IMG/VR virus record: IMGVR_UViG_3300035698_008626
Location: 1 to 36,832 of that record
Reading direction: 5' to 3' (one strand)
Source of the DNA: a virus
Length of the DNA: 36,832 bases
In this document: piece by piece, positions 1 through 36,832 of the stretch
Numbering within the stretch: the first letter of the stretch is position 1
Layout: each line of letters begins with the position of its first letter
Notes under the pieces: model-generated
The model's input: only the letters and a program-made list of their open reading frames with translations
Database searches by the model: none
Told to the model about the DNA's origin: nothing
Program-made: the position numbers and the translations under genes

Positions 1-1
1 A

Positions 2-181
2 GGTTATGGCTTCACGCTTTGGGTTGGCTCTGCGCCAATGCCGGTGGGACCCATGGAGTGGGTCGAGGCGCTGTTTGCAGTCGTAGCAGCAGCGATCCTT
101 GGGGCCGAGGGTATCCATGGCGTGAAGCAACTGAGCAAGAAGCCGCCAGTCGTTGTTGACGCCGAGAGCTTCTGGGTGTAA
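2..181 (+). CDS. C-terminal fragment of an unrecognised, possibly membrane-associated protein
   Basis: The reading frame is open from the window edge to a TAA at 179-181, so this is the end of a gene that starts upstream. The visible 59 residues contain a hydrophobic stretch (about residues 19-38, WVEALFAVVAAAILGAEGI) followed by a basic KQLSKK segment, consistent with one membrane segment. Internal ATGs at 38 and 53 have no ribosome binding site, so a local start is unlikely. No family was recognised. Confidence 0.6.
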   Translation, partial: GYGFTLWVGSAPMPVGPMEWVEALFAVVAAAILGAEGIHGVKQLSKKPPVVVDAESFWV

Positions 182-505
182 GGCACTGGTGAAGGCAGCC
201 ATTTCCAGGTCGAGCCGACGGCAACGTCTACAATACAATATAGCTAATTGAAGGGCACCACTCCTTAGAAGAGTCGGTATCTGCCGCAGGCAGCTTTCAA
301 CGGGAGGTCGGCATTCTCCGCGTAGAGACCTGGAATGACTGAGGCTTTGTAAGTCCTGGTGGGTGTAACCTTTAGCTTTCATCCATGACACATAAATGTG
401 TTTATATGTCACGAAACGCATTTTGTGACATATAAAGTCGAACCACTGACACCGCGATAACACCGGGCACGGTTGCGGCTTTCTCCTTCCCGTGATCGTG
501 CCGAT
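182..505 (+). other. Non-coding stretch, probably structured RNA or long 3' UTR
   Basis: No credible gene is present in these 324 bases. Several local helices can be read directly: a GACG/CGTC stem capped by a GCAA tetraloop (217-228), a CTGCC/GGCAG hairpin (281-293), and a long-range pairing of 203-211 (TTCCAGGTC) with 327-335 (GACCTGGAA). The segment runs into the intrinsic terminator at 506-545, so it could be a separate RNA or the structured tail of the upstream transcript. I saw no convincing promoter inside it and recognised no RNA family. Confidence 0.35.
401..436. promoter_or_regulatory. Perfect 12-bp inverted repeat, operator-like
   Basis: The arms TTTATATGTCAC (401-412) and GTGACATATAAA (425-436) are exact reverse complements around a 12-nt centre. 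A further half-site TGACACATA lies at 386-394, giving three TGACANATA-like half-sites in 50 bp. No T-run follows, so it is not a terminator. A repressor or activator binding site is the simplest reading; the HTH protein encoded at 924 is a candidate ligand (inference). Confidence 0.5.
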
Positions 506-545
506 AGAGGCGGCTGAGTCTGACAACACTCGGCCGTCTCTTTTT
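506..545 (+). terminator. Strong rho-independent terminator
   Basis: A 13-bp stem is formed by 506-518 and 529-541 with only two G-U wobbles, a 10-nt loop (519-528), and a T-tract at 541-545. It separates the upstream transcript from the early promoter at 630. Confidence 0.85.
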
Positions 546-583
546 GTGTATGAGGCGCATACGAGGGGCTATGAGAGCACGCA

Positions 584-617
584 AAAACAGGCTATTTATA
601 CGATAAATGCCTGTTTT
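584..617. promoter_or_regulatory. Long palindrome just upstream of the early promoter
   Basis: AAAACAGGC (584-592) pairs with GCCTGTTTT (609-617), and ATTTAT (594-599) with ATAAAT (603-608), leaving one unpaired T and a 3-nt loop. It ends 12 bp before the -35 box of the promoter at 630. It may be an operator for early transcription or, read as RNA, a second terminator-like hairpin. Confidence 0.5.
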
Positions 618-629
618 AGGGCCAAAAAC

Positions 630-658
630 TTGACAGACTCTCAGAAATAGTGTATGAT
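630..658 (+). promoter_or_regulatory. Early sigma70-type promoter
   Basis: A perfect -35 TTGACA (630-635), a 17-bp spacer and a -10 TATGAT (653-658). Transcription would start near 665 and run into the zinc-ribbon gene at 703. Its placement downstream of the terminator and palindromes marks it as the promoter of the long early gene row. Confidence 0.85.
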
Positions 659-702
659 GTAGGCAGAGATGAGAAGCGAAACGGAAGACGAAGGAGAGAC
701 AG

Positions 703-873
703 ATGAACAAGACAAGCAAGAACATCCCGACAACTGAGGCAGAAAGCATAGTACCAGAGTCTTGCAACTGCCCTCGGTGCGGTGAGCGCCGACATGATTG
801 GCTGGTCTGGCGCGAGGACGGTAGCAAGGTACGATGCGCGAGTTGTAGCCATCAATATGAGCCAGAGGCGTAA
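703..873 (+). CDS. 56-residue zinc-ribbon protein
   Basis: This is the first gene after the early promoter, with an AAGGAG ribosome binding site at 691-696. The protein has CPRCG near residue 24 and CASC near residue 45, a four-cysteine zinc-ribbon layout, with charged spacing between the two knuckles. Such small phage ribbons often bind nucleic acid or host transcription components, but the exact role here is unknown. It was too short for routine gene calling. Confidence 0.75.
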   Translation: MNKTSKNIPTTEAESIVPESCNCPRCGERRHDWLVWREDGSKVRCASCSHQYEPEA

Positions 874-923
874 GCTCATCCAGCGCCTCGCCAGCGGCCT
901 TGTAGCCGGCAGAAGGAGAGATC

Positions 924-1193
924 ATGGACTACGGAACTCAGCTACGTGTAATGAGAGAGGTACTTTGCCTCACGCAGGCCGAGGCCGCAAAGAAGGCAGG
1001 CACGAGCGAGAAGATTCTTGGGCTCATAGAGCGCGGAACGATAGAGCCCGGCTATAAGATGCGAGATGCCATCGCCGTCGCGCTGGACTGGCCGCAAGAG
1101 GAGCTGGCAGACATCGCGTTCGGCATCTTGGATGGGCAGATCGAGAACTGGGACGCACTGGATTACGAGATGAGAGCACCGAGGCCGGCATGA
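924..1193 (+). CDS. XRE/Cro-type helix-turn-helix regulator
   Basis: The 89-residue protein starts after GAAGGAGAG. Residues 1-60 show the usual five-helix Cro/C1 arrangement: LRVMREVLCLTQAEAAKKAG, then SEKILGLIERG, then MRDAIAVALD. The segment TQAEAAKKAGTSEKILGLIE is the helix-turn-helix. It is the second gene behind the early promoter and could act on the inverted repeats at 401-436 or 584-617 (inference). Whether it represses or activates cannot be told from sequence. Confidence 0.8.
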   Translation: MDYGTQLRVMREVLCLTQAEAAKKAGTSEKILGLIERGTIEPGYKMRDAIAVALDWPQEELADIAFGILDGQIENWDALDYEMRAPRPA

Positions 1194-1390
1194 CCCAAAT
1201 AGCAACAGCCGAACGCGGGCATTATGAGATCGATTACGGCAACGGATGGAGACGAGCATCCTCAGAGCATATCTGGCTGACGTTTGGCGCATACTATGAT
1301 AATGACGAGAACCCCCTGAGCCAGTTGCGCGCTGGCAGCGTCATTCGCAAGCGGGGCAATAACTACCGCTACGTGGAGGACAAGCCATGA
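1190..1390 (+). CDS. Hypothetical protein, 66 aa
   Basis: The start codon overlaps the preceding stop (ATGA), which implies translational coupling. The protein is polar and rich in Tyr and Trp, with a central WLTFGAYYDNDENP stretch and a basic RKRGNNYR end; a small beta-rich fold is plausible. No family recognised. Confidence 0.75.
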   Translation: MTQIATAERGHYEIDYGNGWRRASSEHIWLTFGAYYDNDENPLSQLRAGSVIRKRGNNYRYVEDKP

Positions 1391-1593
1391 CACACTTCGC
1401 CATTGACATCGCAGGGATCGTCACAGACTGCGCCCCGCTTGGCCGGTGGCTCATGTTCAACAAGGGCACCGACCACGAGGCGGCGCGGGCAACGTTTGAG
1501 GCCAAGTTTGGCAAAGAGCCAGCGCGGGTATGGGACGGGCCGACACACGTATTCGCGGGGCCAGCACCGCAACGAAAGGAGATGAGGATATGA
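1387..1593 (+). CDS. Hypothetical protein, 68 aa
   Basis: ATGA overlap with the upstream gene and, at its end, with the downstream gene, so it sits inside a coupled chain. It contains a TFEAKFGKEPARVWDG segment resembling a short amphipathic helix plus turn. No conserved family or catalytic motif seen. Confidence 0.7.
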   Translation: MTHFAIDIAGIVTDCAPLGRWLMFNKGTDHEAARATFEAKFGKEPARVWDGPTHVFAGPAPQRKEMRI

Positions 1594-1889
1594 CAGAGAA
1601 ATTTGCAGAGCCGAGCCCGCATCAGGAGATATACGCGGCAATCGGGCGCGCCTATACACGGGCTAGTATAGCCCTGCGCAAGACTGAGGTACTAGAGGCC
1701 GCCAACGCCGAGCTAAGGCAGGATATTACTGGTTTGGCAAAGGGCCTTGAGACTCTCCCAGATATTATCAGGGAGATGAATAGCGCCAACGCCGAGCTGA
1801 CGGAGCGCGTCATTGAATTGGAGGCCGCAGGGCAGACCTTAGAGCCTGGCTACGAGTGGCGAGTCGTCGAGGTGGAGGCCAAGCCATGA
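1590..1889 (+). CDS. Coiled-coil hypothetical protein, 99 aa
   Basis: The start at 1590 is chosen because it overlaps the upstream stop by ATGA; an in-frame start at 1530 would lie inside the upstream gene. Residues 28-85 have heptad-like hydrophobic spacing with repeated NAEL segments (AANAELRQDI, SANAELTERV), indicating a coiled coil. Function unknown. Confidence 0.75.
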   Translation: MTEKFAEPSPHQEIYAAIGRAYTRASIALRKTEVLEAANAELRQDITGLAKGLETLPDIIREMNSANAELTERVIELEAAGQTLEPGYEWRVVEVEAKP

Positions 1890-2077
1890 CAGACAAGCGA
1901 GCACGCCTGCTCTGCTCATGGTGCTTGGCCGAAGGCAAGACTGAGGAGCAGTCTACCATCGGATGGACAGAGACGTTTGACGGCGAGCCAAGCCACGGAA
2001 TGTGTAAATATCATTTCGGTGTAGAGATAGCCAAGATGAACGCCAGGGAGAAGGAGGAGCCGCGATGCGCCTGCTAA
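1886..2077 (+). CDS. Small Cys/His protein, 63 aa
   Basis: ATGA overlap at the start. The protein has CSWC near residue 11, then CKYH in the middle and CAC at the end, a Cys/His layout compatible with one zinc site. Its last codons overlap the start of the small membrane protein at 2065. Function unknown. Confidence 0.75.
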   Translation: MTDKRARLLCSWCLAEGKTEEQSTIGWTETFDGEPSHGMCKYHFGVEIAKMNAREKEEPRCAC

Positions 2078-2151
2078 TCGTGTTCATGCTGGCGTTGGTG
2101 CTACTATCGGGACTAGACGGGGCCAACTGGCCGAAGGGAGAGAAACGATGA
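2065..2151 (+). CDS. 28-residue single-pass membrane microprotein
   Basis: An AAGGAGGAG site (2051-2059) precedes ATG 2065, which lies inside the end of the upstream gene. Residues 3-17 (LLIVFMLALVLLSG) form one membrane segment, followed by a short polar tail GANWPKGEKR. The stop overlaps the next start by ATGA, which supports it as a translated gene. Role unknown. Confidence 0.65.
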   Translation: MRLLIVFMLALVLLSGLDGANWPKGEKR

Positions 2152-2369
2152 CGGTGATGATCGATCTAGGCACAGCCAAGGAATGTCCAGACTGCAAGGG
2201 CGAAGGCTATCTTTGCAACGCGCCGAGCCCGTCGGACTGGGTAGACACATCGTATGTGTGCGAGCTGTGCGATGGGAGCGGCGAGGTTCTGGCAGACGAG
2301 ACGGGTAAGATCATCGGGCCGTTCAAGCGCAAGCTACTGGTGGTATCGAGCGTACCAGAGCCGTTTTAG
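2148..2369 (+). CDS. DnaJ-type zinc-finger protein, 73 aa
   Basis: Two CxxCxGxG knuckles are visible: CPDCKGEG at residues 13-20 and CELCDGSG near residue 40. These are the DnaJ cysteine-rich zinc-centre motifs, here without a J domain. In phages such free-standing knuckle proteins are common and of unknown role. It is coupled to the upstream membrane microprotein by ATGA. Confidence 0.8.
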   Translation: MTVMIDLGTAKECPDCKGEGYLCNAPSPSDWVDTSYVCELCDGSGEVLADETGKIIGPFKRKLLVVSSVPEPF

Positions 2370-2396
2370 AGCGCAACACAAAGAGGGAGAGAGAAC

Positions 2397-3581
2397 ATGC
2401 CGATCAAACGATTAACGGTTGACGAGGCGCCAGCTTTTCCGCGCATTGGAAAGCTCCGCAAGGGGGGGCCAAAGACGGGTAATCGCCCAGGGCCTGAGCT
2501 TCCTTACTGGCGCTTCACGAGCGACAGGCTTGAGGTCGTCCACGCGTTTGTGGATGCCTATGGCGCGCAGCCGGACGAACTAGATGTGTATCTGCCATAC
2601 AAGACGGTCAAGGCCTGCTTCTCTACCTGGCAAGAGGAATGGTCGGGCGGGGGACTTGTTCACAGGTGCGACGGAGAGACGTGCACGATCTGGCTCCAGG
2701 ATGACGGGACGTACTCACGTGAGCCAGTCCCATGCCCGGGCGGGTGTAAAGAGGTCGGGCGCTTGGCGGTGATACTGCCCGGCCTGCTCCGCAGGGGGCA
2801 TCTTGGGTGCGTCACAATGGAGACGCACAGTATCAATGACATCCTATCCATCCACCGATGCCTACTCGCAACATGTGAGGCGCGGCGCATAGAGGACTTG
2901 AAGGGGATCGCCTTTGTCCTGCGCCGCGTTGAGGAATCGATCAGTACCCCGGACCCGGACAATGAGGGCAAGCGTATCCATCGCAAGAAATGGATGGTAA
3001 GGCTACAGCCGGCGGCGGAGTGGGTATTGGCACGACTTGCGAGCGCCCAGCCCCAGCTTGGCCCAGGGGACGATAACACCATAAATGGTGAATATGAGGA
3101 ACGAGAGGTCGTGGTAACGGCGGATGACGAGCGAGAACTATTCTGGGTCAAGGTCAAAAACGCGGGCCTCGCCGAAGAAGAGGCGCTAGAGCTTCTAGGG
3201 ATCGAGAACTTGGCAGACTTTGAGGGAACGCGAGAAGAGGCAATGGCCACGATATTTGCGGCGCGTAGGGCAAGGGCCCAAGCAGAGCGCGACAATGCGC
3301 CGCCGGCAGATACGCGACAGGGAGACAAGCGAGGGGAGTACGTTCCAGAACAAGAGGCAGAGCAGGACGGCGAGGCTCCCCCGCCCTGGCTCATCGACGG
3401 CAAGCACTGGTCCACGCTGGGCTACCAGGTGCGCCAGTTTTGGGCAGAGGTCAAGGGATCAATGAGCCTCACCGAGGAGGAGGCGCACAAGCTCCTGGGC
3501 GTCAAGAACTTGGCGGACTTTGAGGGGAGCCGGGAGCAGGCCATCGAGGCCATCCTGGACGCGATCGGCGAGAAGGCATAG
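2397..3581 (+). CDS. Gp3-like (phiC31 recombination-directionality-factor type) protein with two C-terminal repeats
   Basis: GAGGGAGAG precedes ATG 2397; the protein has 394 residues. The N-terminal 220 residues have the layout of the phiC31 Gp3-like family: PYWRFTSDRLEVVHAFVDAYG, a GGGLVHRCDGETC knuckle, CPGGC, then LAVILPGLLRRGHLGCVTMETHS. phiC31 Gp3 controls the direction of serine-integrase recombination, but most relatives are untested. The C-terminus carries two copies of a 45-residue unit: one ending LLGIENLADFEGTREEA (about 275-291), one ending LLGVKNLADFEGSREQA (about 366-382), separated by a charged linker. The family call is from remembered motifs; no integrase is in the window. 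Confidence 0.6.
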   Translation: MPIKRLTVDEAPAFPRIGKLRKGGPKTGNRPGPELPYWRFTSDRLEVVHAFVDAYGAQPDELDVYLPYKTVKACFSTWQEEWSGGGLVHRCDGETCTIWLQDDGTYSREPVPCPGGCKEVGRLAVILPGLLRRGHLGCVTMETHSINDILSIHRCLLATCEARRIEDLKGIAFVLRRVEESISTPDPDNEGKRIHRKKWMVRLQPAAEWVLARLASAQPQLGPGDDNTINGEYEEREVVVTADDERELFWVKVKNAGLAEEEALELLGIENLADFEGTREEAMATIFAARRARAQAERDNAPPADTRQGDKRGEYVPEQEAEQDGEAPPPWLIDGKHWSTLGYQVRQFWAEVKGSMSLTEEEAHKLLGVKNLADFEGSREQAIEAILDAIGEKA

Positions 3582-3600
3582 CAGATACGGTTGGCTCATT

Positions 3601-3626
3601 GGGCCGGGGTCTCAGGCCCCCGGCCC
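3601..3626 (+). other. GC-rich intergenic hairpin without T-tract
   Basis: GGGCCGGGG (3601-3609) and CCCCGGCCC (3618-3626) form a perfect 9-bp stem with an 8-nt loop between the Gp3-like gene and the gene at 3650. There is no T-run after it, so it is more likely an mRNA-stabilising, pausing or processing hairpin than a terminator. Confidence 0.6.
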
Positions 3627-3649
3627 AACAAACAAGAAGGGAGACTATC

Positions 3650-3904
3650 ATGGAAACCAGAGTTACGACCACGATCACGACGCGGACGCAAGAGATGGAG
3701 CTTGGCTACTGGGACGCCGATGATGAGGTATTCGTCCCGATTCAGGGCATGACGCCAGATGAGAAGAAAGAGGCCGCCGCCAAGCTGGGAATCTCTGAGC
3801 TACTGCTTGAGATGCTGGAATGGCTTGTAGAGAGCATGGCCGACGCGGTTAGCTCAGACCTAAGAAGCATCTGGCAAAGACTGGATCGTATCGAGGGGAA
3901 GTAG
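3650..3904 (+). CDS. Hypothetical acidic protein, 84 aa
   Basis: The start at 3650 has a GAAGGGAG site; an earlier in-frame ATG at 3599 would include the hairpin and lacks a site. The N-terminus TRVTTTITTRTQEMELGYWD looks like paired beta strands, followed by a helical, acidic C-terminal half (KLGISELLLEMLEWLVESM). No family recognised. Confidence 0.75.
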   Translation: METRVTTTITTRTQEMELGYWDADDEVFVPIQGMTPDEKKEAAAKLGISELLLEMLEWLVESMADAVSSDLRSIWQRLDRIEGK

Positions 3905-3910
3905 CACCAC

Positions 3911-3985
3911 CCTGCTCTGTCGCCCGTGATGGCTGAGGTTAGGTGCTACGGCGCGGCCTCCCAAGTCACACGGCGACGGAGCAGG
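3911..3985 (+). ncRNA. Long hairpin immediately upstream of tRNA-Thr
   Basis: CCTGCTCTGTCGCC (3911-3924) pairs with GGCGACGGAGCAGG (3972-3985) in a 14-bp stem with a single G-U pair. The 47-nt interior can fold further (GAGG 3935-3938 with CCTC 3957-3960). It ends 7 nt before the tRNA. It may be a processing element for the tRNA, or an independent small RNA. It lacks a T-arm and is not a tRNA. Confidence 0.45.
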
Positions 3986-3992
3986 CGAGCGA

Positions 3993-4063
3993 GCCCCTGT
4001 AGCACAGAGGTAGTGCTGCTGTTTTGTAATCAGCAGACTGTGGTTCGATTCCACACGGGGGCT
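3993..4063 (+). tRNA. tRNA-Thr (anticodon TGT)
   Basis: A full cloverleaf can be drawn. The acceptor is GCCCCTG/CGGGGGC (one T-G pair), the D-stem GCAC/GTGC, the anticodon loop TTTGTAA with TGT at 34-36, the T-arm TGTGG-TTCGATT-CCACA, and the discriminator T. The anticodon stem has a T-T mismatch at 31-39. CCA is not encoded. It resembles bacterial tRNA-Thr(UGU) and would decode ACA. It sits between two + strand genes inside the early row, so it must be cut from the mRNA or transcribed with it. Confidence 0.92.
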
Positions 4064-4089
4064 TTGTAGCAAAAGAGAAGGGAGAGACG

Positions 4090-4449
4090 ATGACGCTGGA
4101 ATGGGTACGCAATATAGGCGATCCGCGAAAGCCAGACGCCGAGGCGTTGGTGGTTGAACATCAGGGACAAGACGAATGGGACAAGCGCGTCGAATTCCTG
4201 AAAGGCAAAGTCGTCGGCGAGCCAAAAGCATACGGGCTCCACTCAGTAACACGCCTCCACGGGCTGTGCATCGCGGGGATATACGAGGAACGAGAAGGGC
4301 CGTCGCCTTGTCAGTGCGGATACACAGACTTGACCATCAGACACGACGGATGCAAGCGATATGTCTGGTGCAGGAATTGCGCGGCGTATGGCCCTATGGC
4401 GTGGAACAAACAAGAAGCGATTGAGGCATGGAATAAGGAGAGGCCATGA
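4090..4449 (+). CDS. Protein with C-terminal Lar-like zinc ribbon, 119 aa
   Basis: AGAAGGGAGAG precedes the ATG. The C-terminal half has the Lar restriction-alleviation layout: CQCG near residue 75, YVWCRNCAAYGP near residue 92, and EAIEAWNKE at the end. The N-terminal 65 residues are unrelated to Lar and unrecognised. Lar of Rac prophage modulates type I restriction, but most phage Lar-like ribbons are untested. The next gene is a stand-alone Lar-like ribbon. Confidence 0.7.
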   Translation: MTLEWVRNIGDPRKPDAEALVVEHQGQDEWDKRVEFLKGKVVGEPKAYGLHSVTRLHGLCIAGIYEEREGPSPCQCGYTDLTIRHDGCKRYVWCRNCAAYGPMAWNKQEAIEAWNKERP

Positions 4450-4649
4450 GCAAGCTAAAGCCGTGTCCGTTTTGTGGGGATACTGACATTACGGAGGATG
4501 ATGTTGTGCAATCGGGGAGTTGGTACTGGGTTCTGTGTACAAGATGTGGGGCACGTGGCCCTGACGACTTGGGCAAATCGGGCGCTATCGAGGCATGGAA
4601 TGAGCGAAGGACGCCCGGTATAACAGATGATGTGGAGGGAGACGCATGA
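4446..4649 (+). CDS. Lar-like restriction-alleviation family protein
   Basis: 67 residues with the full family signature: LKPCPFCGDTD near the N-terminus, YWVLCTRCGARGP in the middle, and AIEAWNERR near the end. The four cysteines form a zinc ribbon. ATGA overlap with the upstream Lar-domain gene suggests the two are made together and arose by duplication. Known relatives alleviate host restriction; this is a family inference only. Confidence 0.85.
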   Translation: MSKLKPCPFCGDTDITEDDVVQSGSWYWVLCTRCGARGPDDLGKSGAIEAWNERRTPGITDDVEGDA

Positions 4650-4732
4650 GACAATGGTGTTCACACTGTCAGAAGGTGACGTTGCACGTGCTATTGGGCG
4701 GGCGGCTTGTATGCACAGAGTGCCAACGATGA
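4646..4732 (+). CDS. 28-residue zinc-ribbon microprotein
   Basis: Cysteines at residues 5 and 8 (CSHC) and 23 and 26 (CTEC) make a complete minimal zinc ribbon in only 28 codons. The start overlaps the upstream Lar-like gene by ATGA and the stop overlaps the next gene by ATGA. This two-sided coupling argues for real translation. Function unknown. Confidence 0.6.
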   Translation: MRQWCSHCQKVTLHVLLGGRLVCTECQR

Positions 4733-5319
4733 ACCGTGGACGCAGGCCAGCCCCGGCGCTTAGAACGCCATTATACATGGCGCGGGCACGAAAAGCTCGG
4801 GCGATGTACGAGCAACAAGGAGGCCCCGTAAGAAGTGTAGCCGCAGCCTTTGGTGTACGCGGCGATACGGCGGCTCGGTGGATCAGAGAGGCGGGTGGCA
4901 CGACGCGCAACCCCACCAACGGGATCACGCATGGGGCGATAGAGGTTATTGAGTTGCCCAAGGAGCCGGTATCATTCCGCGAACTGGCAAAGCGGTTCGG
5001 CGTCGTGTCGGACACAATCCGCTATTGGTGTTTGGCTGGCGCAATACCGGCACACTATTTCGGCACGCGCGCCATTATCTATACCGATGAGGTAACTGAT
5101 CTTGAGACTGGCGACCAAGTACGCGTTCGCCTTGCAGAGATGCGAGCACGCAGAGATGAACTAAAACGCTGCCAGGCATGTGAGATCGTGCTGGTAGACG
5201 AGACTGGGCAGGACGGGTCACACGAGCGGGACCCGAACGTGTGCGACTACTGCACGGATAATTGCGTGTGCGTTGACGGCAACTGGACATGGCGTCGGGA
5301 CAGAGTAGCGATAGCATGA
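4729..5319 (+). CDS. Protein with two helix-turn-helix segments and a C-terminal Cys cluster
   Basis: The start at 4729 is chosen because it makes an ATGA overlap; a longer in-frame start at 4627 would run through the zinc-ribbon microgene. In 196 residues there are two HTH-like segments: residues 20-53 (VRSVAAAFGVRGDTAARWIREAG) and 86-120 (FRELAKRFGVVSDTIRYWCLAG), the second MerR/excisionase-like. The C-terminus has several Cys pairs (CQAC, CDYC, CVC), probably a zinc site. A DNA-binding regulator is likely. Confidence 0.75.
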   Translation: MNRGRRPAPALRTPLYMARARKARAMYEQQGGPVRSVAAAFGVRGDTAARWIREAGGTTRNPTNGITHGAIEVIELPKEPVSFRELAKRFGVVSDTIRYWCLAGAIPAHYFGTRAIIYTDEVTDLETGDQVRVRLAEMRARRDELKRCQACEIVLVDETGQDGSHERDPNVCDYCTDNCVCVDGNWTWRRDRVAIA

Positions 5320-5331
5320 AGGAGGACAACG

Positions 5332-5658
5332 ATGGGGACAATCGCACAGCTAGAACAAGAGGGCCTGGATTGGGATGCCATCTGTGACATCACATACAGC
5401 CTAAGCCCCGAGGACCAGAAGCAATATTGGGCTGTCAGTAGGGCGGCCCGTAAAGCGCTAGTCCCCGAGGCCAGATGGGGCACAGAGTATCGGCTACTGT
5501 TGGCGGAACGCGCGGCGATCAAGGCCGAGCGTGACGCCTTGCAGGCCCGCATAGACAGGGCGCTAATAACGATACGCGTTGAGCTGAGTACCCCAGGTGT
5601 ATACCCAGAAGTTGGTCTCGAGAAGATCAAAGACATATTGGAGGGCAACGATGGATGA
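5332..5658 (+). CDS. Hypothetical helical protein, 108 aa
   Basis: GAAGGAGGA precedes the ATG. The protein is largely helical, with a coiled-coil-like segment LLLAERAAIKAERDALQARIDRA in the second half cut by no proline. It overlaps the next gene by 8 bases. No family recognised. Confidence 0.8.
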   Translation: MGTIAQLEQEGLDWDAICDITYSLSPEDQKQYWAVSRAARKALVPEARWGTEYRLLLAERAAIKAERDALQARIDRALITIRVELSTPGVYPEVGLEKIKDILEGNDG

Positions 5659-5869
5659 ACCGCGCTTACTGATGCTCGTACAGCTATTGACCGATCCAGA
5701 GAACCAGCCGCACCAATTTCTGGATGACAGCTACGGGCTGTTGCTAGAGTTGCGAAAGGGTATCCGAGAGATCATGCCAAACACAGGCTGCCCAAATTGG
5801 GGCAAGCAGCCAGACGGTCACTACTCCGCATGTGGGACGTGCGCCTGGTGCAAAGTATTCACAGGATAG
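5651..5869 (+). CDS. Hypothetical protein with C-terminal cysteines, 72 aa
   Basis: Start 5651 is preceded by GGAGGG and overlaps the upstream stop; an in-frame start at 5597 has no site. The N-terminal half is helical (LLMLVQLLTDPENQ, YGLLLELRKGIREI). The C-terminus has four cysteines (CPNW, ACGTCAWC), a possible zinc site. Confidence 0.75.
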   Translation: MDEPRLLMLVQLLTDPENQPHQFLDDSYGLLLELRKGIREIMPNTGCPNWGKQPDGHYSACGTCAWCKVFTG

Positions 5870-5879
5870 GAGGGCAACG

Positions 5880-6098
5880 ATGAGTGACAGGATGGTTACG
5901 AACTATGACAGGGAAGCAGAGGCCAAGGCCAAGTGTCTCTTTGAGGCGCGCGAGGCGCTCAAGAGTATCGTCGGCGCGATACAAGGCGCTGGCGACCTAG
6001 ACGAGCTAGGCATGGAGCAGTTACGGGTAGTGGCAGAAGAGGTAGAGAAGATGCTGGGCTTCATCAAGGAACAACTGGAAGGACAAGACGATGGATGA
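5880..6098 (+). CDS. Hypothetical helical protein, 72 aa
   Basis: AGGAGGG precedes ATG 5880. The sequence is acidic and almost wholly helical, with regular leucines (LRVVAEEVEKMLGFIKEQLE). It overlaps the next gene by 8 bases, the same joint geometry as between 5332 and 5651, with the repeated codons GACGATGGATGA. Confidence 0.75.
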   Translation: MSDRMVTNYDREAEAKAKCLFEAREALKSIVGAIQGAGDLDELGMEQLRVVAEEVEKMLGFIKEQLEGQDDG

Positions 6099-6399
6099 AC
6101 AGGCTTATTTCCTGACGGTTGATTGGTGCAAGAAGGGCACGCGAGGGATATTCTGTGATGCCAGCGGGAAGTGCTTTCGCAAGGATGGTGAGCCGCATAC
6201 GGAGCTAGAGATGCAAAAGGTTCTAGGCCCATTTTGGATCATCCTTGCGTCAGAGTCGGAGCTACTTACTGAACAACAGGTTGCCGAATTCACATTCTGG
6301 CGACCGCTAGCTGAATACTCAGACCAATTTGGCATTGCGCTCAAGCAATGCGACGTTCCGATCTCAGTAGCGCAACAGACCGAAGGGAGTCAGCGATGA
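6091..6399 (+). CDS. Hypothetical protein, 102 aa
   Basis: Coupled to both neighbours by overlaps. The middle (LGPFWIILASESELLTEQQ) is hydrophobic but too short and polar-flanked to be a clear membrane segment. No recognised motif. Confidence 0.75.
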   Translation: MDEQAYFLTVDWCKKGTRGIFCDASGKCFRKDGEPHTELEMQKVLGPFWIILASESELLTEQQVAEFTFWRPLAEYSDQFGIALKQCDVPISVAQQTEGSQR

Positions 6400-7334
6400 T
6401 AACAGCAACAAGATCGACTAGCGGCGGATCGATGGGCTGGATACTTTGCATTGGGGCCCTGCTCTTTGCGGCGGCGGTGCTTCTGCCCATGATGACGATG
6501 CCCGCCATGCAGATAGCAGAGAGGGCGGCGGTCAAGGCCCCCGCAGACATGACAGATGAGGAGCTAGAAAAGGCGATTGATGATGCGCTGGGGGCAGTTA
6601 CGAACGCAGAGGATGCCTACTGGAGAACAAGTGGCCGCGGCGGGCGCGAAATTGACGTCGCCCCTGCGCGCGAGCAGGCGTGGGCTAGCTACAACGAGCT
6701 AGTTAGCATATTGAGCGCGCGGCATAACCTAGCGCTTTGCGAGCTTGCAGCCAAGGCCCCCGCAGACATGGACGACGCCGAGTTGCGCGCCGAGCTAGAC
6801 CTTGCCGAGGTAGACGTGGTGGCGGCCTGGGAAGAGGGCAAGGTTGCGTGGGCAGCAGGCGATCAGGCCAGGCTTGACGCCGTAATTGCAGAGCGCCAAG
6901 CAGCCGACGGGCGGTACATCGCGGCTCACGAGGTGGCCACGGCGCGGGGGTGGTATAAGTGCGCCTATGCCAATGCGGAGATCGCCGAGATCGCAACGGG
7001 CTTGAAGGCGGCAGCGACTACCGGCCCTGTTGTGCTGATACCAGGACTTGAGACACCGGTGTACGTGTCGTGGTCACATATCGCAGAGCGGCACGGACTC
7101 GCGCCGTTTGATCTTCTGGCGAACGGGCCGAACCACAAGCGCGATTGCAAGGAAGGCAAGACCTACGTTTACAAGGCGGCAGGAAAGGGCAAGTACGTCC
7201 TGGGTATAGTATGGAATGGCGTTTTGGTCACCGTGTATGAGGTCACGCGGGACTTGCTTTACTACTACTTTTCCGTTGACGATTGCCCCAATCCATTGAA
7301 CGGGGGGCATGACGGCTTGAGCACGGTGTACTAG
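6396..7334 (+). CDS. Membrane-anchored protein with duplicated motif and C-terminal nuclease-like segment
   Basis: Start 6396 overlaps the upstream stop by ATGA; 312 residues. Residues 13-35 (WILCIGALLFAAAVLLPMM) form a membrane anchor. Two copies of a KAPADM-DEEL-type unit follow (about 45-60 and 124-140), each leading into a helical coil. The C-terminal 100 residues hold W-SHIAERH, two beta-rich segments and YVLGIVWNGVLVTVYEV. HI-x-x-RH followed by strands recalls phage barnase/ColE5/RelE-like (PBECR) nucleases, but this is only a motif impression. It precedes a lytic enzyme, so an envelope role is also possible. Confidence 0.75.
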   Translation: MITATRSTSGGSMGWILCIGALLFAAAVLLPMMTMPAMQIAERAAVKAPADMTDEELEKAIDDALGAVTNAEDAYWRTSGRGGREIDVAPAREQAWASYNELVSILSARHNLALCELAAKAPADMDDAELRAELDLAEVDVVAAWEEGKVAWAAGDQARLDAVIAERQAADGRYIAAHEVATARGWYKCAYANAEIAEIATGLKAAATTGPVVLIPGLETPVYVSWSHIAERHGLAPFDLLANGPNHKRDCKEGKTYVYKAAGKGKYVLGIVWNGVLVTVYEVTRDLLYYYFSVDDCPNPLNGGHDGLSTVY

Positions 7335-7335
7335 G

Positions 7336-7719
7336 ATGACCATCGCCGCGATCCGTTTGCTTATCGCATTGTATGCCGCGCTTTACGGGGTGAGTCCGGC
7401 GCTTGCCACAGAAATTTGCCGGCTAGAAAGTGACTTTGCCTGGGATGCGGTGGGCGACCAGGGCAGAGCGGTTGGGCCTTTCCAGATTCACCGCGAGTCT
7501 TGGGACTTTATGTGCCGAGCCAGGGGGATGCCAACGACTGACCTGCGCGCCAATCCCAGGGCCAACATAGAGATGGCCATGTATGCGATCGGCAAGATGA
7601 ATCTTGGGCGCTGGTGGTCTACCTGGGAGATCGCCCAGCGCAACACCTCGCCGCAAAGGGAGAGTACAGTCAGCGCGAGACTGCGACGTATCAGAATGAG
7701 ATATGAAGGAGGGGTATGA
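7336..7719 (+). CDS. Lytic transglycosylase (SLT-type) with N-terminal signal or anchor
   Basis: Residues 1-24 are a hydrophobic export segment ending SPALA. Next comes the soluble-lytic-transglycosylase signature: TEICRLESDF with probable catalytic Glu31, then RAVGPFQIHRESW, then NIEMAMYAIGKM. The reaction is cleavage of the MurNAc-GlcNAc bond of peptidoglycan. At 127 residues it is a minimal catalytic domain. The neighbouring holin-like and stalked membrane genes suggest a lysis or envelope-breaching group; an entry role cannot be excluded. Confidence 0.8.
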   Translation: MTIAAIRLLIALYAALYGVSPALATEICRLESDFAWDAVGDQGRAVGPFQIHRESWDFMCRARGMPTTDLRANPRANIEMAMYAIGKMNLGRWWSTWEIAQRNTSPQRESTVSARLRRIRMRYEGGV

Positions 7720-7898
7720 TGAAAGATCATCAGTATGTGATACTTGCCCATGGCAAAGTTTGCCACCTCAAAGGGGAGGGGTTAAAGACTCGTTGCGGGA
7801 TCTCTTTTGGGCCGGGCACATCGCAGGGCGCTTGGATGCCAAAGGCCGTACCGCCATACCGCCCTCTTTGCAAGCGGTGTTTTGGTAAAAAGACATGA
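7716..7898 (+). CDS. Small Cys-rich hypothetical protein, 60 aa
   Basis: Starts inside the ATGATGA joint with the transglycosylase gene, after GAAGGAGGGG. It carries KVCH, TRCG and a C-terminal CKRC, the spacing of a small zinc-binding fold. A different frame across the same bases is also open but lacks the joint and site. Function unknown. Confidence 0.65.
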   Translation: MMKDHQYVILAHGKVCHLKGEGLKTRCGISFGPGTSQGAWMPKAVPPYRPLCKRCFGKKT

Positions 7899-7910
7899 AG
7901 GAGGGAGATC

Positions 7911-8114
7911 ATGAACTTGTCAGCACTGAGCTTGGGGGAATGGCTGCGCTGGATAGTAATAGGAGCCGCTGTTACCCTTCTAATTCGCGAGGCTCTGTCT
8001 ACTCTCTGGAAAACGGACATCATTGTAACGCTTCTCAAAAAGCAGATCAAACTACAGGAGCGACAGATCGAGCTACTAGAACAGATCAAGCAGGACACGG
8101 CGGATATACCATGA
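7911..8114 (+). CDS. Holin-like membrane protein with coiled-coil tail
   Basis: AAGGAGGGAG precedes ATG 7911; 67 residues. Residues 11-33 (WLRWIVIGAAVTLLIREAL) form one membrane segment; residues 40-63 are a charged heptad-rich coil (LKKQIKLQERQIELLEQI). Size, single segment and location next to a transglycosylase fit a holin or holin-accessory protein, but no family signature decides it. Confidence 0.65.
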   Translation: MNLSALSLGEWLRWIVIGAAVTLLIREALSTLWKTDIIVTLLKKQIKLQERQIELLEQIKQDTADIP

Positions 8115-8713
8115 ACGACCACGACAGAGAGCTTGGCGAGTGTCTCGTTGAAGGCATCCTCATTGCGCTGATCATCGGTGGCTTACTCATCATAGGGCTA
8201 TTCGTCGTGGAAATAGAGACGCGGGCGGGGGGCCTCTACCTACCGCTGATTATGGTGGGAGGAGTGCTACCAGCGCCAACTGCGACACCGATACCCTACC
8301 CTGGGCCGGTGTGGGTTGTACTACCGCCCGTATGCCCCGGACAAGTTGCGCCCCCCGATACGTTTGCCCCCGTGGGCACTACGGCCACGCTTGCAGAGTC
8401 CCACGGCATTTACGCGCGTGTCTGCGTTGCGGGCTTACAGACGCTAACGGTAACGTGCCTCAGCTATGACGGACTTGGGGCAGGCACGGTAGACATACGG
8501 CTGCTCAACGGCAATGATACTGTGGCCAAACTGTACGTGCTAGAGGGTACCTATGACGGGAGTGATTGTCTCTGGCTGTGCATCCCCTTTGAGCTGCGAG
8601 ACGGCGACGCGGATCGTATCGCCATTGTATCTACAGACGAAGGCATCTATGCTGTGGGCGCGTTCTGCCCGCCGCCATTGCCAACGCCAAGGCCGACGAG
8701 GGAGGGCAAGTGA
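8111..8713 (+). CDS. Membrane-anchored exported protein with Pro/Thr-rich stalk
   Basis: Start 8111 overlaps the upstream stop by ATGA; a longer in-frame start would run across the holin-like gene. Of 200 residues, 13-35 form one membrane segment. A Pro/Thr stalk follows (PAPTATPIPYPGP, near 55-67), then a beta-rich domain with several cysteines (near 80-190) and a Pro-rich end PPPLPTPRPT. The stalk style resembles secreted proteins of Chloroflexota. It may be a spanin-like, superinfection or cell-surface protein; no family recognised. Confidence 0.7.
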   Translation: MNDHDRELGECLVEGILIALIIGGLLIIGLFVVEIETRAGGLYLPLIMVGGVLPAPTATPIPYPGPVWVVLPPVCPGQVAPPDTFAPVGTTATLAESHGIYARVCVAGLQTLTVTCLSYDGLGAGTVDIRLLNGNDTVAKLYVLEGTYDGSDCLWLCIPFELRDGDADRIAIVSTDEGIYAVGAFCPPPLPTPRPTREGK

Positions 8714-8796
8714 GCATCGAGCTAGACCAGCACAACGTGGACATCGGTAAGGGAAGAGTGGCACACGCACAATTGCAGCCGAGGCTAGGGCTATGA
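8710..8796 (+). CDS. Possible 28-codon microgene (GTG start)
   Basis: GTGA overlap with the upstream stop begins a 28-codon polar frame, whose stop overlaps a second tiny frame (ATG 8793 to TAA 8861) by ATGA. The second frame runs into the promoter at 8834. Only the overlap geometry supports these, so they may be chance. Confidence 0.25.
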   Translation: MSIELDQHNVDIGKGRVAHAQLQPRLGL

Positions 8797-8833
8797 CGCC
8801 GTGTGTGCCAACAGTACAAGGAAACCTTACAAT

Positions 8834-8862
8834 TTGCACACTTCGCGATTCTATGCTATAAT
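8834..8862 (+). promoter_or_regulatory. Extended -10 promoter of the first HNH unit
   Basis: TTGCAC (8834-8839), a 17-bp spacer, and TATAAT (8857-8862) preceded by TGC, the extended -10 form. It lies outside any firm gene and points at the pseudoknot leader and HNH frame at 9003. The promoter at 9920 has the same TGCTATAAT core. Confidence 0.8.
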
Positions 8863-8869
8863 GGTGGAC

Positions 8870-8985
8870 GTGGAGGATGCACAATGTCGTTCGAGAAAGG
8901 TTTTTCTATAATGAGGATACAGCCCCAGGGTCAAGGCGACAGCTTCCTCCACAAGAGGCAAGAACCTTTCCGCCCTGGGGCGTCC
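8870..8985 (+). ncRNA. Pseudoknot leader RNA, copy 1 (upstream of HNH frame)
   Basis: Helix A pairs GAAAGGTT (8895-8902) with AACCTTTC (8963-8970). Helix B pairs GCCCCAGGG (8922-8930) with CCCTGGGGC (8973-8981). The order A-B-A'-B' makes an H-type pseudoknot, with only 2 nt between A' and B'. A small CCTC/GAGG hairpin (8946-8958) lies in the long loop. Transcription would begin near 8869. The RNA ends shortly before TAGGAGCA, the ribosome site of the HNH frame. Copy 2 is at 9955. No known RNA family was recognised. Confidence 0.6.
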
Positions 8986-9002
8986 TATTGTAGGAGCACA
9001 AG

Positions 9003-9494
9003 ATGAAAGAGATACGATTAACGCGAGGCATGGCAACGCAAGTCGATGATGATATGTTCGACGGACTGAATTGATTCAAATGGTTTGCGCTGTCGTCGCA
9101 TGGCCTATGGTATGCGGCGCGGTCGGCTCCGTATGATATTGGCAGCAAGCGATCTCTAATTCTCATGCACAGAATCATTATGAACGCACAGCCAGGGCAG
9201 TTAGTAGATCATCGCAACCGAAGGGGCCTGGACAACCAGCGGGAGAACTTACGCTTTTGTACGAGAAGCCAGAATCAGATGAATAGAAAGAAGCAGACGG
9301 GCTGCTCATCACGGTGGAAGGGCGTAAGCTGGAATAAACAAGCGGGGAGATGGAAGGCATGTGTCTGGGCACATAACAAATATCTCTATCTTGGCTATTT
9401 CGACGACGAGATCGAAGCCGCGCTTGCATATAACGCCGCTGCTACTGAGCACTTCCGCGAATTCGCACGGCTGAATGTAATAGAGGGAGTATGA
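9003..9494 (+). pseudogene. AP2/HNH homing endonuclease interrupted by an in-frame TGA
   Basis: From ATG 9003 (site TAGGAG) the frame reads MKEIRLTRGMATQVDDD, matching the intact sibling at 33463 (MKEIPLTQGKVALVDDA). Codon 24 is TGA (9072-9074). After it the frame continues with FKWFAL, the HNH core (MHRIIMNAQPGQLVDHRNRRGLDNQ, shown here as residues from ATG 9165) and an AP2-like DNA-binding end (KGVSWNKQAGRWKA, LGYFDDEIEAALAYNAAA). Either the N-terminal part is lost, or TGA is read through. ATG 9165 lacks a ribosome site. Other genes here use TGA as stop. Confidence 0.8.
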
Positions 9495-9495
9495 C

Positions 9496-9690
9496 ATGAA
9501 ATCAACGACCGTCCGCATCACAAAGGCCAAGAGGCCAACCTATTGGTATGCTGACAAAGTCGGCGAGAGCTTCGAGGTCTACCCGGGCGACAAGGATTCG
9601 TTTGTTCTCAAAGAGGATAAAGACCGAGGCGGCTATCCCATTCATCACATCCAGCGCCGAGACTGCGAGGAGATAGAGGAGGAGACGTGA
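9496..9690 (+). CDS. Hypothetical protein, 64 aa
   Basis: GAGGGAGTATGAC precedes ATG 9496, directly after the HNH frame. The protein has a PTYWYADKVGESFEVYPG core, reminiscent of small SH3-like or beta-barrel phage proteins, and an acidic end. No firm family. Confidence 0.75.
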   Translation: MKSTTVRITKAKRPTYWYADKVGESFEVYPGDKDSFVLKEDKDRGGYPIHHIQRRDCEEIEEET

Positions 9691-9947
9691 TCTGGTTCAC
9701 AGGCAAAGACGGGGCAACGTACACCTATTGCGACTTTACCCTCAAGGACATCACCGAGGGCCATCTGAATAAGGATGGCGATAGGCTCTATATGTCCTCA
9801 GACCTCGGCGTTGTCGCAATAGACCCAGAGACGATCAAGCTGGGCCGGACGCCATCGCCGCCATTGCCGGGGTTAGACGGGCGCGAGATAATGCAGAGGA
9901 TGACGCACGAATATCCGACTTGGCGAAATAGAGAAGGCGTGCTATAA
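9687..9947 (+). CDS. Hypothetical protein, 86 aa (GTG start)
   Basis: GTGA overlap with the upstream stop and a GAGGAGGAGAC site support the GTG start. The protein is polar with beta-like segments (WFTGKDGATYTYCDF, YMSSDLGVVAID). Its last codons overlap the promoter at 9920, so the replication promoter is embedded in this gene. Confidence 0.7.
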   Translation: MIWFTGKDGATYTYCDFTLKDITEGHLNKDGDRLYMSSDLGVVAIDPETIKLGRTPSPPLPGLDGREIMQRMTHEYPTWRNREGVL

Positions 9948-9948
9948 T
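9920..9948 (+). promoter_or_regulatory. Extended -10 promoter of the replication unit
   Basis: TTGGCG (9920-9925), a 17-bp spacer, and TATAAT (9943-9948) with the TGC extension. Transcription would start near 9955, right at helix A of the pseudoknot. It would drive the replication genes from 10076 unless stopped at the terminator inside the leader. Confidence 0.8.
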
Positions 9949-9954
9949 AGGGGC

Positions 9955-10058
9955 GCGAAAGGCCAATAGTCTGAGGGGAGAACTTTCATGGCAACAAACC
10001 GGTCACGGTCAACAGGCTGGCCTTTCGCAATGCCAACCTCCCGCCGTGACCGGTTTTT
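9955..10058 (+). ncRNA. Pseudoknot leader or small RNA, copy 2, ending in a terminator
   Basis: Helix A pairs GCGAAAGGCCA (9955-9965) with TGGCCTTTCGC (10018-10028), 11 bp with no mismatch. Helix B pairs 9996-10008 with 10044-10056, 13 bp with no mismatch. The A-B-A'-B' order is an H-type pseudoknot. It shares with copy 1 the GAAAGG/CCTTTC core, a GTCAA after the 5' arm of B, and a nearly identical TGTAGGAGCA site after it. It could be a discrete 104-nt RNA or an attenuator for the replication genes. Confidence 0.65.
9996..10058 (+). terminator. Intrinsic terminator within the pseudoknot leader
   Basis: A 13-bp perfect stem (AAACCGGTCACGG with CCGTGACCGGTTT), a 35-nt loop and a T-tract at 10054-10058. 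Because helix A uses part of the loop, termination could be tuned by pseudoknot folding (inference). The next gene starts 18 nt after the T-tract. Confidence 0.7.
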
Positions 10059-10075
10059 GCATGTAGGAGCAAGAT

Positions 10076-10591
10076 ATGGCATGGGTTAAGCTCGATGACC
10101 AATTCTCAACCAACGGCAAGATATTGGCGGCCAGCAAGGACGGGCGCGAGTCGTACTTTAGCGCACTTGGGCATTGCGCGCGCAATCTCACAGATGGATT
10201 TGTTGACGCCGAGTTGGTAAGACAGATCGGCGCATTGTTTGAGGTCTACGATGTGGAGCCCGCCGTCACCAAGCTGCTTGATGTTGGCCTTTGGGAAAGG
10301 GTAGAGGGCGGCTATCAGATTGCAGACCGGCCCAGTTATAGCATTTGCCCCAACAGAACAACCCAAGAGGAACGCAAGACGCAAGACTACAGGCGATGGC
10401 GCAAGGCAGTGCTCAAGCGCGATAATCACACATGCCAATCTTGTGGCGCAACCACCGGGCAGTTTCATGCACATCATATCCTGCCCTGGGCAACGAATCC
10501 GGCAACGCGATATAAGGTAAGCAATGGCCTTACGCTGTGCGTGGATTGCCACAAGGAGATCCACTATGGGGTTAGTAGGAATACAGTATGA
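10076..10591 (+). CDS. Replication-initiator-type winged helix fused to an HNH endonuclease domain
   Basis: GTAGGAGCA precedes the ATG; 171 residues. Residues 1-90 match the N-terminal domain common in phage replication initiators (MAWVKLDDQFSTNGKI, ALGHCARNLTDGFVDAELV, LLDVGLWERVEGGYQI). Residues 100-165 are an HNH nuclease: WRKAVLKRDNHTCQSCG, HAHHILPW, NGLTLCVDCHKEIHYG. The normal C-terminal part of the initiator is absent and is replaced by HNH. The next gene also begins with an initiator-like winged helix, so this may be an HNH insertion into a duplicated initiator. It follows pseudoknot RNA copy 2. Confidence 0.8.
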   Translation: MAWVKLDDQFSTNGKILAASKDGRESYFSALGHCARNLTDGFVDAELVRQIGALFEVYDVEPAVTKLLDVGLWERVEGGYQIADRPSYSICPNRTTQEERKTQDYRRWRKAVLKRDNHTCQSCGATTGQFHAHHILPWATNPATRYKVSNGLTLCVDCHKEIHYGVSRNTV

Positions 10592-11454
10592 AAACCTGGG
10601 TCAAGTTCTACACCAAGACATTACGGGATCCCGACATGGCATCGCTCTCATGGGCGCAGCGCGGCATTTGGAGCGCGTTGCTGGCCCTGGCGGGGGACTT
10701 GGATCACAGGGATGGTGAGGACAACGAGACGGGAGAGCTTGATACGCTCTCCCGTGTTGCGTGGCATATCAGGTGCGACGAACTAGAGCTTGAGACGGCG
10801 CTCCAAGAATTCGCGTCTCGGGGTATGGTAGATGAGCGCGATGGCATCTTGTTCGTTACCAACTACGGCAAGCTCCAATCTCGCGCCCCGAGCGCCAAGC
10901 GCGACGCCGTTGCAGAGAGGGTGAAACGACATCGAGAGAAAAAGCAACGAGTGAGTAACGAGGATGTAACGACGTTACAAAAAAATGTAACGCCGCGTAA
11001 CGCCACCAGAGTCAGAGTAGATACAGAGAAGAAGAGAGTAGAAGCAGAAATAGATCCCCCCCCCGTCGCCAACCGATTAGCGGCCCATCTATTCGGCGAG
11101 TTATTGCCTAAAGCAGACGTACACCCCACGGGCACAATGAGTGACCTATACCTGGACACCCTTAGGCTACTCAATGGAGTGGCAGAGCCCATAGCCCTAT
11201 TAGACGCCGCCTTTGTAGAGGCTGCAAAGCGCAGCAGTCGGCCAACCCCTGGCTGGCTGGACACAACGATCAAGCGTTGCGTAGATCAAAAGTGTATGCC
11301 CGGCGTCTGGCCTGATAGTGGAACGGCCCGCGCCTCGCCGGCAGATCAAGCAAAACTAGAGGCGGCACAGGCCGCCCTGGAGTCGGCGGAACTCGTAATC
11401 CCGCTTTTCGAGCCGGTGCCGGAGAAGCATGAACAACCTACAGCCACCTCATAA
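10588..11454 (+). CDS. DnaD-like replication initiator / replisome organiser
   Basis: ATGA overlap with the HNH fusion; 288 residues. The N-terminus (MKTWVKFYTKTLRDPDMASLSWAQRG) and a winged-helix body to about 100 are typical of phage initiator proteins that load DnaB. A charged linker (100-150) with KRDAVAERVKRHREKKQ joins a C-terminal helical domain (YLDTLRLLNG to TPGWLDTTIKRCVDQ) like DnaD-type domains. Direct adjacency to the DnaB-type helicase supports the role. Exact subfamily is inferred. Confidence 0.75.
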   Translation: MKTWVKFYTKTLRDPDMASLSWAQRGIWSALLALAGDLDHRDGEDNETGELDTLSRVAWHIRCDELELETALQEFASRGMVDERDGILFVTNYGKLQSRAPSAKRDAVAERVKRHREKKQRVSNEDVTTLQKNVTPRNATRVRVDTEKKRVEAEIDPPPVANRLAAHLFGELLPKADVHPTGTMSDLYLDTLRLLNGVAEPIALLDAAFVEAAKRSSRPTPGWLDTTIKRCVDQKCMPGVWPDSGTARASPADQAKLEAAQAALESAELVIPLFEPVPEKHEQPTATS

Positions 11455-12799
11455 CTTAGACGCCGAGACCGCCGTGATCGGATCGATTCTCATTGATCCA
11501 GACGCGATGCTCCGAGCGCGGGAGGTGGGCCTAAAGGGAAGCGACTTCTACAGGGAAACAAACCGCTGGGTGTATGACGCGTCGATGGCCCTGGCGGATC
11601 GATACCAGGCCGTGGACTCGCTCACCGTGGGCGATATGCTAGAGCAGCGCACGAACGGCAAGGGCTCACAGCTCGAGGTACTAGGGGGCATGGCTGGACT
11701 CACGAAGCTGGTGGACGACACGCCGACCACGATCCATGCAAAGCACTACGCCGAGATCATCGTTAGGACGGCGCGTCAACGACGGCTTATCGCTGTTGCG
11801 GGCGAGATAGCGCAGATGTCCCATGAGCATGACGGGACAGTAGAGGCGCTGTACGATGCGGCAGCCAAGGCGTTCTTCGGCGCTGTGGATGTGTCGGGGC
11901 CAGGATCCCATTTGTACGGAACAGATGAGGCCTTGATGGACTATCTCGTCACGCAACAAGAACGCGGCGAGGCGTTGAGGCGAAACCCAAATACCCTCAT
12001 CAAGACCGGCGTCCCAGGGCTGGACTGGATACTAGGCGATATGCCAGGGGGCTTCTTGCACGCGATTGTGGCCAGAAGCGGCGTGGGTAAGACGATGTAC
12101 GCCGAGCAGGTAGCAGAATTCAACGCAAAGCGCGGGCATCCGGTTGCGTTCTATCATCTTGAGCTTTCGCATCAGACTATGCTAGACCGGCGCATGGCTA
12201 GATTCTCGGGCGTTGCGATCAATGAGCTGAGGCGGGGCCATGAGGGGCCAGAGATAGCGCGGGCGCTGGACGACATAAGGACGTGGCAACAGCGGATCGT
12301 GTACGTGCATTGCCCAGGCTGGTCGGCGGAGCGGATAGCAGCGGACATAGCGCGACTACGTGCCAGGGGCGAGTGCGATCTAGCGGTGGTGGACTATCTG
12401 CAAAAGATACGCCTGCCACAGAGCAAGGGCATGAACAGCGCAATGCTGATAGGTTTGCAGGTCGAAGTGCTAAAGACGTGCGCGGAGAGCCTGGATATTC
12501 CTATGGTGATTGGATCGCAGGTAAGCCGAGGGTACAAGCAGACTGCTGACAAAAGGCCAACCCTGGGCGATGTGAGAAACTCGGGGGAACTTGAAGAGAA
12601 GGTGAATCAGGCGGTAATCCTGCACAGACCGGTTGCCGTCGAAAACAGATCGGTAGGAGCCACTAGGGAAACGATAGAGGCTAGGGTGGAAAAGAACACC
12701 ACTGGCGCAACGGGCAAGGTTGATCTTGTTCACATATTGGGGAGATTTATCCTTGGAGAAGCAACTCTTGGGCACGAGGTCGAGGAGATGGAGTTCTGA
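11429..12799 (+). CDS. dnaB: Replicative DNA helicase, DnaB family
   Basis: 456 residues, the usual DnaB length. The N-terminal domain begins PPHNLDAETAVIGSILIDPD. Walker A ARSGVGKT lies at 215-222, Walker B LAVVDY at 318-323, and the DnaB4-type segment LGDVRNSGELEEKVNQAV at 379-396, with an arginine-rich end after HR. The protein would form a hexamer unwinding DNA at the phage fork. It starts 26 bases inside the initiator gene, after CGGAGAAGC. Confidence 0.95.
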   Translation: MNNLQPPHNLDAETAVIGSILIDPDAMLRAREVGLKGSDFYRETNRWVYDASMALADRYQAVDSLTVGDMLEQRTNGKGSQLEVLGGMAGLTKLVDDTPTTIHAKHYAEIIVRTARQRRLIAVAGEIAQMSHEHDGTVEALYDAAAKAFFGAVDVSGPGSHLYGTDEALMDYLVTQQERGEALRRNPNTLIKTGVPGLDWILGDMPGGFLHAIVARSGVGKTMYAEQVAEFNAKRGHPVAFYHLELSHQTMLDRRMARFSGVAINELRRGHEGPEIARALDDIRTWQQRIVYVHCPGWSAERIAADIARLRARGECDLAVVDYLQKIRLPQSKGMNSAMLIGLQVEVLKTCAESLDIPMVIGSQVSRGYKQTADKRPTLGDVRNSGELEEKVNQAVILHRPVAVENRSVGATRETIEARVEKNTTGATGKVDLVHILGRFILGEATLGHEVEEMEF

Positions 12800-12820
12800 C
12801 GCACAGGAGAGGGGGAGGAC

Positions 12821-13039
12821 ATGAACAAGCAAGAAGAAGCTATGGATAGCAGAGTTACGACGCTTTGTGATCGTTGCGGCCGCGAGATTCCGCAAGAAGA
12901 GGCATCGGACGGCTTTGGTGAATTTGAGGAAGGAACGCTTTGTCTTAACTGTGCCGCAGTGTTGGCCTTGGAACAGCATTTTGAGGAGCTGAAAGAGCGC
13001 GAGGCCGCGCACAGCGGCACCACGGGAGGGAGAACGTGA
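12821..13039 (+). CDS. Zinc-ribbon protein, 72 aa
   Basis: GGGGGAGGAC precedes the ATG. CDRCGREIP near residue 16 and CLNCAAV near residue 41 form a four-Cys ribbon, followed by a helical, charged tail. The stop overlaps the next GTG. Function unknown; placed directly after the helicase. Confidence 0.8.
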   Translation: MNKQEEAMDSRVTTLCDRCGREIPQEEASDGFGEFEEGTLCLNCAAVLALEQHFEELKEREAAHSGTTGGRT

Positions 13040-13557
13040 AACGACCAATTGAGGTAGGCGACATGGTGATGTTCCACGGAAAGCGGGGGGCAGTAGTAGC
13101 GATGTGGCGTCCTGACGGTGACGAGCTATTCCTGCGCATTGTCAGGGACGGCATCATTGTCATTTGGCCCGCCGACGAGTGCCAGCTAGAGGAGGAGATG
13201 TGTGAAAAGAACTGGCGCTTTGAGATATGGAAGAAGGACGCAGGGCCTGATCCTGACGTTGAATTTCTCAGAATAGATTACGATGAGGACTCGGAGAGTG
13301 CCAAGCCCGGGCCAACTCTGGATGACATCAAGGCAACATATATCGAGCGGGATGGTCTGCGAGGGCACAATCACCGGCTTATGCGACGAATTGACGGCTG
13401 CATAACGCGGTCTAGGGGATATGTTGACGCCATCAGGGGGTTGATAGCCAACATCGGCACCCTCACCGCTGAGAACGAGGCGCTACAGAAGCAGCTAGAG
13501 GCTAGAAACGAGATGCCTGATGGCTGGCTTGAAACGCTGGGGCATGACGATGACTGA
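13036..13557 (+). CDS. Hypothetical protein: KOW/SH3-like N-terminus plus coiled coil, 173 aa
   Basis: GTGA overlap start after GGAGGGAGAAC. Residues 1-50 (VGDMVMFHGKRGAVVAMW, LFLRIVRDGIIVIWPADEC) look like a small KOW or SH3-like barrel. The C-terminal half has an ENEALQKQLEARNE coil. An internal in-frame ATG at 13198 with GAGGAGGAG before it could start a second product without the barrel. Confidence 0.7.
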   Translation: MKRPIEVGDMVMFHGKRGAVVAMWRPDGDELFLRIVRDGIIVIWPADECQLEEEMCEKNWRFEIWKKDAGPDPDVEFLRIDYDEDSESAKPGPTLDDIKATYIERDGLRGHNHRLMRRIDGCITRSRGYVDAIRGLIANIGTLTAENEALQKQLEARNEMPDGWLETLGHDDD

Positions 13558-13933
13558 CAAGAGGACGGATGAGCAGGTTGCAGCGGCGACGCTGGAGATG
13601 ATGGGGTATCGGGACCACCTGACCGATGGGACTCTGTGGGTCAAGGTGGACGGTAGCAGATGCAGGTGGATATACCAAACGCTATCAGATGAGTATAGCC
13701 ACGACTTCGCCGCCGAGGTCAAGGAATTCATGCGGAAGAAGGGCTATACATGGGATGAGAATAGCGAAGAGATTACGTTTGTCGGAGGCGCGGGAACTAC
13801 CGACAGATTTGATGAGCGTCCCGCCATAATGTGGTCTGGCCATGCGTTTTTCGCCAACATGAATGAACACCCAAAGGCCGTCTGTGAGGCCACGCTGCTT
13901 GCAATGGAGGCGGAGAAGGATGCAAAAGCATAG
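13550..13933 (+). CDS. ABA-sandwich-like phage protein, 127 aa (paralogue of 15895)
   Basis: ATG 13550 is chosen because the paralogue at 15895 begins the same way (MTDKRTDEQVAA). The pattern of an N-terminal helix ending in MGY, scattered W and acidic strands, and a C-terminal AVCEATLLAMEAEK resembles the phage ABA-sandwich domain. Function of this family is unknown. It overlaps the upstream stop by 8 bases. Confidence 0.75.
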   Translation: MTDKRTDEQVAAATLEMMGYRDHLTDGTLWVKVDGSRCRWIYQTLSDEYSHDFAAEVKEFMRKKGYTWDENSEEITFVGGAGTTDRFDERPAIMWSGHAFFANMNEHPKAVCEATLLAMEAEKDAKA

Positions 13934-14114
13934 AGGAGTATGGTTGCGATTGCTGGTAATGGTGGTGCTTGCTATCGTAATGGGAGGAGTGGGATGGTTA
14001 GCGGCCTGGGAGGTTACGAGTACGACTGTCCAGGCAATTAGCGGCATGGCGCTTGTGCTCATATTCTTGTGGCTTATAGCTGATTGGCTAGTATGGACGT
14101 TGCAAGATGATTGA
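13920..14114 (+). CDS. Two-segment membrane protein, 64 aa
   Basis: ATG 13920 lies inside the end of the upstream gene behind GAGAAGG. Two hydrophobic spans, about 8-28 (LRLLVMVVLAIVMGGVGWLA) and 34-60 (VQAISGMALVLIFLWLIADW), are separated by a short polar loop. Possible holin or accessory membrane protein; no family recognised. Confidence 0.65.
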   Translation: MQKHRGVWLRLLVMVVLAIVMGGVGWLAAWEVTSTTVQAISGMALVLIFLWLIADWLVWTLQDD

Positions 14115-14295
14115 CAAAGCGGCTGTCGAGGTGCGACTGAGCAAGATAGACGAGATGATTGAGCTTACAATGGGCTGCCTCAGCGATCTCTATTATGAAG
14201 GGTCGCAGAATGATGGGGAGCTTCTGTCGGCGGTGCAGGAGCTTCATGATCTAATGAGACTCCGCGCAACGCTCATTCATGTGGGTGCTAAATGA
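14107..14295 (+). CDS. Hypothetical helical protein, 62 aa
   Basis: Overlaps the upstream gene by 8 bases and the next by ATGA. The sequence is helical with an acidic face (VRLSKIDEMIELTMGCL, AVQELHDLMRLRATLI). No family recognised. Confidence 0.7.
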   Translation: MIDKAAVEVRLSKIDEMIELTMGCLSDLYYEGSQNDGELLSAVQELHDLMRLRATLIHVGAK

Positions 14296-14387
14296 TTGAC
14301 AGAAACATCTCTTGGGCGACCTACGCGCTTGGGATCCTGGCGTTTATCATTGGAATTGTGCTCATAGCATCGGGAGGGGCATGGTGA
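14292..14387 (+). CDS. 31-residue single-pass membrane microprotein
   Basis: Begins with an ATGA overlap. Residues 9-28 (TYALGILAFIIGIVLIASGG) form one membrane segment. It ends overlapping the next gene. Two-sided overlap supports translation; role unknown. Confidence 0.65.
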   Translation: MIDRNISWATYALGILAFIIGIVLIASGGAW

Positions 14388-14596
14388 ATCTTACCGCCGG
14401 CAGTAAAACGAATTACCTTGCAAGGCTTGAGCAGCTTGCGGCAATCGAGATCATGGGCTGGCGCGTCGAGCACGCGCGCATGGCTCTGTTCTGGGCCGAT
14501 GATGACGGCATACCAACGGTGGCCGTGAGCAAGTGGCATCCGTTCACGAACAGCGAACAGGCGGCGTTGTTGGTCAAGACAGCAGAGGAGGAGTGA
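14381..14596 (+). CDS. Short ABA-sandwich-like protein, 71 aa (paralogue of 16970)
   Basis: ATG 14381 overlaps the upstream stop. The core LARLEQLAAIEIMGWRVE, a short W-containing middle and KWHPFTNSEQAALLV match the phage ABA-sandwich style. The same pattern appears at 16970 (LNELAATVVMGWHK, RWHPCQNEPQAWTLV). A copy of the palindrome TACCGCCGGCAGTA lies at codons 4-8. Function unknown. Confidence 0.7.
   Translation: MVNLTAGSKTNYLARLEQLAAIEIMGWRVEHARMALFWADDDGIPTVAVSKWHPFTNSEQAALLVKTAEEE
14392..14405. repeat. Dispersed palindrome, copy 1 (imperfect)
   Basis: TACCGCCGGCAGTA differs at one base from the perfect palindrome found at 16609, 19473 and 36102. It lies just inside the start of the gene at 14381. 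Confidence 0.5.
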
Positions 14597-14937
14597 TGAA
14601 GGCAGCAAGGATAGACAAAAATCAGGGCGAGATCATCAAGGCTTTCGAGCGTTTAGGATATCAGGTGAAGAATATCGCGGCGGCGGGCCACGTAGTCCCT
14701 GGCTTGTCTGATCTGCTCGTAGCACGAGCCAGGGATGGCATTATGGCGATATGCGAGGTCAAATCTAGGGATGGCGAAACAACGGCTGCCGAGAAGACGT
14801 TTTTGCGTGATTACGGACTATTCCAGGAGTTCGAGAATGGACAGGGCCAGTTTCCGATTGTCGTTGTTCATACAGAGGAAGACGTGGCGCGATGGTCGGC
14901 CAGGCTAGTTGAGCGAATGAAGGAGATATACCGATGA
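14596..14937 (+). CDS. VRR-NUC / resolvase-like nuclease, 113 aa
   Basis: TGATG overlap with the upstream stop after GAGGAG. The protein has KNQGEIIKAFERLGY, PGLSDLLVA with a candidate catalytic Asp, and CEVKSRDGETTAAEKTFL with the E-x-K pair. That is the PD-(D/E)XK layout of VRR-NUC and small phage resolvases. It would cut structured DNA during replication or packaging. Assigned from motifs only. Confidence 0.75.
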   Translation: MKAARIDKNQGEIIKAFERLGYQVKNIAAAGHVVPGLSDLLVARARDGIMAICEVKSRDGETTAAEKTFLRDYGLFQEFENGQGQFPIVVVHTEEDVARWSARLVERMKEIYR

Positions 14938-14972
14938 CATGGGATCGTAACGCGGCGGCCGACTTTTCATAG
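14934..14972 (+). CDS. Possible 12-codon relay frame
   Basis: An ATGA overlap with the nuclease stop opens a 12-codon frame (MTWDRNAADFS). It may be a chance frame, a remnant of a lost gene start, or a translational relay. No other support. Confidence 0.2.
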   Translation: MTWDRNAAADFS

Positions 14973-14989
14973 GATCTAGGAGGGAGAAC

Positions 14990-15295
14990 ATGGATAAGGT
15001 AGCCATAGGGCTGTTATGGGAAATAACGAGGCGCAGTCCCTGGTTCTGGGATTCATACCACAATGTCTTTTCATGTCGGTATTGTAGCCTGGTGAGCAAT
15101 AGGCGCCTCGGCGGCACAGACAAGCACGATACAACCTGCATTTGGCGTCGTATCAAGGAACACTTGGGCGAGGTAGACGAGATGTATCCCAAGCAAATAC
15201 ACGAATTGCTTGGCGGTGGCATACGCAACCTTCTATTGGCAGGCCAGGGCGATATTGCCTGGGGCGACATAGCACAAAGGGGGGAAGATGGATAA
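14990..15295 (+). CDS. Hypothetical protein with BED-like Cys/His cluster, 101 aa
   Basis: AGGAGGGAGAAC precedes the ATG. FSCRYC near residue 28, followed by H and C (KHDTTC) 18 residues later, gives a C-x2-C ... H-x4-C layout like a small zinc finger. The C-terminal half is helical. Function unknown. Confidence 0.75.
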   Translation: MDKVAIGLLWEITRRSPWFWDSYHNVFSCRYCSLVSNRRLGGTDKHDTTCIWRRIKEHLGEVDEMYPKQIHELLGGGIRNLLLAGQGDIAWGDIAQRGEDG

Positions 15296-15902
15296 CGGGA
15301 TCATCATTGTAGAGCCACACCTGACCGACGTGATACCTGCGCTGACGTTCGGGCCGTTTCTCGCCTCGCCGAGTGGCTTGATAGTGGACGGGGCCGTTGA
15401 GGACATACCGTTCGAGATGTGGGAAATGTACGGAAAGGGCTTGCAGGTCGTATTTAACAGCTTGCCGTTCGTCATTGGGGATTGGTTAGCGTTCGGGGAA
15501 CGAACGTACGGCGAAAAGTACGTTCAGGCCGTGGCGCTGACAGGCTATGCAATTCAAAGCATGTACAATGCCAAGTTCGTCTGTGATCATGTGCCGCAAG
15601 AGATACGGCGGCCAGACACATTGTCGTTCGCGCACCACGCAGAGGTCGCAAGCCTACCACTAGAGGAGCAGATCGAGTTATTGGAAGAGGCCGAGGAACT
15701 GTGCTGGACGCGGGCCGAGATGCGCGCAAATGTACGCGGTGACCAGGATCCCGCAGAGGTAGCCGCTGAGCTTGAGCGCACCTTTACAAGGTTGCTTGCT
15801 AAGGTACAGGAGATGATGAGCTATGCAATGCGGGCGCGGGATCTCGAATGCTTGCAGGTGGTCGAGGCGATATTGCAGGATCGGAAGGAGAGCGATGACT
15901 GA
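15288..15902 (+). CDS. Phage/plasmid protein with LSFxHH-type helical domain, 204 aa
   Basis: Residues 58-80 (LPFVIGDWLAFGERTYGEKY) and 108-150 (PDTLSFAHHAEVASLPLEEQIELLEEAEE, TRAEMRAN) match a helical domain I recall in phage and plasmid genes of unknown function, with a ParB- or KorB-like look. The C-terminus is a long helix. DNA binding is plausible but not shown. Confidence 0.7.
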   Translation: MDNGIIIVEPHLTDVIPALTFGPFLASPSGLIVDGAVEDIPFEMWEMYGKGLQVVFNSLPFVIGDWLAFGERTYGEKYVQAVALTGYAIQSMYNAKFVCDHVPQEIRRPDTLSFAHHAEVASLPLEEQIELLEEAEELCWTRAEMRANVRGDQDPAEVAAELERTFTRLLAKVQEMMSYAMRARDLECLQVVEAILQDRKESDD

Positions 15903-16278
15903 CAAGAGGACAGACGAACAAGTGGCGGCCACCATGCTTGAGCTGATGGGATATGAAAGCGAAGAGACATCTCTTTGGTGGTACAAAGGCGATAAGAAAT
16001 GGCACGCGGGAGACATCTTGCATATACCAGAACGCCACGCCTTCGCCGTCGAGGTCAAGGGCTGGATGATGGAGCAAAAAGATGCTGATGGGTTTGGCAA
16101 ATGGCATGTTGAAGATGAGTGGCACACTTATCGCGGGTGGGTCACTATTGCGCGGTGGGGGCGGCCGACGGACATAAAGGGAGAAGCAAGCTATGAGGAT
16201 ATGGCCAGCCAGCCCCGCGCCGTCTGCGAGGCCGCGATAGCCGCGCTGAAAGCAGAGAAGGAGAGCCATGAGACGTAG
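15895..16278 (+). CDS. ABA-sandwich-like phage protein, 127 aa (paralogue of 13550)
   Basis: Identical opening to the gene at 13550 (MTDKRTDEQVAA), then LELMGY, a Trp-rich middle (EDEWHTYRGWVTIARWG) and a C-terminal RAVCEAAIAALKAEKE. The same length, and the same overlap geometry with the upstream gene, indicate a duplicated gene whose middle has diverged. Confidence 0.75.
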   Translation: MTDKRTDEQVAATMLELMGYESEETSLWWYKGDKKWHAGDILHIPERHAFAVEVKGWMMEQKDADGFGKWHVEDEWHTYRGWVTIARWGRPTDIKGEASYEDMASQPRAVCEAAIAALKAEKESHET

Positions 16279-16642
16279 TGAGGCATTTCTCATGCTAGTG
16301 CAAACAGGCGCATTGAGCTATGACCTCAAGTTCGGCGGCCAGAATTGTCCTGCTATTTGGGTGGTCTATGCTGCGATGAACGTTGATCCGCGATGCTTGC
16401 CAAGCAACTTAGAGGCCGCCGCATGGGAACTCGTAGACTATTTGATCAAGGGAGAGGAGCGGCCTGGGTGGTTGCGGTACAAGCAGCCGTCGCTATGGCG
16501 GCGGGTACTGAGTGCGATTCGCATGGAACCACTAGAGACCATTGACGTACAGTTGCAGCCACATCACGAAAAAGAGGAGATCGTACGAGAGGCGATAGAG
16601 CGAGATTCTACCGCCGGCGGTAAAAAGGAGGGAGAGGAATGA
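16268..16642 (+). CDS. Hypothetical protein, 124 aa
   Basis: Overlaps the upstream gene by 11 bases. A helical N-terminus with VVYAAMNVDPRCLPSNLEAAAWELVDYLIKG and a charged end (HHEKEEIVREAIERD). Near the C-terminus, codons for STAGG carry the perfect palindrome at 16609. No family recognised. Confidence 0.7.
   Translation: MRRSEAFLMLVQTGALSYDLKFGGQNCPAIWVVYAAMNVDPRCLPSNLEAAAWELVDYLIKGEERPGWLRYKQPSLWRRVLSAIRMEPLETIDVQLQPHHEKEEIVREAIERDSTAGGKKEGEE
16609..16622. repeat. Dispersed palindrome, copy 2 (perfect)
   Basis: TACCGCCGGCGGTA is fully self-complementary. It lies 17 bases before the start codon of the next gene (16639) and inside the end of the gene at 16268. Confidence 0.55.
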
Positions 16643-16977
16643 TGAAAGAGGAGCTCATGGCGATGACAAGGATATTTGAGAGACAGGAGATTGCCTGGAC
16701 AGACGAGTCGAGGCCAAAGGACTGGGGCAATGTTGGCGAATATGTAATGTCAAACTTTGACCACGTCATAAACGAGGGGGTTGTCAATAAACTGCGCGGT
16801 GGCGGTTGTTGGGCCGGGTATCCTGCAATGGGGTTCTTTGGCGAGGTCTGGTTTGATGCGGCGGATGATCTGTTCAAGTGTTTCATAAGGCGGCTTGGGA
16901 CTTTCCCTGGAACAATCGTCGCAGAGACTTTGCAAGAGATCATGGATATAGCTTGTGACAAATACGGATATGACTAA
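16639..16977 (+). CDS. Hypothetical protein, 112 aa
   Basis: ATGA overlap start after GGAGGGAGAGG. Residues 25-75 contain KDWGNVGEYVMSNF, a Gly/Cys-rich turn (GGGCWAG) and FFGEVWFDAADDLFKCF. The pattern suggests an alpha/beta fold, but no family was recognised. Confidence 0.75.
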   Translation: MMKEELMAMTRIFERQEIAWTDESRPKDWGNVGEYVMSNFDHVINEGVVNKLRGGGCWAGYPAMGFFGEVWFDAADDLFKCFIRRLGTFPGTIVAETLQEIMDIACDKYGYD

Positions 16978-17383
16978 TCATGAGGCATACTTGCAGGAGT
17001 TGAACGAGCTGGCGGCAACCGTCGTTATGGGATGGCATAAAGTGCCAATCGGCATGCCGGTGTGGGCCGATGCCAACGAGGAGTGGGAATCTACAGTCGC
17101 AAGATGGCATCCATGCCAGAACGAGCCGCAAGCATGGACGCTTGTGGACAAGGTGCTGGCGGCAAAACTCAATAAAGATGACATGCCTATCCTAAGATTC
17201 TACATGTATTATGGCGGGCCTATGTGGGATATGATGTGGAATATATGGTTTGGGGTTCCGGAGTGGCTTGACATTCCAGGCGCAAGATCATGGCGAGCAC
17301 ATGATGAGAAACGCCCTGTCGCCATAACGAAGGCGGCCATTATCGCCAGCGGCGGCGAGCTACCAGAGCACGTAGAAGCATGA
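16970..17383 (+). CDS. ABA-sandwich-like protein with extra C-terminal half, 137 aa
   Basis: ATG 16970 overlaps the upstream TAA and is preferred to the in-frame GTG 15 bases upstream. Residues 1-70 parallel the gene at 14381 (LQELNELAATVVMGW, VARWHPCQNEPQAW). The second half is aromatic-rich (FYMYYGGPMWDMMWNIWFGVPEWL) and unrelated. Confidence 0.75.
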   Translation: MTNHEAYLQELNELAATVVMGWHKVPIGMPVWADANEEWESTVARWHPCQNEPQAWTLVDKVLAAKLNKDDMPILRFYMYYGGPMWDMMWNIWFGVPEWLDIPGARSWRAHDEKRPVAITKAAIIASGGELPEHVEA

Positions 17384-17574
17384 CATATCGAGAGAAGGCA
17401 ACCGGCGAGACAATCTGTGCGATACGGCTCCGAGAATGTAGCATCACGATACACACCGACCTTGGTTATGATGACTTTGCCCACAGCGGGGATTGGATAG
17501 TAGACGGCCCGCATGGCCCCGTCGTTCTAATGGACGTAGAATTTAGGCGAGAGTATGAAGTTGTGGAGGACTAG
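17380..17574 (+). CDS. Hypothetical beta-rich protein, 64 aa
   Basis: ATGA overlap. Alternating hydrophobic residues (ICAIRLRECSITIHTD, DWIVDGPHGPVVLMDVEFR) suggest a small all-beta protein. No family recognised. Confidence 0.7.
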   Translation: MTYREKATGETICAIRLRECSITIHTDLGYDDFAHSGDWIVDGPHGPVVLMDVEFRREYEVVED

Positions 17575-17575
17575 C

Positions 17576-17659
17576 ATGTGGATCATACCGATCATTCTCA
17601 TTCTTGCGATTGTATACGTAGGCCGACGGGTAATGGGCGCGATAGACGACGCAGCATAA
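17576..17659 (+). CDS. 27-residue membrane microprotein
   Basis: GTGGAGGA precedes ATG 17576. Residues 2-16 (WIIPIILILAIVYVG) form one membrane segment with basic residues after it (RR). Its TAA overlaps the start of the HNH gene (TAATG). Confidence 0.6.
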   Translation: MWIIPIILILAIVYVGRRVMGAIDDAA

Positions 17660-17979
17660 TGACCCCAAAGCAGCGTCGCATCTGGGAAGCCGTGATCGAG
17701 CGTGACGAGGGGTTGTGCTGTGAGTGTGGCAAGGCCGCCGGTGAAGTGCATCATATCGTCAGCAAAAGGTACGAGGGGGCGTGGGACCCCCGTAACATGC
17801 TTTGCCTCTGCACTCAGTGCCACAGGTTGCAATATCTCGGGGCCGGTGGTCACACTCACGCCAAGCGACTAGAGCACCTAGCATACCTGCGAGATCGGTT
17901 CGGGTACGAGTATGACGACATGGGCGACAAGTGGCAAGGGCTGATCCGAGAGATAGATGATGCAGAGGTGGGGCTGTGA
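17659..17979 (+). CDS. HNH endonuclease, 106 aa
   Basis: The start overlaps the microprotein stop. It has RRIWEAVIERDEGLCCECGKAAGEVHHIVSK followed by PRNMLCLCTQCHRLQ, i.e. two CxxC knuckles bracketing the HH catalytic pair and the Asn. That is the standard phage HNH fold. It lies directly before the Dcm gene and overlaps it by GTGA. It may be a homing-type or DNA-processing nuclease. Confidence 0.85.
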   Translation: MTPKQRRIWEAVIERDEGLCCECGKAAGEVHHIVSKRYEGAWDPRNMLCLCTQCHRLQYLGAGGHTHAKRLEHLAYLRDRFGYEYDDMGDKWQGLIREIDDAEVGL

Positions 17980-18887
17980 CTCTCACATTCGGGTCGCTTT
18001 TTTCGGGGATAGGCGGTCTGGATAGGGGACTTGAACAAGCGGGAATGCAAGTCCTTTGGCAAATTGAAATTGATCCGTATGCAACCAAGGTGCTAGAGAA
18101 GCACTGGCCCGACATGAGGAGATATAGAGATGTCAGAGAATGCAGAGACCTTGAACCAGTTGACCTTATTTGCGGGGGCTTCCCTTGCCAACCTCACGGT
18201 GTTGCCGGGAAGCGACGAGGCAAGGAGGATGACCGTAACCTCTGGCCGGAATATCGCCGCATTGTTGCCGAACTCCACCCCGCTTGGGTACTTGGTGAGA
18301 ATGTTCCTGGTATCAGAACGACCATGCTCGACGAGGTGCTATCTGACCTGGAAGATTTGGGTTACGCCGTTGCACCGCTTGATATACCGGCTTGCGCCTT
18401 CGATGCCCAGCACAGGAGAGAGCGCATCTTCATTATTGCCCACGCCAGCAACAGTGGACAGCGGCAGCTATTTCAATCAGAGCAAGAGTCCGGGGGCAAA
18501 GAAACGCCCAACATTAGGGGCAATGGCAAGATACGGCTTGTGGCCGACGCCGACGGAGCACGGGAACTACAATCGCAAGGGGGCCTCAAAGAACAGCGGG
18601 GACGGGCTGGCGACAGCGGTGAGGATGTGGCCGACGCCGCAAGCAGGTGCGAACAACCCAGCAGCACACGGGGCAATGTCGGGAGACTTCAAGACCAAGT
18701 TCTGCGAGAGGGCTGGCATTCCGGTTACTGGGCAGTTGAACCCAACGTGGGTCGAGTGGCTCATGGGGTTCCCCACCGGGTGGACAGACTTAGATGCCTC
18801 GGAAATGCCGTAGTGCCGCAAGTGGCGCAGTTCATTGGCGAGATGATCTTGGAGATGAATGATGCGGAGGTGCAATGGCAGACATAG
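17976..18887 (+). CDS. DNA (cytosine-5) methyltransferase
   Basis: GTG start overlapping the HNH stop; 303 residues. Motif I FSGIGG is at 9-14, PCQ with catalytic Cys at 70-72, ENV at 108-110, QHRRERIF at 145-152 and RCLGNAVVPQVA near 275-286. It methylates cytosine C5 in DNA, probably to escape host restriction. The target-recognition region (about 155-265) is polar and low in hydrophobics, because the same bases also encode another protein in the +1 frame from 18130. Confidence 0.93.
   Translation: MTLTFGSLFSGIGGLDRGLEQAGMQVLWQIEIDPYATKVLEKHWPDMRRYRDVRECRDLEPVDLICGGFPCQPHGVAGKRRGKEDDRNLWPEYRRIVAELHPAWVLGENVPGIRTTMLDEVLSDLEDLGYAVAPLDIPACAFDAQHRRERIFIIAHASNSGQRQLFQSEQESGGKETPNIRGNGKIRLVADADGARELQSQGGLKEQRGRAGDSGEDVADAASRCEQPSSTRGNVGRLQDQVLREGWHSGYWAVEPNVGRVAHGVPHRVDRLRCLGNAVVPQVAQFIGEMILEMNDAEVQWQT
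18130..18813 (+). CDS. Overlapping gene nested in Dcm (+1 frame), WPTP/LNPxWVEWLMGFP family, 227 aa
   Basis: GAGGAG precedes ATG 18130, at codon 52 of the methyltransferase, in the +1 frame. The product contains segments I recall as a real phage protein family: LTVLPGSDEARRMTVTSGR, TRCYLTWKIWVTPLHRL, LAPSMPSTGE, two WPTP units, NRKGASKNSGDGLATAV, and QLNPTWVEWLMGFPTGWTDL near the end. The methyltransferase frame across the same bases also matches its own family (WAVEPNVGRVAHGVPHRVDRL). Both frames thus appear protein-coding. Function of the nested product is unknown. Confidence 0.7.
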   Translation: MSENAETLNQLTLFAGASLANLTVLPGSDEARRMTVTSGRNIAALLPNSTPLGYLVRMFLVSERPCSTRCYLTWKIWVTPLHRLIYRLAPSMPSTGESASSLLPTPATVDSGSYFNQSKSPGAKKRPTLGAMARYGLWPTPTEHGNYNRKGASKNSGDGLATAVRMWPTPQAGANNPAAHGAMSGDFKTKFCERAGIPVTGQLNPTWVEWLMGFPTGWTDLDASEMP

Positions 18888-19150
18888 ATACCCGCAAGCA
18901 ACGGTTCACTATTACCAAGGAAGAATTGACTGAAGGAGTTTTTGCCGTGACGCTGTTCATTCGGGCGGGCTATATCGCATCTCGCAGTGAGGGCTATAGA
19001 CTCATTAGGCAGGGCGGCTTGTATATCAACAGCAAGCAGCTACATGATCGCGCGTACAAGGTAACGGTTGGGGACGTGATAGATGGGATCGTTGAGGTGC
19101 GCGTGGGCCGATGGAAGAAGATGCGAGAATTCAGGGTATGCTTGACATAG
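18875..19150 (+). CDS. S4-domain RNA-binding protein, 91 aa
   Basis: Residues 22-75 have the S4 fold pattern: VTLFIRAGYIASRSEGYRLI, RQGGLYINSKQL, VGDVIDG. S4 domains bind structured RNA in ribosomal S4, TyrRS and RluD-type enzymes. Here the domain stands alone. Its gene ends on top of a promoter that transcribes a large structured leader, so an RNA partner may be next door (inference). Confidence 0.8.
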   Translation: MADIDTRKQRFTITKEELTEGVFAVTLFIRAGYIASRSEGYRLIRQGGLYINSKQLHDRAYKVTVGDVIDGIVEVRVGRWKKMREFRVCLT

Positions 19151-19170
19151 GCCGTCTAATCGTGTACAAT
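19142..19170 (+). promoter_or_regulatory. Late (packaging) sigma70-type promoter
   Basis: TTGACA (19142-19147), a 17-bp spacer, and TACAAT (19165-19170). It overlaps the last codons of the S4 gene and precedes the structured leader and all packaging/head genes. Confidence 0.85.
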
Positions 19171-19176
19171 GGATGT

Positions 19177-19503
19177 GCGACTGGGAGGGCTGCCCTATAT
19201 ATCGCGGCTCGCTGAGGAAACTCACCTGGTTGCAGGACATGCGCGTTGCTGCATACTTGCCGCTTTAAGGGCCGAGACGATCCCGCCGCGCTATGCAGAG
19301 CAGTAGGCGGGCAACGTGAAGCACCGTGACCAGGCAGCCTCTCAGTTGGGGGCCTGGTGCATGTCTAGCGTGCGGGTCAGGCAGGGAAGTACCCTACGGC
19401 GCTTTGCTAAAGAGCATCAGCTAGCTTTTGCTAGCCGGATCGTAGAGGCTGCGGCCCGCACGCGATAGAATTTACCGCCAGCGGTAGAATTGGGAGCTGA
19501 TAG
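19177..19503 (+). ncRNA. Large structured leader RNA before the packaging genes
   Basis: There are about 330 untranslated bases with many helices. They include AGGG/CCCT 19186-19196, TGAG-GAAA-CTCA tetraloop hairpin 19213-19224, TGCAG/CTGCA 19231-19253, CCCGCC/GGCGGG 19282-19311, and ACCAGGC/GCCTGGT 19329-19358. A 9-bp GCGTGCGGG/CCCGCACGC stem (19368-19376 with 19455-19463) closes a three-hairpin domain, including GCTAGC-TTTT-GCTAGC (19420-19435). No terminator follows, so it is the 5' leader of the late transcript and/or a processed RNA. No known class was recognised. Confidence 0.6.
19473..19486. repeat. Dispersed palindrome, copy 3
   Basis: TACCGCCAGCGGTA, perfect apart from the central base pair being A/G rather than C/G; the arms are exact. 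It lies 18 bases before the start codon at 19504, at the 3' end of the structured leader. Confidence 0.55.
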
Positions 19504-19671
19504 GTGTATAAAACGTTCGATGAGTATCTAAGCCGTTTCTTTCCTAAAGAGTACAAAGAGCGCAACAAGCCCAAAGATCCCTGCGAGGCCGCAGTAGTGA
19601 TGATAAAGGAATCTGCCAAGAAGCACTTAAAGATTCTGATAGAGGCCAGGGTAGAATTGGGGAGAATATGA
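19504..19671 (+). CDS. Hypothetical protein, 55 aa (GTG start)
   Basis: GTG 19504 follows GGGAG; the stop overlaps the next ATG (ATGA). The sequence is basic and helical (FDEYLSRFFPKEYKERN, ESAKKHLKILIEARVE). It is the first gene behind the structured leader. No family recognised. Confidence 0.6.
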   Translation: MYKTFDEYLSRFFPKEYKERNKPKDPCEAAVVMIKESAKKHLKILIEARVELGRI

Positions 19672-19910
19672 AAGCACTGCTTATAGTCAATACGGCATTC
19701 AACATTTTGGTGCTATACTCTCTGTGGGTTCATCCTTTCCTAAAGCACTTTGAGTTTTGCAATGATGAGGATGGCATAGGACTTCTATACTGGGCAAAGC
19801 CAAGAGAGCATATGCAAAATACCGGGCGATCCCTTATTTGGATTTGCAAGAAAACGGCAGACAGCAAAATGAGGTGGGGGCGGCGACGGGTAAGCAAATG
19901 GATAATCTAG
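19668..19910 (+). CDS. Hypothetical protein with N-terminal hydrophobic segment, 80 aa
   Basis: ATGA start. Residues 3-21 (ALLIVNTAFNILVLYSLWV) could be one membrane segment; the C-terminus is basic (KMRWGRRRVSKW). No family recognised. Confidence 0.65.
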   Translation: MKALLIVNTAFNILVLYSLWVHPFLKHFEFCNDEDGIGLLYWAKPREHMQNTGRSLIWICKKTADSKMRWGRRRVSKWII

Positions 19911-19919
19911 GGAGATAAC

Positions 19920-20183
19920 ATGGACATAGCAGATTATATCAATAGCAAGTACGCAGAGGCGATATTGCCCTTATTGGAGCAGCGGAACGCGATAGACCGC
20001 GAGCTGATTGATCTGGATATAGTGGACAGGGGATTTGCAAGGGACGTTAGCAGCATAGCGCGATTCCCAATATCAGAGCAGGCCAACTTGGTAGAGAAGC
20101 GCGGCGAGATCAACCGACAAATAAAGTCGTTTCAGTCACAAGATCAAGAGAAGCAGTGGATACGGGAGTATCAGGAGACATGA
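19920..20183 (+). CDS. Hypothetical coiled-coil protein, 87 aa
   Basis: TAGGGAGA precedes the ATG. Two helices rich in Glu/Arg/Ile (LPLLEQRNAIDRELIDLDI, ANLVEKRGEINRQIKSFQ) suggest a small helical hairpin or coil. It is coupled to the ParB-like gene by ATGA. Confidence 0.7.
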   Translation: MDIADYINSKYAEAILPLLEQRNAIDRELIDLDIVDRGFARDVSSIARFPISEQANLVEKRGEINRQIKSFQSQDQEKQWIREYQET

Positions 20184-20710
20184 GCAAGACTATCACAAGC
20201 ATCGAGGATCTGCAACAGGACATGCAAAACGCGAACCTTGGCAGTGAGCGAGGTCGCTACATGCTTGAGCAATCCCTGCGCGAGACTGGCGCAGGGCGTT
20301 CTATTGTGGTGGATAATCAGGGCCGCGTCGTCGCAGGGAACAAGGTGCTGGAGATCGTCGAGGAGCTGGGCCTGCCAATCGAGGTGGTGCAGAGCGATGG
20401 CCACAAGCTGGTCGTGGTACAGCGAACTGACCTCGACCTGGAGACAGACCCACGAGCGCGGCGGCTGGCCTACTTTGACAACAGAGCAGCAGAGGTGTCG
20501 CTAACCTGGAATGCGGAGCAGCTAGTGGCCGACCTCGACGCGGGGCTAGACCTCGGCGATATGTGGCAGGACTTTGAGCTGCAAGAGCTGCTGGAGGGCT
20601 TTGCGGAGGGGATGATGACAGAGGATGAAAGTGCCAATGGTAGTGGGCCAGCGCAAAACAAGATCACATGCCCCAGTTGTGGGCATGAGTTTGTGGCGGG
20701 AGAAGCATGA
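20180..20710 (+). CDS. ParB-N/Srx-like domain protein with C-terminal zinc knuckle
   Basis: Start 20180 makes the ATGA joint; 176 residues. Residues 28-110 have the ParB/Srx-like pattern GAGRSIVVDNQGRVVAGNKVLEI, KLVVVQRTDL and RRLAYFDNRAAEVSLTWN. These domains occur in phage modification and packaging regions next to terminase genes. The C-terminus CPSCGHEF is a single zinc knuckle. Role likely DNA-linked but unproven. Confidence 0.8.
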   Translation: MSKTITSIEDLQQDMQNANLGSERGRYMLEQSLRETGAGRSIVVDNQGRVVAGNKVLEIVEELGLPIEVVQSDGHKLVVVQRTDLDLETDPRARRLAYFDNRAAEVSLTWNAEQLVADLDAGLDLGDMWQDFELQELLEGFAEGMMTEDESANGSGPAQNKITCPSCGHEFVAGEA

Positions 20711-21291
20711 ACCCCTGGGATCGCAAGGCAGGCGAGCCGATGCTGTGGTACTCGCGGTTCGATGAATTTTACCGCGAGGCTGGGCCTGAGCGGTCGTTGC
20801 TTGGGGCATACAAGGCGTGGCGAGCTGAAAAGGGCGAGATAAAGCGGAAAGCTACAAGCGCTTCTAGCCCATGGGAGCGGGCATTCAAGCAATGGAAGTG
20901 GCGAGAACGCGCCGAGGCATGGGATCATTACCAGCAAGTGCGAAGGATGCAAGCCGAACAAACCGAGATAGATGCCATGAATAAACGGCACTTGCAGATA
21001 GCGGTGGGCTTGCAGTCAGCAGGAGGTCGCAGCTTGCAGAAGCTTGCCGAGGCGCTAAAGGACGATCCAGACATGAGGCTCAAGGACGGCGAGATACGGC
21101 TGTTCCTATCGCAGGGCATCGACCTTGAGCGAACGACACGCGGGCTACCAACAGAGCTGATAAAGATAATGGGGATGAGCGATGAGGAGCTACTCAAAGC
21201 CTATAGAGATAGCAGAGGCGCGCCGGGACCTGTGGATAGAAGCAGAGCTGAGGGACCGGGGGCTGCTGAGGACAGCGACGAGTCAGACTGA
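20707..21291 (+). CDS. terS: Terminase small-subunit-like protein
   Basis: 194 residues between the ParB-like gene and the large terminase. Residues 18-85 have repeated W and RA-rich helices (YREAGPERSLLGAYKAWRAEKG, AFKQWKWRERAEAWDHYQQV), a pattern common to phage small terminases and their HTH-like DNA-binding part. The middle is helical, as needed for oligomerisation. Assigned by pattern and position; it overlaps TerL by 110 bases. Confidence 0.7.
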   Translation: MNPWDRKAGEPMLWYSRFDEFYREAGPERSLLGAYKAWRAEKGEIKRKATSASSPWERAFKQWKWRERAEAWDHYQQVRRMQAEQTEIDAMNKRHLQIAVGLQSAGGRSLQKLAEALKDDPDMRLKDGEIRLFLSQGIDLERTTRGLPTELIKIMGMSDEELLKAYRDSRGAPGPVDRSRAEGPGAAEDSDESD

Positions 21292-22537
21292 GCCTGAGTA
21301 CCACCCACGAGGGGCGTCTGCACTTTTACAAACATCCGAGGAGCCGGAGGTCATCCTTACTGGGCCTCGCGGGACTGGCAAGTCCAGAGCATGTCTGAAC
21401 AAGATATGGCGCTGCATGTGCCGATACGATGGGGCGCGGGCGGCCATAGTGCGCAAGACGCGGGCCAGCCTGACGACAACGGGCCTGGTGACATTCGAGA
21501 ACGAGGTGCTTGGGGCAGATCATCCGATACTACAAAGCGGGCCGAGCAGGGGCGGTCGATCGGTTTACACGCTAGACAACGGCTCGGAGATCGTGATCCT
21601 GGGTATGGACAAGCCGAGCCGGACGCTATCGAGCGAGTACGACCTAATCTTTGTCATGCAGGCCGAAGAGCTAGCGATGTTCGAGTGGGAGACGCTGGGC
21701 GGTGGCCTGCGAAACGGCGTGATGCCGTATCAGCAACTTATGGGCGACTGCAATCCAGAGACGCCGTTCCACTGGATCAAGCAACGGGAAGAGGGCGGGC
21801 TAGTAGAACTCTGGCAGACGTACCACCAAGACAACCCGAAGATGTGGGATGAAGAGGAATGGACGCAGTACGGCAAGGATTACGTCGAGCGGCTGCAACG
21901 CCTGAGCGGGGCGCGGAAGTTGCGATGGCTATATGGGCAATGGGCAGCGCCAGAGGGGGCGATCTACAGCTTCGAGGAGGACGCCATTGCCGAACCGATC
22001 GAGATACCGCAGGGCTGGCCGAGGTTCGTTGGCATTGATCCGATGGGGCAGAGGATAGCGGCGCTCTGGGTAGCAATGGAGCTTAGGCAGGGGCCGACCA
22101 GACTGCATGTGTACGATGAGTATTATGAGCCATACGGCCTAACGACGCCAGGGCACGTGAGCAACATATTAGAGCAGACGGGCACGGCCACCGTATTCAA
22201 GTGGGTAGGCGGGGGGCCGAGCGAGAGGCAGGCGCGGCTTGACTGGCAAGCCGCAGGGATACCGCTAGACGCGCCGCCATTCTCGGACGTTTGGGTCGGC
22301 ATTGACAGGGTACAGCAGCTTTTGAGTGACGGCACGCTCATCATCCACAAGAACTGCACGAACTTGATCGGGGAGCTTGGGGCATATAGGCGCAAGATGG
22401 TGCGGGGCGAGTTCACGGACAACATTGAGGACAAAGAGGCGTTTCATGCCCTGGACAGCTTGCGCTACATCATAGCCTGGATGACAGAGGGGCACGAGGA
22501 GACGCGGCTCGTATACGACGCGAAGCCAATATGGTAG
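21182..22537 (+). CDS. terL: Terminase large subunit
   Basis: 451 residues. Walker A GPRGTGKS is at 61-68 and a Walker B-like YDLIFVMQAEEL at 153-164. The C-terminal nuclease begins RFVGIDPMGQRIAALWVAM and ends FHALDSLRYIIAW, with Asp residues expected to bind metal. It pumps DNA into the prohead and cuts it. ATG 21182 lies well inside terS; no later ATG precedes Walker A, and residues 8-50 look family-like (IEIAEARRDLWI, YHPRGASALL), so this start is kept. Confidence 0.93.
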   Translation: MRSYSKPIEIAEARRDLWIEAELRDRGLLRTATSQTEPEYHPRGASALLQTSEEPEVILTGPRGTGKSRACLNKIWRCMCRYDGARAAIVRKTRASLTTTGLVTFENEVLGADHPILQSGPSRGGRSVYTLDNGSEIVILGMDKPSRTLSSEYDLIFVMQAEELAMFEWETLGGGLRNGVMPYQQLMGDCNPETPFHWIKQREEGGLVELWQTYHQDNPKMWDEEEWTQYGKDYVERLQRLSGARKLRWLYGQWAAPEGAIYSFEEDAIAEPIEIPQGWPRFVGIDPMGQRIAALWVAMELRQGPTRLHVYDEYYEPYGLTTPGHVSNILEQTGTATVFKWVGGGPSERQARLDWQAAGIPLDAPPFSDVWVGIDRVQQLLSDGTLIIHKNCTNLIGELGAYRRKMVRGEFTDNIEDKEAFHALDSLRYIIAWMTEGHEETRLVYDAKPIW

Positions 22538-22546
22538 GGGGAGAAC

Positions 22547-22723
22547 ATGAGGTTTGAGCTTAGATGTGCCAGTGATAGCACGCCGTTGTATGAAGGCAAG
22601 GTCTATGAAGAGGGCAAGTGGTACATTGAGATTGCCACGGCCGAGGACTTGGTGGGGATTGTAGGAGAGGACATCTGGCCGATCATCTTGAATGTATGGG
22701 GGGGGCTGATAGTGAGCCGGTGA
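22547..22723 (+). CDS. Hypothetical protein, 58 aa
   Basis: Starts after TAGGGGGAGAAC, the stop-plus-site module seen repeatedly downstream. The protein is beta-like (YEGKVYEEGKWYIEIATAED) with a hydrophobic end. No family recognised. Confidence 0.7.
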   Translation: MRFELRCASDSTPLYEGKVYEEGKWYIEIATAEDLVGIVGEDIWPIILNVWGGLIVSR

Positions 22724-22760
22724 TCACGATATATGATGACTACATAGAACAGGGGGGAAC

Positions 22761-23135
22761 ATGAAAATACTTATGGATACTGCGATGATAGATCCCGTAG
22801 TGATGTTGGCCAATATCCGCACAATATCAAATATGACAGAGGCAGAGCATAGAATCGCATACGAGACAGACGAGGGTTGTCTGGGACTATGTCTCGAAAT
22901 ATCCGTCTGGTATGTACCCTCTGGGACACGTTTCAATCACGTGGCAATCCTAAGTTGGTCCTACTCAGTTGGGAATCCAGACCATGACGAGAGTAAGCGG
23001 CCTTACCCAGATACCTATTGGGCCAAGATGATTGCAGGAGATCGCTATATCATCGAGGGTGATATGGGCGACCTGACAGAGATCGGGGAGGCCAAGTGGG
23101 AAGAGCTACAGGCAACAAGGCCGTGGGAAAAGTAG
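22761..23135 (+). CDS. Hypothetical protein, 124 aa (related to 23796)
   Basis: AGGGGGGAAC site. The body is aromatic and beta-rich (LGLCLEISVWYVPSG, FNHVAILSWSYSVG); the end (LTEIGEAKWEELQATRPWEK) parallels that of the gene at 23796 (VIAYAEAKWRDLQKEG), with a similar length, so the two are likely paralogues. Function unknown. Confidence 0.75.
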   Translation: MKILMDTAMIDPVVMLANIRTISNMTEAEHRIAYETDEGCLGLCLEISVWYVPSGTRFNHVAILSWSYSVGNPDHDESKRPYPDTYWAKMIAGDRYIIEGDMGDLTEIGEAKWEELQATRPWEK

Positions 23136-23144
23136 GGGGAGAAC

Positions 23145-23474
23145 ATGGCAAGCTGGCGAGGAATCTATGAGGAGAAGAGGCGGGATAGCAGAATTGCACT
23201 GGCGTATTGGGGGATAGCCGCGACACTTCAGGTCATTTGTGGGGGCTGGGCCCTAAAGATTCTATGGGGATGGTTTGTCGCACCACCACTAGCAGTCCCA
23301 TTATTGACAGTTCCTCAGGCTATGGGGATAGGGATACTGGTTGCGTTTTTGACTGGCGAAATGCCAAAGGAGGAGGATACAACGATAAGGCGTGCGACGC
23401 GGGCCATGTTACATGCCATCGTATATCCGCTTGTGGTGGTGGTGGTGGCATGGATCGTGACGTTATTCTTGTAG
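23145..23474 (+). CDS. Three-segment membrane protein, 109 aa
   Basis: TAGGGGGAGAAC precedes the ATG. Hydrophobic spans are near 20-40 (YWGIAATLQVICGGWALKIL), 45-72 (VAPPLAVPLLTVPQAMGIGILVAFL) and 88-109 (AIVYPLVVVVVAWIVTLFL). Basic loops suggest orientation with the N-terminus inside. It lies among packaging genes rather than near the lytic enzyme. No family recognised. Confidence 0.75.
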   Translation: MASWRGIYEEKRRDSRIALAYWGIAATLQVICGGWALKILWGWFVAPPLAVPLLTVPQAMGIGILVAFLTGEMPKEEDTTIRRATRAMLHAIVYPLVVVVVAWIVTLFL

Positions 23475-23486
23475 TAGGGGGAGAAC

Positions 23487-23786
23487 ATGGAATTCATGGT
23501 TCGTCGCACAAGCCGCAAGACGCCACCATGCGATGGGGCGGTCAAGGGGCCTTACGTCAAAACAGTGGCCTGGGAAGGCGAGGCCCTTGAGGCATGGCGT
23601 TCACGCGGGAACAATCATCGCGAAGAGCATGGAGAGCCGGTACGGGATCTCGTCGAGGTGGCTTGGTTTGTTGAGGTAGATGATCTTGAAGCATTGTTGG
23701 AGCTTGTGCCAGAAGCTAAGAACGGGCTGGTGCTAAGTCAGGATGGTGGGTTTGAGATCGAGATATACGACGATTACAGGGAGTAG
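23487..23786 (+). CDS. Hypothetical protein, 99 aa
   Basis: TAGTAGGGGGAGAAC precedes the ATG. A basic N-terminus (RRTSRKTP) leads to an acidic, helical C-terminal half (DLVEVAWFVEVDDLEALLELV). No family recognised. Confidence 0.7.
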   Translation: MEFMVRRTSRKTPPCDGAVKGPYVKTVAWEGEALEAWRSRGNNHREEHGEPVRDLVEVAWFVEVDDLEALLELVPEAKNGLVLSQDGGFEIEIYDDYRE

Positions 23787-23795
23787 GGGGAGAAC

Positions 23796-24083
23796 ATGAA
23801 CAGTCAAATCGGGAGACGGTCGGAGGCCACATGGACATGTATATATGCCAAAGGGGAAGACGGCTTTGAGGACGGGTGGTATTTGGATGTTGGGTTCTGG
23901 CGTATGGAATGGTATCCATCAGAGAGGCGGGCGCTCATCTTGTTTTGGAAGCAAACTGGCGGCTCCAAAAGGGTCGATAAGTCTCCCCGGGGCCAGGAGC
24001 TTCTGAACCCAGACATGGAGCTTGCCGACGTGATCGCATACGCGGAGGCCAAGTGGCGGGACTTGCAGAAGGAGGGGGCATGA
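23796..24083 (+). CDS. Hypothetical protein, 95 aa (related to 22761)
   Basis: TAGGGGGAGAAC site. Trp/Tyr-rich strands (DGWYLDVGFWRMEWYPS, ALILFWKQTGG) followed by a helical end with AEAKWRDLQ, as in the gene at 22761. Function unknown. Confidence 0.7.
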   Translation: MNSQIGRRSEATWTCIYAKGEDGFEDGWYLDVGFWRMEWYPSERRALILFWKQTGGSKRVDKSPRGQELLNPDMELADVIAYAEAKWRDLQKEGA

Positions 24084-24328
24084 GTCTCATAGACGAGACG
24101 ATTGACGGGGTGATACGCAACATGGAAAAGAAGCAGCTAGAATGGCGGCGCGAGCAATGGGCCGTTAGGAATACTGGGTTCATGGTGGCGCTGGGAGCGT
24201 CGGCATTAGTATCTGTGCTGTCCGGTCGCCCGTGGTGGCTTGTCCCAGCCATGATTTGTGGTCTCGCTGGAGCCATCGTGGGCCTGTTTCTGCTGTTCAA
24301 GGCAATCGCTCGCAAGGTGATAAGATGA
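24080..24328 (+). CDS. Two-segment membrane protein, 82 aa
   Basis: Start 24080 makes an ATGA joint. An amphipathic N-terminal helix (residues 1-33) is followed by two hydrophobic spans near 35-52 (GFMVALGASALVSVLSG) and 56-75 (WWLVPAMICGLAGAIVGLFL), with a basic tail. No family recognised. Confidence 0.7.
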   Translation: MSLIDETIDGVIRNMEKKQLEWRREQWAVRNTGFMVALGASALVSVLSGRPWWLVPAMICGLAGAIVGLFLLFKAIARKVIR

Positions 24329-24369
24329 ACCGACGCGGCTGGACGGGAGCTGACGATGGCGACGCTTAG
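24325..24369 (+). CDS. Possible 14-codon relay frame
   Basis: ATGA overlap with the membrane gene opens a 14-codon frame that covers the ribosome site (GGGAG) of the gene at 24356. It may be a translational relay or chance. Confidence 0.2.
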   Translation: MNRRGWTGADDGDA

Positions 24370-24775
24370 AGAGCACCTAGACGATATGGGCATTGTTGGC
24401 TTAGGGCCCGATTGCAAGTTCGTGGCGGTTGACCGTCCTGGTCTTGAGTCATATAGCGGGATGGTTAGTGATGACATTCTTGGAAGAGAGATTCGCGATT
24501 ATGAGATAGTCCACTTTGGCATCACGAGCAACACCTGTTATGTCATAACAGACAAGCCGCATGAGTGGCTTGGCGTTATGGGCAAGGCATCTCTCGAGAT
24601 CCCCGTAACAGGCGAGCACCGAATTCTGGCGACAGATCAATGGATTACCAGTGAGCCCAAGGATTTGTGTAGACTATGGCTAGACCTCGGAATAAAGATG
24701 GGGCTAGCCTCAATGGAATACATGGGAGAGTACCTACAAGAGAAGGCAGATAACGGGGGAGACGACGATGGATAA
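24356..24775 (+). CDS. Hypothetical protein, 139 aa
   Basis: GGGAGCTGACG precedes ATG. The opening MATLREHLDDMG parallels MATIRGWLDCEG of the gene at 24919, and both begin GACGATGGCGACG at DNA level, suggesting duplication of the 5' end. The body is beta-rich (YEIVHFGITSNTCYVITD), then helical. Function unknown. Confidence 0.75.
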   Translation: MATLREHLDDMGIVGLGPDCKFVAVDRPGLESYSGMVSDDILGREIRDYEIVHFGITSNTCYVITDKPHEWLGVMGKASLEIPVTGEHRILATDQWITSEPKDLCRLWLDLGIKMGLASMEYMGEYLQEKADNGGDDDG

Positions 24776-24932
24776 GCTTACGCAAGACACCATTGAGACC
24801 ATTGAGGTTCTTGCCAAAGACGGCGTCAAGCTAGAGCATTGGTGGTTTCACTATGGCAACCGGATAGCCGATGCCGCAAGGCAGTATTTCGATATGCTAG
24901 ACAATGGGGGAGACGACGATGGCGACGATTAG
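24768..24932 (+). CDS. Hypothetical protein, 54 aa
   Basis: Overlaps both neighbours: ATG 24768 lies in the end of the upstream gene and its stop lies in the start of the next. The product is acidic with VKLEHWWFHYGNRIADAARQ and an Asp-rich end. No family recognised. Confidence 0.65.
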   Translation: MDKLTQDTIETIEVLAKDGVKLEHWWFHYGNRIADAARQYFDMLDNGGDDDGDD

Positions 24933-25221
24933 AGGCTGGCTGGATTGCGAGGGCTTTGACTGGGAGAATGGCCGCATCTTGGGCATTTGCCTTTGTGTGG
25001 TAGCGCGAGGAGAAAATACTGTTACAGCTATTGACAAGAAGGCCCCTGTGCTTGACGAGGAGTTTTCTGCATGGGGAGCTGCCCCAGCAAGGATAATGGC
25101 CGAAGATGACAAGCGGCTTTATTTTGTGACCACTTATGATGGTATTCAGGATATGTATTCCATTTACAAGGACTTGGATCAATATATCCAAGAGGGCTGG
25201 CTACCATTGCCAGGCAGATAG
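24919..25221 (+). CDS. Hypothetical protein, 100 aa
   Basis: GGGGGAGACGACG precedes ATG 24919. The N-terminus is like the gene at 24356. It continues ILGICLCVVARGENTV and KRLYFVTTYDGIQDMYSIYK, beta-rich with a short helix. Function unknown. Confidence 0.7.
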   Translation: MATIRGWLDCEGFDWENGRILGICLCVVARGENTVTAIDKKAPVLDEEFSAWGAAPARIMAEDDKRLYFVTTYDGIQDMYSIYKDLDQYIQEGWLPLPGR

Positions 25222-25245
25222 ACACGGGAGACAGAGAGAGAGACG

Positions 25246-26820
25246 ATGAACATTAGAGACAGAGCGGCGGGCTGGCTAGTTGCGCCACGGACGGCGAGGC
25301 TGGACAGCGCCATTGGGATATTCGAGGAGGCGATGAACAAGGCCCCCTGGCTGATCCGTGAGGACGCGAGGACGCTAGACATCATGCGCCAGCATTCGGG
25401 GGATCTACTTCTGGACGCCGGGACGATGGGCGCGGTGAGTGAGGATGAGCGGCTGTACTACGTGGCGCAGAGCCGCTGGCTATATGGCAAGTCGGTCTAT
25501 GCTGAGACGGTGGTGAGGTTGCAGACCGACTATGGCTTTGGGCGCAACATCAGCATCGTGCCAGAGGAGGAGGAGGCCAGGGATATATTCAGAGAATTCT
25601 GGACCGCCAAGAGGAATAAGCCGATACTTGGCGCGAGGAATAGACACGAACAAAGTGACAGGGTTTGTGTAGATGGTGAGTTCTATTTTATCTTCTTTGT
25701 GGCAAAGGCCGGAGATGACGCGGGGCTGCCTACTATTCGTGTTGTAGTGACAGAGCAGATCGCGGAGATCATCACGGATCCCGAGGACGATGCGGTAAAC
25801 CTATACTACAAGCGCGTATGGATGCCTAAGGGTGCAAAAGAGGAAGTGACGCTGTACTACCCCGATTGGGTGGCAACAGAGGAGCAGCTTGCCAAGGCCA
25901 ACTTGCCAGACGGCGCGGACTTGGCTCAGGACGCCAGGGAAATGACGGGTGTCCTGATGATGCACGTCAAGCTGACCGGCCTAGAGCAACGAGGCTTGCC
26001 ATTGCTGATGCGGCCCGCGCCGTGGATCATAGCAAACAAGCAATTCGCAGAGGATAGAATAGCGGTTGTGAAGAGCAGGGCGACGTTCACAGAGAAGGTC
26101 AAGACAGACACAGGATCACGCGGCATAAAACAACTAGCAGCACAAATGCGATCAAGCCTAGTAACACAAGACACGGAGCGTAACCCCGTGCCGACTGCGG
26201 CCTCCACGTACCTTGAGAACATGAAGTCTACTATGGAGCGGCTACCGCTGACGACGGGCGCTATTGACGCCGAGAAGGACGGGGCGCTGATCCTGCGACC
26301 GATCTCTCTCGGGGCTGGCGTCACGCCGATATATCTCGGGGCTGGCGAGTCGTTCAGGTTAGCAACTGCGACCGCGATGGAAGGGCCAGTGCTCCGACAC
26401 TTTGCGCGGTATCAGATGTTTTGGGAGAGCGTGTGGTCGGACGTTGTGGACGTGGTATTGACCATGTACGAGGATGCCAATGAGATGAAATTCGAGACAC
26501 ACGAGGCCGACGTGACAATGGACGCGCTGATCGAGACGGACCTGCTTGCGTTCGGGCAGGCGCTCAAAGCAATGGCGGAAGTTGCGGATATACCGAAGGA
26601 GCTGCTGACGCGGCTGGCGTTCCAGGCATTGAACGTGAGCGATGCTGAGGACATACTCGCGCAGATGTACCCCGAAGGCGAGGAACCGGAAGAAGAGCCA
26701 ACGGAAGAGCCGACACAAGAGGCAGTGCTGGGGATGCTATTCGACGTAGCGACAGAGATGCAAGCGGGCGACAAGGACGCGGCGGTGGTGGTACTCGAGA
26801 CGGTAGAGGACATGGCATAG
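25246..26820 (+). CDS. Phage portal protein
   Basis: 524 residues, the usual portal length. It has the expected order: an N-terminal clamp region, a wing domain with ADRLYY-type strands (QSRWLYGKSVYAETVVRLQ), then RPAPWIIANKQFAEDRIAVVKS and a stem/crown with helices. The C-terminus is acidic (EEPEEEPTEEPTQEA). Twelve copies would form the DNA channel at the head vertex and dock TerL. It lies 2.7 kb after TerL, with seven or eight small genes between. Confidence 0.85.
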   Translation: MNIRDRAAGWLVAPRTARLDSAIGIFEEAMNKAPWLIREDARTLDIMRQHSGDLLLDAGTMGAVSEDERLYYVAQSRWLYGKSVYAETVVRLQTDYGFGRNISIVPEEEEARDIFREFWTAKRNKPILGARNRHEQSDRVCVDGEFYFIFFVAKAGDDAGLPTIRVVVTEQIAEIITDPEDDAVNLYYKRVWMPKGAKEEVTLYYPDWVATEEQLAKANLPDGADLAQDAREMTGVLMMHVKLTGLEQRGLPLLMRPAPWIIANKQFAEDRIAVVKSRATFTEKVKTDTGSRGIKQLAAQMRSSLVTQDTERNPVPTAASTYLENMKSTMERLPLTTGAIDAEKDGALILRPISLGAGVTPIYLGAGESFRLATATAMEGPVLRHFARYQMFWESVWSDVVDVVLTMYEDANEMKFETHEADVTMDALIETDLLAFGQALKAMAEVADIPKELLTRLAFQALNVSDAEDILAQMYPEGEEPEEEPTEEPTQEAVLGMLFDVATEMQAGDKDAAVVVLETVEDMA

Positions 26821-26829
26821 GGGGGAACG

Positions 26830-27051
26830 ATGAAACGGGTGCTTATCAAGGTAAGATCGGCAAGCGGTGGGGACTATCAGACTGGAGTCAACTGCGACAG
26901 CATCGAGGAATTCGGGGCAGCAACGTCGTACTGCTACTATGAGGTCTCTATCGGCAGCCATATTCTGCACCTTTACGGGGGCACAGAAGCAGAGTGGGCT
27001 CCGATACCGCCTCTTCCGATGGCGGACTATGCTAGAGAGGAAGAGGCATAG
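26830..27051 (+). CDS. Hypothetical beta-rich protein, 73 aa
   Basis: TAGGGGGGAACG precedes ATG 26830. The sequence alternates hydrophobic residues (VLIKVRSASGGDYQTGVNC, YCYYEVSIGSHILHLYGG). No family recognised. Confidence 0.7.
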   Translation: MKRVLIKVRSASGGDYQTGVNCDSIEEFGAATSYCYYEVSIGSHILHLYGGTEAEWAPIPPLPMADYAREEEA

Positions 27052-27211
27052 CGGAGCATCCCAGGCCCAGGGGCAGTGCTCTGGCTAGAGGGTGGAGGGT
27101 TGCTATCGTAGGGATTGCGGGTATAGCAGGCCAGAGATGAAAGGAAAGCCGCTTCTACTGGGATCACGGCCCCGCGAACATGGGACTAAGCGGGGCAAGA
27201 AGGGGGAACGC

Positions 27212-27613
27212 GTGCGATTGAAAGAGTGGATATTGAGTTCCTGGACCGCATACTTCTTCAGTTTCTTTCTGGCAGACATCTGGACTGGCCATTGGTGTGG
27301 TGGCAATACCAAGATGCTCGTGATGTCATTGGTGGCAACGGGCGGAACGCTTATCTTGAGTATTGTATGGGCTATAATTGAGCACAGAGGGGAGAACAAA
27401 TACATGAGGCAACGGCAAGACGGGGCCCGGGTGGTAGAGGCAGAACCGCCAGGCTACAATAATAAGGCGATATTTGATGCTGGGCCGGTACTACATGGAA
27501 ATACCAACGATGGCATTGGGCTGCAGATATGTGACAGGTGGTGGGTCATCTCATTCGAGGACTTTGGGGCGATGTACGAGCTTGCGAAGAAGGCGAGGGA
27601 GAACGATGATTAA
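27212..27613 (+). CDS. Membrane protein, 133 aa (GTG start)
   Basis: GTG 27212 is chosen because AAGGGGGAACGC before it matches the local site module; in-frame starts at 27092 and 27137 lack a clear site. Residues 34-57 (MLVMSLVATGGTLILSIVWAII) form a membrane segment, with a second possible span near 10-25. The soluble C-terminal half is Gly-rich then ends WWVISFEDFGAMYELAKKA. The preceding 160 bases (27052-27211) hold nothing I can support. Confidence 0.6.
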   Translation: MRLKEWILSSWTAYFFSFFLADIWTGHWCGGNTKMLVMSLVATGGTLILSIVWAIIEHRGENKYMRQRQDGARVVEAEPPGYNNKAIFDAGPVLHGNTNDGIGLQICDRWWVISFEDFGAMYELAKKARENDD

Positions 27614-27890
27614 GTGGTTGGCGGCATGGTGGAAACGACGTAGGGACAAGCAGGAAGAGCTGCGTCTCCTGGGCTTATGGCTAGCGCGGAGGGAACGACG
27701 GGCGGAAGAAGGGCATCGGCGCAAAGACTATCTAGCCGGGTATGATGAGGCGGCGGGGTTCTGGGCGCATCGATACGGGCGAAATAGCAGCCTAGCCCAA
27801 GCCATTGAGAAGTCAAACGAGCACAGGGAATTGCACCTAATCAGGTGTGAGTGGGTAGGAATGCCAGATTGGGAGAACGATGATAGGTGA
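27606..27890 (+). CDS. Basic hypothetical protein, 94 aa
   Basis: ATG 27606 overlaps the upstream stop, after GGGAGAACG. The N-terminus MIKWLAAWWKRRRDKQEE and WLARRERRAEEGHRR are very basic. YLAGYDEAAGFWAHRYG recurs in style in the genes at 30080 and 30279. Function unknown. Confidence 0.65.
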   Translation: MIKWLAAWWKRRRDKQEELRLLGLWLARRERRAEEGHRRKDYLAGYDEAAGFWAHRYGRNSSLAQAIEKSNEHRELHLIRCEWVGMPDWENDDR

Positions 27891-28449
27891 CACGACGGGC
27901 CTCACATTCACCGCGAAAATAAGCGTGCTATATTGCGAGGGTGAAATCGAAGGCCCAGCAGCGATTGAGCTTGTATGGTGGCAGATGGATCATGGCCGCA
28001 AGGTGATCTCTGCTGCTTCGGTTGGGAATTGCTTGCTTCTCTCTTCTTTGTGGAGAGATACCGATGGTTTCTCACACATGAAGATTGAGGCGTTGCCGAT
28101 ATACATGACCAATCAGGATGCCATTGAGTATGCCAAGCAAGTATACAAGAACTCGCTAAAAGAGGAATGGCACAGAGAAGGCGACCAGTATGTGAGCGAG
28201 TGGCACGAGGACTATTCAGTAGAGGACATGAAGGTCATCACGGGCGGCGACTGGCGGGATCCCGTGGATGACAAGCCCGCAGATCGCCTTTTGACCTATG
28301 ACGAGACGTATCCGATCGGGGCTACCGTTGATCGCGCAACCCTTCTCACGTTTGTATTTGATGTTGAGAGAGCGGCACGAGAAGGATGGTGCTACCGATG
28401 GGTGGTACTCGAAGACAGCGATCCGGCATTATATCGGAGGATAGCATGA
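27880..28449 (+). CDS. Hypothetical protein, 189 aa
   Basis: GGGAGAACG precedes ATG 27880, overlapping the upstream gene by 11 bases. The first half is beta-rich (FTAKISVLYCEGEIEGPAAI); the second contains VYKNSLKEEWHREGDQYVSEWHEDYS and a helical end. No family recognised. Confidence 0.75.
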   Translation: MIGDTTGLTFTAKISVLYCEGEIEGPAAIELVWWQMDHGRKVISAASVGNCLLLSSLWRDTDGFSHMKIEALPIYMTNQDAIEYAKQVYKNSLKEEWHREGDQYVSEWHEDYSVEDMKVITGGDWRDPVDDKPADRLLTYDETYPIGATVDRATLLTFVFDVERAAREGWCYRWVVLEDSDPALYRRIA

Positions 28450-28823
28450 AACTAACGCGCAGATCGTTCGTGAGCAAGCTGCCGTTTGGGATCGCGGGGG
28501 TGTGGGCGGCAGTCAAGTACCGAAGAATGCCAAGCGGAGGAGAGGGCGCCCAGGTCGTGAAGCAGCCTTGTGGAGGCCGCTTCTATCCGGATAAAGTGCT
28601 CGGCAAAGCCGTAGAGGATTTCTGGCAGAAGGAAACAGGTCAGCCGTATGAGCCTATACGAATGGGCGATATAGTTCCGGTGGGCCATTGGAGGCCACCA
28701 TATCAAGAATCGCTAATGCAAGATGAGCCTATAATCGGCATGATTTCTGATCAAGGCGACGTTAGGTGGGTATCTATGGATAGGGGCATAACGTGGAAGA
28801 CCGTGGAACTGACAGTGCCATGA
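28446..28823 (+). CDS. Hypothetical protein with twin-arginine-like signal, 125 aa
   Basis: ATGA start. The N-terminus MKLTRRSFVSKLPFGIAGVW has TRRSFVSK followed by a weakly hydrophobic stretch and basic residues, close to a Tat signal (S/T-R-R-x-F-x-K). The rest is a small polar domain with one Cys (QPCGGRFYPD). Tat export of a phage protein would be unusual; a chance basic helix cannot be excluded. Confidence 0.7.
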   Translation: MKLTRRSFVSKLPFGIAGVWAAVKYRRMPSGGEGAQVVKQPCGGRFYPDKVLGKAVEDFWQKETGQPYEPIRMGDIVPVGHWRPPYQESLMQDEPIIGMISDQGDVRWVSMDRGITWKTVELTVP

Positions 28824-28891
28824 CGAAGCTACAGACCCAAACCGATCGTCTGACAAGGCTCGGATGGGAACAGCGGGGGAAGAAGAAATGA
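28820..28891 (+). CDS. 23-codon basic microprotein
   Basis: ATGA overlaps at both ends place it exactly between the Tat-like gene and the first collar-like gene. The product (TDRLTRLGWEQRGKKK end) is basic. The two-sided joint makes a real frame more likely than chance; it may serve mainly to carry ribosomes to the next start. Confidence 0.45.
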   Translation: MTKLQTQTDRLTRLGWEQRGKKK

Positions 28892-29145
28892 GCAATACAG
28901 ACGGCCCACTATTGGATGCGCTAGATATTGGCGACCTTGTTGGTTGGTGGATGAGCAATATAGAGGACATCCCAGAAGGCTGGGCGCTCGCAGATGGTAC
29001 GAACAGGACGGTGGATGCTAGAGAGCCAAGACGGCTGACATTCACGCTAAAAGGGGGATTCGCATGGTCGCGTCGGCCGTGCGACGACTACGGCTTCTAC
29101 ACTATTCAGAAGATGGCACAAGAATTGAGGCATGATAATGAGTGA
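28888..29145 (+). CDS. Tail-collar-like mini-protein 1, 85 aa
   Basis: Start 28888 makes the ATGA joint. Residues 18-50 read VGWWMSNIEDIPEGWALADGTNRTVDAR, resembling the phage tail-collar / microcin-J25-like motif IPxGWALCDG. A C-terminal TIQKM matches the C-terminus of the next paralogue. It is the first of five tandem genes with IPxGW motifs. In other phages collar domains sit at the tip of long tail fibres; such short free versions are unusual. Confidence 0.75.
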   Translation: MSNTDGPLLDALDIGDLVGWWMSNIEDIPEGWALADGTNRTVDAREPRRLTFTLKGGFAWSRRPCDDYGFYTIQKMAQELRHDNE

Positions 29146-29378
29146 TTATACCGTAGGAGAATTGCAAGCGTGCTCTCCTCTCCCCATTGGCACAATTCTC
29201 GATTGGGCGGATTATTGGGTGAGCAATATAGAAGAGGATATACCAAGGGGCTGGATTTGCAGATGGCACGAATGGAACTACGGATGCTCGGGAGGCATAT
29301 CAGACGAAACTCGCGCCATCGGGGAGGCGGTTTATATCGGTGCCATGCGTGTGTCCTATTCAGAAGATGGTACAATGA
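29138..29378 (+). pseudogene. Tail-collar-like mini-protein 2, frameshifted
   Basis: From ATG 29138 (GAGG upstream) the frame matches its paralogue up to SNIEEDIPRGW (tgg 29252-29254). The matching continuation ADGTNGTTDARE ... PIQKMVQ is then found one frame over (+1), from 29259 to a TGA at 29376-29378. Between GW and ADG there are 4 bases where paralogues have 6. That +1-frame stop overlaps ATG 29375 of the next gene by ATGA, so the ancestral gene clearly ended there. Either a two-base loss, a sequence error, or a programmed shift. Confidence 0.7.
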
Positions 29379-29599
29379 GCGACTTAAGCATAGAGATGCT
29401 AGAATGCGCGCGGCAAGCGATGATGCGTCCTGACCAAGGTATTGGAAAGCTCCGTGAGATCGCCACGTGGTTTGATAGTAGCAAGCCGATTCCTAGTGGC
29501 TGGGCCGCACTACCCGGACAAGACGAAAGAATAGCGCGAGGCGAGGGGATTTGGGTGGGACCTGCCGATGCAGTGAGGCGGCTAGAAGGCAAGCGATGA
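29375..29599 (+). CDS. Collar-like mini-protein 3, 74 aa
   Basis: Its ATG makes an ATGA joint with the stop of the shifted frame of gene 2; without the shift it merely looks like the tail of a longer frame from 29138. The N-terminal half is helical (LSIEMLECARQAMMRPD). Residues 38-50 carry KPIPSGWAALPG, an IPxGW variant, and the end is GIWVGPADAVRRLEG. Confidence 0.6.
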   Translation: MSDLSIEMLECARQAMMRPDQGIGKLREIATWFDSSKPIPSGWAALPGQDERIARGEGIWVGPADAVRRLEGKR

Positions 29600-29805
29600 T
29601 GTGTAAGGAATGCGAATTACCTATTGGCTATCTTGTCTATTGGGTTTGCGATTTGGCCGATATCCCAGAGGGCTGGGCGCTTGCTGATGGCACGCGCGGG
29701 ACGGTGGACGCCTGGCAGAAAGGCGCGCCGACGTTCACGACAAGAGAGGGCTTTGTATTCCCATGCTATCCACCAGGGACGCACCCTATCCAAAGGATAA
29801 AATGA
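29596..29805 (+). CDS. Tail-collar-like mini-protein 4, 69 aa
   Basis: ATGA start at 29596. The short N-terminus MMCKECELPIGYLVYWV precedes ADIPEGWALADGTRGTVDAW, then FTTREGFVFPCYPPGTHPIQ. The motif order is the same as in the genes at 28888 and 29802. Five cysteines set it apart. Confidence 0.7.
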   Translation: MMCKECELPIGYLVYWVCDLADIPEGWALADGTRGTVDAWQKGAPTFTTREGFVFPCYPPGTHPIQRIK

Positions 29806-30083
29806 TGAAGTTACAGGTCGACCGTCTTGAAAAGGGCAAATGGAATGCAGCGCCCTGTGTCATGCCGTGGGTTGGTGATCCGGCGAATATACCAGATGGC
29901 TGGGCGCTCGCCGATGGTACAAATGGAACGGAGGACGCTAGGCAGAAATTCACGACAAGAGAGTGGAGGGGTGTATTTCCGCGTTATCCCTATGGAACGT
30001 ATCCCATCCCGAAAACGGGCCAGAATACAGACCAAGTGCCGGGGATGATAACGCTACTCTACCTTCAGAAGGTAGAACAATGA
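29802..30083 (+). CDS. Tail-collar-like mini-protein 5, 93 aa
   Basis: ATGA start at 29802 (ATGATG). Residues 25-50 read DPANIPDGWALADGTNGTEDAR, then KFTTREWRGVFPRYPYGTYPIPK. The C-terminus VPGMITLLYLQKVEQ resembles the IYYIIKV-type end of collar domains, making this the most complete copy of the five. Confidence 0.75.
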   Translation: MMKLQVDRLEKGKWNAAPCVMPWVGDPANIPDGWALADGTNGTEDARQKFTTREWRGVFPRYPYGTYPIPKTGQNTDQVPGMITLLYLQKVEQ

Positions 30084-30277
30084 AGCGCAGAGAGAGAGCG
30101 TTCCGTGAGGGCTATCAGCTTGGCTGGGTAGAGGCGATCCACGCAACGCGCCGCCTGTGCCGTGATGGGACGCACTGGTCAACAGCATTCTACGTCCTGC
30201 GCTCCTATTGGTGGAACAAGCTGAGGGCATGGATAAGTGACGAGGACAACACGTTTCCTCCGGGAATAGAGGTATAA
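30080..30277 (+). CDS. Hypothetical protein, 65 aa (paralogue of 30279)
   Basis: ATGA start at 30080. The pattern REGYQLGWVEAIHATRRL ... YVLRSYWWNKLRAWIS aligns with RVGYSSGYVQAAADVEAF ... RVLQHHEANKLAQWAS in the next gene, so the pair is a duplication. Helical; function unknown. Confidence 0.7.
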   Translation: MKRRERAFREGYQLGWVEAIHATRRLCRDGTHWSTAFYVLRSYWWNKLRAWISDEDNTFPPGIEV

Positions 30278-30278
30278 C

Positions 30279-30563
30279 ATGGAGCAGGGGCAATCCGTAC
30301 TAGAACGACTTGTAGACGAGCAGGAGGGCGAGAAGGAGCGCCGGTACAGGGTTGGCTATTCTTCTGGGTATGTCCAGGCCGCCGCTGACGTGGAGGCGTT
30401 CATCGAGGAGGGGCTAGACGTGGACACGATCCGGCGCGTATTGCAGCACCATGAGGCCAACAAACTAGCGCAATGGGCAAGCGGAAACTGTGATGTGATA
30501 GACAGTCCACCGGCGTTACAAGAGCAATCGCGCAGGGGTTGGAGATGGCGGGGGGATGAGTGA
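30279..30563 (+). CDS. Hypothetical protein, 94 aa (paralogue of 30080)
   Basis: Starts two bases after the upstream stop. A Glu-rich N-terminus (LVDEQEGEKERR), then the GY..GYVQ and NKLAQW motifs shared with the upstream gene. The stop overlaps the head-protein start (TGATG). Confidence 0.7.
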   Translation: MEQGQSVLERLVDEQEGEKERRYRVGYSSGYVQAAADVEAFIEEGLDVDTIRRVLQHHEANKLAQWASGNCDVIDSPPALQEQSRRGWRWRGDE

Positions 30564-31147
30564 TGGCTAGAGGACAAGCAAGCTATAGGATAGCGATACG
30601 CGCCAATGTGCGGGCGTTATGGACGGGCGAATGGGGCTATGATCAGTGGTATCAGCAGATGCTCTTGACGATTCGCAATGGCCTGACGCGGGCCTGGTAT
30701 GAGGGGGCCAAGGAGTGCGGGATCAAGCCGAGCGAATTGTCGTATGAGGAGAACAACGCGCTGGCGGCGGCCATCTTTGCGCAGTACGATCATCTGGACA
30801 GCCTGGGTGATGCCATTGATACTAATAGCAAAGAGAATGGGGGCAAGGTCACGCCGTTGCTCAGGCGCTCGGACATGTGGGTGAATGCCTATGCCTCGAC
30901 GAAGAGCCAGGCACAGCTCATGGCCTGCAAGGACAGAAAGCTGAAATGGCACGAGGGCGACACAAAGGATAAGTGCAAGGATTGCTTAGGATACGACCAG
31001 CGCGTGTATCGGGCGAGCACGTGGGCACGTTATGGTATCAAGCCGCAATCGCCAGAGCTTGCCTGCCACGGGTTCAACTGCCATTGCCGTCTTGAGGTGA
31101 CAGACGACAAATGCACGCCAGGGAAACCGCCGAGGATGACGGGATAG
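30563..31147 (+). CDS. Head-morphogenesis protein (Mu gpF / SPP1 gp7-like)
   Basis: ATG 30563 is used; an in-frame GTG at 30560 is also possible. 194 residues. The C-terminal part has the family layout: KLKWHEGDTKDKCKDCLGYDQ, RASTWARYGIKPQSPELACH, FNCHCRLEV, with conserved Cys and the CxCRC-like end. The N-terminal half is helical. Such proteins act at the portal vertex of the prohead. It lies 3.7 kb after portal, farther than usual. Confidence 0.7.
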   Translation: MARGQASYRIAIRANVRALWTGEWGYDQWYQQMLLTIRNGLTRAWYEGAKECGIKPSELSYEENNALAAAIFAQYDHLDSLGDAIDTNSKENGGKVTPLLRRSDMWVNAYASTKSQAQLMACKDRKLKWHEGDTKDKCKDCLGYDQRVYRASTWARYGIKPQSPELACHGFNCHCRLEVTDDKCTPGKPPRMTG

Positions 31148-31155
31148 GGGGGAAC

Positions 31156-31413
31156 ATGGAAGGGGAAAGGATAGCAGAGACTGACGTAAAAAGCCTTGAG
31201 ATAAAAGACGCGATGGTTGTGCAGTGGCAGAAGTACCGCGAGACACATCCCGACGGGGCGTGGCTCTGGGCGCAGCCGATAAGGGCTCCGGGAGCGTATT
31301 GCCCTGTTTCCCGTGATACAGAGGGTGAGTGGTGTGTATCTACCGATGGGGGCCACGAGTTGCTACTTGAGTGGCGGGCACTAGCGGAGAAAGAGGTATG
31401 GGGGGGAACATGA
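31156..31413 (+). CDS. Hypothetical protein, 85 aa
   Basis: AGGGGGGAAC precedes ATG 31156. A Trp-rich middle (GAWLWAQPIRAPGAYCPVS) and an acidic helical end (HELLLEWRALAEKE). No family recognised. Confidence 0.7.
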   Translation: MEGERIAETDVKSLEIKDAMVVQWQKYRETHPDGAWLWAQPIRAPGAYCPVSRDTEGEWCVSTDGGHELLLEWRALAEKEVWGGT

Positions 31414-32021
31414 GCGACTTTGATATAGGGGGCACATTCAAGGCCTGGCAGCTTCCGGGGGGCATCTTCTACTTTATAGAGGACGTGACAGACGAGGGCA
31501 ACCAACTAGCGGTGAACACAGCCGAGATACCGGGGCTTATTGCGCTGCTTGAGAGGATACGAGACGCGGAGGAGGCTGCGGTAGCGAGAGGCATGGCGTT
31601 CACGCCAGAACAGATCAAGGCCGCATTTTGGGATGTGTTCGCTGGGGGAGGCGAAGTGTGGTTTCCACCAGGGGGTTATAGCTGGAGCAAAGAGGATGTG
31701 GACAAAGTAGTAGACGAATACTGGAAAGCGCTTTTAGGCGCACTTACAAACGCAACCGACGCCCAGTACCTCGCAGAGCTAGAGTCATCCCATGCGGTGC
31801 TGCGCGAGCAGGTGCGCGAGCTTACGGGAGAGGTCGAGAAATTACAAGCGGAACCGGAAGGCGATAACGTCACAACGACATATCCAAACTCATGGACATT
31901 TGCAGAAATGGAGGGGGCTTCGAATACGTGGGTATGGACTGAGGATGGGGGTAGAAAAAGGGTGGTAGGGCCTGGGGAAACATTGGTCTATGACGGGGGT
32001 TACGCAGTATACGGTATCTGA
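31410..32021 (+). CDS. Hypothetical protein with coiled coil, 203 aa
   Basis: GGGGGGGAAC precedes ATG 31410, joined by ATGA. An N-terminal beta-like segment (FKAWQLPGGIFYFIEDV), a middle helix, a coil at about 133-156 (SSHAVLREQVRELTGEVEKLQ) and a C-terminal beta-rich part ending in WVWTEDGGRKRVV and GGYAVYGI. Possible virion accessory protein; no family recognised. Confidence 0.75.
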   Translation: MSDFDIGGTFKAWQLPGGIFYFIEDVTDEGNQLAVNTAEIPGLIALLERIRDAEEAAVARGMAFTPEQIKAAFWDVFAGGGEVWFPPGGYSWSKEDVDKVVDEYWKALLGALTNATDAQYLAELESSHAVLREQVRELTGEVEKLQAEPEGDNVTTTYPNSWTFAEMEGASNTWVWTEDGGRKRVVGPGETLVYDGGYAVYGI

Positions 32022-32042
32022 CACAAGCGGGAGGAAGAGACA

Positions 32043-32207
32043 ATGAAGGAAGCTAATGACAAGATGATTCGGCTGGAGATTGTGAGGATCGTGGCACAAC
32101 TAATGGGGCCCAATGATGCTCGCGGCAATCTTCTAATTCGCGTAGACGAAATCTATAGATACATCAGGACCGGTGTGCGACCAGAGATAGAGCTAAAGGC
32201 AGAATAG
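32043..32207 (+). CDS. Hypothetical protein, 54 aa
   Basis: GGGAGGAAGAG precedes ATG 32043. The product is helical and charged (MIRLEIVRIVAQLMG, VDEIYRYIRTG), like many small phage helix pairs. No family recognised. Confidence 0.65.
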   Translation: MKEANDKMIRLEIVRIVAQLMGPNDARGNLLIRVDEIYRYIRTGVRPEIELKAE

Positions 32208-32213
32208 ATAGCC

Positions 32214-32291
32214 ATGCCTAATCTCTGGCCTAAGCTATTACTGCGCCTCAAGGGCCGCCCTAGAAACAGGAGGATTCATGGCTTACTATGA
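32214..32291 (+). pseudogene. Truncated duplicate of the start of the gene at 32566
   Basis: The frame MPNLWPKLLLRLKGRP matches the opening of the gene at 32566 (MTNLWEKLLLRLKAHA), and the DNA is also alike (CTACTGCGCCTCAAGG-type run). It diverges after 14 codons and ends at 32291. It may be a recombination remnant or a 25-residue peptide. Confidence 0.5.
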
Positions 32292-32559
32292 TAAGCGTAC
32301 TGAGGGATTAGAGCAAGAGATCAAAGAGCTAGAGCATGAGCTAGGGATTGCAAAGCTCGAAAAGAAGGTTAGGGAGCTGAAAGAGCAGATCGACGAGCAG
32401 AAGCAGTATCCGCCATATAGCCGAAATCCATGGTATCCGTGGCATCCAGGCTGGCCTACAAACCCATGGTGCACATGGATAGATACGAGCAGTGCAACAG
32501 CTGGAAACGCCGTGGAGGTAGACACGGCTATCTGGATGCTAAGATGCAATACCGGATAG
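32278..32559 (+). CDS. Coiled-coil protein with Pro/Trp-rich tail, 93 aa
   Basis: ACAGGAGGATTC precedes ATG 32278. Residues 8-42 form a heptad coil (LEQEIKELEHELGIAKLEKK). A Trp/Tyr/Pro segment follows (YPPYSRNPWYPWHPGWPTNP). The layout suggests an oligomeric stalk with an aromatic end; no family recognised. Confidence 0.75.
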   Translation: MAYYDKRTEGLEQEIKELEHELGIAKLEKKVRELKEQIDEQKQYPPYSRNPWYPWHPGWPTNPWCTWIDTSSATAGNAVEVDTAIWMLRCNTG

Positions 32560-32565
32560 CGCGAC

Positions 32566-32763
32566 ATGACTAACCTCTGGGAGAAGCTACTACTGCGCCT
32601 CAAGGCCCATGCCGACCAGCGCGGCGTGTGCGTGCTAGACGTGCGGCTGCTGTGCAAGGATGGTGAATTGCTGTTTTACAAGGAGCCGAAGGTGACGAGA
32701 TGGGAGCCGCACAACGATGCCGAGGCCATCAAGGCGGCGATAATGGACGAGGGGGAACAATGA
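32566..32763 (+). CDS. Hypothetical protein, 65 aa
   Basis: Begins MTNLWEKLLLRLKAHADQ; the same start is partly duplicated at 32214. It continues with a beta-like VCVLDVRLLCKDGELLFYKE. Stop joins the next gene by ATGA. Confidence 0.7.
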   Translation: MTNLWEKLLLRLKAHADQRGVCVLDVRLLCKDGELLFYKEPKVTRWEPHNDAEAIKAAIMDEGEQ

Positions 32764-32993
32764 CAGAGGAAGTGATTACGGGCTATGCGGAACGACGCGG
32801 CGGGTTGTCTTTGATAGAGGAGGTAGAAATAGGCCTATCGGAGGATATAGACAACTTCTGCGCAACCGCACGGAGATGGACAGACATGCAGGGATGGGGT
32901 GAGGACGGACGCTATAAGAGGCTCGCCGATATTTGCAGGGAGCTGCGCGAGGTGCAAGTGGATCTGCCACATCACGAGAGATGGAGCGACTAA
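32760..32993 (+). CDS. Hypothetical protein, 77 aa (related to 33004)
   Basis: ATGA start after GAGGGGGAAC. Opens MTEEVITGYAER, nearly the same as the next gene (MTEKVITGYQTN). The rest is helical (LADICRELREVQVDL). Paralogue by N-terminus only. Confidence 0.7.
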   Translation: MTEEVITGYAERRGGLSLIEEVEIGLSEDIDNFCATARRWTDMQGWGEDGRYKRLADICRELREVQVDLPHHERWSD

Positions 32994-33003
32994 AGGGAGA
33001 ACA

Positions 33004-33315
33004 ATGACAGAGAAAGTGATTACGGGCTATCAGACCAACGATAAGGGCGAGGTGATCGTCAACATGTCGGATCGGGCGGTGGGTTGTCCGCCAGAGCTAG
33101 TTGGCCCAGCGATAAGGCAGGCAATGGATAGGGCGAACTTCAGAACCCTGCTCTTGAAAACGCAATCCCATATCTCCGAGGCTTGCCTAACGGTACTAGA
33201 TCGTATGCAGAGCGTGCGAAGCACTGACGAGCAGGCCACAGAGTTGCGGATGCTCTATGAAGACTTGAACGCGGCGCATATATCGTTGCTATGGTTTACA
33301 TCGCGAGAGATGTAG
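33004..33315 (+). CDS. Hypothetical protein, 103 aa (related to 32760)
   Basis: AAAGGGAGAAC precedes ATG 33004. Shares MTE-VITGY with the upstream gene. The body is helical, with VGPAIRQAMDRANFRTLLLKTQ and LRMLYEDLNAAHISLLW. It is the last gene before the homing-endonuclease cassette. Confidence 0.75.
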   Translation: MTEKVITGYQTNDKGEVIVNMSDRAVGCPPELVGPAIRQAMDRANFRTLLLKTQSHISEACLTVLDRMQSVRSTDEQATELRMLYEDLNAAHISLLWFTSREM

Positions 33316-33322
33316 CGACTAT

Positions 33323-33351
33323 TTGACTTTTCGACTCGGCTGGTGTATAAT
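33323..33351 (+). promoter_or_regulatory. Promoter of the AP2-HNH cassette
   Basis: TTGACT (33323-33328), a 17-bp spacer, and TATAAT (33346-33351). It lies in the gap after the gene at 33004 and points at the endonuclease. Confidence 0.85.
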
Positions 33352-33357
33352 ACGCCA

Positions 33358-33462
33358 ACGTGCGATGCAGCTCTATGCTCTGCCTAGGGTCGCTCCCGAA
33401 AAGCGGACATCCTTACCGCCTGGCAGAGTCTCGTTAGAGGAGTGATGAGAGGAGATCACGCC
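33358..33462 (+). ncRNA. Structured leader of the AP2-HNH gene
   Basis: CTCTGCC (33378-33384) pairs with GGCAGAG (33422-33428), enclosing GCGG/CCGC and GTC-type hairpins. A second hairpin GTGAT/ATCAC (33442-33446 with 33455-33459) holds the ribosome site GAGAGGA in its loop, just before ATG 33463. This could limit or tune endonuclease synthesis. It is not clearly homologous to the pseudoknot leaders at 8870 and 9955. Confidence 0.5.
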
Positions 33463-33939
33463 ATGAAAGAGATCCCGCTGACTCAGGGCAAGGTCGCCCT
33501 GGTAGACGATGCTGATTACGAGTGGTTGCGCCTGTGGAAGTGGTATGCCGCTTATAGTGACGGAAAGTGGTACGCCAAACGGAATGATCGCACTAACGGT
33601 AAGAAAAGCATAGTTAGAATGCACCGTCAGATAATGGGCGCGCAGCCAGGACAAGAGATAGACCATCAAGACGGGTTTGGCTTACACAACTGGCGAGCAA
33701 ATCTGCGCTTTTGTACAAGTTCACAGAACAAGGCGAATAGTCGGAAACGAGCGGGCTGTTCATCTAAGCATAAGGGCGTTTGTTGGGACAAGGAACGGGG
33801 CAAGTGGATGGCATATATTGATATGCATGGCAAGCGAACCAACCTTGGCCGATTTGAGAGCGAGATTGAGGCGGCACTAGCTTATAATCATGCCGCACCA
33901 GAACACCACGGCGAGTTTGCGCGGCTAAACGCACTGTAA
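33463..33939 (+). CDS. AP2/HNH homing endonuclease, intact copy
   Basis: 158 residues. The N-terminal part MKEIPLTQGKVALVDDADYEWL and LWKWYAAY is the usual beta-rich lead. The HNH core is MHRQIMGAQPGQEIDHQDGF with NWRANLRFCTSSQNKAN. The C-terminal AP2-like DNA-binding part is KGVCWDKERGKWMAYIDMHG and LGRFESEIEAALAYNHAA. It is the intact sibling of the frame at 9003. Own promoter and terminator show it to be a selfish, independently expressed unit. Confidence 0.9.
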   Translation: MKEIPLTQGKVALVDDADYEWLRLWKWYAAYSDGKWYAKRNDRTNGKKSIVRMHRQIMGAQPGQEIDHQDGFGLHNWRANLRFCTSSQNKANSRKRAGCSSKHKGVCWDKERGKWMAYIDMHGKRTNLGRFESEIEAALAYNHAAPEHHGEFARLNAL

Positions 33940-33981
33940 CGATCCGACAAGACGATAACTGAATAAACACAACCAGCTATT

Positions 33982-34029
33982 AAGACGGCTGATGTTCTGC
34001 ATAAAAGCAGAGATCAGTCGTCTTTTTTT
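33982..34029 (+). terminator. Terminator closing the AP2-HNH cassette
   Basis: AAGACGGCTGAT (33982-33993) pairs with ATCAGTCGTCTT (34013-34024) with one G-U. An inner TCTGC/GCAGA hairpin (33996-34011) extends the fold, and seven T residues follow at 34023-34029. It would end the cassette transcript; late transcription from upstream would need antitermination or read-through to reach the tail genes. Confidence 0.85.
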
Positions 34030-34054
34030 GCTTTGTAAACGGAGGAACTGTTCA

Positions 34055-34501
34055 GTGAAAGACGGGAATTTGACTGGCTATCTCCCCTCTGGCGGACGTG
34101 CTCTCGCAGCCGTTCTGATTACGAACGCCGTACAATTTACCCCTTGGGTTCCTGCTCGCGGCTTCGACTTTTTGACGATCTTCATCCACTACCAAGAAGG
34201 CGCGGTGGCTGGCGGCATAGTAGAAATGCAGCTCGAAGTACAAGACTCGCTCCACCTGGGCACATACCAGCAGAGCGCGTTTGGCGTTGGGGCCGTTGCG
34301 GCTGCCGCAGACACGGCGTCGCTCATCCAGCGCCAGGACGTGAGTTACGGTGCTGTGGGGGTTGCGGCTGAGGGGACGGTATGGGGGCCGATTGAGATCA
34401 GAGGGAACATTGAGAACTGGCGAATCGGATATGTTGAGACTGGCCAGCCTGGTACGCCTGGTATTTTGGGGCTCGACTGGCAGATGACAGCGGAGGATTA
34501 G
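34055..34501 (+). CDS. Probable virion protein, beta-rich, 148 aa (GTG start)
   Basis: GGAGG (34041-34045) precedes GTG 34055. The sequence is beta-rich throughout (AAVLITNAVQFTPWVPARGFDFLTIFIHYQ, TVWGPIEIRGNIENWRIGYVE) with Gly/Ala-rich turns, as in small phage neck, tail or capsid-decoration proteins. No family was recognised. Confidence 0.75.
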   Translation: MKDGNLTGYLPSGGRALAAVLITNAVQFTPWVPARGFDFLTIFIHYQEGAVAGGIVEMQLEVQDSLHLGTYQQSAFGVGAVAAAADTASLIQRQDVSYGAVGVAAEGTVWGPIEIRGNIENWRIGYVETGQPGTPGILGLDWQMTAED

Positions 34502-34504
34502 AAT

Positions 34505-34735
34505 ATGGCAGGTAGCAAGAGTAACGATCTTGAGGATAAAATCCTTGACCACGTACTTGGTGGCGGGGATTACAGGCGACCAGCGACGGCCTGGCAACTG
34601 CAAGCGGTGATCTGTTCGTATCGGTTCCGCTGGCCGGACAAAGCGACGGGGCAAGCGCAGTCACAGGTAGCGCGGCAATCGACAAGGTTCTTGCAGGAAC
34701 GAGCGACGGGATCAGCACAGCGGGGGCCGCGTTAG
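34505..34735 (+). CDS. N-terminal segment of the repeat tail protein, or separate short frame
   Basis: GGAGG (34492-34496) precedes ATG 34505. The opening NDLEDKILDHVLGGGDYRRP resembles the start of a known phage tail-protein family (LEDKILDHVL, GGGDYTRPAT). From about codon 22 the frame is the +1 shadow of the repeat DNA and ends at 34735. The repeat frame (-1) is open from 34549 and has no start of its own, so a -1 shift between 34549 and 34735 would join the two. Confidence 0.55.
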   Translation: MAGSKSNDLEDKILDHVLGGGDYRRPATAWQLQAVICSYRFRWPDKATGQAQSQVARQSTRFLQERATGSAQRGPR

Positions 34736-36552
34736 ATGTAGCATGTCCACTGGCCGGAGAGAGCGCGGGAGTAGCAACCGCTGGCGGGGCCCTCGGGATC
34801 ACGAGGGCGATTCAGGCAACATCAGATGGCATCAGCGCGGCAGGGGCCACGATAGCCATCACGAGGGCGCTTGCAGGGGCTAGCACAGGAGAGGCAACTA
34901 TAGCCGGGGCACTGGACGTAGGATGCCCACTGGCGGGAGTAAGCGCTGGCGGCACGACTGTTGCTGGGGCAATCAGCATGCTGATACCATTACAGGCAGG
35001 GGCTAGCGGAGAAGGTTCAGCAGGGGCCACGATAGCCGTCGAAAGAACGCTTGCGGGACTCAGCGACGGCTTGACGGTAGCGGCTGGCGACTTGTACGTG
35101 GGCTGTCCTTTGCAGGGCGAGAGCAACGGCCTAAGCACAAGCGCAGGCACATTAGCAGTCGAGCATACATTAGCAGGACAAGCTGACGGCATAGCGACGG
35201 CCTCAGCAGCGATTAGCAGAGACAGAGGGCTGGCTGGGGCTAGCGCCGGGCAATCGATTACAGCAGGAATCATCACAACCAGCGATAACATGGCTGGGAT
35301 TATCACGGGGCTTGCCACCATTGCGGGAGCTCTGGCAGTTGAGAAGCAGCTTGCAGGGGCAAGCGCGGGGCAAGCGGGCGCAGGGGCCGACCTATACGTT
35401 GGGTGTCCGCTCCAGGGAGAGACAGATGGCCTCGCAACGGCATCTGGCGCATTAGCAGTTGAGCGCATATTAACAGGATCGAGCGACGGCACAGGATCAG
35501 TCACAGCGGCCGTTATCATAGATCGTCAGCTCGCAGGTAGCAGTGACGGTCTAGCCATGACGATTGCTTACTTATACGTTTCTTGTCCTTTACAGGGGGC
35601 CAGCGACGGGATCGGATCGGTAGCAGGGGCGCTTGGAATAGAGCGCAACATAGCCACACTAAGCGACGGGATCTCCGCAACAAGCGGGGCGCTGACTCTC
35701 ACAAGGGGCCTCGCGGGGGCGAGTGACGGCCTGGCAACGGTGGCAGGGGCTCTTGATACCAGCGATAGCCTAGAGGGTGCAAGTAGCGGGGGAGCCACGA
35801 GCGCGGGGGCGCTGTTAGTTGAAAGAGGGCTCGCAGGCAGTAGCGATGGACTAACCGGAATTACCAGTGAGTTGCAAGTAGCGCACACGCTCAAGGGTGC
35901 GATAGCGGGGCTGGCCACTGTAAGCGGGGAGCTCGTTACAGGGGGAGTTGTAGACCTCGCCGGATACTCAGACGGGGCCAGCTATGTAGAGGGCTCTGCT
36001 CTTATCATTCTCGGATTCATCGGGGCGGCGGCTGGAGCATCGAGCATAACGGGCGGCCTTGAGATAGACAAGGCGCTGGTAGGAATAAGTGCAGGAGAAT
36101 CTACCGCCAGCGGTAATTTGGAAAAGACGCTAGACCTCGCGGGGGCATCTGGCGGCACGAGCAGCGCGATAGGCGCAAGCGCGATAATCAGGCAATTCGC
36201 GGGGCAGCTTGCAGGGGTTGCGAGCGTAAGCGGAACGATAGCTACGGAACGAAGGATCGCGGGCGAGGCTGGCGGATCGGCCAGCGTAATGGGTAGCATT
36301 GGAGCTGATAGGCCAATGAGCGGCCAGAGCGACGGGGGGGCTGATCTCACGGGTCTATTGATAACGGTCGGCGCGGTACTATTGGCAGGGGCATCGGACG
36401 GCAGTACGAGAGTTTGGGGAAACATGGACGGGCATAAGCACGTCAGAGAACAGCTTGGATTGATGGCTATATCGCCGATGAACGGCAAACGAGATATGAG
36501 CCCAGGGCGAGCCAGGAAGCTAACAGACACACGATCAAGGGGTGGTGGATGA
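34549..36552 (+). CDS. Tail-adhesion protein made of about 30 20-residue repeats; no start codon at its 5' end
   Basis: The frame is open for 667 codons. Units of 20 residues follow LAGxSDGxxxxxGALxVxxx, e.g. LAGASDGLATVAGALDTSDS and LQGETDGLATASGALAVERI. About 7 units lie upstream of the first ATG (34978), and no ATG, GTG or TTG is present in frame before it. The repeats give a regular beta structure, a likely fibre or shaft outside the particle. The C-terminus leaves the repeat with KHVREQLGLMAIS and a basic tail. Synthesis probably begins at 34505. Confidence 0.75.
   Translation, partial: PRTWWRGLQATSDGLATASGDLFVSVPLAGQSDGASAVTGSAAIDKVLAGTSDGISTAGAALDVACPLAGESAGVATAGGALGITRAIQATSDGISAAGATIAITRALAGASTGEATIAGALDVGCPLAGVSAGGTTVAGAISMLIPLQAGASGEGSAGATIAVERTLAGLSDGLTVAAGDLYVGCPLQGESNGLSTSAGTLAVEHTLAGQADGIATASAAISRDRGLAGASAGQSITAGIITTSDNMAGIITGLATIAGALAVEKQLAGASAGQAGAGADLYVGCPLQGETDGLATASGALAVERILTGSSDGTGSVTAAVIIDRQLAGSSDGLAMTIAYLYVSCPLQGASDGIGSVAGALGIERNIATLSDGISATSGALTLTRGLAGASDGLATVAGALDTSDSLEGASSGGATSAGALLVERGLAGSSDGLTGITSELQVAHTLKGAIAGLATVSGELVTGGVVDLAGYSDGASYVEGSALIILGFIGAAAGASSITGGLEIDKALVGISAGESTASGNLEKTLDLAGASGGTSSAIGASAIIRQFAGQLAGVASVSGTIATERRIAGEAGGSASVMGSIGADRPMSGQSDGGADLTGLLITVGAVLLAGASDGSTRVWGNMDGHKHVREQLGLMAISPMNGKRDMSPGRARKLTDTRSRGGG
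36102..36115. repeat. Dispersed palindrome, copy 4
   Basis: TACCGCCAGCGGTA, the same 14 bases as at 19473, here within the repeat tail gene (codons for STASG). Confidence 0.5.
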
Positions 36553-36832
36553 CGCAACTAAGCGGACTCACATACAAGTCCAGCGAGAACGTGCATGAAG
36601 CAATGTTTGGCGGGCGCATCTGGTACGTCAATGGGACGACTGGCGCGGATACCAACAACGGCATAGACCCTGACACGCCGTTTGCAACGATTGGCGCGGG
36701 GATTACGGAGGCCGTGGCTGGCGATGCTATCAGCGTCGTGTGTGGAGCGTATGACGAGAATGGGCTGGATTTAGCGCTGGATTGTATACAGCTTTTGTGC
36801 GAACACGGAACGATTCTCGCCAATACGAATCC
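36549..36832 (+). CDS. N-terminus of a right-handed beta-helix tail protein (cut by window end)
   Basis: ATGA joint with the repeat gene; 94 codons visible, open at the edge. Residues 24-68 (IWYVNGTTGADTNNGIDPDT, PFATIGAGITEAVAGDAISV, CGAYDENGLDL) match the DUF1565/pectate-lyase-like opening seen in phage tail spikes and polysaccharide-binding proteins. It would act in host adsorption. Confidence 0.8.
   Translation, partial: MTQLSGLTYKSSENVHEAMFGGRIWYVNGTTGADTNNGIDPDTPFATIGAGITEAVAGDAISVVCGAYDENGLDLALDCIQLLCEHGTILANTN

Follow-up and report, generated by a model that had tools for sequence, protein, structure and literature searches.

A candidate class of phage leader RNAs in which crossing helices of variable sequence lie between a promoter and a ribosome site

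Two transcription units in a viral genome begin with leader RNAs that, on balance, probably belong to an undescribed and widespread class of phage leaders, in which only the topology (H-type or ABCABC pseudoknot) is conserved and which would act as a self-contained switch of gene expression; the sequence of these leaders changes freely, while they remain fused to the start of a promoter and to a ribosome site and are carried on mobile as well as early phage genes. The window that was analysed is a 36,832-base IMG/VR virus record. The two units noted in a preliminary description of this DNA, each consisting of a sigma-70-type promoter with a 17-bp spacer, an A-B-A'-B' pseudoknot, a Shine-Dalgarno (SD) sequence and an ATG codon, were both found to be real. 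The exact sequence TGCTATAAT occurs at only two sites in the window, which are these two promoters, and the sequence TGTAGGAGCA is identical in the two copies. The motifs GAAAGG/CCTTTC and GTCAA, which had been reported as shared, are indeed present in both copies but they are not retained across the wider family described below.

In copy 2, which is the simpler of the two, the promoter (TTGGCG and TATAAT; positions 9920–9948, plus strand, as for all features of both leaders) has a predicted transcription start at about 9955. The 5' arm of helix A1 (GCGAAAGGCCA, 9955–9965) starts at this base and its partner TGGCCTTTCGC lies at 10018–10028, whereas a weak helix A2 is formed by GTCTG (9969–9973) and CAGGC (10013–10017). 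Helix B pairs AAACCGGTCACGG (9996–10008) with CCGTGACCGGTTT (10044–10056), and at its base there is a terminator-like U-run (10054–10058), identified from the sequence and from the family-wide enrichment of U, which is followed by the SD sequence AGGAG at 10065–10069. Upon rechecking the sequence, helices A1 and B were confirmed to be of 11 and 13 bp and free of mismatches. With the transcript start fixed, the combined score of A and B is 63 in comparison to a maximum of 44.5 in dinucleotide shuffles (reached in 0 of 1000), and copy 2 is also an outlier relative to shuffled windows when the start is not constrained. Based upon duplex energy, a further helix C is possible between 9976–9993 (GGGAG, 9976–9980, and TGGCA, 9989–9993) and the segments TGCCA (10031–10035) and CTCCC (10038–10042), which taken alone is not significant (p 0.38, shuffle test).

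The leader of copy 1 proved to be more complex than had been described. Its promoter (TTGCAC and TATAAT, 8834–8862; predicted start at about 8869), pseudoknot, SD sequence (AGGAG, 8992–8996) and ATG are real, and the two helices of 8 and 9 bp that had been noted are mismatch-free as claimed, but the helix at the transcription start had been missed. This helix, A1, begins 7 nt past the -10 box and pairs GTGGAGGA (8870–8877) with TCCTCCAC (8945–8952); nested within it is helix A2 (TGTCG, 8885–8889, with CGACA, 8937–8941). The helix that was previously designated as A (GAAAGGTT/AACCTTTC), which has 11 pairs once G-U pairing is allowed, is thus not the first helix but the middle one, a third crossing helix C, in which GAAAGGTTTTT (8895–8905) pairs with AAGAACCTTTC (8960–8970). 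Helix B is formed by GCCCCAGGG (8922–8930) and CCCTGGGGC (8973–8981), and copy 1 therefore contains three mutually crossing helices in the order A C B A' C' B'. When all three are counted, the score of 70.5 compares with a maximum of 53.5, and the score of 47.0 for A and B exceeds by a narrow margin the shuffle maximum of 46.5 (each 0 of 1000 dinucleotide shuffles, transcript start fixed); helix C by itself was matched in 0 of 200 shuffles. As the two helices noted initially score near the best shuffled windows when no start constraint is applied, the case for copy 1 depends upon the third helix and upon its homologues. In a pseudoknot-free (nested) fold of copy 1 helix B extends across the SD sequence, and sequestration of this site is possible according to this predicted structure.

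To identify related leaders, we collected viral contigs with genes related to the HNH-AP2 gene that follows copy 1, together with matches to a DNA pattern for the start of this gene, and read the upstream DNA. About 30 further units were found in this manner, in phage contigs and in two bacterial metagenome bins (two on one contig of G019, L251/L264, and one in G087, L256), so that the RNA recurs well beyond the two original copies. In many relatives (e.g., L108, L138, L161, L179, and L183) the same layout is present in unrelated sequence; the unit in L131 has the helices TGCGATGCAGT/ACTGCATCGCA and CCAGCCAGGG/CCTTGGCTGG, and those in L153 and L098 have helices of 16 and 14 bp and of 15 and 15 bp, respectively. 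A detector, designed on the first examples and requiring crossing helices with a promoter ahead of A, and with an SD sequence and open reading frame (ORF) behind B', was then applied to 19 phage contigs, covered completely or for the most part, and identified 26 units versus 0.5 in shuffled sequence (score at least 44, promoter match at least 8 of 12, SD and ORF). With fixed strict settings, applied to all loci fetched by then, 30 non-redundant units were obtained in comparison to 2 in shuffled sequence; one of the 30, L007, is GC-rich with a poor promoter and looks like a false positive. These settings yielded 23 units in 19 phages, and none on either strand of eight named phage or plasmid control records (545 kb); up to four units are present in a single phage. 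Copy 1 does not pass the strict settings, since C intervenes between its helices A and B.

A direct DNA search of the region containing the two copies against phage records gave no match, a comparison of the leader sequences with named phages gave no relevant match, and no cultured phage with such a unit was found. An RNA-first pattern for the G012/G017 subfamily recovered only that subfamily. The model R1, built upon the nested part of the alignable subfamily treated below, retrieved its members and one independent member (G009_45704, E 4e-7); in genomes it gave one strong match, the already-known L256, and other matches that were weak (E at least 0.035), and it did not reach copies 1 and 2. 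Against the 4227 families of Rfam 15 neither copy scored above a gathering threshold, nor did the pseudoknot leaders in L067–L077, L108, and L183, and those of L226, L256, L271, L272, and L251 had no Rfam match up to an E of 1. As sequence is not conserved in this RNA, it is missed by Rfam and covariance-model searches, which rely upon sequence and nested structure. The delta-type (HDV-like) ribozyme, whose helices also follow an A-B-A'-B' order with a 7-bp P1 and a catalytic P4/J4-2 region, was considered and rejected: there is no Rfam match, helix A is 8–19 bp in length, and many members have no room for P4 because the gap between A' and B' is only 0–1 nt.

Although the helix sequences of different units are unrelated, their layout is fixed. 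The distance from the -10 box to helix A is mostly 4–8 nt, which places the start of this helix at about +1, and the end of B' is mostly 15–22 nt from the ATG; both copies in the window share the promoter, a helix A at +1, the crossing of A and B, and a B' that ends about 15–25 nt before the ATG. U accounts for 58% of the 6 nt after B' and for 26% of the rest of the RNA body, a contrast reached in 0 of 5000 resamplings, and the U-run, which most members possess, adjoins B' even where the SD sequence is farther off (L164, L185, G006_29982, and G014_24894). Two subtypes can be distinguished. Members of subtype I have the order A C B A' C' B' and a long A'-B' linker, and frequently A1 encloses a helix A2 and C is preceded by a U-tract; they comprise copy 1, G001_32219, G008_40977, G014_19744, G014_24894/L271, G015_37954, and probably G015_13600, with shuffle p values for helix C between <0.005 and 0.105. 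In subtype II (A B A' B') the A'-B' gap is 0–5 nt, and one subfamily has a hairpin between B and A'. Long crossing helices joined by very short linkers (e.g., 1 and 1 nt in G017_32257) may be sterically impossible together, and A and B may instead be competing alternatives in some members. Sequestration of the SD sequence is rejected as a general rule, and this site is left open in most members. However, a built-in switch that sequesters the site is possible in two leaders, the minus-strand unit of L183 near 9963 and the unit of L189 that precedes the gene at 7002. Here the sequence of the 5' arm of helix A recurs in the SD region (TGTCGAGGGAGG and GGAGTTCGACC, respectively), which would offer A' two alternative partners, A and the SD region.

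Compensatory changes of the kind suggested by helix B of the two copies were found in one alignable subfamily, where both crossing helices covary. The set examined comprised five alignable subtype II leaders that were obtained from gene-start searches and not from a structure search. In these leaders 96.3% of the cells are paired, and both-side changes are present in 15 of the 27 pairs (6 in A and 8 in B); the covariation score was reached in 0 of 500 shuffles and it is destroyed by sliding the alignment one column. Between G012_41658 and G017_40529 the few changes at helix positions all preserve pairing, two of them being compensatory. L270 and L271 were collected because they encode relatives of one replication-module protein. 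Their leaders are homologous and retain all of A1, A2, C, and B, in different bases; the arms were not aligned by MAFFT and this pairing was read by eye. These two phages are related, and the C-terminal part of their replication-module protein is 94% identical, whereas its N-terminal part has been swapped.

Each copy had been described as lying upstream of an HNH reading frame. Such frames are indeed present at 9003 and 10076, but the second is not a free-standing HNH gene. The gene behind copy 1 (9003–9494, plus strand) is of the HNH-AP2 homing-endonuclease type, and it is interrupted by an in-frame TGA at 9072–9074, where it reads LN*FKW in place of the LNQWKW and LSRFKW of its relatives; it is probably a dead, inactive homing endonuclease. 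The first gene behind copy 2 (10076–10591, plus strand) combines a replication-type N-terminal part with an HNH domain (PF01844), and it is followed by a further gene at 10588 and by a DnaB helicase gene at 11429. The encoded protein belongs to a replication module and carries the HNH domain as its tail, and copy 2 leads a replication operon. The N-terminal relatives of this protein are found in operons that lack such a leader, and therefore no homologous RNA was obtained from them.

Across the family, HNH-AP2 genes follow many of the units. This preponderance results at least in part from the search having begun at HNH-AP2 genes, and other units precede genes with HNH (G001_682), Endonuclease_7 (G002_12588), T5orf172 (G014_19744 and G015_37954), or N6_N4_Mtase (G006_29982) domains in Pfam, as well as genes of unassigned function. 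Three downstream genes without a Pfam match (G009_42376, G014_24894, and L271) appear to encode replication proteins, as judged from their N-terminal pattern and setting. Conversely, the HNH-AP2 genes that directly adjoin or overlap a preceding gene lack a pseudoknot unit in the upstream regions that were read, and those of named phages lie within operons with no leader. The association with HNH genes is thus frequent but not exclusive, and in view of the variety of downstream genes the unit is better regarded as a leader of phage genes that are transcribed on their own. The suggestion that the RNA assists the HNH nuclease encoded behind it as a partner or guide, in the manner of HEARO/IscB, draws upon the many HNH-AP2 genes among these, yet it is largely refuted and we regard it as highly improbable: the same unit stands before the methylase, Endonuclease VII, T5orf172, replication, and unassigned genes, copy 2 among them leading a replication operon, HNH-AP2 genes exist without it, and the link is inflated by the way the search was seeded. 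There is also no covariance match to HEARO, and the proteins downstream of the two copies (HNH-AP2 and replication-type plus HNH) contain no RuvC domain in Pfam, which agrees with the earlier statement that they are not IscB.

The structure, recurrence, position and U-run of these leaders and the covariation in one subfamily were observed directly; termination, its control, and the direction of its effect are inferred. The reading that we favor, tentatively and at somewhat less than even probability, is that both copies are cis-acting leader RNAs which serve as conditional terminators (attenuators) built upon a pseudoknot. Upon firing of the single-gene or operon promoter, helix A would start with the first transcribed base, and its partner strand would be made only after the 5' arm of B (in one subtype also that of C). 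As the 3' arms follow the order of the 5' arms (A-B-A'-B' or A-C-B-A'-C'-B'), every helix would cross the others, and helix B would be the last to close, usually right before the U-run and with the SD sequence and ATG within about 20 nt. Once A (and C) had formed, B could form at the RNA exit and the polymerase would be stopped or slowed before the gene, which would be read only if co-transcriptional folding or a pseudoknot-binding factor prevented B. This reading is favored because the U-run lies at the last-formed helix and stays with B', and because of the position between promoter and gene. A GC-rich stem directly followed by a U-run is seen in the family and in copy 2, as the initial suggestion of an attenuator implied, but copy 1 lacks a clear U-run, as do G010_17008 and G012_28586. 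The loops of 20–60 nt are also long for an intrinsic terminator, and the U-rich stretch before the SD sequence could instead serve ribosomal protein S1.

The last point leads to a different and distinctly less probable reading, in which the leader armors the 5' end and enhances translation. The fully paired 5' end would resist 5'-end-dependent decay, and a rigid knot bordering the ribosome footprint, with a U-rich S1 site before the SD sequence, would allow the gene to be well expressed from its own promoter. The start of helix A at +1, the usual position of the end of B' 15–22 nt before the ATG, the open SD sequence in most members and the retention of shape without sequence all suit this explanation, but where B' and the SD sequence are separated the U-run tracks B', and long B helices with U-runs appear costly for an enhancer. 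We consider it unlikely that the knot is an operator, autogenous or phage-wide, recognized by a phage protein that represses translation or transcription as in T4 gene 32. A common regulator would suit the presence of several units before different genes in one phage, and translational control by a phage pseudoknot has a precedent (PMC3014915); however, the units within one phage share almost no sequence, so that a regulator would have to recognize nothing but their shape, and no candidate protein was identified. Still more doubtful is a stand-alone small RNA that extends from the promoter to the U-run and acts in trans, with the gene behind it expressed by read-through only; both of its ends would be closed (5' in helix A, 3' in helix B and the U-run), but the spacing to the SD sequence and ATG is constant, and there is no single-stranded sequence conserved family-wide.

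Returning to the conditional terminator, the leaders resemble intrinsic-terminator attenuators in having a GC-rich stem with a U-run directly after it between promoter and gene, but here this stem comes last among the several helices of a pseudoknot and has a loop of 20–60 nt, and there is no evident competing antiterminator arm. The mRNA of gene 32 of phages T4/T2 carries a pseudoknot 67 nt upstream of the start codon, which nucleates the binding of gp32 and was considered in 2010 to be possibly the only viral pseudoknot with a role in translational autoregulation (PMC3014915). It is likewise a 5' leader pseudoknot that lies upstream of the SD sequence and regulates its gene (PMC3014915), but it serves one gene in one phage group, whereas the leaders described here precede many genes, have a U-run, and have long helices that abut the SD region. 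RNA structures are also present at the ribosome sites of homing endonuclease genes of T4 and Aeh1 (I-TevI, segB, and mobE; seg43(25)), the hairpin of seg43(25) lying just upstream of an open ribosome-binding site (PMC2988022). These resemble the new leaders in location, but they are simple hairpins that mostly hide the ribosome-binding site, with neither a pseudoknot nor a fused sigma-70 promoter of their own.

The window also contains other structured RNAs. The only match to int-alpA RNA at gathering score (RF02996, 51.7 bits) lies at 33377–33441, with its own promoter upstream; the other HNH-AP2 gene of the window (33463–33939) follows directly, and its RNA is different from those of copies 1 and 2. 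Like the new leaders, int-alpA is a structured RNA between the promoter and SD sequence of phage HNH-AP2 genes, but it has a nested multi-stem fold and a conserved sequence (TAGGG...CCCGAA), and it has no match in 8780–10120 even at E values up to 5. It also precedes an HNH-AP2 gene in L124, with look-alikes in L095, L074, L136, L149, L162, L165, L168, and L123. In some cases a loop of this RNA appears complementary to the SD region, a pairing that gained no support from a shuffle test in the cases scored. A DUF3800-VI RNA (RF02915) is located at 19178–19232 (region 19141–19480), directly after a promoter of the form TTGACA-17-TACAAT, and beyond it lie some 240 nt that appear not to code for protein. 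Lastly, another strong A-B-A'-B' arrangement (GTAGCACC/GGTGCTAC and CCTGCTCTGTCGCC/GGCGACGGAGCAGG), with no obvious promoter, is present at 3902–3985 directly upstream of a tRNA gene (3993–4063).

The topology of subtype I, with three helices whose 5' arms (A, C, B) and 3' arms follow the same order, corresponds to the ABCABC or "pseudotrefoil" arrangement, which is known but rare; it was named in a study whose data set included 51 sequences (PMC3390330). In a partial coverage of the literature we found no report of ABCABC as a recurring phage leader, and within the same coverage no publication describing this leader RNA, so that an earlier description is possible. If these leaders are attenuators, they would represent a general, knot-shaped means of gating single phage genes, including those for homing endonucleases, whose unchecked production would do harm. 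They would also supply RNA biology with a set of naturally occurring ABCABC pseudoknots, realized in dozens of independent sequences, that should be useful for work on pseudoknot prediction and co-transcriptional folding.
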